A stretch of DNA of 64,000 nucleotides, taken from assembly GCF_001412655.1 (NCBI RefSeq), contig NZ_CP012996.1, forward strand, positions 4,774,001 through 4,838,000, given 5' to 3'. The stretch comes from Pedobacter sp. PACM 27299 (lineage in GTDB: Bacteria > Bacteroidota > Bacteroidia > Sphingobacteriales > Sphingobacteriaceae). Under the pieces are notes generated by a model. The model was not told the origin of the DNA. It was given only the letters and a program-made list of their open reading frames with translations, and did no database searches. Both the position numbers and the translations under genes were made by a program. Positions 1-64,000 of this stretch are shown piece by piece (positions within the stretch are counted from its first letter, which is position 1; the number at the start of each line of letters is the position of its first letter).

Positions 1-2235
1 ATAAGGACCAAAGATCTGATCAGTAGAATGACACTCAAAGAAAAAGTAGGTCAATTGCTGAGTCCGCTGGGCTGGGAAATGTACGAGCGACAAGGGAACA
101 AAGTGAAAGTGTCTCAAAAATTCAAGGATCTTATTGCTGAAAAACAGGCTGGGATGCTCTGGGCAACTTTCAGAGCTGATCCATGGACACAAAAAACGCT
201 GGCGAATGGCCTTAATCCAGAAATGTCGGCGGAAGCAGCGAATGAATTACAGCAGTATATGATCAAGAATACCCGTCTGGGGATTCCTATATTTTTAGCA
301 GAAGAGGCACCCCATGGCCACATGGCCATTGGGACCACCGTGTTTCCAACGGGCATTGGGCAGGCTTCTACCTGGAATCAGGCCTTATTAACCCGTATGT
401 CGGCGGCTGTTGCTAAAGAAGTTCGTCTGCAGGGCGCTCACATCAGCTACGGCCCGGTATTGGATTTATCACGTGATCCACGCTGGTCGCGTGTAGAAGA
501 AAGTTATGGAGAAGACCCGATATTGACTGCTAAGCTTGCCAGCGCTATCATTACTGGTTTAGGTGCCGGAAAACTTTCCAATCCTTATAGTACCATCGCC
601 ACGCTGAAGCACTTTGTAGCTTACGCCATACCTGAAGGCGGGCATAATGGCGCTGCTGCCAGTGTTGGTGAGCGTGAATTGCGGGAATATTTTCTCCCTC
701 CTTTTCAATCTGCGGTAAAAGCAGGTGCAAGGTCCATCATGGCGGCTTATAATTCCATAGATGGCATTCCATGCAGTTCCAACAGTTTTTTATTGACGGA
801 TATTTTGATCAAAGAATGGGGATTTAAAGGATTTACGGTTTCTGATTTGGGCAGTATTGAAGGAATTAAAGGCAGTCACCGGATTGCCAGGGATTACACC
901 CAAGCGGCCAAATTGGCCCTTACTGCAGGCTTAGATGCAGATTTGGGCGGAAATGCCTACCCTAACCTGATTGCTGCAGTGGAGCAGGGAAAAGTTGAAG
1001 CGCGATTTATTGATACTGCTGTATCGCGGGTACTCCGCCTAAAATTCGAAATGGGATTATTTGAACACCCATTTGTCGATGTGCAAAAAGCTAAGAAAGA
1101 GATTAAAACGAAAGAAAACATCCTGCTTTCCCGTCAGGTAGCCAGAGAATCCATCATCCTGTTAGAGAATAAAAACAGCCTGCTTCCCTTGAAAAAAGGG
1201 CTCAAACTTGCTGTTGTAGGTCCTAATGCCGACAATGTTTACAATATGCTCGGCGATTATACTGCTCCGCAAGCTGAAGGAAATGTAGTCACCGTATTGC
1301 AGGGGCTGCGTTCCAAACTCTCCCCTTCCATGGTGACTTATGTGAAAGGCTGTTCGATCCGTGATACCACAGCTAGCAGCATCCCTCAGGCAGTGGCGGC
1401 CGCAGCAGCGTCTGATGTGATCGTTGCCGTTGTAGGTGGTTCCAGTGCACGTGATTTCAAGACCTCCTACGCTGCCACAGGAGCGGCAATCGCCTCTGTT
1501 GAAACGATTTCGGATATGGAAAGCGGGGAAGGTTTTGATCGTTCTACGCTGGATCTGCTGGGCAAACAAATGGAGCTATTGCGAGCCTTAAAGAAAACCG
1601 GCAAACCATTAATTGTCATCTACCTACAAGGAAGGCCGCTCAATATGAACTGGGCTAAAGAAAATGCAGATGCTTTATTGTGTGCCTGGTACCCCGGACA
1701 AGAAGGTGGATCGGCAGTTGCCGATGTATTATTCGGAGATTATAATCCAGCAGGCAGGCTTCCAATTTCAGTCCCTCGGAGTGTGGGGCAAATCCCTGTT
1801 CATTACAATCGGAAAAGCCCTTTGGATCATCGTTATGTGGAAGAAGAAGCTACGCCACTTTATGCGTTTGGCTATGGTCAAAGTTATACCAGCTTTATTT
1901 ATGATCAGCTGAATGTGAACGCCGCAGATGCAGATGGCAATTATAAAGTATCCTTTACTTTGTTGAATAAGGGCGCCTATGATGGCGATGAAGTAGTACA
2001 GCTTTACCTGAAAAATCAATATGCTTCCACCTCACAACCAGTTCAGCAACTGAAGAATTTCGAGCGGGTTCATCTTAAATCCGGAGCATCAAAGCAAGTC
2101 GAATTTGTACTGAGCAGGGATGACCTTTCCATCATCAATCGGGATATGAAAAAGGTATTTGAACCGGGCAGCACATTTACCCTGATGATCGGATCAGCCT
2201 CTGATAAAATTCAACTCCAAAAACAACTTAATTAA
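1..2235 (+). CDS. Glycoside hydrolase family 3 beta-glycosidase (5' end outside window)
   Basis: The reading frame is open from base 1, and the nine codons before the first ATG (28) read IRTKDLISR, which is the usual GH3 N-terminal helix (DLISRMTLKEKVGQL). The true start and any signal peptide therefore lie upstream. Numbered from that Met, the (beta/alpha)8 domain contains KHF and the nucleophile segment TVSDLGSIEG (Asp273). The alpha/beta sandwich follows, with GEGFDR around Glu501, where characterised GH3 enzymes carry the acid/base. A fibronectin-III-like domain ends the protein (about residues 640-735). GH3 enzymes release glucose, xylose or related sugars from non-reducing ends; the substrate cannot be read from sequence. 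The next gene begins two bases after the stop, so the two are co-transcribed. Confidence 0.93.
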   Translation: MRTKDLISRMTLKEKVGQLLSPLGWEMYERQGNKVKVSQKFKDLIAEKQAGMLWATFRADPWTQKTLANGLNPEMSAEAANELQQYMIKNTRLGIPIFLAEEAPHGHMAIGTTVFPTGIGQASTWNQALLTRMSAAVAKEVRLQGAHISYGPVLDLSRDPRWSRVEESYGEDPILTAKLASAIITGLGAGKLSNPYSTIATLKHFVAYAIPEGGHNGAAASVGERELREYFLPPFQSAVKAGARSIMAAYNSIDGIPCSSNSFLLTDILIKEWGFKGFTVSDLGSIEGIKGSHRIARDYTQAAKLALTAGLDADLGGNAYPNLIAAVEQGKVEARFIDTAVSRVLRLKFEMGLFEHPFVDVQKAKKEIKTKENILLSRQVARESIILLENKNSLLPLKKGLKLAVVGPNADNVYNMLGDYTAPQAEGNVVTVLQGLRSKLSPSMVTYVKGCSIRDTTASSIPQAVAAAAASDVIVAVVGGSSARDFKTSYAATGAAIASVETISDMESGEGFDRSTLDLLGKQMELLRALKKTGKPLIVIYLQGRPLNMNWAKENADALLCAWYPGQEGGSAVADVLFGDYNPAGRLPISVPRSVGQIPVHYNRKSPLDHRYVEEEATPLYAFGYGQSYTSFIYDQLNVNAADADGNYKVSFTLLNKGAYDGDEVVQLYLKNQYASTSQPVQQLKNFERVHLKSGASKQVEFVLSRDDLSIINRDMKKVFEPGSTFTLMIGSASDKIQLQKQLN

Positions 2236-2237
2236 AT

Positions 2238-3545
2238 ATGAGAAAACATTCACTTTACGCTTTATCCTGCGCATTTTTTGTATTCGGATGCTATTCTAAG
2301 GGAAAAGCTCAGCATCAACAGCTGGCTGCACAAATTCTTGCAGATTCGTCCTTAACCATGGTTGATAGTCTGGCAAAAAGCATCATTAAAGAGGGCTTTA
2401 ATGCTGGAAGCGGTTACTCTCAGATCTGGGCACGTGACTTCAACACACTTATTGAGACTTCCTTAGACGTACGTTCCAAGGAAGATGTACGGGGCGCTAT
2501 CCTGATGTTTTTTGCCTTGCAGCAAAAGAATGATGAGATGGTAGATGGTTATGTGGTTAAAAAAGATTTCACCTGGAATGACGATACCCCATACTATTCT
2601 GATGCTGCCCCAGGTCATGTTGGCTTTAAAAACACTGTCGAAACGGACCAGGAAACTTCATTAATCCAGTTGGTAGGAAAATACATTCAAAAGACCGGAG
2701 ATGTTGGACTGTTACAGGAAAAAGTGGCCGGAGTAACCGTGCTTGTCCGAATGGAAAAGATGATTGATTACCTGCTGCGTGAGCGTTACAACAAAAAATA
2801 CGGTTTATTATGGGGAGCCATGACGGCGGATTGGGGCGATGTACAGCCCAACGACAGCTTTGGCTGCGATTGGAATGAGCTGTCTGACGAGGCCATCGAT
2901 GTTTACGACAATGCCATGTTCATGATCGCGCTGCAATATTTAATTGAAGTGGTACCAGACCCACAAAAAGCTGCACAATGGGCAAAAATGAAAAAAGGCA
3001 TTCATGAAAATGTGAGGAAATACCTTTGGGATGCAAAAAGACAGAAGTTCATCCCTCATATTTACCCTGGGAAATCACCTATTCCAGCTGGGTTCGATGA
3101 AAACACCATTCATTATCATGGCGGTACCGCAGTTGCCATAGAAGCAGGATTACTTTCTAAGAAAGAGATTGCAATAGTGAATAAGCAGATGCTGGAAAAT
3201 GTAAAACTTTCCGGTATGCCGAGTATTGGCCTGACTTTATACCCTACTTATCCGGATGGCTTTTTTAAAGGTGGAATGGCCAAACCTTATCATTATCAAA
3301 ATGGGGGTGATTGGACCTGGTTTGGTGGAAGAATGATCCAGCAATTAATAGCCAATGGTTTTGTAAAAGAGGCTTATGAAGAGGTTAGACCGATGATCAA
3401 TCGTGTCGTAAAAAACCAGGGTTTTTATGAATGGTATGGCAAAGGAAATGTTCCTGATGGGTCTGGTAAGTTTAAAGGATCTGCCGGAGTATTGAGCAAA
3501 GCGATTTTACAATTCAGGGAATGGGCGGTGGTCAATCAAAAATAA
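2238..3545 (+). CDS. Secreted six-hairpin glycosidase-like protein
   Basis: This 435-residue protein has an N-terminal export signal. Either VFGC is a lipobox or cleavage follows GKA; the sequence does not decide. The body has the repeated helical hairpins of (alpha/alpha)6-barrel glycosidases such as the amylo-1,6-glucosidase/GH63-like group. Acidic, aromatic-rich motifs resemble that fold: YSQIWARDFN near residue 60, TADWGDVQPND near 200, YDNAMFM, and NGGDWTWFGGRM near 370. It directly follows a GH3 gene (2-base gap), so it probably acts on the same glycan. I recognise the fold but not a defined GH family, so the substrate is unknown. A 15-bp hairpin begins at the stop codon. Confidence 0.75.
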   Translation: MRKHSLYALSCAFFVFGCYSKGKAQHQQLAAQILADSSLTMVDSLAKSIIKEGFNAGSGYSQIWARDFNTLIETSLDVRSKEDVRGAILMFFALQQKNDEMVDGYVVKKDFTWNDDTPYYSDAAPGHVGFKNTVETDQETSLIQLVGKYIQKTGDVGLLQEKVAGVTVLVRMEKMIDYLLRERYNKKYGLLWGAMTADWGDVQPNDSFGCDWNELSDEAIDVYDNAMFMIALQYLIEVVPDPQKAAQWAKMKKGIHENVRKYLWDAKRQKFIPHIYPGKSPIPAGFDENTIHYHGGTAVAIEAGLLSKKEIAIVNKQMLENVKLSGMPSIGLTLYPTYPDGFFKGGMAKPYHYQNGGDWTWFGGRMIQQLIANGFVKEAYEEVRPMINRVVKNQGFYEWYGKGNVPDGSGKFKGSAGVLSKAILQFREWAVVNQK

Positions 3546-3584
3546 ACGAAGAAATTATTCGGGTAACACAATAATTTCTTCGTT
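3545..3584 (+). terminator. Strong hairpin after the GH3 operon
   Basis: Perfect 15-bp inverted repeat (3545-3559 with 3570-3584) and a 10-base loop, starting at the last base of the preceding stop codon. There is no long U-tract, so it may act in 3' end protection as much as in intrinsic termination. Confidence 0.6.
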
Positions 3585-3721
3585 CCAGCGTCTTTGTATA
3601 TGAGAGCGTTAATTTAGATAAAGGGAAATTGTCTTCGGATAATTTCCCTTTTCTTTTATACTGGAAAAGAAGTTCTAATATTTTCCACTGAAGTAGGTTT
3701 TAATGGGAAGGTTCTAATTTT

Positions 3722-4435
3722 CTAGTCCTCTTTTACAGGCTGATCGTCTTTTTTCACTGTAACTTCGACCTTAGTCGCTCCTGCCCTTGCTGCTGATACT
3801 GCTTTTCCGATTTCAGTCAGTCCTTTTGATTCATAAATTTTCATTGCAGTCACCACATCAATTGCCTGTCTGGTTTGCTCTTCAGGAATTGGAACGAAGG
3901 AAAGGAAGTTTATAGTTACTCCTTTTGTTTTCAATAAGTCATTTACATTTTTTAGCAGCTCGGCTTCAAACTCATTCTGGTTGAAATCGACAATATCTTC
4001 CGTCAATAAAAGATCCCTGGCTATTTCCTTGATTCTTTTATCGATCACCGAGTTTTCAGCAGTTTCGTAGGCTTTTGAACTGTTCACCTCACTATCGCTG
4101 TCGCTATTCATTTTCCCCAGGTATTTCGCTTCTCCGATATACAATTTGGCGTCAGTTATGGAATAATCGTAGGTGACTTCAATCTTTGCCATGACCCGGT
4201 TTTTGAAGGCACTTTTGAAAACGCTCTCTCCTTGCATTGGATAATCAGGCACAGTAATTTTATAAGAGCACATGCCCACTCCTTTTGGAACGGTTTCTCC
4301 TGCTTTGATCAACTCCCAACTCACTCCGCAGTTACTGGTATATAAAGTCTGTACATTTGATTGCGCACGGTCGCAGGAAGTTAAAGAGACAGCCATCAGG
4401 CCGAAACATAAGGTGGTGGTCAATAAGTTTTTCAT
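3722..4435 (-). CDS. SPFH/prohibitin-like lipoprotein
   Basis: The 237-residue protein begins with a lipoprotein signal (MKNLLTTTLCFGLMAVSLTSC), so it should be anchored by the Cys near residue 21. The middle resembles the band-7/SPFH domain: VMAKIEVTYDYSITDAKLYIG, then a helical segment with DLLLTEDIVDFNQNEFEAELLKN, then GVTINFLSFVPIPEE. The C-terminal alanine-rich stretch (KAVSAARAGATK) looks like the helix that follows SPFH domains. SPFH proteins form membrane-associated scaffolds, but a lipoprotein version is less usual and no partner function can be read here. The gene starts three bases after a 62-codon membrane protein gene, so the two are an operon. The family call is moderate. Confidence 0.6.
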   Translation of the reverse strand: MKNLLTTTLCFGLMAVSLTSCDRAQSNVQTLYTSNCGVSWELIKAGETVPKGVGMCSYKITVPDYPMQGESVFKSAFKNRVMAKIEVTYDYSITDAKLYIGEAKYLGKMNSDSDSEVNSSKAYETAENSVIDKRIKEIARDLLLTEDIVDFNQNEFEAELLKNVNDLLKTKGVTINFLSFVPIPEEQTRQAIDVVTAMKIYESKGLTEIGKAVSAARAGATKVEVTVKKDDQPVKED

Positions 4436-4438
4436 TGT

Positions 4439-4627
4439 TTAGCTATTTTTTATTCGTTTGATTAATAAGAAGGCAATGTAGATCAGCGCGATTGGAATCA
4501 ATGCACCGATGGTGGTAAAGAATAAGCCGGCACTGGCGTAATACCTGCCGGTCACATAAATCTGATACCAGAAATTGATCAGGATGGCAGCTATTGCAGC
4601 TATCAAAATGTAGAGTGCTAATTTCAT
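4439..4627 (-). CDS. Small two-TM membrane protein
   Basis: The 62-residue protein is almost entirely two hydrophobic helices: about residues 3-22 (LYILIAAIAAILINFWYQIY) and 33-57 (GLFFTTIGALIPIALIYIAF), ending in KRIKNS. The positive-inside rule places the C-terminus in the cytoplasm. It lies three bases upstream of the SPFH-like lipoprotein gene and probably shares its promoter. I do not recognise a family. The tight spacing suggests it works with the lipoprotein. Confidence 0.6.
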   Translation of the reverse strand: MKLALYILIAAIAAILINFWYQIYVTGRYYASAGLFFTTIGALIPIALIYIAFLLIKRIKNS

Positions 4628-4720
4628 TTAGCTAAAATATAATTTTCGTTTGATTCTTGATTTAAATCTTCAATTATAACTTTCAATCTATACAGCAAGA
4701 CATATAGATATATTTATATA

Positions 4721-4777
4721 AATACATAAAAAAAGCTCAAACATTCTTTGAAAATGCTTGAGCCTTTTTTATGTATT
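4721..4777. terminator. Bidirectional intrinsic terminator
   Basis: A 25-bp stem with two mismatches (4721-4745 with 4753-4777) and a 7-base loop. It is flanked by A-runs on the left and T-runs on the right, so it can work on either strand. Its natural client is the leftward hydrolase gene that ends at 4860. Confidence 0.8.
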
Positions 4778-4859
4778 TGTATCAGTTAAAATCGTCAACT
4801 ATTTTCAGGAAGTGACAAGGGTATTGATTTCGGCTGTTTCTTAGCCAAGTATTATACCT

Positions 4860-6293
4860 CTATTTTATTTTTAAGATCCAATTGTTCATAATCTCCAGTA
4901 CCTCTGGGGCAATGGTTTCTTCAATTACACCGTATTCGTCTGCTCCCCCGGTCTTTGCATGCTGGAAAAGATGATTAAGATTTGGCAGCAGTACTACTTT
5001 AACATTTTTGTTCCCCGCTTTCTTTAAAAGCTGATCAAATCCTGCCAGGTTTTCTTTTGCACTTACCTGAATATCCTTTTCACCATTTAATGCCAGGAAT
5101 GGAATTTGTATTTTAGTCAGAACAGGTGCAGGATCATATTTTAGAAAGTACCGCATCCATGGAGAAAAGTACAGCTCTGCACTTTTCCTGATGTGATCAT
5201 CAGCATTTGGCCCTTTAAAACCTAATTTAACTAATAATGAATCGGGTTGCTGCTTAAGCCAGTCTGTCATCGATTTTTTAAACAGCGTTTTCCGTTCTTC
5301 TTCCCCTATATCCAAGCTGGCCACCTCAATGAGCATTTTTGTATAAGAGTTTGCAGCTTCCAATTCTACTTTATTAAGACCAGTCAGGCGGTACATTTCC
5401 GAGGATTGTTTTTTCATCAGATCAGCACCTTTAACTGCTACGCCTGCAAGACTTACAATGAAGGCAATATCTTTAGATTGGCTGGCGGCTAAGGGCGCAA
5501 TAATACCACCTTCACTATGTCCAATTAAACCTATTTTCCCCAGGCCAAGCTCCTTACGGGATTTCAGGTAAGCTACACCAACGAGCACATCTTTAGCAAA
5601 ATCAGCAGAAGTGGCCTCATAAACATTGCCAGTAGTTTCTCCAACTCCCCGATCATCCACTCTTAAAACGGCAATCCCATTTCTACTCAGGTGATCTGCA
5701 ATTACCCAAAATGGTTTATGGCCAAAAAGTGATTCGTCACGATCCTGCTGGCCGGAACCGGTGATTAAAATGACTACAGGAGGATTTTTCACTGATGGCG
5801 GAAGCGTTAATGTGGCCCCATACTGAATAGTTTTATCCTTATTAAAATAGATTACTTTCTCTTCCGAATAAGGAAATGGTGCTTTAGGTGTTTGTGGCCT
5901 CTTCAGGAGAGTCTGATTGGCTACTCTTTTTAAAGAGAGGTCGAACGCTCTACCACTTTGGGTCCATTTACCGGATACTTCCGATTGATCTGCGTTGAAC
6001 TTTCCCTTAAAACCACCTTTTAAAAGGGCTGTATAAGCGGTAAGGCTATCGCTGCTGATGGTCAACTTTGAAACTTTTATCCCAAAAGCACCTTGATCAG
6101 GACTATCGAATACAGCGGTTGGCTGTTTAGATAAGCTATCCTCTGATAGCTTTAAAACGAAACGCATACCAATCAGCTTCCCTTCCCAGGTAGTGTTTGG
6201 CGGCAGATTTTGTGCCGAGGAGTTAAAAGAGCAAATGAAAAGTCCAAGAAATGCCGAGATACGAATCGTACTATAAAAAGGGAGGTGATACAT
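4860..6293 (-). CDS. Secreted alpha/beta hydrolase (serine esterase/peptidase type)
   Basis: The 477-residue protein has a signal peptide ending near SSAQ (residue 28). An N-terminal beta-rich domain of about 100 residues (TTWEGKLIGMRFVLKL onwards) resembles the accessory domain common on Bacteroidota hydrolases. The catalytic domain carries the nucleophile elbow GHSEGG (Ser260), an oxyanion segment ITGSGQQDRDES, a candidate acid in NGEKDIQV and a candidate His in NLNHLFQHA. These fit the catalytic triad of an exported esterase or acyl-peptidase-like enzyme; the substrate is unknown. The gene stands alone, read leftwards into the terminator at 4721-4777. Confidence 0.85.
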   Translation of the reverse strand: MYHLPFYSTIRISAFLGLFICSFNSSAQNLPPNTTWEGKLIGMRFVLKLSEDSLSKQPTAVFDSPDQGAFGIKVSKLTISSDSLTAYTALLKGGFKGKFNADQSEVSGKWTQSGRAFDLSLKRVANQTLLKRPQTPKAPFPYSEEKVIYFNKDKTIQYGATLTLPPSVKNPPVVILITGSGQQDRDESLFGHKPFWVIADHLSRNGIAVLRVDDRGVGETTGNVYEATSADFAKDVLVGVAYLKSRKELGLGKIGLIGHSEGGIIAPLAASQSKDIAFIVSLAGVAVKGADLMKKQSSEMYRLTGLNKVELEAANSYTKMLIEVASLDIGEEERKTLFKKSMTDWLKQQPDSLLVKLGFKGPNADDHIRKSAELYFSPWMRYFLKYDPAPVLTKIQIPFLALNGEKDIQVSAKENLAGFDQLLKKAGNKNVKVVLLPNLNHLFQHAKTGGADEYGVIEETIAPEVLEIMNNWILKIK

Positions 6294-6426
6294 AGGATAA
6301 ACAAGCGTTAAAATTGGAGAATAAATTTTCAGAAGATCAGAATTTATCTACCAAGATATACTAAAAAATTAGAAAAGGACATATTGGTCCGGCTATTAAA
6401 AATTACCATTGAGAGGCTGGAAACGA

Positions 6427-6462
6427 AAGCAGCCGTTCTCCTTTTCAGAAAAACGGCTGCTT
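6427..6462 (-). terminator. Terminator of the SusCD operon
   Basis: An 11-bp perfect stem (6427-6437 with 6452-6462), just downstream of the symporter stop codon on the minus strand. The T-run is short. It marks the likely end of the long leftward PUL transcript. Confidence 0.6.
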
Positions 6463-6486
6463 CAGCTTGCCGACCTTGAGCAAAGC

Positions 6487-8187
6487 CTATTCAATAGGTG
6501 CTAAGGCTTCCATATTTTTTTTAGAGGCATGATACGGAATCCATGCACTGAGCAATATGATCGTTGCAATTACCGCTACCATCACTGTTCCTTTGGCTGT
6601 AAAAGCACAAAGTATGTATAACATGAGGGCAATAAAGCCTAATGAAAATGAGATGACCTGCAATCCAAACTTATTTTGTCTTTTGATTTCTGCGGCTTCT
6701 TTTTCATCAACTACGATGACCTTTGCGTCTCTTACCGCTTTACGCAGCTGCAAATCCAGGTATTCAGCACTCAGTTTCCCTTTTGCAGCAGCATAGATTT
6801 CATAGGCTAATAGCAGGACAAAAGGGAGCAATACACCCAGCAGCATTTCATTAGCCCGACTTAATTTGTCATCTGTCAGCAGTGGCAGTACGATCTTAAA
6901 TATTAGGTTTACTGCCAAACTGATCATGGTAATGAAAATGGTCGCTTTACCTGTAATTCGTTTCGAAAACAAAGCCCAGATTGGCGGGGCCAATAAAGGA
7001 CCACCAGTAATTGCGCCAACGCTCAATGTAAATTCTACAATCCCACCGATATAAGGCACAATCAGTGCAATCAAAATCATTCCGAAACCGAAGCACCAGG
7101 AAGAGGTACGTGCCACCTTCATTAGTTTCTCATCTGATGCTCCTGGATTGATCGTTCCTTTATAAACATCATTGGTAAACACTGCAGAAACCACATTTAA
7201 GGCTGTATTTGCAGAGGCTGAGGTAGAAAAATACATTCCAGTCAGAATGAGACCCATGAGTCCTGCCGGAAGCACTTGTTTACAGACCATCAAATAAGCA
7301 TTTTCGGTTTCCAGTCCGGTTAATCCAGGATTAATGGTTTGATAAATCATTGGAGGCAGCATCCATAAAACCGGACTTACGATGTATAATCCAGCGAACA
7401 GAAAAGCCACTTTAGAAGCTGATTTTGGCGTATCCACACTGGTGTACCGTTGAACAAAAGTCCAGTTTCCGCCAATATAAAAGATGTGATAAAGGGCGAA
7501 AGCAGCAATGAAACCCCAGGTATACTCGCCATTTACGGCTTCAAAAAAGTGATCAGGAACTTTAGACACAAAACTATGTACTCCTCCGGCTTCTGTAAAA
7601 GCCAATGGAATGATCAGCAATACTGCGGTGGTTAGAATCACAAACTGCAAAATATCGGTCACCATTACTGCCCATAAACCACCCACGGCAGTATAGGCAA
7701 TCATAAATATCCCCAGCACTAAGGTCACTGGGATAAGCGGGAATTCCAGCGAGGAGCCCACTAATTTAGAGACAGAGTACAATACTGAGCCTTTAATGAA
7801 CAGCGATACCAGCATGAAAATATAGATAAAACTCTTCTGCACATTCTCCCCTAGCCTATCCTTTATAAATTCGGCTGCGGTCAGGTTTCCTGTTGCTTTC
7901 CATTTAGGGGCAATGTATAATCCGGTTACTAAACCACCGATGCACATCGTCCACTGAATGGTTACCGCTACCCAGCCGTATTTGTAGGCAATGGATCCCC
8001 AGGCTACAAAAGTACCGGCGGAGAAGAAACTCATAAACAGCGACAAGCCTCCAATAAACCAGGGTACAGCCTCACCACCTGCAAAAAAAGATTTAAGGTT
8101 TCTGCCTGTACGTGAAAACAGTAAACCTATAATCATAATGAATACTGAAAATACAACGATAACTGTGGTGTCTATTACTGAGTTCAT
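6487..8187 (-). CDS. Sodium:solute symporter (SSS family), probable sugar transporter
   Basis: The 566-residue protein has about 13-14 hydrophobic helices and no signal peptide. It begins with the helix and loop typical of SSS carriers: IGLLFSRTGRNLKSFFAGGEAVPWFIGGLSLF. YTAVGGLWAVMVTDILQFVIL and YFSTSASANTALN also match the conserved SSS helices that shape the sodium and substrate sites. SSS proteins couple sodium entry to uptake of sugars, sialic acid, proline and similar small solutes. As the last gene of a SusCD operon it most likely carries the mono- or disaccharide product across the inner membrane. The DUF4886 gene is 14 bases upstream. Confidence 0.92.
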   Translation of the reverse strand: MNSVIDTTVIVVFSVFIMIIGLLFSRTGRNLKSFFAGGEAVPWFIGGLSLFMSFFSAGTFVAWGSIAYKYGWVAVTIQWTMCIGGLVTGLYIAPKWKATGNLTAAEFIKDRLGENVQKSFIYIFMLVSLFIKGSVLYSVSKLVGSSLEFPLIPVTLVLGIFMIAYTAVGGLWAVMVTDILQFVILTTAVLLIIPLAFTEAGGVHSFVSKVPDHFFEAVNGEYTWGFIAAFALYHIFYIGGNWTFVQRYTSVDTPKSASKVAFLFAGLYIVSPVLWMLPPMIYQTINPGLTGLETENAYLMVCKQVLPAGLMGLILTGMYFSTSASANTALNVVSAVFTNDVYKGTINPGASDEKLMKVARTSSWCFGFGMILIALIVPYIGGIVEFTLSVGAITGGPLLAPPIWALFSKRITGKATIFITMISLAVNLIFKIVLPLLTDDKLSRANEMLLGVLLPFVLLLAYEIYAAAKGKLSAEYLDLQLRKAVRDAKVIVVDEKEAAEIKRQNKFGLQVISFSLGFIALMLYILCAFTAKGTVMVAVIATIILLSAWIPYHASKKNMEALAPIE

Positions 8188-8201
8188 ATAGTTTGTTTAA
8201 A

Positions 8202-9104
8202 TTATAAATTCTTCACTGTTTTTGCAGCAACATTTCTTAAATAGGCGGCAAAATCAGCAGGAACTTCTTTTGGCTGATAGGTTAGTTTTTCCGGCGACAC
8301 CTTAAATAAAATGGCGTACCAGATTAAAGAACCCAGGTATCTTCCGGCTTCATTGGCGTGGTTAGGATCAAATACCAAGGCATTGTCTTTCCAATAATAG
8401 CCCATATTTAAGGAATTGGTCTGGATGGGAAGGTTTGGTGCTACCGCATGGTCAGCATCAAAATTCATATCTTTTGTAAAGCGAAATTCCGGTCCCGAAG
8501 CAACTGTGTTAAAGGCATCTCCCACAGGAATGATTCCTACGTTCAATTGCCTGGCTACTGTATGGTAGGCAGCCCTGGATTTCTGCCACATTTCCTGCTG
8601 ATTTTTAGCGGGCTGCTCAGGAGCTACGCGACCAAATTTCTTTGCATCAGAACGGTATGCCCAGCTTTGATGTAAAAGAATCTTTGCATTTGGCTGCAGT
8701 GATTTAATGTAGTCGTACAGCTTTTGGGCATAAGGGCTATAGCTTTCCAGATCCGCCGACAAATAAGAAAACTGCTGCATGGTGACCACATCCCAGGTAC
8801 CTTCCGCTAAAAGCATGCGCAGTGATTTTCCGTTGTATGGCTTGCCTTTGGGGTCTTCAGGATTGGCTTCCGCAGCTGCTGCATATTCCCAATGCTGCTG
8901 TAGGGAGCAACCGCCAAGCTCAGCTCTGCCCAGCAGCAATTGCTGGTTATTTTCCTTTGCAAAACTTGGCAGATAAGCAGTAGCATTTTTGGAGAAGCTG
9001 TTGCCAATAATAAACAATCGCATTGCTTTCCCGGCAACCTGTCCGAATGAAATATGGCTGATTAGCAGCAAGCAGAGCAATAAGGTATTTTTTAGGTATT
9101 TCAT
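8202..9104 (-). CDS. DUF4886 SGNH-like secreted hydrolase
   Basis: The 300-residue protein has a signal peptide ending near SFGQ. The mature part opens with RLFIIGNSFSKNA (block-I-like GNS, Ser36), followed by GGCSLQQHWEY and TWDVVTMQQFSYLS. Near the C-terminus is DPNHANEAGRYLG, which would supply Asp and His. This arrangement matches the DUF4886 family, a branch of SGNH/GDSL esterases often found in PULs, where deacylation of a glycan is a plausible role. Activity on a particular ester is inference. It lies between a large secreted protein gene (27 bases upstream) and the symporter gene (14 bases downstream). Confidence 0.8.
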   Translation of the reverse strand: MKYLKNTLLLCLLLISHISFGQVAGKAMRLFIIGNSFSKNATAYLPSFAKENNQQLLLGRAELGGCSLQQHWEYAAAAEANPEDPKGKPYNGKSLRMLLAEGTWDVVTMQQFSYLSADLESYSPYAQKLYDYIKSLQPNAKILLHQSWAYRSDAKKFGRVAPEQPAKNQQEMWQKSRAAYHTVARQLNVGIIPVGDAFNTVASGPEFRFTKDMNFDADHAVAPNLPIQTNSLNMGYYWKDNALVFDPNHANEAGRYLGSLIWYAILFKVSPEKLTYQPKEVPADFAAYLRNVAAKTVKNL

Positions 9105-9131
9105 CTTTATATATTCTAGTTTAAAAATTCA

Positions 9132-12100
9132 TTATTTATCATTATTTCCGAACAGCAGCTCTACTTGAAGGACTTCTTTACTGTCCTTACTTTTCAATTT
9201 CAAGCTGATAGATGCAGGCTTTTCCGGGTAAATCCGACTGAAAGACCATTCAAAAGGATATCCTACGCGTTTCACCATGCTGGCAGAATCCTCATTCAAT
9301 TCCATCTCCGCTTCTGCTCCTGCTAAAGGTGCTGTGCTCAGGTAAGCATAAATGGAATCCCAGCCAAAGGGCGAGCGAATCCGAAAAGCGTGAAGTTTGC
9401 CCCATGGAGCGCCAATATTTATTTCCTGCATCCCATTTTTAACTGGAGAAAGCACTTTTTCAGCCACTGGTTTTGCGAGTGGGAATGAGTAGGCAGTTAG
9501 CCCTTTACCTGCAATCACCGCTTTCATGTTCTTTCCGGAAAGCGCTATATTTTCTGGCTTAGCAGCAGCACCTTTATAAAATTTAACGCCTGTATTTTTA
9601 ACGGCCAGCTGATCCAGGTCCAGCCCAATTTCCAACTGCTGTTCCTGTTGTGCTTCATTTAATAAGACCAGCCAAAAGCGATCCTCAGAAATCCCTGTAA
9701 TGTAATTAATCGCAGGATTATCAATCGTCACCAGGCCTTTCTTCAGCCAAAGTTTCACGCGGTTATCGTCGAAAATAGTTCCTTTTCCTGCACCATAAAT
9801 CCGGTTGTTAAACCAAACAAAACCTTCTTGTTTCCCCCATGGGAAAGTGATACTGCCTTTAGACCTTTGAATGGCTTCGGTAACCAGAAAATCAAGGGTA
9901 AAAGCCAGGTGCGGTGAGATGTGATGGTAATAAATGGAATTGATATCCGGTCCTTTGTAAGGATAATCTGCCCGGTAAGTAAGGTCGGTATAGCCGGTTG
10001 CATAGTAACCTGGATAGTTAGAAAAACGGCCTATAATGGAGTTCCGCGCATAAATCTCAAAAATATCCTTGTTGCTTTCGGCAGAAAGGCGCAATAAATG
10101 CGGTGCCCAGGTAGACATAAAGATATGACGTACATTTTTATTGGGAAGGAAGAAAGTAATGGGCTGTTCCAAGCCCAAACCTACAGGTGAGATCAGTGAT
10201 TCAGGGACTTCTTTCTCAGTGATATCGCCTGCGATGCGTGGAAATCCTAAACGGAATTTCTTCCCATCTTTCCACCACAGGTTTGTATTGCCCTCATAGT
10301 TGCCTCCTTCATGAATCAGCTGTGGCTTATTTTGAACCAGCGGATAGGAACGAATTCCTGCCATGGTAAAAAATGAGGAATATTTGGCGGCTTCTAAAAA
10401 GGTCTTGTCTTTGTTGATCTCATAGAGGTCCATCAAATCCCACCAATAGGGGTAAAATGAGGTATTGTAAAATGGCTGGGCCGTCAATAGCTGTGTCTTT
10501 TGGCCATAAACCTCTTTCTGGACAAACTCCTTCGCATGTAAAACCGCTTTATCAAGCCATTGTTTGTCTTTTGTGAGTCGGTAGGCTGCCAATTCCTGCG
10601 TCCATGCCGGAAGGTTTACGCTATAGCCAGACAATTTTCTAGGTTGCTGATCTGGCATACCTACCTGTACCAGCCATGGGTTCTTTTGTTCTAAAAGCTG
10701 GTTCAGTGCATCAAAATAAGCGGTGTTAAATTGTACGTTTTTATAGGGATCCAACACCAATGAAGCTTCTTTCAGGTTGTATGGTGCACCAGCAGCCTTG
10801 GCCCATCTGAATGCACTTCTTGATAAGGTATATTCTATGGTCGGTAGTGCACGACTGAGGTATAGTTCCTCATCCCGGCCCATAATCGCTGCAGAAATCA
10901 CTGCCAGAGGGGCTGATTGTGCTACTGTTGGTGCTATTTTTGGATCGGCTTCGATATCATAAAAGCCTTTCAATTCGGGGTTCCATCCTGAAGCATCTTC
11001 GTTCCTGATCAGATCGATCATGTTAAATGCAGCATTGGTGAGGGAACTGGAATCCTGAGAACGGTAATCTTTGACCTGATAAATCGCATTCGAAATGTAT
11101 TCTAATGCGCCATTCCAGTTGTCTGGTACTGCGCCAAGATTGAATGTTCTTTTTAAAGATTGTCCGGCCAGGAGTTTGGAATCATCCAGCCCTAAGACTG
11201 GTGCAAATGCTACTGGCTGTACCTTATTGAAGGCATTTTTAAGGGAGAAACCGATTCTGGAGGTATTGTCTTTTCCCCAGTCTAATGGAAAATCAGTTAA
11301 AGAGCCGGTGACAAAAAAACTCAGTTGCTTGTTATTTTGGCCAAGCTCTACTATCGCCAGCGGCTGTGGCGTCATCGCTCCGGGAACCATTATCGGCTCT
11401 GCTGGCAAACGTTTATAATTAAACATTGGAGGAAGCTGTACATTTTTCAGCTCCTGCTCAGGAACATCCTGGAATGCAGAAAGAACAAAACTGTAATAGC
11501 CAGCGTCTTTAGCTACATATGTTAAACTCAGCTCATAATGGGAGGCTCCGGGTTTAAGTTTCCAGACTCCTTTAACCTCCTGACCTTTATCCGTCAGGTA
11601 CGTTACCCAGAGTTCTTCCGGGGAAACCTGCTTTACAGCGGAGGGCAGACAGGCGGAAAGTTCTCCGGCCAGGAAAGGATTTTTGGCCGCATTCTGGTCC
11701 ATCGGATGATAGGTCTTTCCTTTTACCACGAACTCGGTTAAGCTCTTCACATTCTTCCATGAGGTAAAGTAAGCGCCAAATTCTACTTTAGCTTTTTTGG
11801 CAGTCAGCAGGAATACCCGGTGTTCTTCTACCTGCGCCTTTAATGTGGTCCAACGTTTATCCTGAAAGATGGCCGTAGTGGCAACGATCTGTTGTTTCCC
11901 CGTTTTATCATTCATTACTTCTTCAAAACTCAGCTTTAATTTATCATTAGACAGCGAAGCGAGCGTATTTGGCTTTTTTGTAAAGGTGCTGGGTTCGGAA
12001 ATCGGTAACACTGCCGGCGTTTCTTTCACCAGACTTGGTTTTAAGGCATAACCAGCAAGGGCATTACTTTCCTTATTCGGATTAAAAGCCTCCTCAGTGG

Positions 12101-12566
12101 TCAGCAAAATGGCATCACAGCGTACAAAATACTTACTGGTATTTTTTAACCTTAACACATTTTCTCCGGCATCAAGATCCGCGCGGCCTACTTTTTCCCA
12201 GGCATAACCTTCTCCGATATGATGGCCGGATTCCTGGCTCATATCCTGTTCATTTACCGATAAAAGAAACCTTCTCGTTCCCGGCTTTTGGTCTGCATAG
12301 GCTCTGGATCTGGTCCAGACGAAAAAGCTGCCTTTTGTTTTTAGGGTAATCACGGTGAGTGCATCAGGAATTGGTTCTTTCGAAGCCGCCGAATATAAGG
12401 CACCTTTTCCGGAGACATTTGTTCCTGCTTCTTTACTAAATACCCAGCCTGCAGGAAACTGGAAGTCTTCAGCTTCGATAAAATAAGTATGTTGCCCATA
12501 TATTTTACCAGAGGCAAATACAGAGCAGCTGAATACCAAACACAATATTATCTTTTTCAATAGCAT
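9132..12566 (-). CDS. Large secreted PUL protein, probable (alpha/alpha)-toroid carbohydrate enzyme, family not recognised
   Basis: The 1144-residue protein has a signal peptide (cleavage near KIYGQ). Residues about 25-165 form a beta-rich module (YFIEAEDFQFPAGW ... FVRCDAILLT) that resembles a carbohydrate-binding jelly roll. A second beta domain runs to about 490, a helical-repeat domain follows (AAFNMIDLI ... WWDLMDLYEINKDKTFLEAA), and a C-terminal beta domain ends it. The helical and C-terminal parts align by eye with the upstream 866-residue neighbour: LDFLVTEAIQRSKGSITFP against MDYLISEANLRSDGQISFP. Beta sandwich plus helical toroid is the plan of several polysaccharide lyase and hydrolase families, but I see no diagnostic catalytic motif. 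The start overlaps the upstream gene by 10 bases. Confidence 0.7.
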   Translation of the reverse strand: MLLKKIILCLVFSCSVFASGKIYGQHTYFIEAEDFQFPAGWVFSKEAGTNVSGKGALYSAASKEPIPDALTVITLKTKGSFFVWTRSRAYADQKPGTRRFLLSVNEQDMSQESGHHIGEGYAWEKVGRADLDAGENVLRLKNTSKYFVRCDAILLTTEEAFNPNKESNALAGYALKPSLVKETPAVLPISEPSTFTKKPNTLASLSNDKLKLSFEEVMNDKTGKQQIVATTAIFQDKRWTTLKAQVEEHRVFLLTAKKAKVEFGAYFTSWKNVKSLTEFVVKGKTYHPMDQNAAKNPFLAGELSACLPSAVKQVSPEELWVTYLTDKGQEVKGVWKLKPGASHYELSLTYVAKDAGYYSFVLSAFQDVPEQELKNVQLPPMFNYKRLPAEPIMVPGAMTPQPLAIVELGQNNKQLSFFVTGSLTDFPLDWGKDNTSRIGFSLKNAFNKVQPVAFAPVLGLDDSKLLAGQSLKRTFNLGAVPDNWNGALEYISNAIYQVKDYRSQDSSSLTNAAFNMIDLIRNEDASGWNPELKGFYDIEADPKIAPTVAQSAPLAVISAAIMGRDEELYLSRALPTIEYTLSRSAFRWAKAAGAPYNLKEASLVLDPYKNVQFNTAYFDALNQLLEQKNPWLVQVGMPDQQPRKLSGYSVNLPAWTQELAAYRLTKDKQWLDKAVLHAKEFVQKEVYGQKTQLLTAQPFYNTSFYPYWWDLMDLYEINKDKTFLEAAKYSSFFTMAGIRSYPLVQNKPQLIHEGGNYEGNTNLWWKDGKKFRLGFPRIAGDITEKEVPESLISPVGLGLEQPITFFLPNKNVRHIFMSTWAPHLLRLSAESNKDIFEIYARNSIIGRFSNYPGYYATGYTDLTYRADYPYKGPDINSIYYHHISPHLAFTLDFLVTEAIQRSKGSITFPWGKQEGFVWFNNRIYGAGKGTIFDDNRVKLWLKKGLVTIDNPAINYITGISEDRFWLVLLNEAQQEQQLEIGLDLDQLAVKNTGVKFYKGAAAKPENIALSGKNMKAVIAGKGLTAYSFPLAKPVAEKVLSPVKNGMQEINIGAPWGKLHAFRIRSPFGWDSIYAYLSTAPLAGAEAEMELNEDSASMVKRVGYPFEWSFSRIYPEKPASISLKLKSKDSKEVLQVELLFGNNDK

Positions 12567-15157
12567 AGTTCTATTACTTTTAAGCCAAAGGGGGCCAGTT
12601 CAATGTTCAGGGAATTGGAATTGCCGGACAATAAGCTGCGCTTACCATGTATATCAATCAGCGCAAGTTCTTTTGATACCCCCGCTGAATGGCCTGGAAT
12701 TTTTCCGGGGTTAAGCTGTACCTGTGTGTTCAGCCTCTGATCTGAATTGTTCATGAGTACCACAAAACACTTACGTTGATCAGCATTGAATGCCGTTACA
12801 TACTCCAGGTACGGACTTTCGGCCTTAACTAGTCCTTGTTCTAAAATTAAGGAAGCGGCTGTACCATACACTTTGCCTGCTGCAAAGCCATAAGTTTGAT
12901 GCGGACCAACTTTAGGCGTAATAAAACCTCGTGGAAATGAGATCTGCCCATCTGAGCGAAGGTTTGCTTCTGAGATCAAATAATCCATGATCCAGCCAAT
13001 CTGCCACCAGGCATGGTGGGGAAATGGCCCTGCTCCCTTATCCATTGCGTCCCAATAGTAAGAAGCTACGCCTGTTTTTTGATCCACAAAAGCATCTCTG
13101 CCCCATGCCGCAGCTCTGGACATGGTTAGAAATAAGGAATCTTTGGTGATGGAGAACATCCGGAGAAACATCCCTGCATGGCTGGCCAGTAAAATTGGCC
13201 CATGATGGTTTGCGGACCCAAGGATCCCGCCATGCTCAAAACTTAGTCCGGCCTGACTGATTTCCCAGTCTGCTCTTTTAACTCCATTTACCAGTTTTTC
13301 CTGTGCAGAAGGGATGGGATGTGTATAGACCGATGCGGTATAAATTTTAGCCGCAGCAATTGCAGCATTTTGATATTTGGGGTCTTTATCAATCTCATAA
13401 AGATCCAATAAGGCTTGTACACTCTGTGCAGTTGCGAAATCGGGTGCAAACCTGGTGTCGCCGCAAACACCGATAAATGCGCCTTTATTGATCGCCTGCT
13501 CGATGTACCAATCGGCCCCTTTTTTAGCGGCATTTAAATACTTTTGATCTCCTAATAATTTGTAGGCAATGAACAAGCCATAAAATGTGGGCCTTAGGTC
13601 TAAAATATCCTTGAACATGGCCTGATTGGTCTTATTGTCGTAAGCCACTTCCCAGCTTCCATCAGGTTTCATCCAGGACAATAATTTCTCAGCGGCTAAT
13701 TTTAATTCCGCACGCAATTTCGCATCATCCGGGTTGAATAAGAGCATGTTTCCTATATCCATCATCAGGTAATAAGTACTTCCGATTGGTTCTGTATAAG
13801 GCCCCCACTCTTCCGTGAATTTCTTACTGTTTTGTAAAAAGTATTGGCCTTCGGAAGCGCCATAGAAGAAATCTTTTTCGGAATGCTGCTGTGCGATTTT
13901 AAAGTTTCTGGCATAAGGAAGGCGGTTATTGATCAGCTTTTGATTGCTGGTCAACTTTGCGAGCATCCACATCGCGCCATAATCTGAATTTTTGATCGCA
14001 TCTTTTTCGGAGCCATACACTCCGCCCAGGTATTTCTGAGCACCGATCTCCATGTTCTTATAGGGAGAAAGCTGCCACATAGAAAGGCTGTCGTCAGTTA
14101 CATATTTTGTCATTTTAAATACGCGATCTGTAAGGGAGCTTGCTGTCTTTTTCAGCGCCAGCACCTCTTTAAATTGGTAGATATCATTCGCAGCATGTTT
14201 CATGACTGTAAACCAGTCCTCCGCCATGATGGTATAGCGGAAAGAAAAGCTGACTGATTCCCCTTTTGCCAGATAAGAATTGGCTTGTCCCAGTACCGGG
14301 TGATAGGCTGTTGGCATCATATTCCCTTTTCTGTTCAATACTGATAGTCCAACATTCCAGCTTCCCTGAGTTTTTGTATCCGATGCCCAGGGGTCTCGTC
14401 CTGTCCCGGGTTCTGGAATAACCGCTAAGGTGATGTTTTGATTATTTTGAACTAAAGGCGAAAGGGTGGAAACCGTGCGCTCCCTCACCATCACTGGTAC
14501 ATCGGGAATCCCCTGTCCATAGGCATAAGCATTAACGAAATTTGCATTTAGTTGATTTCCTTGAAAAACACCTGGAACGGTTGCCCATTTAAAGTTGTTT
14601 TTATCAAACAATGCTAGTTCTGGCGAAGCAGTGGAATAATACCCTGGCTTTTTCGCTGTTAATTTCAGCGTCACCTTCAGGTCGTTTGGATGCTGTGCAT
14701 CAAACTCCCAGGAAGAACTGAGGGAGAACTGGTCAAGTTCCTTCTGAAAAATCAGTTGATCAGGACTTTCTTTTGTCCTATCGGGATAAAAATCGAAAGC
14801 TTTTCCGGCCTTATTCATTTGAACCAAAGCGGTGCCTTGCTTCCAGATCGGAATGATGTAACGGTAAATAGATTCCGGAAAATCATTGCCTTGCGCTGTA
14901 CCTTTCTCCTTTAGAGATAGGGTATCTGCAGTATACAGGACAGAAAATTCTCCGGATGGTTTTGCTGACAGCTCCATCCATGATCCTTTATTGAGGACTG
15001 ATATCTTATTCAGGTGATACCCTTTCGCAGAATTTACCCATTCTAAGTTCAAATGTCCATTGGCCAAAGCAGGCCCTTTAGACTTTGAAGGTGCTTTAGA
15101 CTGTGCGAAAACGAAATATGGGAAAAGACATATCAGTCCTATTAATCTACCAACCAT
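12557..15157 (-). CDS. Large secreted PUL protein, paralogue of its downstream neighbour
   Basis: The 866-residue protein has a signal peptide (MVGRLIGLICLFPYFVFAQ). It has N-terminal beta domains (to about 310), a helical repeat domain (about 320-720) and a C-terminal beta domain. Candidate functional segments are SEGQYFLQN, GGILGSANHHGP and FPHHAWWQIGWIMDYL; the His- and Trp-rich stretches would suit a glycan-binding cleft. YEIDKDPKYQNAA and SDGQISFPRG match YEINKDKTFLEAA and SKGSITFPWG of the neighbour, so the two arose by duplication, but this copy lacks the neighbour's N-terminal binding module. Overlaps with susD (11 bases) and with the next gene (10 bases) indicate translational coupling. 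The enzyme family is not recognised. Confidence 0.7.
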   Translation of the reverse strand: MVGRLIGLICLFPYFVFAQSKAPSKSKGPALANGHLNLEWVNSAKGYHLNKISVLNKGSWMELSAKPSGEFSVLYTADTLSLKEKGTAQGNDFPESIYRYIIPIWKQGTALVQMNKAGKAFDFYPDRTKESPDQLIFQKELDQFSLSSSWEFDAQHPNDLKVTLKLTAKKPGYYSTASPELALFDKNNFKWATVPGVFQGNQLNANFVNAYAYGQGIPDVPVMVRERTVSTLSPLVQNNQNITLAVIPEPGTGRDPWASDTKTQGSWNVGLSVLNRKGNMMPTAYHPVLGQANSYLAKGESVSFSFRYTIMAEDWFTVMKHAANDIYQFKEVLALKKTASSLTDRVFKMTKYVTDDSLSMWQLSPYKNMEIGAQKYLGGVYGSEKDAIKNSDYGAMWMLAKLTSNQKLINNRLPYARNFKIAQQHSEKDFFYGASEGQYFLQNSKKFTEEWGPYTEPIGSTYYLMMDIGNMLLFNPDDAKLRAELKLAAEKLLSWMKPDGSWEVAYDNKTNQAMFKDILDLRPTFYGLFIAYKLLGDQKYLNAAKKGADWYIEQAINKGAFIGVCGDTRFAPDFATAQSVQALLDLYEIDKDPKYQNAAIAAAKIYTASVYTHPIPSAQEKLVNGVKRADWEISQAGLSFEHGGILGSANHHGPILLASHAGMFLRMFSITKDSLFLTMSRAAAWGRDAFVDQKTGVASYYWDAMDKGAGPFPHHAWWQIGWIMDYLISEANLRSDGQISFPRGFITPKVGPHQTYGFAAGKVYGTAASLILEQGLVKAESPYLEYVTAFNADQRKCFVVLMNNSDQRLNTQVQLNPGKIPGHSAGVSKELALIDIHGKRSLLSGNSNSLNIELAPFGLKVIELCY

Positions 15158-16712
15158 TATTTTGTTTTATAAGTTTGTTCACTGTTAATTCTGTTGTAGG
15201 GATTGGGAAAAACACATCTCTATCTGTCGTATTGTTGCCGGCATTTGCGGCATATTTATAGGTGGAAGGTGCTGTTGCCGTAATGTTTTTACCTAAATCA
15301 TTCATTGTCTTCACATAAATATCCCAGCGGATCAGGTCATGCTTGCGGATTCCTTCAAAGCACAATTCTCTTGCACGTTCGTCCTGAATATTTGATAAAA
15401 ACTGTGTTTTATTTAATCCTGCTGGAATGTCACAAATGGCATTGGCAGTACCGAGCGGCTTATTAAATGCTCTTCTCCTCACCTTATTGATCGCATCGTA
15501 AGCAGCGGCTGTTGGACCTCCGTTAACTTCATTCTCAGCCTCTGCTTTCATCAATAAGACATCTGAATAACGGATCACCGGGAAATTAGTGGAGGTATAG
15601 CTCCTTGCTTTGGATCCGGTTTCGTACTCTCTTCTCCATTTACCAGGATTGCGGTCGTAGATTTGTTTATCGGTAAAATTAGACTTTAGGGTATTGCCGG
15701 CAGTCGTTACAAAGCGATATGGCGCGATGCTCCAGTTTCTCCTGGCGGTATCTGCGGTACCAAAAAGCTCATACAGTTTGGCGGTGATTTTCATCGCACC
15801 TCCGGAAAAACCGATGGCCTCACTTGGGCATTCAATTCCATTTTCTACGCCCATGGACCCGGCAAGGTCTACTGTCCCTACTTTATTGCCATACATTCCA
15901 ATTTCCCAGATACATTCTTTCTTTTCATTGATGTCCTGAGTATGGTTAATGAAAATCTGCTTATAATTCGCGTTCAGCGCATGTTTGTTTGATAAGATCA
16001 CTTTGTCTGCATATTCCAGCGCGTCTTTATATCGGGCCACGTCTTTTAATGGTGCACCTGCCATCTTCAGAAAAACCCTTGCCAGGATGGCCTGCACCCC
16101 CGTTTTGGAGATGCGTTCATTGTATGAGAAGTAGTCAATATCGTTGACCAGCTTTTCTGCGTCCTGCATATCTTTTACAATCGAAGCATAAACTTCTGGT
16201 AAAGGGGCACGTGGCAGGTAGGGATCATTGGGCGATTTAGTAGAACTTAGTTTTAGAGGGACAGGGCCAAAAAGATCTGCGAGCAGGTAATAATAATAGC
16301 CGCGCAAAAACAAGGTCTCCCCTTTGATGGCGTCGCGCTGCGTTTTATCCATATTCACTTGATCTACCTGTTCCAGCAGCAGGTTTGCACGGTTCACCCC
16401 TTCATACAATACTTCCCAAAGTCGGCCAATATCCAAATGACTGGCATCCATTACCATGACACGGATGTTGTTGATGGAAATGCTTTTAAAAAACGCTTCA
16501 TCACTTACTACAAAATAGCTGAATAATCCACGGCCATACACGCGTCCATTAGGGTCGATCAATCTATTGTACACTCCATTAAGACCATTTTTCAGGTCTT
16601 CTTCTGTGTTAAAATAGGTATCTGGCGTTACAAAATCAGGATCTTTATTTAACAGTTTGGAGCAGGAAAGCATCATGATGCTCATCAGCAGTATTAATAT
16701 TTTCGTTTTCAT
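15147..16712 (-). CDS. SusD-family outer-membrane glycan-binding lipoprotein
   Basis: The 521-residue protein starts with a lipoprotein signal (lipobox MLSC, near residue 17). It then has the SusD/RagB order: KDPDFVTPDTYFNTEEDLKNGLNGVYNRL, TPR-like GETLFLRGYYYYLLADLFGPVPL, and the C-terminal RARELCFEGIRKHDLIRW. SusD proteins sit on the cell surface as a lid over the SusC channel and bind the oligosaccharide. Its length is normal for the family. It lies 49 bases after the susC stop and overlaps the next gene by 11 bases, so the operon is tightly packed. The glycan cannot be predicted. Confidence 0.96.
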   Translation of the reverse strand: MKTKILILLMSIMMLSCSKLLNKDPDFVTPDTYFNTEEDLKNGLNGVYNRLIDPNGRVYGRGLFSYFVVSDEAFFKSISINNIRVMVMDASHLDIGRLWEVLYEGVNRANLLLEQVDQVNMDKTQRDAIKGETLFLRGYYYYLLADLFGPVPLKLSSTKSPNDPYLPRAPLPEVYASIVKDMQDAEKLVNDIDYFSYNERISKTGVQAILARVFLKMAGAPLKDVARYKDALEYADKVILSNKHALNANYKQIFINHTQDINEKKECIWEIGMYGNKVGTVDLAGSMGVENGIECPSEAIGFSGGAMKITAKLYELFGTADTARRNWSIAPYRFVTTAGNTLKSNFTDKQIYDRNPGKWRREYETGSKARSYTSTNFPVIRYSDVLLMKAEAENEVNGGPTAAAYDAINKVRRRAFNKPLGTANAICDIPAGLNKTQFLSNIQDERARELCFEGIRKHDLIRWDIYVKTMNDLGKNITATAPSTYKYAANAGNNTTDRDVFFPIPTTELTVNKLIKQNNGW

Positions 16713-16761
16713 ACCTCTATATTTTATTTAGGATAGTTTATCCCTATCACTGATTAAAGAT

Positions 16762-19700
16762 TTAAAAATTAGCATTCAATCCTATCGCGATGGTCCGCGG
16801 TCTTGGATATGGCGACCAGTCAAATCCAGGAGTCAAAGCCGTATGTCTGGTTGACACCTCTGGATCCAGGCCAGAGTATTTTGTCCAGGTGATGAGGTTT
16901 TGAGCGGACAGGGAGAACCTCAGGCTTCTCATTTTTAAGGTTTTTAAAACTGAGGCGGGTAACCTGTAGCCAATGGAAACCGTTTTTAACCTGATGTAAG
17001 AGCCATCTTCAATGGTACGGGAAGAATAATAGGCAGGGCCTTGTCCACCTAACCGGTATAAATCATTGGTTTGATTTTCAGGAGTCCATCTGTTTGCAAA
17101 AGAAGCGAACATATTTAGCAGGTTTCTTTGCGTAGGATCTCCACCTTCAAATTCTATTCGGTTGGCATTTAATACATCATTGCCATAGCTCCATTGGAAG
17201 AAAATATTCAGGTCGAAATTACCATAGCTAAAATCGTTGCTAAAGCCACCGATATGAACTGGGTTAGGATCTCCAATCACCGTACGGTCATTATCATCGA
17301 TCTGACCATCATTATTCAGGTCTTTAAACTTGATGTCGCCAGGAAGGATATTGGCACGCGGATTACCATTGTTCGGCACATTGGCTTTCAATACATAGGT
17401 TCCATTTGGCTGCACCTCAAAATCGCTATACTGGTATACTCCATCGAACCTCATCCCATAAAACTGAGCGATAGGTTTTCCAGGAACGGCGATGTAGGGG
17501 AAGGCATTGTTAAAATTTCCCCAGGTTACTCTTGAAAGCAGGCTTGGTTCATCATCGTTCAGTGCCAGCACTTTGTTTCGGTTAAATGCGATGTTGAAAT
17601 TGGAGTTCCAGGAGAACATCTTTCCTTTAATATTATTTGTATTGATGCTTAGCTCGATACCGCTATTGGAGACCTTTCCTACATTTTTAAATGCAGTTAA
17701 GAAGCCCATACTTGGTGGTAAGGTGGCATTTAGCAGCAAGTCGCGTGTTTTCTTATGGTAATAATCCGCTGTTACTGCAACTCTATTTTTAAAGAAACTC
17801 AGGTCAAGACCAATATTAGACTGTATAGTGGTTTCCCATTTCAGCTTTGTATTTCCAAGGTTGACTGGTACGATTCCTTTTCCCGGAACATTTCCGGTAG
17901 AATATCCTGAAGAAGGCAGCATTTTCAAGGCAGTGAGGGCGGCATAATCGTCCACACGATTATTGCCGGTATGTCCGTAGCCTATTCTCAACTTTCCATC
18001 ACTTAAAAAGCGGAGTTCTTTCATAAATGATTCGTCGCTGAAGCGCCATGCAAAGGCTCCGGAAGGGAAAGATGCCCATCTGTTGTCTTTAGGAAATCTG
18101 GACGATCCATCCGCACGGAAGGAAACGGTGATTAAATATTTCGATTTATAATTGTAATCTATTCTTCCCAGATAGGATAGCAAACCGTTTTTCAGATCTG
18201 AAGTTGGTGCTACTGTAATCTGGCCTTCGCCTATTCCTTTCATGCCCAAAGACTCATTAGGAATTTGAATGGAAGAAAAGCCATTAGAATAACTTCTTAC
18301 ATCCTGCATGGTTAAACCAGCAAGTACTTTTAAGGAATGTCCTCCTTTAAACTTGGTCTGATAAGTCAGTGTATTTTCATTCAGCAGGTTGGTATTATCG
18401 ATATTATTTACCGCCCCATTGACCTTGTTATTGTTGTTTGGATTTCCGAGGCGGGAGGATGAATTATTGAAAACCTCCTGTCTGATGCTTGCTTTGTTAA
18501 TCCCTCCGGTAATTCGCAGGGAAAGGTTTTTTAATAGCTTATAATCTAAATAAGAATTGATGGCCAATGAATTATTGAAAACCGGTTTATATTCGTTTTG
18601 TGCTGCTAGTCGCGGGTTAATCCGATAATCAGTAGTCATGTTTAAATCCGGGTCATACAGCTCATCGATCATATTGTCGTCGAAATCCACATTTCCGGTT
18701 ACCGGACGGTAGCCCCATGCGCTGTACATTAAACTGGCAGTAGGACTGGTTTGTGATTCGGCGACTACCGTTCCAAATTTCTTTGAAGACGCGTAGTTGA
18801 GGTTTACACCTACTCTCATTTTTTTATTGATGGTCTGATCCAGGACAATACGTCCTTGATATCGTCTAAAACCGCTATTGATAATAATTCCGGGTTGGTC
18901 TAACAATGATCCGGAGATTGCGTACCTAGTTTGCTCGCTTCCTCCTCGCAGGGAAAGGCTATGGTTCTGTACATAGGCATTTCGGAAAATTTCGTCCTGC
19001 CAGTTGATGCCTTTGCTATCTCTATAACTTTCCAGCGTTTGTCCGTCTTTAAGATAAATAGGGCCATAGATGTCCGGGTTTAATTCCAGCTGATATTTAA
19101 CAAATTCATAAGGGCTCAGCACTTCTTGTTTTTTGATGATAGAATTCATTCCTGCCCAGCCATCATAATTGATTTGTGGCGCACCGACTTTCCCTTTTTT
19201 TGTGGTGATCAACACGACCCCATTAGCGCCACGGGCGCCATATATCGCAGTTGCAGAAGCATCTTTCAATACTTCAATGGACTCAATTTCTTCATTATTG
19301 ATACTATTCGCTGCTGAAGTTTCCATAGGGAAACCATCAATTACGTATAAAGGTGCATTATCCTGAGTCACAGAATTGGCTCCCCTAACGATGATATTCA
19401 GTTCATTTCCTGGTTGGCCATCGGTTGAAGAAACCTGAACTCCGGCAATTCTACCTGCTAATGCTTCAGTAAAGGTTCCCACAGGTGCTTTGGTCATGTC
19501 TTTTATATTGGCTGAACCGACGGAACCTGTTAGATCCCCCTTGGTGGTGCTTCCATATCCAATCACAATTACTTCATTCAATCCTTTGAGGTCCTCCTCG
19601 AGCCTCACATTGTAGATACTTCCTGCAGCCAGGACCAGCTCCTTTGTCAGGAAGCCGATATAGGAGAATACCAGCGTTCCTTTCCCTCCGGGAACACTAA

Positions 19701-19914
19701 TTTTATACAGGCCTTCGGTACCGGAGGAAACTACTGTTTTTGTTCCCTTTAACTGGACGCTAACACCGATAAGCGGTTTTCCTTCGGCATCGGATACTTT
19801 TCCGGTAATCAATTTGACTGGTAAACTTGACTGTCCGTAGAGCAATTGCTGGGACATACAGAGGACTATGGATAGCAATAGCCATGTTCCAAAAATCGGG
19901 TAAATTTTTCTCAT
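16762..19914 (-). CDS. SusC-family TonB-dependent outer-membrane transporter
   Basis: The 1050-residue protein has a signal peptide ending near LLYGQ. A carboxypeptidase-regulatory-like beta domain follows (VKLITGKVSDAEGKPLIGVSVQLKG). Next come the linker LNEVIVIGYGSTTKGDLTG, the plug domain (YVIDGFPMET ... IEVLKDASATAIYGARGANG) and the beta barrel, closing with IAIGLNANF. These are textbook SusC features. It imports oligosaccharides with energy from TonB/ExbBD, together with the SusD lid. It is the second gene of the leftward PUL, 143 bases after the FAD oxidoreductase, a gap long enough for a secondary promoter. Confidence 0.97.
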   Translation of the reverse strand: MRKIYPIFGTWLLLSIVLCMSQQLLYGQSSLPVKLITGKVSDAEGKPLIGVSVQLKGTKTVVSSGTEGLYKISVPGGKGTLVFSYIGFLTKELVLAAGSIYNVRLEEDLKGLNEVIVIGYGSTTKGDLTGSVGSANIKDMTKAPVGTFTEALAGRIAGVQVSSTDGQPGNELNIIVRGANSVTQDNAPLYVIDGFPMETSAANSINNEEIESIEVLKDASATAIYGARGANGVVLITTKKGKVGAPQINYDGWAGMNSIIKKQEVLSPYEFVKYQLELNPDIYGPIYLKDGQTLESYRDSKGINWQDEIFRNAYVQNHSLSLRGGSEQTRYAISGSLLDQPGIIINSGFRRYQGRIVLDQTINKKMRVGVNLNYASSKKFGTVVAESQTSPTASLMYSAWGYRPVTGNVDFDDNMIDELYDPDLNMTTDYRINPRLAAQNEYKPVFNNSLAINSYLDYKLLKNLSLRITGGINKASIRQEVFNNSSSRLGNPNNNNKVNGAVNNIDNTNLLNENTLTYQTKFKGGHSLKVLAGLTMQDVRSYSNGFSSIQIPNESLGMKGIGEGQITVAPTSDLKNGLLSYLGRIDYNYKSKYLITVSFRADGSSRFPKDNRWASFPSGAFAWRFSDESFMKELRFLSDGKLRIGYGHTGNNRVDDYAALTALKMLPSSGYSTGNVPGKGIVPVNLGNTKLKWETTIQSNIGLDLSFFKNRVAVTADYYHKKTRDLLLNATLPPSMGFLTAFKNVGKVSNSGIELSINTNNIKGKMFSWNSNFNIAFNRNKVLALNDDEPSLLSRVTWGNFNNAFPYIAVPGKPIAQFYGMRFDGVYQYSDFEVQPNGTYVLKANVPNNGNPRANILPGDIKFKDLNNDGQIDDNDRTVIGDPNPVHIGGFSNDFSYGNFDLNIFFQWSYGNDVLNANRIEFEGGDPTQRNLLNMFASFANRWTPENQTNDLYRLGGQGPAYYSSRTIEDGSYIRLKTVSIGYRLPASVLKTLKMRSLRFSLSAQNLITWTKYSGLDPEVSTRHTALTPGFDWSPYPRPRTIAIGLNANF

Positions 19915-20057
19915 GCAATAGTTTATATTTGGTTATTTGGTTCAGGATCATTAGATCCAGGGTTTTATCTTCCCCGGATCTTGTGGCGGTTTGTGCCGAA
20001 AATAGCAAAACGAGTTTATCTAAATGATAACAAAAACGTTGCTGTGGTTAACAAAAC

Positions 20058-22334
20058 TTAACTATAACAACGTACTGCAAATAATGCAGCTGGAATTTCC
20101 GCTGATGGGTGTTCAAATTTCAGTGTCAATTCATTGGTTAGCAGGGTCTCTGGCAATTCGATAATATTGATGGATTGGTAATTGTCTTTTTTAACGAAGA
20201 GTTCCTTTCCATTCCCATCTGTTATGGTATAATTTCTAATACAGAAGGGCATTGTTCTTTCTGGATGCGTCATCAATACGGACTCCATCGGATGATCGTA
20301 ATCTGTATCAAAACAAAGTTCTATTCTCTTGATGCTGGTTTGGTCTTTCCATTTTAAAGAGAGTTCCGGATTTTGATCAGTGATGGAGGACACCCAGGCA
20401 TTTGGTTGGTTTACAGGTCTGCCGATTCCATTTTTTAGCTGTTCCACTATAAAAGGATTTAATGGCGGGTTTATTTTCAGGGCAATATTATGGCCTTCAG
20501 GTCTGCGCTGCGGGCACCAGAACTCAAATTCATCCACACCAATGTCTTCAGTTGGCTTTTGGCGGCCGAAATTTGAAACTGCTTTATTTACCGAGTTAAA
20601 AACAGACAAAACGCCTGTGATCCGGGTATTAGAAAAGCCGAGTTTAACTGCAGAATTCTTCCTGAAACAAAGGTATACGTAAGCGTTTTCGTTTAGCTTC
20701 GCAGCAAAATCAGCACTTAGCACCTGAGTACCAATCTTTACTGGGATCTGCTGAATTTCTAATAGTTCATCAGGGCTAAAGTTTCCGGATTTAGAGCTGA
20801 TTCTGAGTTCCACCTGCAGGGTGGTTTCTTCCGATGATGCTACTTTAAAAGAAAAAGAAGGAACGTTTCCAGCTTGTAGAGGAATCATTTGTCCGGCAGA
20901 AATATCGAGGTTCTTCATGAAATCAAAAGGGATTTCCTGCAGGTTCATTTCACTGGAAGCGGTAATCGCTGCCGATTGTACCAGATCTGCTGCATCTGTA
21001 AGGGTCATACCTGGAATGTGCTGACCGCTTTTCATGAGTTCCAGTTGCAGGGACTTCATGATTTCTTTTTCGTTCAGTTCTTTTGGCTGCAAGCCATTTT
21101 TCTTTGCAATGAATGCTGCCATCCCCACTGCTTGTCCAAGGTATGCTCCTGTGGCCATCACCCTTGAAGAGGCGAATGCCACATGGCTTGCGCTAATGAT
21201 CCGGCCGGTCAGGAAGAGGTTTTTGATGTTTCTGCTGTATAGGCACCTGTATGGAATTTGATAAATGCCTTTACTATGCCATTGGTTACATCCTGGTTTA
21301 TTGCTAAAAACGCCATCTGCCGGATGCAGATCGATAGACCAGCCACCAAATCCGATGGCATCATCATGTTGGTGCTGCGCAACGATATCCTGCTGATTGA
21401 GCATGTAATCTCCTTCAAATCTCCGGCTTTCTCTTTTACCTGGGATATTTCCCACCCATTCCAGTGTCATGGTTTCGGCTTCCGGAAATTCCCCAGAATT
21501 TTTAATGTAGTTCCAAACGCCATACACTACTTTCCAGAGTTCCTGTTTGATATTTTCACTTTCATGAACGGTGTCCATTCGTCCGCCGAATTCTAACCAC
21601 CAGAGTTTACATCCAAATTCCTTCGCATTAAAACTCTTGAATCTTGGAATCTTCGTGATGTCGGCCAGGGCAAATGAAGGGGCGATATATTTGACAGGCT
21701 TGCCTGTATCTTTACTATAAAAATAAATGCTGTGTCCAAGCAGTTCTCCGTATTCCTTTTCGGGGGCAAACTTCTCTCCGAATTCTTCTTTATTCTCTGC
21801 GCCCATTCTAAACGCGGCACCGGCTATAAATCCTAGGATCCCATCGCCGGAAGCGTCACAAAACAGATTGGCAGCTAAGATATATTCGGTGGAATTCTGA
21901 CTACAAAAACATTTCACCGATGAAATTTCATCGGTATCAGATTTTTCCAAGTCGTATACGACCGTATTTAAAAGCAGTTTAATATTTGGTTCCTGATATA
22001 CTTTATCCAGCAATACGGTGTCGAAAATTACCGGATTGCCTTCGGGATTCCGCTGCATGTTTTCTATTAAGATTTCATCCACTACTCCACCTTCCCTGGC
22101 CCATCGGTTGTTATTTCCCATGTGGGATGTTGCACCCAGGATCCACAACCGAACTTCAGAGGAGGAGTTTCCACCTAAAACCGGTCTATCCTGAACAAGC
22201 ACCACACTGAGGCCTTTTCTTGCGGCGGTGATGGCACAGCATACACCAGATAACCCTCCTCCAACAACGACCAGGTCGTACCCGGCAGATGCTGATTTAA
22301 CAGCTCTTTTATTTTGAGATTCTTCCCTTATCAT
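20058..22334 (-). CDS. FAD-dependent oxidoreductase with C-terminal beta domain
   Basis: The 758-residue protein has no signal peptide. Residues about 18-50 form an FAD Rossmann fold: DLVVVGGGLSGVCCAITAARKG followed by GGNSSSEVRLW. This matches the FAD_oxidored group (PF12831), members of which are often labelled 'xanthan lyase' without support. The FAD domain ends near AGMTLTDAADLVQS (about residue 450), and the last 300 residues look beta-rich. A flavoenzyme of this kind might oxidise or reduce a sugar, but the substrate is unknown. It is divergent from lacI, with the shared control region at 22335-22476, and is probably the first gene of the PUL transcript. Confidence 0.82.
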   Translation of the reverse strand: MIREESQNKRAVKSASAGYDLVVVGGGLSGVCCAITAARKGLSVVLVQDRPVLGGNSSSEVRLWILGATSHMGNNNRWAREGGVVDEILIENMQRNPEGNPVIFDTVLLDKVYQEPNIKLLLNTVVYDLEKSDTDEISSVKCFCSQNSTEYILAANLFCDASGDGILGFIAGAAFRMGAENKEEFGEKFAPEKEYGELLGHSIYFYSKDTGKPVKYIAPSFALADITKIPRFKSFNAKEFGCKLWWLEFGGRMDTVHESENIKQELWKVVYGVWNYIKNSGEFPEAETMTLEWVGNIPGKRESRRFEGDYMLNQQDIVAQHQHDDAIGFGGWSIDLHPADGVFSNKPGCNQWHSKGIYQIPYRCLYSRNIKNLFLTGRIISASHVAFASSRVMATGAYLGQAVGMAAFIAKKNGLQPKELNEKEIMKSLQLELMKSGQHIPGMTLTDAADLVQSAAITASSEMNLQEIPFDFMKNLDISAGQMIPLQAGNVPSFSFKVASSEETTLQVELRISSKSGNFSPDELLEIQQIPVKIGTQVLSADFAAKLNENAYVYLCFRKNSAVKLGFSNTRITGVLSVFNSVNKAVSNFGRQKPTEDIGVDEFEFWCPQRRPEGHNIALKINPPLNPFIVEQLKNGIGRPVNQPNAWVSSITDQNPELSLKWKDQTSIKRIELCFDTDYDHPMESVLMTHPERTMPFCIRNYTITDGNGKELFVKKDNYQSINIIELPETLLTNELTLKFEHPSAEIPAALFAVRCYS

Positions 22335-22357
22335 TTAGAAATATATTTGGTATTGGA

Positions 22358-22365
22358 TCCAAATG
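22358..22365 (-). promoter_or_regulatory. Candidate -7 box for the FAD oxidoreductase/PUL
   Basis: On the minus strand this reads TACATTTG, an exact match to the Bacteroidota -7 consensus TAnnTTTG, 23 bases before the oxidoreductase ATG. I see no clear TTTG -33 partner, so the promoter may be weak or need an activator. Confidence 0.45.
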
Positions 22366-22408
22366 TATTCGGTACTTCCTAATTACGTATTGAAAATGAG
22401 GGCAAAAT

Positions 22409-22445
22409 AAATTGGGAGCGCTCCCAATTTTAGGGATCGCTCCCA
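22409..22445. promoter_or_regulatory. Tandem LacI-type operator
   Basis: A perfect 22-bp palindrome (22409-22430) with core GGGAGCGCTCCC and a central CG, as in LacI/GalR operators. A second, imperfect copy, GGGATCGCTCCC, lies at 22433-22444. The two centres are 19 bp apart, close to two helical turns, so two dimers could bind the same face. The sites lie just upstream of the lacI -7 box and between the divergent genes, so the LacI-family protein encoded here is the obvious ligand. Confidence 0.75.
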
Positions 22446-22462
22446 TGAAACATAATTTATGA

Positions 22463-22470
22463 TATATTTG
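22463..22470 (+). promoter_or_regulatory. -7 box for lacI
   Basis: TATATTTG matches TAnnTTTG exactly and ends 6 bases before the ATG at 22477. Transcription would begin at or next to that ATG, which favours 22477 over the ATG at 22459 as the start and implies a leaderless or nearly leaderless message. No clear -33 box is visible, because the operator occupies that region. Confidence 0.45.
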
Positions 22471-22476
22471 ATTTGC

Positions 22477-23490
22477 ATGAAAAATCATCAGATCACCATA
22501 TTTGACCTGGCCAGGGAGCTGAACATCTCTAAATCAACGGTATCCAGGGTATTGACCGGCCATCCGAACGTACATCCTGATACGAGGAAACGGGTTTTGG
22601 ACCTGGCGGAAAAACTAGATTACCAGCGCAATATGATTGCCATACAATTGGCCACGCAGCAGAGCCGCACGATTGGGATCATCATTCCTGAGATTTTGAG
22701 TTCGTACTTTCCTTATGTAATTGCCGCCATACAGGAGGAAGCACATAAAGAAGGGTATAATGTACTGATCAGTCAATCTAACGAGTCGTATGAAACGGAG
22801 GTGATGAATGCAAAGGTTATGCTGGACAACCGTGTGGATGGGGTTATTGTCTCTATTACTAAAGAAACATTAAACTACGATCATTTGAAAGTATTCCAAA
22901 AGAAAGGAATCCCAATTGTGTTCTTTAACCGGGTTTGCAATGAGATGGTGGTTCCTAAGGTGATTGTTGACGATTATGAAGGCGCTTTTGGTGCGGTGGA
23001 ACATTTGATCCTGTCGGGAAGAAAGCGGATTGCTCATCTATCCGGCCCCGCTGCTTTAGCGATCAGCGTAAAAAGATTAAATGGTTATCTGGCCGCATTA
23101 AAAAAACATAACATCCCAGCAGATCCGGAGCTGATCATTTCCTATGATTTTAGCAAGGAAAAAATAGCCATTTATGTGAACCACCTGATTAACCTTGAAA
23201 ATCCGCCTGATGCGATCTTTGCCATCAACGACCCTACCGCGATTGATACGATTCAGATCATCAAGAAGAACAATTTACGAGTTCCGGAAGACATTGCCGT
23301 TGTTGGCTTTAGCGACGACTATGTCTCTGCGCTGATTGAACCCGCGCTGACCACAGTTGCCCAGCCAGTTAGGGAGATTGGGATCACGGCTGCGCAGCTG
23401 TTATTCGATCAGATTAAGAAGGATTCTTCGCAATGGAAAACGCCGGTTAAGGTGCTCAAAACGAAGCTGATCATTAGAAAATCCTCTTAA
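22477..23490 (+). CDS. LacI/GalR-family transcriptional regulator of the PUL
   Basis: From the ATG at 22477 the protein has 337 residues. The N-terminal helix-turn-helix and hinge are clear: ITIFDLARELNISKSTVSRVLTGHPNVHPDTRKRV. A periplasmic-binding-protein-like effector domain follows (RTIGIIIPEILSSYFPYVIAAIQ ... DEVG-like AVVGFSDDYVSALIEPALTTV). The family binds palindromic operators and releases or tightens on binding a sugar. The matching palindromes at 22409-22445 sit directly in front of this gene and of the divergent FAD oxidoreductase gene, so it likely controls both itself and the PUL. The upstream ATG at 22459 lies within the -7 box region and is less likely. Confidence 0.93.
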   Translation: MKNHQITIFDLARELNISKSTVSRVLTGHPNVHPDTRKRVLDLAEKLDYQRNMIAIQLATQQSRTIGIIIPEILSSYFPYVIAAIQEEAHKEGYNVLISQSNESYETEVMNAKVMLDNRVDGVIVSITKETLNYDHLKVFQKKGIPIVFFNRVCNEMVVPKVIVDDYEGAFGAVEHLILSGRKRIAHLSGPAALAISVKRLNGYLAALKKHNIPADPELIISYDFSKEKIAIYVNHLINLENPPDAIFAINDPTAIDTIQIIKKNNLRVPEDIAVVGFSDDYVSALIEPALTTVAQPVREIGITAAQLLFDQIKKDSSQWKTPVKVLKTKLIIRKSS

Positions 23491-23570
23491 GCTAAAAAAT
23501 GGCTCCCGAAATGATCAAGCTATCTCCTAAAGATGATGCGGAAGCCAGGCAAAAAGGATATTTTTACAGT

Positions 23571-24095
23571 ATGAAAAACTTAAGTATCTTAACATCTACC
23601 CTGATTGTATTGGCATTTTCATCTTGCGGGATGAACAACAATACGGCAAAAAACAGTGCTGACACCACTTTGACTACTGTGGCTGTAGATAGCACAGCTG
23701 AAAAAGGTCTATTTGCAAAGATGTCAGTGAAAGACACGATTAAAGCTGGCGAATTAGTGGAACTAAAATTTACAGTGTATAATCATGCTGACACTGCACA
23801 GCGTTTTTGCAAATGGCACACTCCTTTCGAGCCATTCATCAGCAAATATCTGGATGTAAAATCAGCTTCTGGTGAAGAAGTAAACTATAAAGGCGCGATG
23901 GCGAAACGGATGATGCCGCCACCGGCCAGCAGTTACCTGTCTGTAAATTCTAAAGACAGTGTTTCTACTAAAGTTGATCTTTTAAAAGGATATGACATCG
24001 CCAAACCTGGCCAGTACACCATTACTTATGTGGGGCAAAACATGAGTGGATTGGTGGTTAAAGACAGTATTTCTTTTGTTTACCTGAAAAAGTAA
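23571..24095 (+). CDS. Small lipoprotein of unknown function
   Basis: The frame is open from 23499, but the Met at 23571 begins a clean lipoprotein signal (MKNLSILTSTLIVLAFSSC) and follows a purine-rich AAAAAGGA, so this start is preferred, giving 174 residues. After a low-complexity Thr/Asn/Asp linker, the domain from about residue 45 (LFAKMSVKDTIKAGELVELKFTVYNHADTAQRF) has the alternating pattern of an immunoglobulin-like beta sandwich. It ends with QYTITYVGQNMSG and KDSISFVY, typical of BsuPI-like or other extracellular Ig folds. A lipid anchor at the envelope is likely; the role is unknown. It follows lacI at 80 bases and is probably independent. Confidence 0.7.
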   Translation: MKNLSILTSTLIVLAFSSCGMNNNTAKNSADTTLTTVAVDSTAEKGLFAKMSVKDTIKAGELVELKFTVYNHADTAQRFCKWHTPFEPFISKYLDVKSASGEEVNYKGAMAKRMMPPPASSYLSVNSKDSVSTKVDLLKGYDIAKPGQYTITYVGQNMSGLVVKDSISFVYLKK

Positions 24096-24115
24096 ATATT
24101 ACCTTTAGGGATCAT

Positions 24116-24511
24116 TTACTGTTTTAGTATTGCTGCACCGAAGGGATTATCGACTAACCATAGCCAAATCCCTTCCGTGTTTCTTTTCATCATACAGGTC
24201 GTATGTCCATTCATTTTAATCGCCTGCCCGTCGGGTGTTTCACCTATCATTTCCCATTCGTCCAGCCAGAGTGATAAATCTCCAATGGTAGTGACATGAG
24301 GTTCGGTCCCTTTAATTTCAGGTCCCAATGCGCATAGGTATTCCATTGCCTTTTCCAGCTCTGTCCGCCCGCTTATTTTTTTACCCTGTCTATCAATATA
24401 AACTCCTTCTGGATCAAAGCAGCTCACTGCGTCTTTCACCTCTCTATTTTTTAGGCAGTTACGAAAAAAAGCTACTGCTCCAATCTGTGTTTTTCTGTTC
24501 AATTCTTCCAT
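24116..24511 (-). CDS. NTF2-like (SnoaL/DUF4440 type) protein
   Basis: The 131-residue cytoplasmic protein has the compact cone-shaped NTF2-like pattern. An N-terminal helix (VAFFRNCLKNREVKDAVSCF) is followed by DPEGVYIDRQGKKISGRTELEKAMEYL, then strands with a Trp-rich C-terminus (LWLDEWEMIGETPDGQAIKM, GIWLWLVDNPFG). This layout is typical of YybH/SgcJ-like proteins, most of which have no assigned reaction. It lies convergent to the lipoprotein gene, 20 bases from its stop, and is followed upstream by a Crp-like gene on the same strand. Confidence 0.75.
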   Translation of the reverse strand: MEELNRKTQIGAVAFFRNCLKNREVKDAVSCFDPEGVYIDRQGKKISGRTELEKAMEYLCALGPEIKGTEPHVTTIGDLSLWLDEWEMIGETPDGQAIKMNGHTTCMMKRNTEGIWLWLVDNPFGAAILKQ

Positions 24512-24583
24512 TTTTGTATTTCATTTATTGTGACACAAAAATCAGAGGAATCCGGGCCAATAAAAATGACAATTGTTAGGAAA

Positions 24584-25240
24584 TTAACTTCTTATGCGGC
24601 TTAAAGATTCTGGTTTCACACCAATATAAGAGGCGATATATTGAACTGGTACATGGTTGATGAGGTCGGGTCTTTCCTGCATTAATTTTGCGTAGCGCGC
24701 TTTTCCCTTTAATTTACCAAAAGTGAGGATTCTTTCTTCTTTTTTCAGCAAGGCAGATTTGAGGCATTTCATGCCTAAGTCGATCCATTTTGGATCTTCC
24801 AAAGCCAATTCTTTAAAAGACGCTTCAGATATTTTACATACAAGCACATCAGTGATGCACTGGATACACTCGAAAGAAGGCGCTTCTTTCAATATACTGT
24901 ACATTGAGGATGCGAACTCCCCTTTTCTCAAAAGATCGATGGTGACTTCCGTTCCACTTTCTGTGTTATAGAACGTACGCAGATAGCCCTCAAGAATGAA
25001 GAAATAATCGGTAGTTATTGTTCCTTCTTTGACCAGATAGTCCTTTTTCTTTTTATTATAAAAATGAAAATGCTTTTTGATGGATGAAAAATCAGGGATT
25101 GTAAAATCCAGGTGGTCTTTAAATAATTTTAGTAATAACTCCTCCTGGTCTGTTGCGATCTGTGGTTTGATCAATTCTGCTTGCTTCATTTCTAAAGCGA
25201 AGTTAAAATTCTTTCTCTCTTTTCCGGATCTGGAATTCAT
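24584..25240 (-). CDS. Crp/Fnr-family regulator
   Basis: The 218-residue frame has a second possible start at Met17 (25192), and the family's usual length favours neither. Residues about 55-140 form a cyclic-nucleotide-binding-like beta barrel (KKKDYLVKEGTITTDYFFILEGYLRTFYNTESGTEVTIDLL). The C-terminal helices end in a helix-turn-helix, VQYIASYIGVKPESLSRIRS. Such Bacteroidota Crp-like proteins often bind no cAMP. The recognition helix is at the extreme C-terminus, as in the short Bacteroidota version. It precedes the NTF2-like gene by 72 bases on the same strand and may control it. Confidence 0.88.
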   Translation of the reverse strand: MNSRSGKERKNFNFALEMKQAELIKPQIATDQEELLLKLFKDHLDFTIPDFSSIKKHFHFYNKKKKDYLVKEGTITTDYFFILEGYLRTFYNTESGTEVTIDLLRKGEFASSMYSILKEAPSFECIQCITDVLVCKISEASFKELALEDPKWIDLGMKCLKSALLKKEERILTFGKLKGKARYAKLMQERPDLINHVPVQYIASYIGVKPESLSRIRS

Positions 25241-25291
25241 TTAATTAAAATCGGTTTGGGTTTAGCCCAAACCGATATTTTATTTATACGA

Positions 25292-25504
25292 TCATCTGCT
25301 TTTATTTTTTCCTTTCACAGTTTTCATGATGCTATACTCGCTAAGTCCATTTTGAATATATTCTATTTTATATTCTGATAGCAGCTGGGTAATGATCTGT
25401 CGGGTATCACTTTCATTTAGACCCAATTTCTCGCCCAATTCTATTTCATTATAACGTCCATTACTTTCCTTGAAGGCGTTAAAGTATCTATCTTTATGAT
25501 TCAT
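25292..25504 (-). CDS. Small winged-helix-like protein
   Basis: The 70-residue protein has a helix-turn-helix pattern: IELGEKLGLNESDTRQIITQLLSEYKIEYIQNG, then a short strand pair and a basic tail (KTVKGKNKSR). It resembles small winged-helix DNA-binding proteins of Bacteroidota mobile or accessory loci. Its start overlaps the end of the methyltransferase gene by 11 bases, so the two are translated from one message. No function beyond probable DNA binding can be given. Confidence 0.6.
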   Translation of the reverse strand: MNHKDRYFNAFKESNGRYNEIELGEKLGLNESDTRQIITQLLSEYKIEYIQNGLSEYSIMKTVKGKNKSR

Positions 25505-26333
25505 AATTTGATTGTTTTTTTACCGCGATCATCATGTGCGGGCTAAAAGGTAAAAGGTTAGTATCGTTTTCGGTCAGCTGAATCAGCTCCAGCAGGGGTT
25601 TTCTTTTTTTCATATCCAGGATATTCAAAAAGTAGTCTTTATCCAGCCATACCATCCCCTCAACAGCATAGGTGTTTATATAGGTCAGATCCTGTTTCAG
25701 GAATTCATCTTTTAATTCATTGGGTTTATGATAATAGGCTTCTGCCAGCAACCAGGGAAAATCATCTGGAGGATTATGGATGCCGGTTGTCAGTTCTTCT
25801 TTACACATATTGAAAAAGCTACTTTTATGAATTAATCCCTGTAAAAGCCCCACTAAAGTTGATGCCGTATAGTTTATAGAAAATCCTAAAATGATACCTC
25901 CTCTTTTTACAACACGGCTGGCTTCAAGAATGGCTTTTTCTCTATCTTCTTTTTTCTGAAGATGATAAAGCGGGCCATGCAGAATGACGATATCAGCAAA
26001 ATTATCAGGGAAATCTAAGTTCCTGGCTTCTCCCAAATGAACAGTATATTTATTTTTTAGCTTATTAGCTCTTTCCCTGGCTATTTGAATGTGTTTAGGT
26101 ACGGGCTCAACTAAGTATACTTCGTGGCCTTTTTTGGCTAGCCATTCTGAATATTTACCTGTACCTCCACCAACATCAATTATTTTAGAAGGATGGGATG
26201 GAACATATTTTTCGATGAGCGTTTTAATCCTTTCAAATTCAAATATGCCCATACCTTTGTTCAGTCTGGTTTCTTCGGATGCTTTATTATAAAAAACTTC
26301 TATATCTCGACTTATTAACTGTTTACTATTCAT
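25494..26333 (-). CDS. SAM-dependent methyltransferase
   Basis: The frame is open from 26456, but residues before Met42 look unlike the family, so the ATG at 26333 (MNSKQLISRDIEVFYNKASEE) is chosen, giving 279 residues. Motif I is clear (KIIDVGGGTGKYSEWLAKKG), with motif II (VYLVEPVPKHI), motif III-like LGEARNLDFPDNFADIVILHGPLYHL and post-motif VVKRGGIIL. This is the class I Rossmann fold (Methyltransf_11/25). The C-terminal part (TGIHNPPDDFPWLLAEAYYHKP) is substrate-specific and points to no known substrate. A small winged-helix gene overlaps its end. Confidence 0.88.
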   Translation of the reverse strand: MNSKQLISRDIEVFYNKASEETRLNKGMGIFEFERIKTLIEKYVPSHPSKIIDVGGGTGKYSEWLAKKGHEVYLVEPVPKHIQIARERANKLKNKYTVHLGEARNLDFPDNFADIVILHGPLYHLQKKEDREKAILEASRVVKRGGIILGFSINYTASTLVGLLQGLIHKSSFFNMCKEELTTGIHNPPDDFPWLLAEAYYHKPNELKDEFLKQDLTYINTYAVEGMVWLDKDYFLNILDMKKRKPLLELIQLTENDTNLLPFSPHMMIAVKKQSNYES

Positions 26334-26606
26334 CTTGAATATTTTAACCTCTATCAAATTGCAGGGGATATTATCCATTTTGCCAATGTGATAAAGTAAT
26401 TGATTTAAAAAATCAATGCTTGTGTCATTAAAAATTGTGGGTTGAAATTGATGCACATATTATCCATTACATCTATAACCGAGAGGTTCTGATGCATTAG
26501 GTCTTCAAATAAAGCATGGCTTTATGGAAGGTTGATAATATGTTAATTAGCGTATAACAGATGATAAAGGTAGAAATTAAGAATGACCAAACAAGCTATA
26601 TGGATC

Positions 26607-27074
26607 TTATTTATGTCGGTCACTGTCATGATATTGCCAAAGCACATTCACTATTTTCCATGAACCATTCAGTTTCGCGAGATGCAGGTAGTCAATCCAT
26701 TCATCTGCGATGAGTTTCATTGAGGCTGTTTTGTCGGAAACGTCAAGAAACCGGACTTCCTTTTTAGGTACTTCAGGGAATTTATCTTTTTTCTTGTTAT
26801 AGCTTTCGGCTAAGAGTGTCATGGATTCAGCATTGGTTTCCCTTAGGTAATCTTTCCCGGTCTCCTTATCTTTCCAAAAAGTACGCTTGACCATTCTGGG
26901 ATGCAGTGCACGTTCCATTTGTGCTGCATTAGGGCTATGCTGCGACTCAATATAATCTAGAACAGCGATTTTTATCGCTAGGCTATCTTGCTTAGTCTGA
27001 CTAGAACAGGTAAAACTTATGGCTAATAGCGCGATAAAAAATAGGATTGGATTGAGTTTGGATGGCGTTAACAT
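26607..27074 (-). CDS. Secreted NTF2/lumazine-binding-like protein
   Basis: The 155-residue protein has a signal peptide ending near FTCSSQ, possibly with a lipobox at SFTC. The mature part has the pattern of the putative lumazine-binding family (PF12893): SLAIKIAVLDYIESQHSPNAAQMERALHPRMVKRTF, then SMTLLAESYNKKKDKFPE, and a closing KLNGSWKIVNVLWQYH. These are NTF2-fold proteins without an established reaction. The gene is isolated and reads away from hipB, with its start near 27074. Confidence 0.75.
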   Translation of the reverse strand: MLTPSKLNPILFFIALLAISFTCSSQTKQDSLAIKIAVLDYIESQHSPNAAQMERALHPRMVKRTFWKDKETGKDYLRETNAESMTLLAESYNKKKDKFPEVPKKEVRFLDVSDKTASMKLIADEWIDYLHLAKLNGSWKIVNVLWQYHDSDRHK

Positions 27075-27177
27075 TTGGATGCTGATTTTAATGAATATCC
27101 TAATGTAAGTTTTTTATTTGACCATGCCTCAACTGGAATGGTCAATAATGTATTACAAATACACATTACATCTAAAC

Positions 27178-27329
27178 GAATGACATCTCATTCAATAAAG
27201 CTAAAAAAAGGGATAACGAATGAAATATCATACAAATACAACTCACTAATTAAGAGATTATTTTTGTATATTTGAATGAAAACTTATGCATTAAGTATAA
27301 AAATAGTACTTTATGAATGATATATCATA
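27178..27329. promoter_or_regulatory. Three candidate HipB operators (ATGA-N4-TCAT)
   Basis: Three inverted repeats of the form ATGA-N4-TCAT lie in front of hipB. They are ATGACATCTCAT (27180-27191), ATGAAATATCAT (27221-27232 within a GAATGA block) and the perfect palindrome ATGATATATCAT (27318-27329). All three share the extension GAATGAnATnTCAT, and the last two agree at 17 of 18 bases (27218-27235, 27315-27332). The third overlaps the first codons of hipB, and the -7 box lies between the second and third. Autorepression by HipB is the natural reading. Confidence 0.65.
27267..27274 (+). promoter_or_regulatory. -7 box for hipBA
   Basis: TATATTTG, an exact TAnnTTTG match 38 bases before the hipB ATG and between two candidate HipB operators. 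No distinct TTTG is seen 19-21 bases upstream. Confidence 0.45.
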
Positions 27330-27657
27330 CAACTCCAGCTATAGCGATGCTGCTATAATTAAAGAGATCGGGCATTTCATTAAGACCAAGCGGATAAATC
27401 AAAATCTTACACAGGATGAAGTAGCCAACAGGGCAGCGATCAGCCGCTCCACCCTTAGTCTGGCAGAGCGTGGCGAAAATATCAACTTTATGAGTTTACT
27501 AAAGATCTTACGTGTATTGGATGCACTCTATGTCTTTGATCAGTTTAGAATCACCCCGCAGATCAGTCCTTTACAATTGGCAAAGGAAGATGAAAAGATG
27601 CGAAAAAGAGTTTCCAGGAAAAATTCTCAACCCAATAAAGGAGATATAGGATGGTAA
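27313..27657 (+). CDS. hipB: HipB-like antitoxin, XRE family
   Basis: The 114-residue protein has a Xre/Cro helix-turn-helix at about residues 20-75: IKTKRINQNLTQDEVANRAAISRSTLSLAERGENINFMSLLKIL. The basic C-terminal tail (KMRKRVSRKNSQPNK) is unstructured-looking. HipB binds its operators as a dimer and holds HipA inactive. It is followed by hipA with a 7-base overlap, the expected order for this type II module. Candidate operators lie upstream and over its own start. Confidence 0.9.
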   Translation: MNDISYNSSYSDAAIIKEIGHFIKTKRINQNLTQDEVANRAAISRSTLSLAERGENINFMSLLKILRVLDALYVFDQFRITPQISPLQLAKEDEKMRKRVSRKNSQPNKGDIGW

Positions 27658-28937
27658 GGACGGCTTTTGTAAAATTATGGGGAAAGAGAATCGGCGCAGT
27701 AGCCTGGGATGAAAATCAGGAGCTTGGCTATTTTGAATATGAAAAAAAATTTATGGCGGGCAATTTGGATATCTCCCCATTAAGAATGCCCTTATCAACG
27801 CGTGTCTATTCTTTTCCAGAACTGCGCAATACTGCTACCTTTAAAGGCCTCCCAGGGCTTTTAGCAGATGCACTGCCGGACAAATATGGGAATGAGCTGA
27901 TCAATATCTGGCTGGCCAGAAATGGACGACCAGAAAACTCCCTCAACCCTGTAGAGCTGTTATGTTTCATCGGTAACCGAGGTATGGGTGCCTTAGAGTT
28001 TGAACCAACTACCCTTCCCAAGAAGGATCATGCGAGTACCCTGGAACTTTCCAGTTTGATCACTATGACGATGAAATTATTGGAAAGCAGAGAGAATTTT
28101 GAGGCTCATACAGACCATGCCATGCAGGATGTATTGCTGGATGTATTAAAAATGGGTACTTCGGCCGGCGGTGCCCGCCCAAAAGCGATCATTGCCTATA
28201 ATGAAGCCACTGGGATGATCCGTTCAGGACAAACTTCTCAGGATAAAGGTTTTGAACATTGGCTGATTAAATTTGATGGTGTGAAAGATACACAGTTCGG
28301 AGCAACTTACGGGTATGGTCGAGTAGAAATGGCTTATTACAAAATGGCAACTGACGCTGGTATCGACATGATGGAGAGCCGCCTCATTGAAGAAGAAGGA
28401 AGAGCTCATTTTATGACCAAAAGGTTTGACCGCAGGAATGGCAGCCAAAAGCTTCATGTACAAACTTTTTGCGCTATACAGCATTACGATTTTAACCAAA
28501 TTTCAAGTTATAGCTACGAGCAATTGTTCCAAACCATGCGCCAGCTAAGGCTAAGTTATGCTGAAGCGGAGCAGATGTACCGAAGGATGGTATTTAACGT
28601 CTTTGCGCGAAATTGTGATGACCACACCAAGAATTTTGCTTTTTTGATGGAACCTGATGGTCAATGGAAACTTGCCCCCGCCTATGATGTATGTCATGCT
28701 TACCGACCTGAGAGCGATTGGGTCAGTCAGCACAACCTAAGTATAAACGATAAACGGAAAGACTTTACAAAAGATGATTTGTTAATCATCGCCAAGCAGA
28801 ATTCAATCAGAAATCCAGAAGGAATTCTCGCTGAAGTATTGGATACGGTAAACAAATGGCCGGAATATGCCCAGGCCTATAAAGTAGAAGAGCCGCTGGC
28901 AAGAGCAATTGACCGCACACTCATCAGAACAATATAG
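27651..28937 (+). CDS. hipA: HipA-like serine/threonine kinase toxin
   Basis: The 428-residue protein has the full HipA layout. The N-terminal subdomain (AFVKLWGKRIGAVAWDENQE ... LLADALPDKYGNELINIWL) precedes a kinase core with a Gly-rich loop-like TSAGGARPKA and a Lys in WLIKFDG. The catalytic segment is FARNCDDHTKNFAF (Asp323, Asn328) and the metal-binding DFG equivalent is APAYDV (Asp346). All key residues are present, so it should be active. E. coli HipA phosphorylates glutamyl-tRNA synthetase GltX and stops translation; the target here is inferred only. It overlaps hipB by 7 bases. Confidence 0.93.
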   Translation: MVRTAFVKLWGKRIGAVAWDENQELGYFEYEKKFMAGNLDISPLRMPLSTRVYSFPELRNTATFKGLPGLLADALPDKYGNELINIWLARNGRPENSLNPVELLCFIGNRGMGALEFEPTTLPKKDHASTLELSSLITMTMKLLESRENFEAHTDHAMQDVLLDVLKMGTSAGGARPKAIIAYNEATGMIRSGQTSQDKGFEHWLIKFDGVKDTQFGATYGYGRVEMAYYKMATDAGIDMMESRLIEEEGRAHFMTKRFDRRNGSQKLHVQTFCAIQHYDFNQISSYSYEQLFQTMRQLRLSYAEAEQMYRRMVFNVFARNCDDHTKNFAFLMEPDGQWKLAPAYDVCHAYRPESDWVSQHNLSINDKRKDFTKDDLLIIAKQNSIRNPEGILAEVLDTVNKWPEYAQAYKVEEPLARAIDRTLIRTI

Positions 28938-28965
28938 GCCGAAGTTCAGAATACTGGTTAAACAA

Positions 28966-29739
28966 TCATTTTGTTGCTTTTATAATCCCTTTTACCCAAA
29001 ACTCAGCTAAAGCTTTAGAACCTTCAGCATTGGGATGCAAATAAAATAGGCCATGCTTGCCATCTTCAGGTTTAAACAGTTTTTTATGCTGCTGCTGAAA
29101 AAAACTAAAAACACCTTTATCGCCTAGATAAACCTTATTTGGCTGGCTAATTTTATACGCTGCATGTAAAGTTTCTATTTGCGTAAAGTAACTCTTTAAG
29201 CGATCAAGCCCTTCCTGCATATATCCTGCATTATTGTGTGTATTTGGGCTATACCAAAGCGGATATTGCAGGACAAATTTAGCATTGGGGTATTTCTCCA
29301 TCAAGGCATTGATCAGCCCATTCAAATTATCCTTGTATTGAGCGGCCTGGACAGGGGCCCCGTTTGGTCCGAACATGGCGCTATCATTTGTGCCCAGCAT
29401 AATAGAGAACAATAAAAGCGCTGTTTTATCTTTTGCAAAGGTATCGGCTGCCTGCAGGACTTTTGGGAAATCAATATTATTCTTTGGCAAAAAATCTACC
29501 GTGGTATGCCCACTAAAACCTTTATTACTAATATTCACAGCGCTAATGTCTTTACGTTGTCTCAATAACTTTGCGACATGGAGCGGTGCAGCTTCGGTTT
29601 TAGGATCTGCTAAAGCACCGCCTTCTGTAATGCTATCACCGATAAAAACAATATTGATTTGATGCTCTTTTTTTGCTGAAAAAGAAGTCAAAACGCATAG
29701 CAAAAGCAAACAGGTATAATTAAAGATAGGTTTCATCAT
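28966..29739 (-). CDS. SGNH/GDSL-family secreted esterase
   Basis: The 257-residue protein has a signal peptide (LLLLCVLTSFSA). Block I reads IVFIGDSITEGG with nucleophile Ser36. The block III-like IMLGTNDSAMFGPNG follows, and FYLHPNAEGSKALAEFW supplies the block V His. It is a typical Bacteroidota SGNH hydrolase acting outside the cytoplasm on an acyl ester, probably a polysaccharide acetyl group or similar; the substrate is not determined. A DUF2199 gene lies 17 bases upstream on the same strand, so they may share a transcript although the functions look unrelated. Confidence 0.88.
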   Translation of the reverse strand: MMKPIFNYTCLLLLCVLTSFSAKKEHQINIVFIGDSITEGGALADPKTEAAPLHVAKLLRQRKDISAVNISNKGFSGHTTVDFLPKNNIDFPKVLQAADTFAKDKTALLLFSIMLGTNDSAMFGPNGAPVQAAQYKDNLNGLINALMEKYPNAKFVLQYPLWYSPNTHNNAGYMQEGLDRLKSYFTQIETLHAAYKISQPNKVYLGDKGVFSFFQQQHKKLFKPEDGKHGLFYLHPNAEGSKALAEFWVKGIIKATK

Positions 29740-29756
29740 GTTATTTATGAGTTATT

Positions 29757-30269
29757 TTATGCAAACAATGCCGCAATCCTGCACTCAGCTTCTTTCAATG
29801 GAATCCCCGAAAAATAGTCCTGAACGAATGGATGGCTGGTATCCTGATGAGGAATAACGTCTGGACGTTGATCCCCTTTTCTCGTTTCAACATTCATCGG
29901 AATTGAACCACTAAATTCATAGTCAGGAAGAAAATTTGACAGCCATCCAAAGTAAACTACCTCATGATTTTCATTATTAAAATTCTCACTGTAATCCAGA
30001 AAACTGGTTTCACTGAGTGAAACCCATACGCCGTAATCCAATCCATTACAGTTCCCTATTACTTTTTGAGTCAAGGTGACTCTTATAAAAAAATCAGTCT
30101 GATCTGGGCGGTCAATCACGCAAAAATCCTCATTGAGTTCAGTTTGTCCGTATTGTTTTTCTTCCTCGCTGAGTTCAGCATAGCTGGAGGGACATGGGAA
30201 AGCCAAAGCAGGCCATTCGTAATGTTCTTTGCCGCATGATTGGCAAGTAAAAGTAGTTAAAGCATTCAT
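29757..30269 (-). CDS. DUF2199 protein
   Basis: The 170-residue protein begins with a zinc-ribbon-like pair of cysteines in FTCQSCGKEHYEWPALAFPCPSSY. It continues with EEKQYGQTELNEDFCVID, the IRVTLTQKVIGN strand, and NGLDYGVWVSLSE. This order matches DUF2199, a widespread family without assigned function. It is cytoplasmic (no signal peptide). It is upstream of the SGNH hydrolase gene by 17 bases. Confidence 0.85.
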   Translation of the reverse strand: MNALTTFTCQSCGKEHYEWPALAFPCPSSYAELSEEEKQYGQTELNEDFCVIDRPDQTDFFIRVTLTQKVIGNCNGLDYGVWVSLSETSFLDYSENFNNENHEVVYFGWLSNFLPDYEFSGSIPMNVETRKGDQRPDVIPHQDTSHPFVQDYFSGIPLKEAECRIAALFA

Positions 30270-30385
30270 AATTCTTCTAATGTTATCATCTGATTTTTTC
30301 TAAAGGAGTTGATTGAGTTTTTCCATCCAATTGATCTATGTACTTCTTGCTTTGGTCAATCCTGGAGTAGTTTATACAAGAGTTA

Positions 30386-30784
30386 TTATGGCAAGAAGGT
30401 TTCATGTAAATCCAGCCATTGTAATTGGACATTTTCATGATGCACAAATAAAGCGGTTGAAATGCGTTTATTATCTGCTCCTCCTCCGGTTTGGATCTCT
30501 ATATATTCCATCAATATTATACCTTCCTGCTCAAAACGCAGACTGATATCTTTTACTTCTAATACGATTCCCGTTTTCGCGGCATATACTTCCGGCAACC
30601 AATCTGCCAGATCAGCGCGACTTCTTGCTACTCCTGTTGGACTGATCATTCTGAAGTTTGCATGAAAAGCCTTCAATGCCAGCATTTCTTCCATTTCCGA
30701 AGGGCTCATCTCTCCCCTAAACCATTTTTCAATTTGTTCATGGAAATGAACAATTTCATGTCTGGCCAATTCATTTAAATTCAT
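30386..30784 (-). CDS. NTF2-like (DUF4440-type) protein
   Basis: The 132-residue protein has an N-terminal helix with several His and Glu (NELARHEIVHFHEQIEKWFRGE), then MLALKAFHANFRMISPTGVARSRADLADWLPEVY and strands ending LFVHHENVQLQWLDLHETFL. The fold reading is NTF2-like with a small hydrophobic pocket. No catalytic residues can be assigned. It lies 116 bases from the DUF2199 gene on the same strand and divergent from the siderophore receptor. Confidence 0.75.
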   Translation of the reverse strand: MNLNELARHEIVHFHEQIEKWFRGEMSPSEMEEMLALKAFHANFRMISPTGVARSRADLADWLPEVYAAKTGIVLEVKDISLRFEQEGIILMEYIEIQTGGGADNKRISTALFVHHENVQLQWLDLHETFLP

Positions 30785-30907
30785 AGTGATTAATTCTTAT
30801 CGTTTTTCTACCATTGACAATTTCTGAGATATCAGTACCAGGAACGCAATATAAATGTCAAAACTAAGGAATAGATATGGAATAAACTGACAAAACAAAG
30901 CGACCTG

Positions 30908-30939
30908 TTTGGATTAAGTCTAAATAAGGTCTACTTTTG
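30908..30939 (+). promoter_or_regulatory. Bacteroidota promoter of the TonB receptor
   Basis: TTTG at 30908-30911 and TACTTTTG (TAnnTTTG) at 30932-30939 with a 20-base spacer, a full match to the Bacteroidota housekeeping promoter. Transcription would start near 30946, about 10 bases before the ATG at 30956. Confidence 0.8.
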
Positions 30940-30955
30940 CAGGAAATTTCAAAGC

Positions 30956-33448
30956 ATGAGAAAAATCTTATTCATCATACTATTTACCAGCATTCACATC
31001 ATTGCATTCGCACAGCAAAAAACACTGATCCAAGGCCATATTCAGAACCCGAATGGTCAAGCACTAGACGGTGTGACCGTTTCTCTTGTTGAACAAAAGA
31101 GTACGACCATGACCGATGTGAAAGGCAATTTCCAATTCAGTACAGATTTAAAAGGGAAACTGACCATTAAGGCTTTATTGATCGGGTATAATATGGCTAC
31201 GAGTAAAGTAGATATCCAGGATACTAACGTAAAGCAAATTAAACTAATACTCATCCCTAGTGATGAAACTTTACAAACAGTAGAAATCACAGGTAGAAAG
31301 GAGAAGAATTATACAAATTCTGTTTCTTTCGCTGGTACCAAGACCGCAGCAGAGATTAAAGATGTCCCACAATCCATCCAGTATGTCACCAAAGAACTGA
31401 TGCAGGATCAAGGTGCGGTACGGATGACAGATATTGTAAAAAACGTGAGTGGTGTAAATCAGTACACTTTCTACGACGATGTTTCTATCCGTGGATTTAG
31501 AAATCAGGGTGGTGTGGGCAGCAACAGCTCTAACCAGCTCTTCAACGGATTAAGAACTTTTAACGGTTTCTGGCGACAAAACCTGCTGAACTATCTGGAA
31601 CGCGTTGAAGTGATCAAAGGACCTGCTTCTGCTCTTTTCGGCAATGCAAATCCTGGAGGAACGATCAACAAAGTCACGAAAAAGCCTTTAGACACCACTC
31701 TTAGGTCCATCAATTTTCAGTTGGGCAGCTTCAATACGGTGAGAACAAATGCCGATTTTACCGGACCAATGAATAAGGAAAAAACATTATTGTACCGTCT
31801 TAACCTTGGTTATGAAAATGCAAATTCCTTCCGTGACCTCCTGTTTGACAAGAATATAGTGGTGGCTCCATCACTTTCTTACATTCCTTCGGACAGAACC
31901 AGGATCAACTTTGACCTGGTTTATAATAAGTCAAACAGCAGATTAGATCGTGGACAATCTATCTTTGGATCGACAGACCTTTACTCCACCCCAACATCGC
32001 TTAATGTGGCAGACATCAATGACTTCCTGAATGAGGAGACCTATCTTGTCACCACCTCAGTTAGTCATAAGCTAACTGACCACATCACCTTTAATACTTC
32101 ATTTTTAAGAACTGGCTATCGTCAGGACTTATTCGAGCACCGCAGCACTGCATTTGCAGTAGATGAAAAGGGAAAACAAATTCAGGAACTTGCTTTCAGA
32201 CGCGCGAGTTTACGTCACAACGAGCAATTTAGTGACAGTTTTACCGCTTACCTATCTTCAGATTTCAAAACCGGACCATTACAACACATGCTGGTGACCG
32301 GATACGATTACAATAATAGTGTGATCCCAATTGGCTCCTCACAGCAAGACGCAACAGGATACCGTTTAAAAGACGGCTCAGTAACTGCTAAATATGTAGT
32401 GAAAGACTCCGCTAAATATGAAATGTATTCCTACAAAGGAAAAATGATCCCAAAACCAAATGTTCCTTCCTTTGACCTGAGTAAAAATACTCACTCCTTA
32501 CTTGATGTAAACGGTTATGTTTATGCGGCCAACAACACAGACGTTGTGGTGCCTTCTTACTCGCAGCAACACAGTATTTATGTGCAGGATCAAATCTCCA
32601 TCAACAGACTTAAAGTTTTGCTTGGTTTACGCTATGACACCTATCTTACCGATATGGGTTATAAAACAAGTCAGGTAGAGCGTGTTAAACAAACGGCATT
32701 ACTTCCGCGTTTTGGCTTAACTTATGAGGTTAGCCGGAATATAAACGCTTATGCGACCTACACCACCGGGTATAACCCACAGACTGCCAGCAGTCAAAAT
32801 TCAAAATCAGGTGGACCATTTGATCCATTGAAGAGTAATTTATTGGAAGCAGGCTTAAAAACCGACTGGTTCAATAATAGGTTAAGTGCAACTGCTTCCG
32901 TATATAAGATTGAGCAGCGAAATGCACTTTACAATGCTTTGGATCCAGACAATCCTGACCTGATGATTCAAATCGGCAAGGATATTTCCAAAGGTGTAGA
33001 AATGGATGTGGTAGGTTATATTACCCCTAACCTAAACATTATTGCTACTTATGCCTACATCCATGCGGTACTGAAGGGAGCGCAAGGTGGTGCCGATAGT
33101 TTGTACAACAATCAACAAAAGCCAAACACCCCAAAACACATGGGTAGCCTATGGGCTAAATACCAGTTCAGCAATCCATTACTAAACGGTCTTGGTTTAG
33201 GAGCAGGTGCCTACTATGTGGGGAATCGTACTTTCGGTTTCCAGGGTCAGCAAAGTATATTGCCTTCCAAAGGCCCTTCTTATCTGCTATTCAACGCTGC
33301 CATCTATTACAAGATTGATAAAGTACAATTACAGCTGAACATGAATAACATCACCAATAAAACCCATTGGGTGGGTGGTTATGACAGCTCACGTTTATAT
33401 CCAGGAGCGCCAAGAAACTGGCTCACTTCCGTTACTTATTCCTTTTAA
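30956..33448 (+). CDS. TonB-dependent siderophore receptor
   Basis: The 830-residue outer-membrane protein has a signal peptide (ending IAFAQ). A carboxypeptidase-regulatory-like beta domain follows (TLIQGHIQNPNGQALDGVTVSL). The plug (AAEIKDVPQSIQYVTKELMQDQGAVRMTDIVKNVSGV ... VEVIKGPASALFGNANPGGTINKVTKKP) is of the FhuE/FpvA siderophore type, and the barrel ends in RNWLTSVTYSF with the usual final aromatic. It imports ferric-siderophore complexes; which siderophore is not visible. It has its own promoter just upstream and a ThuA-like gene 11 bases after it. A Fur site was not recognised. Confidence 0.94.
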   Translation: MRKILFIILFTSIHIIAFAQQKTLIQGHIQNPNGQALDGVTVSLVEQKSTTMTDVKGNFQFSTDLKGKLTIKALLIGYNMATSKVDIQDTNVKQIKLILIPSDETLQTVEITGRKEKNYTNSVSFAGTKTAAEIKDVPQSIQYVTKELMQDQGAVRMTDIVKNVSGVNQYTFYDDVSIRGFRNQGGVGSNSSNQLFNGLRTFNGFWRQNLLNYLERVEVIKGPASALFGNANPGGTINKVTKKPLDTTLRSINFQLGSFNTVRTNADFTGPMNKEKTLLYRLNLGYENANSFRDLLFDKNIVVAPSLSYIPSDRTRINFDLVYNKSNSRLDRGQSIFGSTDLYSTPTSLNVADINDFLNEETYLVTTSVSHKLTDHITFNTSFLRTGYRQDLFEHRSTAFAVDEKGKQIQELAFRRASLRHNEQFSDSFTAYLSSDFKTGPLQHMLVTGYDYNNSVIPIGSSQQDATGYRLKDGSVTAKYVVKDSAKYEMYSYKGKMIPKPNVPSFDLSKNTHSLLDVNGYVYAANNTDVVVPSYSQQHSIYVQDQISINRLKVLLGLRYDTYLTDMGYKTSQVERVKQTALLPRFGLTYEVSRNINAYATYTTGYNPQTASSQNSKSGGPFDPLKSNLLEAGLKTDWFNNRLSATASVYKIEQRNALYNALDPDNPDLMIQIGKDISKGVEMDVVGYITPNLNIIATYAYIHAVLKGAQGGADSLYNNQQKPNTPKHMGSLWAKYQFSNPLLNGLGLGAGAYYVGNRTFGFQGQQSILPSKGPSYLLFNAAIYYKIDKVQLQLNMNNITNKTHWVGGYDSSRLYPGAPRNWLTSVTYSF

Positions 33449-33459
33449 CAATAAATAAT

Positions 33460-34152
33460 ATGATGATACAAAAAACAATTACCTTCCTGATATTCAGTCT
33501 TATTTTTCTGGGTGTTCATGCACAAAGCAAAAAAAACCGTGGGAATATTCTTTATGTCCTAAGGATGGAATATCGTGACAGACCGATTGATGAAAAAGTA
33601 AAAGCACATTTGGATTCCCTGGGTTACAAAGTAACTTTCGCTGACCAGTCGGCGGAGGTGCCGAAAGCCCATGCTTATGATCTGATTATTATATCTTCGA
33701 CGGTAGGCTCACAGGATTTTGAAGGAAAATACAAGGATATGGAGACTCCAATTCTAAGCTGGGAAAATGACATCCTCGACGACTTAAGATTTACTGGTAG
33801 AAATAAAGACGTAGATTTCGGCGAGGTGACCAAGGAGCATTACATCTGGATCGTGAATGCCCCTCACCCACTCGCAGCAGGACTTCCTGCCGGCATCAAT
33901 TCGGTTTACAGGAAAGATCAACCAATGGGTTGGGGGAAACCTGGTTTAGGTGCTTCAATTATCGCTACGATTCCCGGACAGCCGGATAAAGCGATCATTT
34001 TTGGTTACGAAAAGGGAGCAACTATGGATTATAACTTTCTTGCGCCAGCGAGAAGAGTAGCTTTCTTTTTAGACAATACAACATTTCCATTGCTAAAAGA
34101 AAATGGGTTAAAATTATTCGATGCCGCAGTAAATTGGGCCATCGCAAAATAG
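33460..34152 (+). CDS. Secreted ThuA/amidotransferase-like protein
   Basis: The 230-residue protein has a signal peptide ending near GVHAQ. The rest is an alpha/beta fold: NILYVLRMEYRDRPIDEKVKAHLDSLGYKVTFADQSAEV, then YDLIIISSTVGSQDF, PILSWENDILDDL and IWIVNAPHPLAAGLP. This resembles ThuA-like and class I glutamine amidotransferase-like domains, but no catalytic Cys is seen at the usual elbow. It is 11 bases after the siderophore receptor gene and ends with a strong terminator, so the pair is a small operon. A role in iron or sugar handling would be a guess. Confidence 0.75.
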   Translation: MMIQKTITFLIFSLIFLGVHAQSKKNRGNILYVLRMEYRDRPIDEKVKAHLDSLGYKVTFADQSAEVPKAHAYDLIIISSTVGSQDFEGKYKDMETPILSWENDILDDLRFTGRNKDVDFGEVTKEHYIWIVNAPHPLAAGLPAGINSVYRKDQPMGWGKPGLGASIIATIPGQPDKAIIFGYEKGATMDYNFLAPARRVAFFLDNTTFPLLKENGLKLFDAAVNWAIAK

Positions 34153-34178
34153 ATTAGGATCATCCAGAAGATGCTTTC

Positions 34179-34229
34179 AAAAAACACTAGAACCTGATTC
34201 CACTAGCGATTTATGTTCTGGTGTTTTTT
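34179..34229 (+). terminator. Intrinsic terminator after the receptor operon
   Basis: A 15-bp stem with one G-U pair (34179-34193 with 34215-34229) that runs into a T-tract to about 34234. It ends the TonB receptor/ThuA-like operon. Confidence 0.85.
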
Positions 34230-34275
34230 TTTTACCTGCTTTTCCTAATTAGTCTTTTGAGATTTTTAACTTAAT

Positions 34276-34592
34276 CTATTTATCCATTTTCAGCTTTAAG
34301 AAACTGCGAATGGAAATATCGACCCATTTAAAAATGATATAAGCAAAGGCAACCAGCAGTAAAACGCCGCCAGCAATAACTGGAGCCATCTGACCTATTG
34401 AAGGTTTCGTTACTTCCACCCAGCTCATGAACCACCAGTAAAAGGATAGTGAATCGATGCATAAATAATATTAGCGATGTATTCCCAGAACAAAGACCAA
34501 ATTCGTGGGTTAAAATAATGTTCGGGAACGGGAGGGTAAGGAATACAGAATGTCAATTTCAATGGAGAAATCAAGATACAATTAAATAAAAA
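34276..34592 (-). pseudogene. Decayed acyltransferase 3 (OafA-like) gene
   Basis: Two blocks on the minus strand, in different frames, match conserved parts of acyltransferase 3 membrane proteins. The upstream block reads FNPRIWSLFWEYIANIIYA, close to the family's WSLFWEY signature. The downstream block reads LLLVAFAYIIFKWVDISIR, like the last helix and basic tail, and stops at TAG (34276-34278). In intact proteins these segments lie well over 100 residues apart; here they are almost adjacent, so a large internal part is deleted and a frameshift remains. There is no long open frame. The inference is solid for a remnant, less so for the exact subfamily. Confidence 0.7.
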
Positions 34593-35027
34593 AGAGTATA
34601 AAACGTATTGGCTTTATCATTTTGTTCATCTCATACTGAAAATACAATTATTGAGTTATCCTAAATATTACAAATATTATCTTTAATGTAATGAAATTTC
34701 ACTAAATATTTAAATCTAAAAAAACATAGTAGGAACAGCAGCAAATCTTTAGTAAATTGTAAATAAAACTCCTTTCCTAAAATTAGCACTTTAAACTACA
34801 GATAATTAAAATAAACAATAAAAAACTCAAATCAATCTATTAACAACAAACCCTTCATAAATTAATAGCAAAAAAATTCTATTCTAGATCCTTTTTTTAA
34901 TACAAAAATTAATTATATGTAAATAAATTACTAAATAATACTACAATTTCCGTATTACTCTAGCTTTTGTCATTTTTTATATTTATAATTATTTATAATT
35001 ATAAATATCTTACTATTAGCTAAGTTT
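34593..35027. other. AT-rich non-coding gap before the RHS cassette
   Basis: About 435 bases of strongly AT-rich DNA with no credible gene. Next to the RHS start it contains a tandem 10-base repeat (34981-34990, 34991-35000) and a 14-base AT palindrome (34992-35005). The promoter of the RHS operon must lie here, but no TTTG/TAnnTTTG pair is recognisable. Confidence 0.5.
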
Positions 35028-38000
35028 ATGAAATTAAAGTTATTATTTCTGTTTGCTTTTTACATATTAACACTTCCAACATCCGCACAGAATATACCAA
35101 AGTTACCTAGTGCCCCTGATATTGCTGTACTAAATAAATTTATCGATTTCCCTGTAAATAAAAGTACCGGTACAGTAGGCATAACTATACCAATATACAC
35201 TATTGATGTAAATGGATATAGTTTACCGATATCTTTATCATATCACACCGGAGGCATTAAAGTCTCTGAAGTCGCTGGATCTTTAGGGCTGGGGTGGGCA
35301 TTAAGTGCCGGAGGGCAAATATCAAGATCGATAAACGGTAAAAATGATGATGGTGGTTATTTTACACATGGGGGCTTTTTCCGTTATTCGTAGAAACCAT
35401 AATTGATGTAAATGCCCCACCTAAACCTCAAGGTCATGCTTATTATAAGGATTCTTTTACGAATGCCGATCAAGATTTAGAACCTGATGTTTATTATTTT
35501 AGCATAAATGGTTATTCTGGAAAATTCATTTTCGATAAGAATAAAAAAGTACATTTAATTCCAGAACAAGATGTCATTATTCAAACCGACAACCTTAACT
35601 CATTTAACATTAAAACTCCAGATGGAGTTAAATTTTTATTTGAGGACAAAGTAGACAGAAATATATATTCTGACATAGCAGTAGGAAATGTTGAAAATAC
35701 AAGTGCATGGCACCTTTCAAAAATTATAACTAATAAAAACGATACAGTAAATTTCCTTTACAACGAAATTAGTTATACATCAAGAGAAAAATCATTATCT
35801 ACAGAGAAGGGAGGAATGGCTGGTATATGTGTGAATTGTATAACCAAAGAAGCACAGACAAGATTGTATGGTTATATTATTAGTGAAATTTCTTACAAAA
35901 CTACTAAAGTTAAATTCAATTATAAATCTGAAAGAAGATTAGATGTAAAAGACGGGGGAACTTCACATGCATTAAATGACATCTCCATATATGATAATTT
36001 GTCTAACAGCCTAATAAAAAAAACTATTTTTTCAACCAGCTATTTCCAAAGCAATGATAACACACTAACAATCAATGGAATACCATCAATCATTGATGAT
36101 TACTTGCAAAAAAGATTAAGACTTGATGAAATTTTGGAAATCTCTAATCTTGGTAAGGTGACTCCAGCTTATAAGTTTTCTTACAATAAGCATAATAAGT
36201 CGTTAAAGTTACCGCATAGATTATCAAATGCTCAAGATCATTGGGGTTACTACAATGGAGCTTCTCAAAATCTATGCTTGATAGGACAATATACATGGCT
36301 TAACTCTTCAGGTGTTTATGAATGTAATTTGGCAGATAGATTTGTTCATTCAAACTATAACAAAGCTTTTATATTGGACGAAATTATCCATACCACTAAA
36401 GGAACCACTAAATATTTCTACGACAATGACACAGATTTCCTACCCGGATTAAGAATAAAAGAAATTCAAAGTTTTTCTGGAGAAACGGCAGACGTTCAGT
36501 CTAAGCTTTACGAATACTCAAATGTTTCTATTGCTGGAGGAATACCTGTTTATAGACAGCAATATGATATTACTGAGATGCATCCTGGAACAATTGTTAA
36601 TTCAGGATCAGTAGCAGTAGGCAGTACTTATTGCGATGAGAACTATGTAGAACCTTATCTGGCTTTCCAAAACCCAATAAATTTTTCTGGAGATTTTTTT
36701 GGAAGCAATGCCTATTATGGGCTTGTAAGAGAGAGTATACCTAATAATGGATATACTGAGTCATACTTTTCTACTGAAGAATCGGATGACATTATGTTGG
36801 ATGCTTCCGTATATCCATTAATAATTAATAAACCTGGCTTGCTTTCCGGCAAGTTAATTCGTGAAACAACCCACAATGAAGAAGGAAAGTTGATTAAGGA
36901 GTCTAATTTCATCTATCGCAAGTATTATCGATTAATTGTAAAGGAGGAAGATTGCGCAAAGTTCATTAATTCGACTTGCTTCGAAAATGTTAGATTCTTC
37001 CCTTTATATACTGGTTTCGCTTTTTTAGTAAAAAAAGAAGAAATATCATTTAGTGGATTCAACGAGAACAAAATAATCACAGAATATAGTTATGATGGAA
37101 TTCCTGATGTTTTCAAAAATGGTGAATGGGCTATGAAAATGAACTTATTAATGCCAGCTCCATTACATCATTTCATTTCAGGCACCCGTACTTCTTTAAG
37201 TGATAAATCAGAATTAATAGTTCAATCGAAATATCCAATAGATTATTCATCTGATATCAATGGATGGGCAACTACAAATAATTGGGATGCGGCATCATTA
37301 GCAATAAAGCACATGATTTCTAATTGGATAATTAATAAACCAATAGAACAGATAAACATTATAAAACGCGAAAACTCTGAGTATGTAATATCTTCTAATT
37401 TATTCACGTATGATTTTTTTTCTACTGCGGCTTTTTCTGGCATAAATATTAAATCAGTATTTGAGTTAAAACTTCAAAACCCAATTTCTTACAACGTGGG
37501 TTTTTCATCAAAAATTATCAAAGAAGGAAATAATTACAAATTCAATTTTAATGAAAATTACAAACCAAATATAATATTTGACGCATACGATTCCAATAAT
37601 AATCTTCTGCAATACCATGAAATGTACAAACCAAACACAGCTTTATTAAGAGGTTATAAAAAAAGTTTAATAACTGTAAGTGCGGTTAATGCGGCATTTG
37701 ATGAAGTATATTATGATGGTTTTGAGGAAAATCTTAACGTGAATGTACTAACTGATAAAAATAGCTCATATAATGGATTAAGATACATGAAAGCTAATAG
37801 CCTATTTATTGGCTGGATTAAGCCTAATGCCAAAACTTACATAATTACATATTGGTATCTTGTTGGGTTGGTTTGGAAATATGAAGAACAAATCTATGAT
37901 GGACCTCTTACCCTATCCAAAGGAACAGGTTATGATGATATTTGTATTTACCCTTCTGATGCTAAGATAATGATATACAACTACAAACCCCTTATTGGAC

Positions 38001-38908
38001 TAGAAAGTTTGACTGATTCGAGAGGAAATGTGAAACATTTTGAATATGATGATTTCAACAGACTCGAATCAATAAAAGATCAAAATAAAGATATAATCGG
38101 CGCATATATATATCATTATAATACGATTACAACTAATTTTCTAAACTCAGCGACAAGTATTACATTCAAAAAAGAAGGATGCCCCAATCAAGCTGTGGGT
38201 TCTTCTATAATTTATACTATCCCTGAAGGGAAATATAGTTCACCTTTTAGTCAAAAAGAAGCTGATGGAATGGCTCAAGAGGATCTAAAGAAAAATGGTC
38301 AAGCTTACGCAAATATACATGGGGAATGCTTAGGAGGAACCCAACCATATTTTAATGTTGATATGATTCGAAAATTTAAGGCCGAATGCGGCCCTGGTCA
38401 GGCAGGTGATGAAATAGAGTATATTGTTGATGCTGGAGACTTTAGTTCAATGATCAGCTTAAGTGACGCAAATAATAAAGCCCTGAATAAATTAATTTAT
38501 CAAGGACAACTTGAAGCAAATCTTACTTGCCGTGATATGGGACAAGTAGAGTGGGATAGTTCTGTATCGGACAACAATGCTAGAATAGTTAGTATTAAAT
38601 TCTATAATCTTAGCGGCACTACTCTATTATATCAATTAACAGCTCCAGAACTATATAATATGTATGATATTCATCACGTGAATACAGGAAATTATAAAAT
38701 AATTGTAGAAGTACATGGGGACTATTACGAAGATATTGAACAAACTGGCTACAAGTCATTAAAGATGACTTCTTCTTCTGTGCCAATCCAGCAAATTTGT
38801 CTTAAACACCCACAAGAAGGTAAAAACTCTATATATATATTTAATTCCGTTAGTATTGGATTAATGGGTAGTGTTAGGTTTGTTATAATGGGAGTGAATT
38901 GTAATTGA
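35028..38908 (+). pseudogene. RHS-partner protein with DUF5977-like repeats, one-base frameshift
   Basis: The gene begins with a signal peptide (ending PTSAQ) and the RHS-partner N-terminus (FPVNKSTGTVGITIPIY, LPISLSYHTGGIKV, GSLGLGWALSAGGQISRS). Frame 1 stops at TAG 35391, but the following frame is open from 35351 to the true stop at 38908 with no other stop, and its start (VETIIDVNAPPKP) continues the same protein. The total length is one base short of a multiple of three, so a single missing base in the G5CT5 tract near 35370-35380 explains it. Later domains are a YD-repeat (FEYDDFNRLESIKDQNK) and two DUF5977-like repeats (YSSPFSQKEADGMAQEDLKK; GDFSSMISLSDANNKALNKL). The alternatives are real inactivation, a homopolymer read error or -1 frameshifting. 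Confidence 0.75.
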
Positions 38909-38933
38909 TATAAATTGTAAATAGCAGCATACA

Positions 38934-41900
38934 ATGAGATTAAGGTATAAAATAATGGCACTAATCTGCACCCTAAGTACGACAAGACTTAGTGCTCAGG
39001 AGAGTATTTTTAAAAACGTTTATAATGGAGAAGCAGTAATTACATCTGCAGGTAGTATCACTTTTGAAAGTGGATTTCATGTCCCTTCTGGAGCAAATTT
39101 TAGAGCATTTATTACTAATAGCCCCTCTATGAACTGTAAATGGTTAGGTTCATTTGAAATTGAGAGCAGAAATTACATTCTTAGTTATTCTCCAAAGGTT
39201 GAAGGGATAAAAACAATAGAACAATTAAGAGCAAAAAGTATTTGTGCTGTCACGCCAACTATAAATTTCATTGATGGCCTCGGCCGTTCATTACAAACCG
39301 TTCAGATTGGAGCAAGTCCAAGTGGAAAAGATGTGGTTAAAACATTTAAGTATGATGCGAATGGTAGAGAAGTCATTAAATATTTACCATATTCCGATTT
39401 AAGTGGTCAAAATGGAAATTATAAGTCTGACGCAGTAGAAATAAATTCCGGAGTTTTTTCTTTCTATAATTCACCTAACAACCTAATTATCGGAATTGTA
39501 AAAACTCCAAATCCATATCAAGAGATTAAATTAGAAAACTCTCCTCTTAACAGGATGTTGGAGGAAGGGGCTCCAGGTGTTGATTGGCAATTATCCAATG
39601 GTCACACCACAAAAATTGAATATGGATTCAATGCTACAGATGAAGTTATATTATGGTTGGAAAATGGGAATTCCTGTGTGGGAAATTCATTTTTTTCTGA
39701 AAATCAATTATTTAAAAAAACTTTTAAGGATGAAAACTGGGTAAATGGTAAAACCGGAACCATTGAAGAGTTTAAAGATAAATTAGACAGAGTGATTTTA
39801 AAAAGATTATGGCAAAATGAGATGAATTCCTTATCAACATACTATGTCTATGATGACTTAAATAACTTACGGTATGTCATTCCACCAGGGCTTAATTTGC
39901 AGTCATTTAACGAAGGTAGCCCAGCTTTTAACAATTTCATTTATGCTTACTCTTATGATTCAGATAAAAAATTAGTTCGTAAAAAGATTCCAGGAAAAGG
40001 ATGGGAAGAAATGGTTTATAATAAAATCGGTCAACTTGTTTTAAGTAGAGATGCAAGACAGTTCATTTCTAAAAATTGGTCCTTTTACAAGTATGATGTA
40101 ATGGGAAGAAGGATCTTATCAGGCACTTTGACTAGTGAGGATACTAGGGAAAGCTGGCAGGAAAGATTTAAATCAAATGCACAAGTTAATATATGGGAAA
40201 ACCGTGATAATGATAATTTATGTGGTAATGGGACTGGCTACACTTCTATTTCTCTACCTTTGGATAGTGAAAGGGTCACATATAAAATAAATCAATATTT
40301 AAATGTAAATTATTATGACGACTATTCTTTTTATAATAACACTTTTAAAGGAGATACAGCTAGGCATACTTCAAGAACTAAAGACCTACTAACTGGCACT
40401 AGAAATTGTATTTTAGACAGTAATTTATTCATGCTAAAAACACATTATTACGATCTTAAAGGACAATTAGTACAAAGTCAAGAAGAGAATCACTTAGGGG
40501 GGAAAAATCTCGTAAATTTTGCTTACAATTTTGTTGGAAATGTAACGGATAAAAATCAAATAAATACAGTAGATGGAAGTTCTATTATCATTGCTTCCCG
40601 CTTTGAGTATGATCAGGGCGGCAGAAAGACAGGGACGTTTGTAAAAATAAATGATTCTCCTGAAGTTATGTTAAGCAAACTTGATTATAATGAACTAGGA
40701 CAAATTTGGAAAAAAGGTTTACACATTAAAGATCAAGGAGAAAATTTTCTCCAACAAACAGTTTATGAATATAACGAGCGAGGTTGGATAAAAAATAATA
40801 TTTCAAATGAGTTTAGTACAAAAATACTTTATCAGGACGGAAATTCACCACAATACAATGGAAACATATCCGCACAGCACTGGGGCTCAGCGAATAACTA
40901 TCCAAATAAATTCACTTACACATATGATGCAATAAACCGGCTTCTCAAAGCAATTAGCACAGGAGTGAGTATGTCGGAGGAGTTAAAATATGATGACATG
41001 GGAAACATCTCAATGCTAAACAGAGACGACCTTGGACAAAATCAATACAATTATACAGGGAATCGTTTGAATAACATCAGTAATGGACCGTTGGAAACTG
41101 GATTATATGAATACGATGCTAATGGAAATACAATTACAGATGGACGAAACCTAGTTAATGTGACTTATAATCAATTAAACCTTCCTGCTACTGTAAAAAA
41201 AACAGGATTAAACGTGGTATACACTTATAACTCCGAAGGAGTTAAGTTACAAAAAATAAGTAACGGAAATATTAGAAACTATGTTGGTGGCATTGAGTAT
41301 ATAGGTACTACTGTTGATTTGATTCATACTGAGGAAGGGATTGCCAGAAATAATTCGGGTGTATTTAGTTATGAGTATAATTTAACAGATCATCTGGGAA
41401 ATGTGCGCTATAGTTTCCGTCAGCATCATGAGACCGGATTATTAGACCGTTTACAAAGTGATGATTACTATGCTTTTGGAAAACGTAAATCTTCAGGTAC
41501 TTTTACCTCTACGTTAAATAAGTATCTATATAACGGAAAGGAAATTCAAGATGAATTGGATGGGCAATATGATTACGGTGCGAGGTTCTATGATCCGGTG
41601 ACAGGCCGCTTTAATACTATTGACAGATTTTCCGAGAAGTATTATGATTTGAGCCCTTATCAATATGGGGCAAATAATCCAATAAAGAATATTGATGTCA
41701 ATGGGGACAGTATAAATGTAGTTTTAATGCAGCAGTATGATAAAACGAATAGCACAAATCACGTTAGCCAAACATTAACTGATTTACAGTCTCAAACAGG
41801 TTTATCCCTCTCAATTGACGCCAAAGGCCAATTGAGTTACCTGAAAGACCCAGTATCAGGAACCCCATTTTTGAATATTCAAATGGGATCTGGAAATAAT

Positions 41901-42380
41901 TTAATGGGAGTAGGAAGTGCAGAAGCCAGAAATCTTATAACATCCGCCATTGATAATACTACTACAGGATATGCAAGAATAACTTCATCTGGATCCAGTG
42001 CACCATTAGGAGGCAACTTGATGAGTCTTAACCCCAGCCAAATTAATAACTTTATAAGTGGAGTAAATGGAGTGGATTCTAGGACACTAGGTTTTGGAAT
42101 GACATTTATGCACGAATTAACTCATTCAGGATTAGGAGGAGGATTGACCGATCCATCGAGGTCTGCAGGCTTTGGTCCAACAGGACCAACGGTTGACAGG
42201 ATGAACATTATTAGAAGTGAACTAAATGACAAAGGTGGTAATTATGGTCAAAGATCTTCTTACCAAGCTGTGATGACTACTCCAGGAGGTCCTGCGTATT
42301 TGCCATTTAGCCCTAGTTCATTAAATTCCCTAAAAGGAGGCATTGTTCCTGCAATCACCGATAAATTTATTAAATTCTAA
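38934..42380 (+). CDS. RHS-repeat protein with C-terminal zinc-metallopeptidase-like domain
   Basis: The 1148-residue secreted protein has a signal peptide (ending RLSAQ) and a module GSITFESGFHVPSGANFRAFI. A DUF6443-like region follows (YILSYSPKVEG, FIDGLGRSLQTVQIGA), then YD-repeats. The RHS core reads DHLGNVRYSFR, YLYNGKEIQDELDGQYDYGA and RFYDPVTGRFNTIDRFSEK, ending at NPIKNIDVNGD near residue 925. The remaining 220 residues differ in character and contain FMHELTHSGLGGG with HExxH at His1060-His1064, plus DRMNIIRSELND, resembling M91/NleD-like effector peptidases. RHS shells usually carry a variable C-terminal toxin, so a peptidase toxin is inferred. It lies 25 bases after its partner and 5 before a lipoprotein gene. 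Confidence 0.85.
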   Translation: MRLRYKIMALICTLSTTRLSAQESIFKNVYNGEAVITSAGSITFESGFHVPSGANFRAFITNSPSMNCKWLGSFEIESRNYILSYSPKVEGIKTIEQLRAKSICAVTPTINFIDGLGRSLQTVQIGASPSGKDVVKTFKYDANGREVIKYLPYSDLSGQNGNYKSDAVEINSGVFSFYNSPNNLIIGIVKTPNPYQEIKLENSPLNRMLEEGAPGVDWQLSNGHTTKIEYGFNATDEVILWLENGNSCVGNSFFSENQLFKKTFKDENWVNGKTGTIEEFKDKLDRVILKRLWQNEMNSLSTYYVYDDLNNLRYVIPPGLNLQSFNEGSPAFNNFIYAYSYDSDKKLVRKKIPGKGWEEMVYNKIGQLVLSRDARQFISKNWSFYKYDVMGRRILSGTLTSEDTRESWQERFKSNAQVNIWENRDNDNLCGNGTGYTSISLPLDSERVTYKINQYLNVNYYDDYSFYNNTFKGDTARHTSRTKDLLTGTRNCILDSNLFMLKTHYYDLKGQLVQSQEENHLGGKNLVNFAYNFVGNVTDKNQINTVDGSSIIIASRFEYDQGGRKTGTFVKINDSPEVMLSKLDYNELGQIWKKGLHIKDQGENFLQQTVYEYNERGWIKNNISNEFSTKILYQDGNSPQYNGNISAQHWGSANNYPNKFTYTYDAINRLLKAISTGVSMSEELKYDDMGNISMLNRDDLGQNQYNYTGNRLNNISNGPLETGLYEYDANGNTITDGRNLVNVTYNQLNLPATVKKTGLNVVYTYNSEGVKLQKISNGNIRNYVGGIEYIGTTVDLIHTEEGIARNNSGVFSYEYNLTDHLGNVRYSFRQHHETGLLDRLQSDDYYAFGKRKSSGTFTSTLNKYLYNGKEIQDELDGQYDYGARFYDPVTGRFNTIDRFSEKYYDLSPYQYGANNPIKNIDVNGDSINVVLMQQYDKTNSTNHVSQTLTDLQSQTGLSLSIDAKGQLSYLKDPVSGTPFLNIQMGSGNNLMGVGSAEARNLITSAIDNTTTGYARITSSGSSAPLGGNLMSLNPSQINNFISGVNGVDSRTLGFGMTFMHELTHSGLGGGLTDPSRSAGFGPTGPTVDRMNIIRSELNDKGGNYGQRSSYQAVMTTPGGPAYLPFSPSSLNSLKGGIVPAITDKFIKF

Positions 42381-42385
42381 TTGTT

Positions 42386-42913
42386 ATGAAAATATCATCA
42401 AGGTTACTAATTTTAAGTCTTTACTTTTTTAGCTGCAATGCATCAAAAGTCGAATTACCTTTGGAGAGATATAAGTCCAAATATAAATTAGCTTATGATT
42501 ATCTAATAATTAATCAAACATCTCAAAAAAACAATTTCACCATTGCTGATTCTACAGTTAATATTGATTTATCTCCGTTTTATGTTGAGTTGAGTTTAGA
42601 ATTTCATAAATCTAAAGATGCTACACTGTTCGAACTCGATAGTTTAAATCACACAACTTCAGCTGAATTTATGATTGAGACAAGTGACCTCAAGCAACAA
42701 CAAAACAAGGAGCTAAATCGCCCAACTTCTATTATATTTTTTTCCAAAATGCATGATTATATCTTAGCTGCCGAAATTCTGGATAATATCAGCAATCCAA
42801 AGGAAACTTATAAAAACGCTACGTCGTTTAATAACGGAACGCGTTACTTGTTTATATTCGATAAGAGAGGCAAAATCAAAAATGTTTATAAAAAAGGAAT
42901 TCAATACAATTAA
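42386..42913 (+). CDS. Small lipoprotein, candidate immunity protein
   Basis: The 175-residue protein starts 5 bases after the RHS stop, so it is in the same transcript. Its signal (MKISSRLLILSLYFFSC) has a plausible lipobox Cys at about residue 17, which would place it on the envelope. The rest (about 150 residues) has alternating charged and hydrophobic segments, such as NIDLSPFYVELSLEFHK and GTRYLFIFDKRGKIKNVY, and resembles no family I recognise. Immunity genes commonly lie directly after a polymorphic toxin, which is the main reason to suggest this role. The call is inference from position; a simple accessory lipoprotein is possible. Confidence 0.55.
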   Translation: MKISSRLLILSLYFFSCNASKVELPLERYKSKYKLAYDYLIINQTSQKNNFTIADSTVNIDLSPFYVELSLEFHKSKDATLFELDSLNHTTSAEFMIETSDLKQQQNKELNRPTSIIFFSKMHDYILAAEILDNISNPKETYKNATSFNNGTRYLFIFDKRGKIKNVYKKGIQYN

Positions 42914-43026
42914 TCAAAGCTATCTTGATATTAGAGTCTTCAGTGTAACTGGATATTCCAAATAAAGTTCTACCTGCTGTAGAAGAGATAATAATACTTA
43001 TAATTTTTATATCATATTTAGCTACC

Positions 43027-43386
43027 ATGAAAATAGAAGTCCACCAAAGTGAAGCAGTAAAAATTGCGGAAGTCATTTCGGATGTTATTATAGTGACGAA
43101 TGCCGAAGAAGGTTTGCAGCTGATGGTCGATTTATATTATCAGGACTTTGACAAAATCATCATTCCAGAGCAAAGTGTAACTCCTGATTTTTTTGATCTG
43201 AAAACAGGAATCGCTGGAGAAATCCTACAAAAGTTTTCCAACTACAGGGTGCAGTTAGTCATAGTTGGTGATTTTGCTAAATATCCAGGGCAGCGTATTC
43301 AGGAGTTCATCTATGAAAGCAACAAAGGCAGGCAGGTCAATTTTCTGGGTACAGTTGAAGAAGCGGTTGAACGGTTGTCTAAGTAA
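43027..43386 (+). CDS. DUF4180 protein
   Basis: The 119-residue cytoplasmic protein matches DUF4180: VHQSEAVKIAEVISDVIIVTNAEEGLQLMVDLYYQDFDKIIIPEQ, then FDLKTGIAGEILQKFSNYRVQLVIVGDF and FIYESNKGRQVNFLG. The pattern is alpha/beta, with a conserved GxxGEILQKFxNY segment. Homologues in many bacteria are of unknown function. It lies alone, 113 bases after the lipoprotein gene, and is convergent with the histidine kinase gene. Confidence 0.85.
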   Translation: MKIEVHQSEAVKIAEVISDVIIVTNAEEGLQLMVDLYYQDFDKIIIPEQSVTPDFFDLKTGIAGEILQKFSNYRVQLVIVGDFAKYPGQRIQEFIYESNKGRQVNFLGTVEEAVERLSK

Positions 43387-43460
43387 AGGTTTATCAGCAT
43401 TATTCTAAATCCGGTTTCCTTCACAAAGGCAATATATTTCATCTGCATTTTTCATTGTAT

Positions 43461-45707
43461 CTATTTGCACCATTTTTTTAGTTTAGCCATTAAGTCTTCC
43501 AGACGAATAGGTTTAGCAATATAATCGTCCATCCCAGCATTTAAACAATCTTGTTCATCCCCTTTTAGTGCATTGGCAGTTAACGCAATAATAACCGGCT
43601 GTTTAATTTGCTCTTTTCTGATCAGTTGAGTTGCTGTTAATCCGTCCATTACTGGCATATGCACGTCCATTAAGACCAGGTCATACTCTTTTTTATGAAT
43701 AGCCTCAATGGCTTCTTCTCCATTTTTCACCAGGTCTGGCTGATAACCCAATCGATTAAGAATATTAACGATTACCAATTGGTTTGGTAATTTATCCTCC
43801 GCAATCAGCAATGTACAAGGGAAATTTGCTGAAAAATCAGTCGACAATCTGTTTTGAAATACCTGTTCTTCTATCTCTTCATGCTTTCTTATTTGCAATG
43901 CATTTGAGACTTGTTCAGCAAGGATATGTTGGCGGATGGGCTTTGTCATCACAGAACAAAACAACGCAGGCTGACGCTCTTCAAAGTCTTCTCCAATAGA
44001 ACTGAGCAGAAGAATCGGAATAATTGGATAGCGCATCTTCATCAACTTGGCCAACATGACACCATCCATTCCAGGCATCTGCAGATCTGTAATCATTAAA
44101 TCAATTGCAGGATCAAGCGACAGCATTGCCAATGCCTGTTTAGCCGAACTTGCAGGTATAGGCTGTAATTTCCAATACTCAAGCTGCTTATTTAAAATAC
44201 TCAGGCTCGTCGCATTATCATCAACAATCATTACCTTTTTGCCAGCATGCTCAGTCATCATGTAATTGCTGGACGGCAAGGGTAACTTAGTTCCAGTTTG
44301 CGTCAGCATCATAAATGAGAAGGTTGATCCCTGATCCAGCTCAGTCTCTACATTAATTTCGCCACCCATAAGTTTGACCAGCTTTTCTGAGATTGCAAGG
44401 CCTAAGCCAGTACCGCCATACTTACGGGTTGTAGAAGAATCAACCTGTGTAAAAGAGTTAAACAGATTACCCAATTTATCAGCTGGTATTCCTATACCTG
44501 TATCACGTACTGCAAATTTGAGTTCGAACTGTCCATTTTGTAAAACACTCCCCATAGAAAGGGCTACAAAAACCTCCCCCTGCTCAGTAAATTTCATCGC
44601 GTTTCCAACCAAATTAATCAACACCTGCCTCAGGCGCAGCTGATCACCAACAATCTGCGAAGGAATATCTTCGTCGATATGATATATTAAATCCAACTGA
44701 AGTTCAGCAGATTTAATTGCAAATATGTCAAGAACATCTTCGATGCACTTCCGCAAATTAAAATCTTCAGACGCTAATTCCATATTGCCTGATTCTATTT
44801 TAGAGAAGTCCAGTACATCATTGATCACATTAATCAATGATTCGCCGCAATTAGCAATCACATCCGTAAACATATACTGCTCTTTATTCAAATCAGTTTC
44901 CTTTAAAAGCATCGCCATTCCCATTACCCCATTCATCGGGGTACGGATTTCATGGCTCATATTAGCCAGAAAAACACTTTTGGCCTGATTGGCCCGATCG
45001 GCTTCTGTCCTGGCTTTTTCCAATTCTAAATTCGCTTCTTTAAGCTGCTCGTTGGCTTTTTCCAATACCTCTTCATTCTGTTTCCGAACTGAGGATAGTT
45101 GAGCTTCTTTTTGCAGTTCAGCCATTGCTAAGGTCTGGACAATCTGCCTTTCATTTGATTTCCTTAGTAAGTAGGCCCATAATCCACAGATAAAAAAGAT
45201 CATGGCGGACAGCAATATATGAATTACAAAAGTCTGAAAATCAAAATAATCCAGCTGCGTAAAATAGATTCCGATTACCCCACTATTTTGCAAATAGCCA
45301 AATAATGCATGATGAACCATCACCACAATTAGCATAGGTATCTGTAATTTCCATTTCTCATAGGTGATTAACAGCGTACTGCCAATAAAGGCAAAGAAAT
45401 GCATTTCAAATAATCCATGCATCTGGTAAATAAACTGTGCCATAAAAATACCCAGCACAGCGCTTAAAACGTATTGATAAAGATCAGATGATGGTAAAAG
45501 ATATTTAACGGAATAATAAGCCAGTAAAGAAAGGCCACCTACTCCAAATGCAATTAACCAGGTATCATAAAATTGCGCAAAAATTAGCCCAAGTATGAAG
45601 TATCCCCATAAGAAGTAATTCATTAAACGATCGGTTCTTTCCTTTACTCCCAAGAAAAGCAAGTGATTTTGGTGATCAGAATTAGTGGTATGAAGGTTAG
45701 AAATCAT
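43461..45707 (-). CDS. Hybrid sensor histidine kinase with two receiver domains
   Basis: The 748-residue protein has an N-terminal membrane sensor of about six helices (residues 28-185), with no extracellular domain of size, then a coiled coil (about 195-240). The HisKA domain has [10 protein letters not shown] with phospho-His252. HATPase_c has N box [13 protein letters not shown]1 DTGIGIP and [12 protein letters not shown]. Receiver 1 carries phospho-Asp541 ([11 protein letters not shown]) and receiver 2 carries Asp681 ([11 protein letters not shown]). Signals pass by phosphorelay, but no DNA-binding domain is attached, so a separate output partner is needed. It lies 15 bases after the thioredoxin-like gene and probably shares its transcript. 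Confidence 0.93.
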
Positions 45708-45722
45708 TACTTAAATTAATTA

Positions 45723-46313
45723 TTATCTGCAGTCTGGCAAAGTACAACCATAGGATTTTAGAGCTGCCTGACTGAAAACCAAGTCATTTTGTTTTTTCAA
45801 TAAACCATTCAATGCTATTTTTGCGAAACTGGTCTTTTCATCTGTACAATAACGAGTGGTGTTATAGTTCCCTCTATAATATAAATGCTGAGCCTGGTCT
45901 AATAAAACTGCCTGAGGGGTAGAATACACACCACAAGCTTCGGCAAGGCTTTTATCAAATAGAACAGGGATTTGGAGACCAAACTTATCCTGGATGCTTT
46001 CTGGAGTAAAAGATTTTGGACTCAATACCACTACTCTAAAATCAATACGATTGCCGTATTCTTTAACCAGTGATTTAAAATGCTTCATGTTGAATCTTGA
46101 ACAGGGACAGTCTGGATTAAAAAAATGAAGAAAAATTGGTTTACTATGGTTATTGTTCAAAGCCTCGTTAACGATCAAACTTCCTGTTTCCATAGATTTA
46201 TAGTTTTTAGGAATTGGCGTTGGCAATTGGTAGATGATATCGTTGTACCAGAATAGATACCCAATGAGAGAAAACAAAAATATTAACCAGGAAAATACGA
46301 GCGCTTTTTTCAT
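45723..46313 (-). CDS. Membrane-anchored thioredoxin-like protein
   Basis: The frame is open from 46364, but MKKALVFSW at 46313 begins a proper signal anchor, so this start gives 196 residues. One hydrophobic helix (LVFSWLIFLFSLIGYLFW) is followed by a thioredoxin fold: KPIFLHFFNPDCPCSRFNMKHF, IDFRVVVLSP, then VYSTPQAVLLDQAQHLYYRG. The active-site position is CPC (within NPDCPCSR) rather than CxxC, as in DUF6436-like proteins; redox activity is possible but changed. Located on the outer face of the inner membrane. It is followed 15 bases later by the hybrid kinase gene. Confidence 0.75.
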   Translation of the reverse strand: MKKALVFSWLIFLFSLIGYLFWYNDIIYQLPTPIPKNYKSMETGSLIVNEALNNNHSKPIFLHFFNPDCPCSRFNMKHFKSLVKEYGNRIDFRVVVLSPKSFTPESIQDKFGLQIPVLFDKSLAEACGVYSTPQAVLLDQAQHLYYRGNYNTTRYCTDEKTSFAKIALNGLLKKQNDLVFSQAALKSYGCTLPDCR

Positions 46314-46414
46314 ATTGAAATACAAAATAATATTAGGTTGTATTTGTAAGTCCAATAACGGCATTTATTATATTAAACGGAAGTAAATATCAAACATACC
46401 TATTATTTCTCTTC

Positions 46415-47509
46415 CTATTTACTTTGAAAGTCAGTGATGGTCTTTCCATCATAACGATATACTCCCTTCAAACCACCAAACCAGATACTTCCGTCATAGG
46501 CTTCTAAAATCCCGAAGATCATTGGTTTATTTGTTATTTCAGTTACAGTTGGCTTTTTACCAGACAAGGACTGCTGATCATAACGCGAAAGTGCCCATGC
46601 TGCAGTATTAGAACGAGCACCAGAAGGCATGCTAATTAGGTCATTGGAACTTTTTGAACTGGTCCAAATATTACCTTTTTTATCTTCGTAAATATAACCA
46701 ACAAATTTCCTGGTAAAATTGGTAAATGTATTGCCGTCATAGCGGCAAAGGCCATCATTGCCCCCGAGCCAGATATTGCCTTTTTTATCTTTGATGATCG
46801 AACGAACATTCTCAAAAGGTTTTCCGTCTTTATTGGTGATCGTAGTAAATGTTTTTCCATCATACAAGAAGGCATAACCTCTTGTACCAAACCAAAGTTT
46901 TCCTGTTTTATCTTCGATGATCGCATTCACATCATTATGCATCCAATGACCTTCTGGAAGCGCTTGTTGGTAAAATGATACCTGGACAGAATCTGTAGCA
47001 TTAGCGAATGCCCCTTCTTTCATTTTAAAATTTCGAAAGGATTTCCCATCGTAGCGACTTGCTCCCCCTTCAGTGCCGAACCAAATATTACCGGTTTTAT
47101 CCTCATAAATATGGGTAACACGATCATTTGCAAGTCCATCCTTGGTTGTAAAATTATGAAAGGATACCCCATCGTAATGGTAAACCCCTGAGCCAACAGA
47201 AGCGAACCAGAAATTTCCCTTTTTATCTTCTAAAACAGAAAAAAAGCGCGCCGGACTCACTTTATTTGTAATATTGGTAAAAGACTTTCCATCGTATTTA
47301 AAAACACCCTCCCATGAAGCCATCCAAATGTTGCCCTTACTGTCTTGCTTGATCGTACGAACAATACTCTTTGGCCCATAGGAAGTGGAAATGTTTTTGG
47401 TTTCAACGAAATCTTTAGCGCCTTTTTTTTGCTGCGCCTGTACAGGAAAACAAATTACTCCAGCCAATATGATCAGCAGGTTGTAAAAAACGTTTCTTTT
47501 ATTTTTCAT
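46415..47509 (-). CDS. Secreted two-component-regulator beta-propeller protein
   Basis: The 364-residue protein has a signal peptide (ending FPVQAQ). It consists of Reg_prop repeats with the motif (D/K)xKGNIWFGxxxGxxRYDGKSFxNF. At least six blades are seen, for example DSKGNIWMASWEGVFKYDG, DKTGNIWFGTEGGASRYDG and DKKGNIWLGGNDGLCRYDG. In hybrid two-component systems such propellers form the periplasmic glycan sensor and are fused to a kinase; here the propeller stands alone with no kinase or transmembrane part. It is upstream of the thioredoxin-like and hybrid kinase genes on the same strand (101-base gap), so it may feed that kinase or serve another protein. Confidence 0.85.
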   Translation of the reverse strand: MKNKRNVFYNLLIILAGVICFPVQAQQKKGAKDFVETKNISTSYGPKSIVRTIKQDSKGNIWMASWEGVFKYDGKSFTNITNKVSPARFFSVLEDKKGNFWFASVGSGVYHYDGVSFHNFTTKDGLANDRVTHIYEDKTGNIWFGTEGGASRYDGKSFRNFKMKEGAFANATDSVQVSFYQQALPEGHWMHNDVNAIIEDKTGKLWFGTRGYAFLYDGKTFTTITNKDGKPFENVRSIIKDKKGNIWLGGNDGLCRYDGNTFTNFTRKFVGYIYEDKKGNIWTSSKSSNDLISMPSGARSNTAAWALSRYDQQSLSGKKPTVTEITNKPMIFGILEAYDGSIWFGGLKGVYRYDGKTITDFQSK

Positions 47510-47612
47510 ATGCTATTAAAATTGATTCAGCGAATCTACTTTGATCTTTTTCGGCTGGAGAGAATTGGATTGTAAATAAAAATGTAAACTTTGTAAATAA
47601 AAAATTGACACT

Positions 47613-48521
47613 ATGCATGTTAGCAGAAATCTCAGCGCCGCGAAACACAAGTACGTGTTTGGATTGATACTACTCTTGTTTATCTCTACCATCTGCGTAG
47701 CTTTCAGTATATCAGACAATGACGATTTCCATATCGCCAGGCGGGAGGTTTTACTCCGCAGGATCGGGCATGAGCTGCTTCTTCAGTCGGGCGATAGTAC
47801 ATCAAGGGTGCTGCCGGTAAAAAAGATCTCAGAAAATGAATACGAAATCCGGTTTGAGGATGAGCTTACTTTTCAACCGGATTCTCTGGTGAATACTAGC
47901 CTGCGTTTACTAGCCAAAGATCCCCTCACAGGTGACTATGTTGTTAATGTGCTGAACTGTGGCAACTCCAGTGTAGCCTATGGGTACGCTATATCCAAAA
48001 ATAAAAAGGATGATATTGTGGCATGCCTGGGAAGAAAGCAACCCAGAGCATGTTACATGATCAATGTTAAGTTCAAATCAACGGGCATACCTATAACAAA
48101 GAATGGATATCTTCTAGGCAGCCTCCCATTTTTAGCAATTTTTGGTTTTATATTTTTGAGATCGTTTAAGCCAGGAAAAGCCTTCACTGAGCATCAGCAT
48201 ACAGACATGTTAACTTTAGGTGCGGTGCTGTTCGATGCGAAACATCGGAAGCTTATCATAAACGGAAAAACAATAGACTTAACAGGAACTGAAACACGTG
48301 TACTGCGCATTTTCGCGGTATCTCCTAATGAGACTATAGAAAGAAGCCGTTTACAAAAAGAGATCTGGGAAGATGAAGGTGTTATTGTAGGCCGCAGTCT
48401 GGATATGTTTATCTCAAAACTTAGGAAAAAACTGGAATTTGATCCGAACATCAACATTGTTGTGATACGTGGCAAAGGATATAAGCTTGAAATTACTACC
48501 AATTGTTTTGCAGATAGCTGA
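47613..48521 (+). CDS. Membrane-bound winged-helix regulator (OmpR/ToxR-like DNA-binding domain)
   Basis: The 302-residue protein has a transmembrane helix at about 15-32 (VFGLILLLFISTICVAFSI). A periplasmic segment of about 130 residues with a few cysteines (LNCGNS, VACLGRK, ACYMIN) follows, then a second helix (LLGSLPFLAIFGFIFL, about 170-187). The cytoplasmic C-terminal domain is a Trans_reg_C winged helix: LTGTETRVLRIFAVSPNETIERSRLQKEIWED and RSLDMFISKLRKKLEFDPNINIVVIRGKGYKL. Unlike ToxR or CadC, the DNA-binding domain is C-terminal to the membrane part. It is divergent from the propeller gene (103-base gap) and probably reads an envelope signal without a separate kinase. Confidence 0.85.
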   Translation: MHVSRNLSAAKHKYVFGLILLLFISTICVAFSISDNDDFHIARREVLLRRIGHELLLQSGDSTSRVLPVKKISENEYEIRFEDELTFQPDSLVNTSLRLLAKDPLTGDYVVNVLNCGNSSVAYGYAISKNKKDDIVACLGRKQPRACYMINVKFKSTGIPITKNGYLLGSLPFLAIFGFIFLRSFKPGKAFTEHQHTDMLTLGAVLFDAKHRKLIINGKTIDLTGTETRVLRIFAVSPNETIERSRLQKEIWEDEGVIVGRSLDMFISKLRKKLEFDPNINIVVIRGKGYKLEITTNCFADS

Positions 48522-48536
48522 TATGGTGCGTCAGCC

Positions 48537-49244
48537 TTATTTAATCCCTAAAAGATCAAATAATTCCTCTTTCTTGTTTAATGCAACAGAAATAGACTTG
48601 CCATTAATAAGTTCTACCATATTTCCATTTACACTTCTTACTGCCTCCAGATTCAGGATAAATGAACGCTGAATTCTGAAAAACTTTGGTAAGGACAAGA
48701 TTTCTTCCATAGATTTAAGCGTTGCCTGTGTGCTATAAATAGCTGAAGAAATCACGATTTTTAAATAATCACCCTGGGCTTCAACGTATAAAATTTCTTC
48801 CAATAAAACCTTAATCAGCTTTCCTTCTGATTTTATAAAAATTCGATCATTATTTATCTGTTGCAGAGAAGAGGAACGTTTTAGATCCAGGTATTCTTTT
48901 GCCTTATTAACGGCTTTTAAAAAACGATCAAACCTTACCGGTTTAACCAGATAATCAGTTGCCCCAGTCTCAAAACCGTCTAGCGCAAAATCCCGGTAAG
49001 CCGTGATGAATATTACCACCATAGAATTTCCCAGAGCCCGTACAAGCTCTAAACCATTCATCTTAGGCATTTCTATATCGCTGAAGACGATATCTACAGG
49101 CTGATCTTTTACGAATAAAAGGGCATCAACAGGATCTTCAAATGCAGCCAGAACATTCAGAAAAGGAACGGCTTTAACAAAAGACTCCACAACATCCCTT
49201 GCCAGAGGTTCATCGTCAATAATGACACAATTTAATTTTTCCAT
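48537..49244 (-). CDS. LytTR-family response regulator
   Basis: The 235-residue protein has a receiver domain with phospho-Asp56 (VFSDIEMPKMNG) and the flanking IIDDEPLARD and LVKPVRFDRF segments. The LytTR DNA-binding domain is at about 135-235 (IFIKSEGKLIKVLLEEILYVEAQGDYLKI ... FFRIQRSFILNLEAVRSVNG). LytTR proteins bind promoter direct repeats. The start codon overlaps the stop of the kinase gene by one base (TAATG), so the pair is translationally coupled and forms a two-component system. The regulated genes are not identified. Confidence 0.93.
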   Translation of the reverse strand: MEKLNCVIIDDEPLARDVVESFVKAVPFLNVLAAFEDPVDALLFVKDQPVDIVFSDIEMPKMNGLELVRALGNSMVVIFITAYRDFALDGFETGATDYLVKPVRFDRFLKAVNKAKEYLDLKRSSSLQQINNDRIFIKSEGKLIKVLLEEILYVEAQGDYLKIVISSAIYSTQATLKSMEEILSLPKFFRIQRSFILNLEAVRSVNGNMVELINGKSISVALNKKEELFDLLGIK

Positions 49245-50413
49245 TAATTTTTTAGCGCTAACTTTAGTGATACTTTAAAACATCCTCCGAGATTTTGAAT
49301 TTGCAATTCATATTTATCCGGATACAATAGCTGTAATCGTTTCCGGGAATTCTCTAAACCAATTCCACCAAAATCTACCACTTTCCTAGTATCATCAATA
49401 TCATTTTCGACATCAAAATAAAAACATCCATCTTCAATCTTTATACATAGATTCAGTAATGAACCAGTTTTGGACTTCAGCCCATATTTAAAAGCATTTT
49501 CAATAAAAGTAAATGTTAAAAGCGGTGCAATATATAACCCTGAACATTCCTCCTCAGCAGGAAATTCGAATTGAATATTTTTGCTTCCTGAATACCTCAT
49601 TTTTTCCAGCTCCACATAATTTTTAATGAATTCCAGCTCCTTGCTGAAAGGAACTTTTTCTGTATTGGATTCATACAAGGTATAGCTCATCATATCGGAA
49701 AGATTCAAAACAACTTCTGGAACCAGGTCATCCTTTTTAAGACTTAAACTATACAGGTTATTCAATGTATTAAAAAGAAAATGAGGGTTGAGCTGGGCCT
49801 TCAGAAAATCCTTTTCAATATTGATATTCTGAATCTCCAATGCTGCTTTTTGCTTCTGTACAGTTAGTGTTCTATTATAAAGCCTGGAGATCTCAAAAAG
49901 AATTTTGACAATAAAAAACGGCGCCAAAATGGAGATAATAATAATTGCCTGGGATACCATCCTTTTTACAGCTATAGCCTGGAAAAAAGTCTGACTTGCA
50001 GCCCCTGCGATCGCCCCTTTCAATTCGCCATCTAAAATTTCGAAACCAAGTGAATGGTATGCAATAGAAAAAAAGTAAGTCACTAAAAGCCAGATCACCA
50101 CAAACACTGGAAATGTAATGATGATCAGTAAAATCGCCGTACTTAACCTGACTTTAAAAATCCTGGGTAAGGCAACATAAAAAAACAAATAAAAAACAAC
50201 CATATTCACAATGGTCATCCTCAACGTTAATATAAAACTGTTAAAGTAGGTCAGGTGATAGGCGATTCTGTAACTCAGGAATAAAAGTACAGCGAAGCTC
50301 AACCACATCAAACTATGAAACAAAAACCGTTTCCCTTTAGTATAGAATTTATCAAAATCAAACGCTCCAATCCTGTCTGTAAAATATTCTGAGAAAACCT
50401 GTTTATTCTGCAT
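49244..50413 (-). CDS. LytS-type sensor histidine kinase
   Basis: The 389-residue protein has four hydrophobic helices (about residues 30-180) and a short coiled coil. The His_kinase domain carries FLKAQLNPHFLFNTLNNLYS with phospho-His211. A HATPase_c-like region has FIENAFKYGLKSKTG and VDFGGIGLENSRKRL. No large extracellular sensor is present, so it likely reads a membrane signal. It ends one base into the LytTR gene start and acts as its partner. A CPBP protease gene lies upstream on the same strand (57-base gap). Confidence 0.93.
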   Translation of the reverse strand: MQNKQVFSEYFTDRIGAFDFDKFYTKGKRFLFHSLMWLSFAVLLFLSYRIAYHLTYFNSFILTLRMTIVNMVVFYLFFYVALPRIFKVRLSTAILLIIITFPVFVVIWLLVTYFFSIAYHSLGFEILDGELKGAIAGAASQTFFQAIAVKRMVSQAIIIISILAPFFIVKILFEISRLYNRTLTVQKQKAALEIQNINIEKDFLKAQLNPHFLFNTLNNLYSLSLKKDDLVPEVVLNLSDMMSYTLYESNTEKVPFSKELEFIKNYVELEKMRYSGSKNIQFEFPAEEECSGLYIAPLLTFTFIENAFKYGLKSKTGSLLNLCIKIEDGCFYFDVENDIDDTRKVVDFGGIGLENSRKRLQLLYPDKYELQIQNLGGCFKVSLKLALKN

Positions 50414-50470
50414 TTGTGTCTTTTAAAGCAAACCAAAGATAGTTTTTTGGTTCGCCTGATTATATTTCAA

Positions 50471-51229
50471 TTATAAAATTCTGATGATCGCATTCATAAT
50501 ATTGATGGTGTTGTGTCCCAAAATAGGATAAATTAGATTACCGGAAAATTTTCTAAGTACACCAACGCTTAACGATGAAATTAGGGACAGATAAACAATC
50601 GTCATTAAATCGAATTTAAGTTCATGATTCGGTGTCAGAAATACTCCATGAGCCACTCCAAATAAAACAGTGACCATAATAAATCCCCAGCCAAACTTTA
50701 TTCCTTTAAAAGTCCATTTTGGTGAAAAGGCCTTTTCCAGCAGCCATAAACCGATTCCTCTAAACGCAAGTTCTTCCGTTAATCCAGGTAGTGTGGCCTG
50801 AAAAGCAAAGGTTTCCAGATCGAAAGCACCTCCCTTTGGGAATAGAATCATCTTAAAAATGAAATCAAAAAATAAAAATCCAAAGAAGAACAAAAGACCA
50901 ATAATCACCTGCTTTTTAGCATTCGTTTTTGTCGTAAAGCCAATTTCCTGCCTGTTGGATTTTGATACCGCATAAATGATCATTAAAGACATCAGTAGAC
51001 TTAAGATCTTTCCAATCCAAGAAAACTTAAGTCCCATAAATTCCATGCTTATGTATTGTTTTGACAGTTGCTGAATATAACAGTCCGCTAAAAAATACAA
51101 AATAAAGAAGCCTAAATACTTTAGCTGGCCTTTTTCTGACTTGATTAATGCGAGGAGAATGATTGGCAGGAGGATTAGAATCCAAATAAGTGGTGTTAGT
51201 AGTGACATATCTTTTATAATTTTTATCAA
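50471..51229 (-). CDS. CPBP-family intramembrane metalloprotease
   Basis: The 252-residue membrane protein has about seven hydrophobic helices. The CPBP motif is clear: LPGLTEELAFRGIGLWLLEKAF (EExxxR), with GVAHGVFLTPNHELKF and the GHNTIN segment at the C-terminal helices providing the further metal ligands. Families of this type include CAAX prenyl endopeptidase-like and bacteriocin self-immunity or signal-peptide proteases. It is upstream of the LytS/LytTR pair on the same strand, and could be part of the same signalling or defence unit. Confidence 0.88.
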   Translation of the reverse strand: MIKIIKDMSLLTPLIWILILLPIILLALIKSEKGQLKYLGFFILYFLADCYIQQLSKQYISMEFMGLKFSWIGKILSLLMSLMIIYAVSKSNRQEIGFTTKTNAKKQVIIGLLFFFGFLFFDFIFKMILFPKGGAFDLETFAFQATLPGLTEELAFRGIGLWLLEKAFSPKWTFKGIKFGWGFIMVTVLFGVAHGVFLTPNHELKFDLMTIVYLSLISSLSVGVLRKFSGNLIYPILGHNTINIMNAIIRIL

Positions 51230-51359
51230 AACTATCCAACCCTGAACCAGATTAAAATTCTACCGATGAGAACCCGTCTTTTGCCGATGAAACATGGGTA
51301 TTGTAAGATTAAACAACATTAGAATTTGTTGTTTATCGATACATTTTACATTAGAAACA

Positions 51360-51394
51360 AAAAAGCCGTTATTCTTATCGAACAACGGCTTTTT
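51360..51394. terminator. Intrinsic terminator (bidirectional)
   Basis: An 11-bp perfect stem (51360-51370 with 51384-51394) with A- and T-runs on each side, between two leftward genes. It most likely ends transcription of the gene at 51461-52330. Confidence 0.8.
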
Positions 51395-51460
51395 AAACTG
51401 TGCGTCCAACAGGATGCTTATCGAAGCATTTGTTGTCTGACCTAGGTTTATCGGTATCTA

Positions 51461-52330
51461 TTATTTCATTGTGATGATTTCACTTAAAAACTTTCCGTCC
51501 CAAGTATATTTTTTCTGACTTTTTGTTTCTTTATATTTTAGATCATCCGGATTCTCGCTGGTATTTTCGGCATCAATAATATTTTTATAGATCATTGATG
51601 GATCGCCTTTGTGCTCGGACGGGAATAAGATGTTCTCCTGGTGATAAAAAACACCGGCATCAGACACCGACATTTTTTCGGGAAAATGAATGAGGTTGGT
51701 CCCATTCCAGGCAAAGTAATAATACTGACTTGCAATGCCGCAGGCTTCGCCTAAAAAACCTAAGCGGTGAATATTTTTGATATTTTGTAAGCCCATTCCA
51801 GGCAATATTTTGGTCTCTATTCCCGACTGACCATTTATATTAGCATGGAAAATCTCTTTAGTAATGAACATTTGTTCTTTATCAAAAATTTTCAATTCCG
51901 ATTCATAATATGAGGGAGAATATGCTGTAGCAGGCCTAAATTTCTTGAGACCGCAAATAAACAATTCTCCTTCATTATTCTTAGAACCGTTAAGGGCCAA
52001 AAGTCCTAGCCAAACAAATCCTTTTTTTTGTTGATTATCTTTTATATAACTAACCTCATGCCATGGGGCATAGAAACCTCTAATGGTATTACCACGATAT
52101 GCAACGCTTTTAATGATAACTTGATTTCCTTGTGTTAAAGAATCAATTACTCCTGCCTCAAGATTTGGGTAGTCACGGATATAGGCTAAATCTGCAAAAA
52201 TATAAGCGGTATCCGCTTTCTGGAAGTTCCATAAATTATATTCTTCATCCAAGGCGTAGGCTGTAGGTTTCTCCTGTGCTTTAGCAAATATGGATAACAC
52301 ACAAAAAAGTAGTAATAATGATGATTTCAT
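51461..52330 (-). CDS. Secreted SH3-like protein of unknown function
   Basis: The 289-residue protein has a signal peptide (ending IFAKAQ). The first domain (about residues 40-110) is like a bacterial SH3: TAYIFADLAYIRDYPNLEAGVIDSLTQGNQVIIKS, then WHEVSYIKDNQQKKGFVWLGLLAL. The rest is beta-rich with no recognised family (LFICGLKKF, ASQYYYFAWNGTNL). It resembles Bacteroidota envelope proteins that carry an SH3b domain. No partner gene is near, and a terminator follows. Confidence 0.65.
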   Translation of the reverse strand: MKSSLLLLFCVLSIFAKAQEKPTAYALDEEYNLWNFQKADTAYIFADLAYIRDYPNLEAGVIDSLTQGNQVIIKSVAYRGNTIRGFYAPWHEVSYIKDNQQKKGFVWLGLLALNGSKNNEGELFICGLKKFRPATAYSPSYYESELKIFDKEQMFITKEIFHANINGQSGIETKILPGMGLQNIKNIHRLGFLGEACGIASQYYYFAWNGTNLIHFPEKMSVSDAGVFYHQENILFPSEHKGDPSMIYKNIIDAENTSENPDDLKYKETKSQKKYTWDGKFLSEIITMK

Positions 52331-52422
52331 ATCGCCAAATTTATAATTTGATAATGAAATAAAATATATTCAAAGTTACAAAACATCAAATTACACCCGA
52401 TGAGGTATAATAAACTCTGACT

Positions 52423-52446
52423 AAAAGATTATGAGTCTTCTACTCT
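52423..52446. repeat. Direct repeat of part of the tRNA (distal copy)
   Basis: A 24-base exact copy of 53829-53852, which lies inside the tRNA gene and covers its anticodon stem-loop (tRNA positions 22-45). The surrounding sequence is unlike the tRNA. The two copies bracket a 1.4-kb segment, which is the layout left by a site-specific integration, with this copy the distal att remnant. Confidence 0.7.
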
Positions 52447-52553
52447 GATAGTGTATACTATGATAAAAAACTGCATTCAAATCAAAATTTATTATATGTA
52501 TCGAATTACCACATTAATTACAAAAGCAGTAATTTTACAGTACATGTAAAAGT

Positions 52554-53639
52554 ATGAATTTCGAAAATCTTTTAATAGCAATTGAAGAGACCCATGTCAA
52601 GCTCAATAGAAAAGCTATTAGCCAAGTCAATTATTACAATACCATTCGCAACTGGTTAATTGGTTACTTTATAATAGAATTTGAACAATATGGTGAAGAC
52701 AGAGCTACCTATGGAAATGCAGTACTAAAGAACTTAGCTGGAAAACTTATCCACATTAAGGGAATGTCAATGACGAATTAAAAGTTATTCAGACAGTTTT
52801 ATCAAGTCTACCCTGAAATTGGTCAAACATTGTCCGACCAATTCAAACAACTGGGACTACCATCAATTGGTCAGACAGCGTCTGACCAATTGATGGGTAA
52901 AAAACATCCGGACTCTTCTCTTAGCCCTCAAGAATTACTGACCCAACTTAATTTCTCACATTTCATAGAACTGATTAGGGTAGAAGACACTTTAAAACGA
53001 CATTTCTACGAAGTGGAAGCTGTTAAAAATGCTTGGAAAGTCCGAGATCTTGCCCGTGCCATTGATACTTTATTGTTTGAAAGAACAGGCTTATCGGCTA
53101 ATAAGGCCGCTGTGATTGCAAAAATCAGAAACAATCAAAAGGTCGAAATGACAGATGTGATCAAAAATCCTTACTTACTAGAATTCTTAGGTTTGGAAGA
53201 AAAGTCAGAATACACAGAGCATGATCTTGAATCGGCCATTATTGATCATCTCCAGCACTTTTTAACAGAAATGGGCCGGGGATTTTGCTTTGAGGCAAGA
53301 CAAAAACGCATTACTTTTGACAATGTCCATTACCGAATCGATCTAGTGTTTTATCACCGTATCTTAAAATCGCATATCCTTCTTGATCTAAAATTAGGCC
53401 GTTATGACCATGCCGATGCCGGACAAATGAATCTCTATCTGAATTATTACCGTAAGCATGAAATGAGTGAAGGAGATAATCCCCCTGTAGGGATTATTTT
53501 ATGTGCAGATAAAAATGATGCCCTAGTAGAATATACCACAACCGGCTTATCAAATGAAGTCTTCGTCTCAAAATATTTGGTTCAGTTACCTAGCAAAGAG
53601 ACTTTAGAAGCATTCATTCGAAATGAAATGAACCCGTAA
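52554..53639 (+). pseudogene. DUF1016/YhcG-type nuclease gene interrupted by one stop codon
   Basis: The same reading frame runs from ATG 52554 to the stop at 53639 and is broken only by TAA at 52779-52781. Before it is the DUF1016 N-domain (YNTIRNWLIGYFIIEFEQYGED, LKNLAGKLIHIKGMSMTN). Directly after it the protein continues with KLFRQFYQVYPEIGQTLSDQF, the usual next motif, where a Leu codon (TTA) would be expected. The C-terminal PDDEXK nuclease domain is intact (YRIDLVFYHRILKSHILLDLKLG and GQMNLYLNYY). The full length of 361 codons matches the family. It is most simply a recent nonsense mutation; a sequencing error is the alternative. It lies within the tRNA-flanked island. Confidence 0.85.
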
Positions 53640-53767
53640 TCTTTGGAGTGTGGAATATTGAATCGAGTATTTCTCACGTATTGTCTTTAGTAAAACTATA
53701 ATGGACTCTAACTATAAAACAACCTTTATACTACCATTAAGGCCGATAAATTTCCCAGCTAAAAACA

Positions 53768-53798
53768 AAACCCTCTTTACGGACTGTAAAGAGGGTTT
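53768..53798 (-). terminator. Terminator of the tRNA gene
   Basis: A perfect 13-bp stem (53768-53780 with 53786-53798) and 5-base loop, beginning two bases after the tRNA 3' end on the minus strand and followed there by TTTTGTTTTT. Confidence 0.9.
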
Positions 53799-53799
53799 G

Positions 53800-53873
53800 T
53801 GGGCCATGATGGGCTCGAACCATCGACCAAAAGATTATGAGTCTTCTACTCTAACCAGCTGAGCTAATGGCCC
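53800..53873 (-). tRNA. tRNA with CAU anticodon (Ile2 or elongator Met)
   Basis: A 74-nt tRNA on the minus strand. The acceptor stem GGGCCAT pairs with ATGGCCC, the discriminator is A, and no CCA is encoded. The D-arm is AGCTCAGCTGGTTAGAG, the anticodon loop CTCATAA, and the T-arm GATGGTTCGAGCCCATC. The CAU anticodon could be Met or Ile with lysidine at C34. The segment GACTCATAATC and TTGGTCG resembles E. coli ileX more than its elongator tRNA-Met, so Ile2 is favoured. An internal 24-base segment is repeated at 52423-52446. Confidence 0.9.
53829..53852. repeat. Direct repeat inside the tRNA gene (proximal copy)
   Basis: The tRNA copy of the 24-base exact repeat also found at 52423-52446, covering the anticodon arm. 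With its partner it brackets the DUF1016 segment. Confidence 0.7.
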
Positions 53874-53940
53874 TGAAAAATCATATTGATTTTGCGAATG
53901 CAATGTTACATATTTGAATCGAATTTTGGAAACACTTTAT

Positions 53941-54576
53941 ATGAAAAAAATAAAAAATATCATCTTCGATTATGGCAACGTGATCTTTGAAATAGACTTT
54001 AAAAGGGCTCAAGAAGCTCTTATACAACTCGGTATCGAGAATATCGAAGACTTTTTTGCACATAAAAGTCACCACAATATTTTTAATGATTTGGAGACCG
54101 CAGCAATCAGTCCAGCCGAATTTAGGGCCGGAATTAGGGAAGCATCCTCAAAAAAAGACATCACAGATGAACAAATTGATGCTGCTTGGAACAGTTTATT
54201 GATCGGAGTTCCAGAAAATGTGCACGAAGTATTATTAAAAGTGAAGGACAAATACCGCACATTTCTACTCAGCAATAACAATGAAATCCATTACAACTGG
54301 ATCGTGGATTATTTGAAAAGAGAATTCGATATGCCGGATAACAGCGGACTATTTGAAAAAGCTTATTATTCTCAGCAAATGTTTTTAAGAAAACCTAATG
54401 TAGAAATATTTGAAAAGGTTTTAAAAGAGAACAACCTCGATCCGGAAGAGACTTTGTTTATCGACGACAGTCCGCAGCACCTGGTTGGCGCAAAAGCCGC
54501 AGGTATGCAGACCTTATTGATGACAAAACATCCGAAATACCTCGAGGATGTATTAATTGAGCATCAGATCTTATAA
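53941..54576 (+). CDS. HAD-superfamily hydrolase (YihX-like phosphatase)
   Basis: The frame is open from 53914 (TTG), but the ATG at 53941 starts the motif-bearing sequence MKKIKNIIFDYGNVIFEID, giving 211 residues. Motif I is FDYGNV, motif II FLLSNNNE, the Lys of motif III lies in FLRKPNVEIF, and motif IV is LFIDDSPQHLVGAKAAG. This subgroup (haloacid dehalogenase-like, YihX type) hydrolyses small sugar or nucleotide phosphates such as glucose-1-phosphate. The upstream tRNA reads away from it. A DUF962 gene follows after 50 bases. Confidence 0.9.
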   Translation: MKKIKNIIFDYGNVIFEIDFKRAQEALIQLGIENIEDFFAHKSHHNIFNDLETAAISPAEFRAGIREASSKKDITDEQIDAAWNSLLIGVPENVHEVLLKVKDKYRTFLLSNNNEIHYNWIVDYLKREFDMPDNSGLFEKAYYSQQMFLRKPNVEIFEKVLKENNLDPEETLFIDDSPQHLVGAKAAGMQTLLMTKHPKYLEDVLIEHQIL

Positions 54577-54626
54577 TGGCTCCCGAAAAAACTGTAAATT
54601 GCGGGCCTAAATAAAAATCACACCTA

Positions 54627-54944
54627 ATGACTGAGCAAAAGTTTAAAACTCTGAAAGAATTCTATCCATACTATTTAACAGAGCATACAAATTTAACCAG
54701 TCGAGTGTTACATTTTATAGGAACAGGCCTCGTTATTCTTTCTGTATTTACAGGAATCCTGTTTCATGAATGGCGTTTCATTTTAGCGACGCCATTCCTG
54801 GGATATGGTTTTGCCTGGATTGGCCATTTCTTTTTCGAAAAGAACAAACCTTCGACCTTCAAATATCCGATGTATAGCCTGGCCAGCGACTTCCTTTTGT
54901 TCTGGGATTTATTGACCGGACATCAGGATTTCAAAGTAAAGTAG
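54627..54944 (+). CDS. DUF962/Mpo1-like membrane protein
   Basis: The 105-residue protein matches DUF962: FYPYYLTEHTNLTSRVLHFIGTGL, then a helix pair (VILSVFTGILF, FILATPFLGYGFAWIGHFFFE), and the conserved PSTFKYPMYSLASDFLLFWDLLTG. Yeast Mpo1 of this family is a dioxygenase for 2-hydroxy fatty acids; the His residues in SRVLHF and IGHFFFEKNKP are in keeping with iron binding. Two or three helices place it in the membrane. It precedes the catalase by about 100 bases, with that gene having its own promoter. Confidence 0.9.
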   Translation: MTEQKFKTLKEFYPYYLTEHTNLTSRVLHFIGTGLVILSVFTGILFHEWRFILATPFLGYGFAWIGHFFFEKNKPSTFKYPMYSLASDFLLFWDLLTGHQDFKVK

Positions 54945-54995
54945 TCTCCAGATTTTCAGCATAGAAAAACTCTATATCAGTATAGATATTTACAG

Positions 54996-55027
54996 TTTGT
55001 GGACGAAAATTATTAACCATAGATTTA
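54996..55027 (+). promoter_or_regulatory. Catalase promoter
   Basis: TTTG (54996-54999), a 20-base spacer and TAGATTTA (55020-55027, 7 of 8 against TAnnTTTG). Transcription should start near 55034, which rules out the earlier in-frame TTG at 54997 as the start codon. Confidence 0.6.
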
Positions 55028-55044
55028 TAAAAATCAATAAATCA

Positions 55045-56556
55045 ATGTTTATGGAAAATAACAACACGAACAAGCGTAAACTCACTACTGCATCTGGCAG
55101 ACCTTATGCTGAACATGAGAATACACAATCTGTAGGAAGCCGTGGCCCATTACTTCTTCAAGACTTTATTCTCCATGAAAAGATGGCCCACTTTAATAGG
55201 GAAAGGATTCCTGAACGCGTAGTTCACGCAAAAGGTACTGGTGCCTATGGTACATTTAAAGTAACAAACGATATCACCCAACATACAAAAGCTAAAATTT
55301 TTGGAGCTATTGGCAATGAATGCAAGGTATTTCTAAGATTTTCTACCGTTGGTGGTGAAAAAGGCAGTGCCGATTCTGAAAGAGACCCACGTGGCTTTGC
55401 CATTAAATTCTATACCGAAGATGGGAACTGGGACCTTGTTGGAAACAACACACCGGTATTCTTCGTTAAAGACCCTAAGAAATTCAGCGATTTCATTCAT
55501 ACTCAGAAGAGAGATCCAAGAACAAATTTGAAAAGCCCTACTATGATGTGGGATTTCTGGTCGTTAAATCCAGAAAGCTTACACCAGGTGATGATCTTAA
55601 TGTCTGATCGCGGCACTCCTTACTCGCTCCGCAATATGGACGGATTTGGAAGTCACACTTACTCCTTCATCAATAAAGACAACGAGCGCGTATGGGTGAA
55701 ATTCCACTTTAAAACACAGCAAGGCATTAAAAACTTTACGGGGCCGGAAGCTGATGCGATGCGTACGCAAGACATGGATCATTCTCAAAGAGATTTAGTA
55801 GATGCTATTGACCGTGGTGACTTCCCTAAATGGAACTTAAAAATCCAGATCATGACTGAAGCGGAAGCAAAAACTTTTAGATGGAATCCATTTGACCTGA
55901 CTAAAGTATGGCCGCATGGCGAATTCCCACTGATAGACGTAGGCGTGCTTGAATTGAATCAGATCCCTAGAAACTATTTCGCTCATGTAGAGCAAGCGGC
56001 TTTTGCACCTTCTAATACTGTAGACGGAATTGGTTATTCTCCAGATAGGATGCTTCAGGGCCGTATTTTGTCTTATGCAGATGCACATCGCTATCGCTTA
56101 GGCGTAAATTACGAGCAAATTCCTGTAAATGCTTGTCCGTTTATGGTGAACAATTACCATCGCGATGGGCAAATGAGGATTGATGACAATGGAAATGACG
56201 ATCCAAATTACTACCCGAATAGTTTTGGGGATGTCATACCTGACGAAAGCTATAAAGAGCCGGCATGGGAATTAGATTCTAACGTAGCCGATTGGTACGA
56301 TAGAAATGCAGGTCCTGGCGATAACGATCATTATACTCAGCCAGGTGATCTTTACCGCAAAGCAATGAGTCCTGAGGACCGTATAAATCTGGTGAATAAC
56401 ATTGTGGCTGCGATGAGCGGCATCACCGGCCCTAAGAAAGCACAAATTATCAATTTACAATTGTGCCATTTCTTTAGAGCTGATATTCAATTGGGAATGG
56501 CTGTGGCTAAAGGATTGGGGGTAGACGTGGATCAGGCTATGGCCAGTAAACACTAA
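55045..56556 (+). CDS. katA: Haem catalase (monofunctional, clade 3 type)
   Basis: Start at ATG 55045 (or 55051), since the promoter covers the upstream part of the frame; this gives 503 residues. The catalase motifs are present: the distal His in RIPERVVHAKGTGAYGTF, the Asn segment in LVGNNTPVFFVKDP, and the proximal haem Tyr in RMLQGRILSYADAHRYRLG. It decomposes hydrogen peroxide to water and oxygen. The length fits small-subunit clade 3 catalases. It has its own promoter and a bidirectional terminator, and stands convergent with the proline dehydrogenase. Confidence 0.97.
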   Translation: MFMENNNTNKRKLTTASGRPYAEHENTQSVGSRGPLLLQDFILHEKMAHFNRERIPERVVHAKGTGAYGTFKVTNDITQHTKAKIFGAIGNECKVFLRFSTVGGEKGSADSERDPRGFAIKFYTEDGNWDLVGNNTPVFFVKDPKKFSDFIHTQKRDPRTNLKSPTMMWDFWSLNPESLHQVMILMSDRGTPYSLRNMDGFGSHTYSFINKDNERVWVKFHFKTQQGIKNFTGPEADAMRTQDMDHSQRDLVDAIDRGDFPKWNLKIQIMTEAEAKTFRWNPFDLTKVWPHGEFPLIDVGVLELNQIPRNYFAHVEQAAFAPSNTVDGIGYSPDRMLQGRILSYADAHRYRLGVNYEQIPVNACPFMVNNYHRDGQMRIDDNGNDDPNYYPNSFGDVIPDESYKEPAWELDSNVADWYDRNAGPGDNDHYTQPGDLYRKAMSPEDRINLVNNIVAAMSGITGPKKAQIINLQLCHFFRADIQLGMAVAKGLGVDVDQAMASKH

Positions 56557-56581
56557 TCAAAAACTTGTAAAAGTTCTAAAT

Positions 56582-56618
56582 AAAAAATCCCCGTCTGATG
56601 TTCAGACGGGGATTTTTT
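56582..56618. terminator. Bidirectional terminator between katA and proline dehydrogenase
   Basis: A perfect 17-bp stem (56582-56598 with 56602-56618), 3-base loop, six A's on one side and six T's on the other. It serves both convergent genes. Confidence 0.95.
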
Positions 56619-56631
56619 ATTTAGTATCGAA

Positions 56632-57816
56632 TTATAATCTTCTGCGTTGTTTCTCTTTCATGATCAAACCCAACTCTCTGCTCGTTTGTCCAGCAATCGA
56701 AGTGTTTTCCTGTGCTCTTCTGAAAAGATAAGGCATAACCGCTTTAATTGGCCCATAAGGCACATATTTAGCGACATTATAACCAGCATCAGAAAGATTA
56801 AAGCTTAAATTATCGCTCATTCCCAATAATTGCGCGAAATACACATGAGGATGATTATGGTCTACTTTATGTTTATCTAATAGTTCCGCCAGCACTCTAC
56901 AGCTGTCTTCATTATGCGTACCACAAACAATAGCAATCTCTTCAATATGAGCCATGCAATAGTTTAACGATTCATCATAATCTCTATCAGAAGCTGCTTT
57001 GTTAGGTTGAATCGGAGACAAATAGCCCATTTCTTCGGCTCTTTTTCTTTCTTTCTCCATATAAGCACCTCTTACCATTTTCACACCCAAAATATAACCT
57101 GCTGCTTTTGCGATCAAATGATCTGCTTTCATATCAGCCAGTTTATCATGGCGGTACATTTGATAAGTATTGTAAACAATGATACGCTCTCTGTTAAACA
57201 AACGCATCATATCTATAGCTAACTCATCAATCGTATCTTGAATCCAGGTTTCCTCTGCATCCACCATGATCGGTACATTTTTATCATAAGCTACTCTGCA
57301 AATCTTCTCACATCTGGCTTTCACTTTAGCAAATTCTGCTTCTTCAGCTGCAGTAAGCGCTTGTTTTGCATCTAGTTTTTCTAACAATCCAAAACGGCCA
57401 ATCCCCGTTACTTTAAATACAGAAATCGGAAGACGTTGATCTCCTGCCGCTCTGTTTATCGTTCTGATGATCTCTTCACAGGTAAAATCAAATACTGATT
57501 CCTCCTCTTCTCCTTCTACAGAATAATCCAGAATGGTACCCACATTTCCGGCAGCCAATTGCTCAATCGTGTGTTCACACTCCGCAATTGTTTCTCCACC
57601 ACAAAAATGTTTAAAAATTGTAGCCTTAATGATTGATTTTATAGGCAAGCCTATGTTTAGAAAAAAATTGGTGATTGGAGGGCCAACTTTTGTTAAGAAA
57701 TTACTGCTGATTACCTTGAAAAGCCAATATCCAGCGTTTAGTTCTGAATTAGATTGGTTACGAAAAGCAACCTCGGTGTTGTCAAAGTTTAGTGTTTTTT
57801 TGGGGAAAATTTCCAT
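56632..57816 (-). CDS. Proline dehydrogenase
   Basis: The 394-residue enzyme oxidises proline to delta-1-pyrroline-5-carboxylate with FAD. The barrel strands and FAD/substrate motifs are GTILDYSVEGEEEE, VFKVTGIGRFGLLEKL, VPIMVDAEETWIQDTIDEL, NTYQMYRHDKL, LGVKMVRGAYMEKERKRAEE and the closing YVPYGPIKAVMPYLFRRAQEN. It is the stand-alone type (PRODH), not fused to P5C dehydrogenase as in PutA. No P5C dehydrogenase gene is near. It is convergent with catalase. Confidence 0.95.
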   Translation of the reverse strand: MEIFPKKTLNFDNTEVAFRNQSNSELNAGYWLFKVISSNFLTKVGPPITNFFLNIGLPIKSIIKATIFKHFCGGETIAECEHTIEQLAAGNVGTILDYSVEGEEEESVFDFTCEEIIRTINRAAGDQRLPISVFKVTGIGRFGLLEKLDAKQALTAAEEAEFAKVKARCEKICRVAYDKNVPIMVDAEETWIQDTIDELAIDMMRLFNRERIIVYNTYQMYRHDKLADMKADHLIAKAAGYILGVKMVRGAYMEKERKRAEEMGYLSPIQPNKAASDRDYDESLNYCMAHIEEIAIVCGTHNEDSCRVLAELLDKHKVDHNHPHVYFAQLLGMSDNLSFNLSDAGYNVAKYVPYGPIKAVMPYLFRRAQENTSIAGQTSRELGLIMKEKQRRRL

Positions 57817-57897
57817 TTAATTCGTATGGTTAGTCATATTGCATGCAAAAGTATAAATTCCAAGGCTATCCATGGTACAACACTTTATAAATAATTG

Positions 57898-57905
57898 TAA
57901 ATTTG
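57898..57905 (+). promoter_or_regulatory. -7 box for the S4 gene-aroB operon
   Basis: TAAATTTG, an exact TAnnTTTG match whose end lies 8 bases before the ATG at 57914. It supports that start over the ATG upstream at 57872, and suggests a very short leader. No good -33 TTTG is seen. Confidence 0.5.
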
Positions 57906-57913
57906 CAGGTATA

Positions 57914-58120
57914 ATGATAGAATTCAAATTAGAAGGTGAGTTTATTCCACTCATTCAGTTGCTAAAAGCAACTTCACTAGTACAAAGTGGTGGCGAAGCA
58001 CAAACAGTTGTAGAAGACGGTTTGGTAAGATATAATGGCAAAGTAGACTTCCGTAAGAGGTTGAAAGTACGCGTAGGCGATGTAATTAGCTTTATGGGTC
58101 AACAAATAACCGTAATTTAA
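57914..58120 (+). CDS. S4-domain RNA-binding protein (YbcJ-like)
   Basis: Starting at ATG 57914 (just after a -7 box) the protein has 68 residues and is essentially one S4 domain: FIPLIQLLKATSLVQSGGEAQTVVEDGLVRYNGKVDFRKRLKVRVGDVI. It lacks the signal or extra domains seen in larger S4 proteins and matches the YbcJ/YaaA-like small RNA-binding group. Its stop and the aroB start overlap by one base (TAATG), so the two are co-translated. A link between RNA binding and aroB is not established. Confidence 0.9.
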   Translation: MIEFKLEGEFIPLIQLLKATSLVQSGGEAQTVVEDGLVRYNGKVDFRKRLKVRVGDVISFMGQQITVI

Positions 58121-59184
58121 TGAACGTTATAGAAAGCTCAGGCCATAACATCCACTTTGAATCGGAACTTGCGCCATTAGCACAAATCATAGAAGAGGGT
58201 AACTACAGTAAGGTTTTTATCTTTGTAGACAGGAATACATCAGAATTTTGTTTGCCGCTGTTGCAGGGAATGCTGGACGATTATACTAATTTCGATCTAA
58301 TTGAAACCGACCCTGGAGAAGAGAACAAAAACATCGATTTTTGTATTGGTATCTGGAAAACCTTATTAGATTTTGAAGCAGATCGCAAATGTTTGATGAT
58401 TAACCTTGGTGGAGGTGTGATTACAGATATGGGTGGGTTCATTGCATCAACTTATAAAAGGGGCATTGATTTCATCAACATCCCTACTACCTTATTGGCA
58501 CAAGTAGACGCTTCTGTAGGCGGAAAAACAGGTATCGATATTGATAATGTAAAGAATATGGTAGGCACATTTGCTCTTCCACAAGCTGTATTTATCGAAA
58601 CATCCTTCCTAAAAACTCTGCCGGAAAGAGAATTGCTATCTGGATTTGCGGAAATGATCAAGCATGGTTTGATTGTGGATGCCGCTTATTACGAGCGTTT
58701 AAAAGTTGCAGACTATAAAAACATTGCTCCAATTGAAGTACACCGTTCGGTAGAGATCAAGAATGAAGTAGTGACTGAGGATCCTCAGGAGAAAGGTCGC
58801 CGTAAAATCTTAAACTTTGGTCATACGATCGGTCATGCCGTAGAAAGTTATGCCCTGATTAATGATAAAGCGCCGCTGACCCATGGGGAGGCTATCGCCA
58901 TAGGAATGGTTGCAGAAGCTTACTTATCCAGCACAAATAACACGCTGACTTCTGAAGAGCTGGAAGATATTACCAGGTACATCCTTAGCATTTACCCTGC
59001 ATATCACATCAAAAAGGAAAGCTTTACTGACCTTTTAGGTTTCATGCAGAGCGATAAAAAGAACGAACATGGACAAATTATGTTTTCTTTACTCAGCAAA
59101 ATTGGTGTTTGCGACTATAATTGTATCGTTACAGAAAAGGATATTTTAGAGGCTTTAGCTTACTATAACAATCAGGCTAAATAG
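58120..59184 (+). CDS. aroB: 3-Dehydroquinate synthase
   Basis: The 354-residue enzyme converts DAHP to 3-dehydroquinate, the second step of the shikimate pathway, with NAD and a divalent metal. Seen in the sequence are the NAD-binding LGGGVITDMGGFIASTYKRGIDF, TLLAQVDASVGGKTGID, the metal ligands in GFAEMIKHGL, KILNFGHTIGHAVE and LTHGEAIAIGM. All belong to AroB. It is translationally coupled to the small S4 protein gene and has no other aro gene adjacent downstream for 400 bases. Confidence 0.97.
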   Translation: MNVIESSGHNIHFESELAPLAQIIEEGNYSKVFIFVDRNTSEFCLPLLQGMLDDYTNFDLIETDPGEENKNIDFCIGIWKTLLDFEADRKCLMINLGGGVITDMGGFIASTYKRGIDFINIPTTLLAQVDASVGGKTGIDIDNVKNMVGTFALPQAVFIETSFLKTLPERELLSGFAEMIKHGLIVDAAYYERLKVADYKNIAPIEVHRSVEIKNEVVTEDPQEKGRRKILNFGHTIGHAVESYALINDKAPLTHGEAIAIGMVAEAYLSSTNNTLTSEELEDITRYILSIYPAYHIKKESFTDLLGFMQSDKKNEHGQIMFSLLSKIGVCDYNCIVTEKDILEALAYYNNQAK

Positions 59185-59314
59185 TGCGTTAAATAGATTT
59201 TTACTGCATTATTTTATAAAATAATTGTCGGCCTGTCTTTCAGAAAACACCTAATGTTTTGTGATACAATGAATAACAACCGACACACCATAAATAATTT
59301 TTTTAAAGAAAGTA

Positions 59315-59344
59315 TTGACAAATTAAATTTTGTTAGTACATTTG
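59315..59344 (+). promoter_or_regulatory. Promoter of the pheA-aro operon leader
   Basis: TTG (59315-59317), a 19-base spacer and TACATTTG (59337-59344, exact TAnnTTTG). Transcription should start near 59350, giving a short leader before the leader-peptide ATG at 59373. Confidence 0.8.
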
Positions 59345-59372
59345 GAAAAACGAAAACGAAAAAACAATCGAG

Positions 59373-59435
59373 ATGAAAAATGTTACTACATATTGGTTTG
59401 GTTACTTTTACTACTTTAGTAAGAGCCGGGACTGA
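59373..59435 (+). CDS. Aromatic-rich attenuator leader peptide
   Basis: A 20-codon open frame, MKNVTTYWFGYFYYFSKSRD, from ATG 59373 to TGA 59433-59435. Eight of the 20 codons are aromatic (four Tyr, three Phe, one Trp), concentrated in the nine residues YWFGYFYYF (codons 7-15). It starts about 23 bases after the predicted transcription start and its last codons form the second pairing segment of the attenuator. The composition and position match leader peptides of the trp, phe and his attenuators, where ribosome stalling at scarce charged tRNA sets transcription. Too short for ordinary gene calling. Confidence 0.92.
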   Translation: MKNVTTYWFGYFYYFSKSRD

Positions 59436-59504
59436 TATGCAACATAAATCATAAGATAAGAGTGTATATGAAAAGTCCCGGCCTAAAGCCGGGACTTTTT
59501 TTTT
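59425..59504 (+). promoter_or_regulatory. Transcription attenuator of the pheA-aro operon (antiterminator/terminator)
   Basis: Three segments compete. Segment 2 (59425-59433, GCCGGGACT) overlaps the end and stop of the leader peptide. Segment 3 (59474-59482, AGTCCCGGC) is its complement. Segment 4 (59488-59496, GCCGGGACT) is identical to segment 2. Pairing 3:4 gives a 9-bp stem extended by A/T pairs (59471-59482 with 59488-59499) that runs into T's to 59504, an intrinsic terminator. Pairing 2:3 is the antiterminator. A ribosome stalled at the aromatic codons leaves segment 2 free, so transcription continues; one that reaches the stop covers it, and the terminator forms. Confidence 0.92.
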
Positions 59505-59588
59505 AAAAAAAATTTTGGACCCCGCAGAAGAACAGCAATACCATCCTTCCGCAAGCGATAAGAACCACAGAAAATTCAATTAGGCAAA

Positions 59589-60425
59589 ATGAAACAGAAA
59601 AAAACAAGAGTAGCAATTCAAGGTATTAAAGCGTCATTTCATGAAGAAGCCGCTTTCAAGTTCTTCGGAAAAGACATTGAAACCATAGAATGTAATTCTT
59701 TTAAGCAGACTTGCGAAAGCCTGGAAAACAAGCAGTCTGATTTTGTAATCATGGCTATTGAAAACTCTATTGCGGGTAGCCTTTTACCAAACTACACGCT
59801 AATCCGTGAGTACAATTTCGCCATCGTTGGTGAGGTTTACCTGCCGATTCAATTGCACCTGATGGCTTTGCCAGGGGTTAAATTTGAAGACATTAAATTT
59901 GCGACTTCCCACCCTATTGCGATTCGTCAATGTGTAGATTTCTTCGATGATTTCCCACACATCCAGGTGATTGAAAGCAATGATACTGCAGCTTGTGCAA
60001 AACGCATTAAAGAAGAACAACTAACTGATACCGTGGCTATCGCAAATACATTAGCTGCAGAATTATACGGACTAAATATCATTGAAAGAAGAATTGAGTC
60101 CAACAAAAAGAATTATACCCGTTTCCTAGTGTTAAAAAAAGACAAAACAGACGATCTGCCAGAAATCAACAAAGCATCTATCTGCTTCCAGGTAGGTAAC
60201 CATGTTGGTGCCTTATCTAAAGTGCTCAACATCTTTGCGGAACAGGAAGTGAACTTGACAAAAATCCAAAGTATGCCGGTTCTTGGAAAAAGAAATGAAT
60301 ACTACTTCTATGTAGATATGGAATGGAACAGCAATGAGCAATATGACAAAGCCATCCGCCAAACTTTAAAATATACGGTCAACTTCAATATCATGGGAGA
60401 ATACCTAAGAAACGACAAAGTATAA
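59589..60425 (+). CDS. pheA: Prephenate dehydratase
   Basis: The 278-residue enzyme converts prephenate to phenylpyruvate, the committed step to phenylalanine. The PDT motifs are VAIQGIKASFHEEAAFKFF, FVIMAIENSIAGSLLPNY, LYGLNIIERRIESNKKNYTRFLVL (with the catalytic Thr in TRF). An ACT domain follows (about 195-275: ICFQVGNHVGALSKVLNIFAEQEVNLTKIQSMP), which normally binds phenylalanine. It is the first gene after the aromatic attenuator and shares the operon with the DAHP synthase. No tyrA or aminotransferase is present in the window. Confidence 0.96.
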   Translation: MKQKKTRVAIQGIKASFHEEAAFKFFGKDIETIECNSFKQTCESLENKQSDFVIMAIENSIAGSLLPNYTLIREYNFAIVGEVYLPIQLHLMALPGVKFEDIKFATSHPIAIRQCVDFFDDFPHIQVIESNDTAACAKRIKEEQLTDTVAIANTLAAELYGLNIIERRIESNKKNYTRFLVLKKDKTDDLPEINKASICFQVGNHVGALSKVLNIFAEQEVNLTKIQSMPVLGKRNEYYFYVDMEWNSNEQYDKAIRQTLKYTVNFNIMGEYLRNDKV

Positions 60426-60491
60426 TACAAGAAAAACCCCGATACAAATAGAAAACCCTTCATAAAACATACAATAAAAACCCCCAAAAAA

Positions 60492-61631
60492 ATGAAATTA
60501 CAATTGAACATCCAACCAATCAGTACTTGGTTGAACACCAACAACGAACCACTAATCATTTCAGGACCATGCAGTGCAGAAACTGAAGAACAATTGTTAA
60601 CTACCGCACATTTACTAGCTGCAACAGGTAAAGTATCTGTACTTAGAGCTGGTATCTGGAAGCCTCGTACCCGTCCAGGAGAATTCGAAGGTATCGGAAG
60701 CATTGGATTAGAGTGGTTGAAAAGAGCAAAAGCAGAAACAGGCTTACCTACTGCTGTAGAAGTTGCCAACGCAAAACATGTGGAAGAAGCTTTAGCAGCT
60801 GGTGTAGACATCCTTTGGATTGGCGCACGTTCAACTGTAAATCCATTTTGTGTACAGGAAATTGCTGACGCTTTAAGAGGTGTTGACGTTCCAGTATTGG
60901 TTAAAAACCCAGTTAATCCTGATCTTCAATTGTGGATTGGTGCATTAGAGCGTATCAATGGTGCTGGTATCACTAAATTAGGTGCGATTCACCGTGGTTT
61001 CTCTTCATTCGAGAAAAGCTCATTCCGTAACGAACCAATGTGGGAACTTGCGATTCAATTGAAAACATTATGTCCTGATCTTCCGATCATCAACGACCCA
61101 AGTCATATCTGCGGTAACCGCGAATTAATCCCTTACATCTCACAAAAAGCATTGGATTTAGACATGCAAGGTCTAATGATTGAGTCACATGTTGACCCAT
61201 CAGTAGCTTGGACAGATGCTAAACAACAAGTGACTCCTGCAGCTTTAAGCGAGCTTGTAGAGCGTTTAACTGTTCGTGAACCAGAATCTCAAAACGAAGC
61301 ATTTGTAGATCAATTGGCTGATTTACGTAAGCAGATCGACAAAATTGACGATCAGTTGTTACAGAAATTAGGTGAGCGTATGGCGATCGTTGGTAAAATT
61401 GGTGAGTTCAAACGTGACAACCAGGTAACGATCCTACAAGTTAACCGTTGGGATTCGATCATGAATAAAGGTAAGGCATTTGCAAAGGCTTTGAAATTAG
61501 ACCTGAGCTTTACCGAGAAATTCTTAGAATTGGTTCACGGTGAGTCTATCCGTAAACAAACAGAAATTATGAATGCTGGCAAAGCAGAAAAAGGTCTTGC
61601 AGCAGAAACACATACAGAAGTTAAATCTTAA
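60492..61631 (+). CDS. Bifunctional DAHP synthase/chorismate mutase
   Basis: The 379-residue protein is a fusion. Residues about 20-265 are a type I-beta DAHP synthase: PLIISGPCSAET, LRAGIWKPRTRPGEFEG, VEVANAKHVEEALAAGVDILWIGARSTVNPF, LVKNPVNPD, LGAIHRGFSS, PIINDPSHICG and GLMIESHVDP. Residues about 275-365 are an AroQ-type chorismate mutase: LADLRKQIDKIDDQLLQKLGERMAIVGKIGEFKRD. The first step and the branch step of aromatic synthesis are thus linked, the arrangement common in Bacteroidota. It follows pheA (66 bases) and is under the same attenuator. Confidence 0.95.
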   Translation: MKLQLNIQPISTWLNTNNEPLIISGPCSAETEEQLLTTAHLLAATGKVSVLRAGIWKPRTRPGEFEGIGSIGLEWLKRAKAETGLPTAVEVANAKHVEEALAAGVDILWIGARSTVNPFCVQEIADALRGVDVPVLVKNPVNPDLQLWIGALERINGAGITKLGAIHRGFSSFEKSSFRNEPMWELAIQLKTLCPDLPIINDPSHICGNRELIPYISQKALDLDMQGLMIESHVDPSVAWTDAKQQVTPAALSELVERLTVREPESQNEAFVDQLADLRKQIDKIDDQLLQKLGERMAIVGKIGEFKRDNQVTILQVNRWDSIMNKGKAFAKALKLDLSFTEKFLELVHGESIRKQTEIMNAGKAEKGLAAETHTEVKS

Positions 61632-61633
61632 GA

Positions 61634-62887
61634 ATGAGTAAGCATGCACTTGTTTCTTTTACCGGAAACACAGAAATCCATACAGAGATCACCCTTACGG
61701 GTTCAAAAAGCGAGTGCAACAGGGCATTAATCATTAGTGCTTCAAGTAAAGGAGCGGTAAAAGTAGAGAATATGTCTATCGCTGCCGATTCCGTAACACT
61801 TGAACGCATCTTAAATCAGATTTCAACCGCAGCTCCACATCAACAAACCGTTGATGTGGGACCAGCGGGTACTGCCATGCGCTTTTTAACGGCTTACCTC
61901 CCTACTCTTCCAGGTCAGTTTTTACTGACTGGTACCGAAAGAATGAAACAACGTCCGATCGGTATTTTAGCAGAAGCTTTGAAAGCAGTAGGCGCGGATA
62001 TCAGCTATGCTGAGCAAGAAGGCTTCCCACCGTTGAACATCCAGGGTCCATTAAAACAAACTCAGGCAACTGTGAAAATTAAGGGAGACATCAGCAGTCA
62101 GTATATTTCTGCCTTGCTAATGATTGCCCCGACTTTGGAACAGGGTCTTACTTTACAGATTGAGGGCGAATTAACCTCCCTTCCTTATGTCAACATGACG
62201 CTGAATATGCTGGAAGAAGCTGGTATCAGTCATTCCTGGGATGGTCAAAATATCAGCATCAAACCACAGCCTTTTAAAGCGGCAACGCTAGTAGTAGAGC
62301 CAGATTGGAGCGCTGCTTCTTACTGGTACAGCATTGCTTGTCTGTCTGAAAAGGCAGAAATCTCGCTTCCTTATTTAAAGGAAAAAAGCTTGCAGGGCGA
62401 TAGCCGAATCCGATCTATCATGACTGCTTTTGGTGTAAAAACAGCAACTACAGCTCAAGGAATTACGCTTAGCTCTACTGATAAAAATTTCGGTGAAGAA
62501 GTTTTAGACCTTAAAGATTGTCCGGATTTAGCACAAACGATTATCGTATGTGCGGCTGCATTGAAGCAAAACCTTGCTTTCACTGGACTGGAGACCTTAA
62601 AAATTAAGGAAACAGACCGCGTTAAGGCGTTACAAACTGAACTTGCAAAAATTGGCGTAACTTTAAATGAAGACAACCTGGTTTATACTTTAAACTGCGA
62701 AAACCTTCATTTCCCTGAGCGTGTTACTTTCAGCACTTATGAAGATCACCGCATGGCGATGGCTTTTGCTCCGCTTAGTTTACTGATCAAAGAAGTGGTA
62801 TTGAAAGAAATGGATGTGGTAGAGAAATCATATCCAGACTTTTGGAAAGACCTGGAAAAAGCAGGATTTACAGTTACAGTGATTTAA
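61634..62887 (+). CDS. aroA: 3-Phosphoshikimate 1-carboxyvinyltransferase (EPSP synthase)
   Basis: The 417-residue enzyme adds enolpyruvyl to shikimate-3-phosphate, the sixth shikimate step. It shows the two-domain pattern: LTGSKSECNRALIISA, GPAGTAMRFLTAYL, the phosphate-binding GTERMKQRPIGILAEAL, QYISALLMIAPTL, and near the C-terminus IKETDRVKALQTEL and YEDHRMAMAFAPL with the substrate-binding Arg and His. It starts two bases after the DAHP synthase stop and is followed by aroC, so it belongs to the attenuated operon. Confidence 0.96.
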   Translation: MSKHALVSFTGNTEIHTEITLTGSKSECNRALIISASSKGAVKVENMSIAADSVTLERILNQISTAAPHQQTVDVGPAGTAMRFLTAYLPTLPGQFLLTGTERMKQRPIGILAEALKAVGADISYAEQEGFPPLNIQGPLKQTQATVKIKGDISSQYISALLMIAPTLEQGLTLQIEGELTSLPYVNMTLNMLEEAGISHSWDGQNISIKPQPFKAATLVVEPDWSAASYWYSIACLSEKAEISLPYLKEKSLQGDSRIRSIMTAFGVKTATTAQGITLSSTDKNFGEEVLDLKDCPDLAQTIIVCAAALKQNLAFTGLETLKIKETDRVKALQTELAKIGVTLNEDNLVYTLNCENLHFPERVTFSTYEDHRMAMAFAPLSLLIKEVVLKEMDVVEKSYPDFWKDLEKAGFTVTVI

Positions 62888-62911
62888 ATTAACCTATAAA
62901 CTAACGAAAAA

Positions 62912-64000
62912 ATGGCAGGTAATACATTCGGACAATTATTTCGCATCAGCACTTTTGGCGAATCACATGGTGCAGCTATTGGTGTTATTTTAGATGGCTG
63001 TCCGGCACAATTGCCCATAGATCTGGATTTTATTCAGTCGGAACTGGATAAACGCAGACCCGGACAATCGAAAATTACCACACAAAGGAAAGAAAGCGAT
63101 ACCGTTCAAATTCTTTCCGGCGTATTTGAAGGTAAGAGTACTGGAACTCCTATTGCAATGTTGATTCCAAATGAAGACCAGCGCAGTAAAGACTATAGTC
63201 ACAATACCGATGTTTACCGTCCTTCTCATGCAGATTATACTTATGATGCAAAATATGGTATCCGCGATCACCGTGGTGGTGGCCGTTCCTCTGCAAGAGA
63301 AACTGCTGCACGCGTAGCTGCGGGTGCGATTGCCAAGTTACTTTTAAAGCACCATGGCATTGAAATCTTTGCTCATGTATCTGCGGTAGGCAAAATTAAT
63401 GCACCAAATCTGGAAGCTTCTTTAACTGTAGATCAGTTATTGGAGATCAGAGAAGAAAACATCGTACGTTGCGCAGATCCGGCTACGGCAAAGGAAATGA
63501 TCGAGTGTATTGATGGTATTAGAAAAGATGGAGATACTATTGGTGGAAAAGTAAGTTGTATCATCAGAAACTGTCCTGTTGGCTTAGGCGAGCCTGTTTT
63601 TGATAAATTACATGCAGAGCTTGGAAAAGCAATGCTGAGCATCAATGCGGTACATGGCTTTGAATATGGTTCAGGATTCAGCGGAAGCGAAATGAGGGGA
63701 TCAGAACACAATGATATCTTCCTTGTTGGAAAAGATCAGCCTAAAACACTAACCAACTTCTCTGGAGGAATTCAGGGAGGTATTGCTAATGGCATGGAAA
63801 TCGACTTTACAGTTGCCTTTAAGCCTGTAGCAACGATTATGCACAACCAACAGACCATTAATGCAGCGGGTGAAGCCGCAGAAATTAAAGGGAAAGGTCG
63901 TCATGATCCATGTGTGGTACCTCGTGCAGTCGTGATTGTAGAAGCAATGGCAGCTTTGGTATTAGCAGATCAGCTTCTTAGAAATAAGAGCAGCAAATTG
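62912..64000 (+). CDS. aroC: Chorismate synthase (3' end outside window)
   Basis: The open frame from ATG 62912 runs to the window edge (363 codons) with no stop. Motifs of AroC are clear: [69 protein letters not shown] and [12 protein letters not shown], plus [17 protein letters not shown] near the end. The length is close to the usual 360-odd residues, so only a few codons are missing. It converts EPSP to chorismate with reduced FMN. It follows aroA by 24 bases and is the fourth gene of the operon. Confidence 0.97.

Follow-up and report, generated by a model that had tools for sequence, protein, structure and literature searches.

The closest described relatives of the element reported here are leader-peptide attenuators of Escherichia coli. 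The pheA attenuator (pheL; Rfam family RF01859) places a leader with Phe codons, together with overlapping antiterminator and terminator structures, upstream of pheA; the trp attenuator follows a 1:2, 2:3 and 3:4 pairing logic and has its stop codon beside segment 2; and the ilvGMEDA and thrABC leaders each respond to more than one amino acid from a branched pathway. For Bacteroidetes and Chlorobi, attenuators are said to have been predicted by Vitreschak in 2004. One article (PMC4833913) cites a comparative study by Lopatovskaya (2010), and others describe a predicted cis-regulatory RNA of Bacteroidetes, Bacteroid-trp (RF01692; PMC2864571), and short frames in Bacteroides thetaiotaomicron that are reminiscent of attenuation leaders (PMC7366714). 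Most pertinent here, PMC9723704 presents strong clues that amino-acid operons are attenuated through leader peptides, along with structured elements upstream of pheA and hisG that are conserved in other Flavobacteriaceae genera and lack Rfam hits.

The locus that we describe shares with each of the E. coli systems the features just listed, with 1:2 as a putative helix, and departs from each. It differs from pheL in that Tyr and Phe codons are roughly equally frequent, and in that aroF/CM, aroA and aroC follow; it differs from the trp attenuator in that the control codons are those for Phe and Tyr, the trpE of this genome having a Trp leader of its own; and its likeness to the ilvGMEDA and thrABC leaders is one of logic, the amino acids being different. 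With the Flavobacteriaceae pheA element it has in common the gene concerned, conservation across genera and the lack of an Rfam hit, and the two are likely the same, a comparison made by description, since the section of PMC9723704 on that element gives neither sequence nor specificity. The remark in a first-pass annotation of this DNA that such attenuators are less well described in Bacteroidota is to that extent partly overtaken by the same work. Against RF01859 (Phe_leader) the locus scores 23.9 bits, short of the gathering cut-off of 55, and RF01692 has no match in this genome among the 150 of 1065 first-look candidates that were scored, while a control genome, Bacteroides ihuae, does match. 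A search of positions 59100-59700 against Rfam at a permissive threshold gave 17 matches, all of them short of the family's gathering score; most reflect a hairpin plus a run of T residues, and they were discarded.

The window, as we call the whole stretch of 64,000 nucleotides that was analysed, spans positions 4774001-4838000 of the ~6.15-Mb, single-contig genome of Pedobacter sp. PACM 27299. On its forward strand, aroB (58120-59184) lies upstream of the leader, which is followed by pheA, encoding prephenate dehydratase (59589-60425), a DAHP synthase/chorismate mutase fusion (aroF/CM, 60492-61631), aroA, encoding EPSP synthase (61634-62887), and aroC, encoding chorismate synthase (62912-64000), which extends slightly beyond the window end; the next gene lies about 90 bases further on, on the opposite strand. 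Pfam bears out the identities originally given to these four downstream genes, the pheA product having a PDT domain and an ACT domain exactly at cut-off, and the NCBIfam equivalog cut-offs were reached neither by this protein nor by the DAHP synthase/chorismate mutase. Over residues 1-278 the pheA protein matches its counterparts in Pedobacter polysacchareus and Pedobacter sp. N36a with 100% identity. By these Pfam identities, the operon's genes make the cognate aromatic amino acids. A pheA protein search of named genomes yielded 80 loci, and 77 of them have hits to all four genes in the order pheA, aroF/CM, aroA, aroC; two of the other three end at contig ends, and one (L054) has no aroC match in the stretch examined. 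The four genes probably form one transcript. Ahead of the leader, aroB is found in 56 of the 80 loci. A search with PF00793 also matched a 272-aa open frame elsewhere (L001), and in the 420 bases before that match no frame has at least five aromatics in ten codons.

Between aroB and pheA the window carries, all on the forward strand, a compact series of features that were located by direct reading and by script. A promoter (59315-59344) consists of TTG at 59315-59317, a 19-base spacer, and TACATTTG at 59337-59344, an arrangement that we take to be of the Bacteroidota -33/-7 type. Written as a pattern from the window sequence, it occurs once in the genome, and its backwards control not at all. 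The leader frame MKNVTTYWFGYFYYFSKSRD opens with ATG at 59373 and closes with a TGA stop at 59433-59435 (59373-59435 in all); its 20 codons include four for Tyr, three for Phe and one for Trp, concentrated in the control codons YWFGYFYYF at 59391-59417. Segment 2, GCCGGGACT (59425-59433), is identical to segment 4, GCCGGGACT (59488-59496), and complementary to segment 3, AGTCCCGGC (59474-59482), so that 2:3 and 3:4 are alternatives; the 3:4 hairpin has a predicted stability of -19.9 kcal/mol and runs into nine T residues at 59496-59504. In all these respects (the full promoter, the 20-codon leader with eight aromatic codons, the identity of segments 2 and 4, and the terminal U-tract) the first-pass annotation proves exact. 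To its list we add a putative protector helix, 1:2, in which segment 1 (59389-59399) can pair with 59429-59439 around an inner hairpin (59405-59411 paired to 59419-59425). We also add pairing of ATATGCA (59435-59441) with 59463-59469, which prolongs 2:3 inwards in part.

These features are best read, at a probability of roughly 0.9, as a ribosome-mediated transcription attenuator that gauges how much charged Phe-tRNA and Tyr-tRNA is available, with charged Trp-tRNA as a possible further input in this species. RNA polymerase would start near 59350, judging from the position of the promoter, with a ribosome translating the leader behind it. When Phe and Tyr are ample, the ribosome would reach the stop codon and there, because of the spacing of segment 2 to that codon, should cover segment 2, allowing 3:4 to form and transcription to terminate at 59496-59504. 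When either amino acid is short, the ribosome would stall among the control codons and open 1:2; segment 2, thus freed, would pair with segment 3, and polymerase would continue into pheA-aroF/CM-aroA-aroC. An untranslated leader would fold as 1:2 plus 3:4, a predicted off state. Stalling early in the aromatic run would leave segment 2 free for 2:3 (on), and stalling at the last aromatic codon would, given the footprint of a ribosome, cover part of it; that the inner extension of 2:3 is relevant to the latter situation is our conjecture.

One alternative holds that the hairpin is a plain terminator, constitutive or belonging to aroB, beside a frame that arose by chance. The presence of aroB upstream on the same strand would suit this, yet the promoter-like site separates the leader from aroB and recurs in most of 60 aligned rows, with TACATTTG in 45, TAnnTTTG in 54 and TTGACA in 37 (certain rows end short of the -33 part). 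Chance, moreover, is excluded by the shuffles. Dinucleotide shuffles of the fold at 59373-59505 (z -6.35) were never equally stable (0/200), and in 3000 such shuffles of 59185-59588 an ATG frame with at least eight aromatics in ten codons never appeared, one with at least six appeared in 20, and at least six aromatics combined with a terminator scoring 30 or more in none (that of the window scores 38). Chance is likewise excluded by the two-sided changes described below, and we consider this explanation barely credible. A covariance model built from the same alignment, which contains the window sequence itself, found one strong match when 150 of 3366 first-look candidates in the 6.1-Mb genome were scored; it lies at the leader locus (E 1.1e-25), and the runner-up among the 23 matches listed is this hairpin read from the opposite strand (E 0.09).

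Comparison with relatives, which had been proposed as a check, reveals that the aromatic frame and the alternative pairings are kept, with matching changes in 2:3 and 3:4, and so supports the attenuator logic of the E. coli trp and pheA leaders that was originally ascribed to this locus. Of the 80 named loci, 79 could be parsed, and all 79 have the leader and a terminator after it; the remaining one (L013) is cut by a contig end, with the peptide tail and terminator still visible. A search of the family matched 107 of 121 genomes, from which 28 new loci were examined. Among the genus and family loci, whose genus sets overlap in genomes and are not independent, an ATG leader is present in 54 of 58 and a leader with a TTG start in the other four, so that all 58 parsed loci, the window's own included, have one. 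Besides the window sequence, the 60-row alignment takes in 59 parsed loci, the rest of the 79, mostly near-duplicates, being omitted; the shuffles used to judge covariation in it ignore the relatedness of its rows. In the terminator helix 3:4, 97.1% of cells are paired, and two-sided changes occur in 6 of 12 pairs (30 cells); none of 500 shuffles reached as high on any of five measures, and slid versions were at most 65% paired. The antiterminator 2:3 is 85.3% paired overall, 94.7% in its nine-pair core and 72.8% in the inner extension. Two-sided changes occur in 4 of the 9 core pairs and in 7 of all 16 pairs (equalled by 9/500 shuffles), affecting 25 cells (equalled by none of 500), and the number of pair types was reached by 56/500. 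In 2:3 the core helix is strong and the inner extension weak. The helix 1:2 is 94.1% paired as against 38-50% when slid, and exceeds all 500 shuffles in paired cells, in cells with two-sided changes and in covariation score; the number of pairs with two-sided changes was, however, reached by 81/500 shuffles and that of pair types by 387/500, and since two of the five measures are therefore no better than shuffles, we regard this helix as conserved rather than proven. The aromatic codons that lie inside it may limit change there.

Locus by locus, segment 3 has an upstream partner of at least six consecutive pairs in 75 of 77 loci and of five in the other two (two loci with a mis-picked hairpin, L058 and L062, being left out), and a run of at least nine in 60 of 79. 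When segment 3 was swapped for that of a locus with a different core, the mean 2:3 score fell from 22.9 to 21.0, the locus's own segment scoring higher in 73 of 77; the drop is small because the cores are much alike. One locus (L024) displays a concerted three-way change, its segments 2, 3 and 4 reading GCCAGGACT, AGTCCTGGC and GCCAGGACT, with Arg replaced by Gln in the peptide. The last aromatic codon ends 7 bases ahead of segment 2 in 51 of 75 loci (range 7 to 11). In 62 of these 75, segment 2 begins 8-12 bases ahead of the point where the stop codon ends, in four 20-21 bases ahead of it and in nine 2-4 bases past it. In the latter (L061, L067, L069, L073, L075, L076, L078, L079 and L081) the leader stops 2-4 bases before segment 2 rather than at its end, and the AGTAAG/GGTAAG common to them (alignment columns 190-211) suggests a shift of frame relative to segment 2.

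Two records in these sets deserve separate mention. In a record titled as a Legionellaceae metagenome-assembled genome (L064), the leader is almost the same as the Daejeonella one (L057) and pheA resembles those of Sphingobacteriaceae; the contig is therefore probably mis-binned. A record titled Flavihumibacter soli shares an identical leader with a genome placed in the window's own family (L055/L136), and the genus in its title may, on this evidence, be misplaced.

Beyond the family, we surveyed the class Bacteroidia by a fixed rule, requiring an ATG frame with at least six Phe, Tyr or Trp residues in ten codons no more than 420 bases from the dehydratase domain. Fifty-two genomes matched and 49 were parsed (all but L137, G146 and G163), six of them from the window's family. 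Among the other 43, 25 genomes, distributed over 13 families, have an aromatic leader upstream of pheA, whereas the rule picked out a leader in just 20 of 2150 shuffles and on one of the 43 opposite strands; by the same rule it is missing in 18 of the 43, including all six members of one family (f12), and two leaders with five aromatics (L126, L141) fell below the rule and were not counted. Outside the class no leader was found by this rule in 28 genomes, the best-scoring of 95 with a match. Of the 25 leaders from other families, 17 combine a terminator with six or more consecutive 2:3 pairs and two combine it with five; for the remaining six the script found no terminator or a weak one.

The initial claim that one leader senses Tyr, Phe and Trp together holds for Phe and Tyr and is weak for Trp. 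Codons for both Phe and Tyr are present in every distinct leader of three sets (47/47, 42/42 and 25/25, the first two sharing genomes and the third drawn from other families), whereas a Trp codon occurs in the leader core in 25/47, 15/42 and 4/25, and is thus absent from the core in 21 of the 25 other-family leaders. Conservation of all three codons, as a joint sensor requires, is not what these sets show. Among 31 distinct leaders of 20 residues, positions 7, 8, 9 and 11-15 are aromatic in 31, 31, 29, 30, 31, 31, 31 and 23, position 15 being non-aromatic in the remaining eight, and position 8, the site of Trp in the window, is Trp in 19, Tyr in 10 and Phe in 2, so that Tyr or Phe takes its place in 12. 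The trpE locus of the same genome, furthermore, has a Trp leader of its own, MINNIHTWQWRSNSEKSFVVASCTL, with a GC-rich terminator (L233, G000:C1 about 277047-277200). In a set of 30 trpE loci, one of which (L253) was not parsed, a leader with at least two Trp codons in twelve precedes 28 of 29, as against 1 of 29 on the reverse strand, and by script 24 of these 28 leaders have a terminator-like hairpin. Because Phe and Tyr codons occur in every pheA leader tallied, Trp is variable and trpE has its own Trp leader, we read the pheA element as a sensor of Phe or Tyr. That a shortage of Trp alone would be enough for read-through is nevertheless conceivable in this species, in that a stall at TGG (59394-59396) should free segment 2, and aroF, aroA and aroC also feed Trp synthesis; weighed against the patchy Trp codon and the trpE leader, we hold this three-way reading to be doubtful, and the Trp codon of the window species may be a third input.

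A comparable leader, specific for His, lies upstream of hisG on the minus strand (MNQILNHHLHLHHRLSAMYM; L221/L263, G000:C1 about 1258030-1258160), and one was found in 29 of 30 hisG loci and in none on the reverse strand; the hisG set, like that for trpE, comes mostly from the window's genus. By script, no GC-rich terminator was found before hisG in the 25 loci of that genus; what they have is a hairpin of the CATCGCC..GGCGATG type where the leader ends, plus an AT-rich one, GTTTTGTACTTCAAAAC, ahead of T-rich sequence. Three hisG loci from other families (L289, L291, L292) have an ordinary terminator. Neither NCBIfam nor Pfam has an entry for any of the three leader peptides (pheA, trpE, hisG).

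A further possibility is that the ribosome is arrested by its own nascent peptide, a free aromatic amino acid serving as ligand, in the manner of TnaC, whose ribosomes are stalled by free Trp (PMC8429421); the response could then be reversed, to excess rather than shortage. The strong conservation of the core YWFGYFYYF within the family would be expected of such a peptide. Yet aromatic residues interchange at positions 8, 9, 14 and 15, leaders of other families keep the density of aromatics and not their order, and in place of a conserved C-terminus before a fixed stop the C-terminus varies, with the stop coming earlier in the nine loci mentioned above. The placement of segment 2 in 62 of 75 loci is, in addition, that which an attenuator working by codon stalling needs. 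We therefore judge peptide-mediated arrest highly improbable, and favor stalling at Phe and Tyr codons.

The mechanism proposed for the pheA leader is a textbook one; what the present analysis adds is its exact anatomy, the two-sided changes, the joint specificity for Phe and Tyr, and the breadth of its occurrence. We found no description of joint reading of Phe and Tyr by one leader in open-licence PMC articles, and make no claim of its absence from print. From a broader perspective, it can be argued, with the odds evenly poised, that several ribosome-mediated attenuators of distinct amino-acid specificity came down to Bacteroidia together from an early ancestor, reading Phe and Tyr in either-or fashion at pheA, Trp at trpE and His at hisG. 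The order of Phe and Tyr codons at pheA would then have drifted freely, a Trp codon would have been gained only in some lineages, and the his leader of Pedobacter would have lost or replaced its GC-rich terminator, so that it may act by another route.

The pheA leader thus offers an exact, testable example from the Bacteroidota of a control device worked out mostly in Proteobacteria. Such an attenuator would account for how Bacteroidota set the common aromatic pathway, and the findings suggest that the small open frames without annotation that lie ahead of amino-acid operons in these bacteria frequently serve in control and are not genes.
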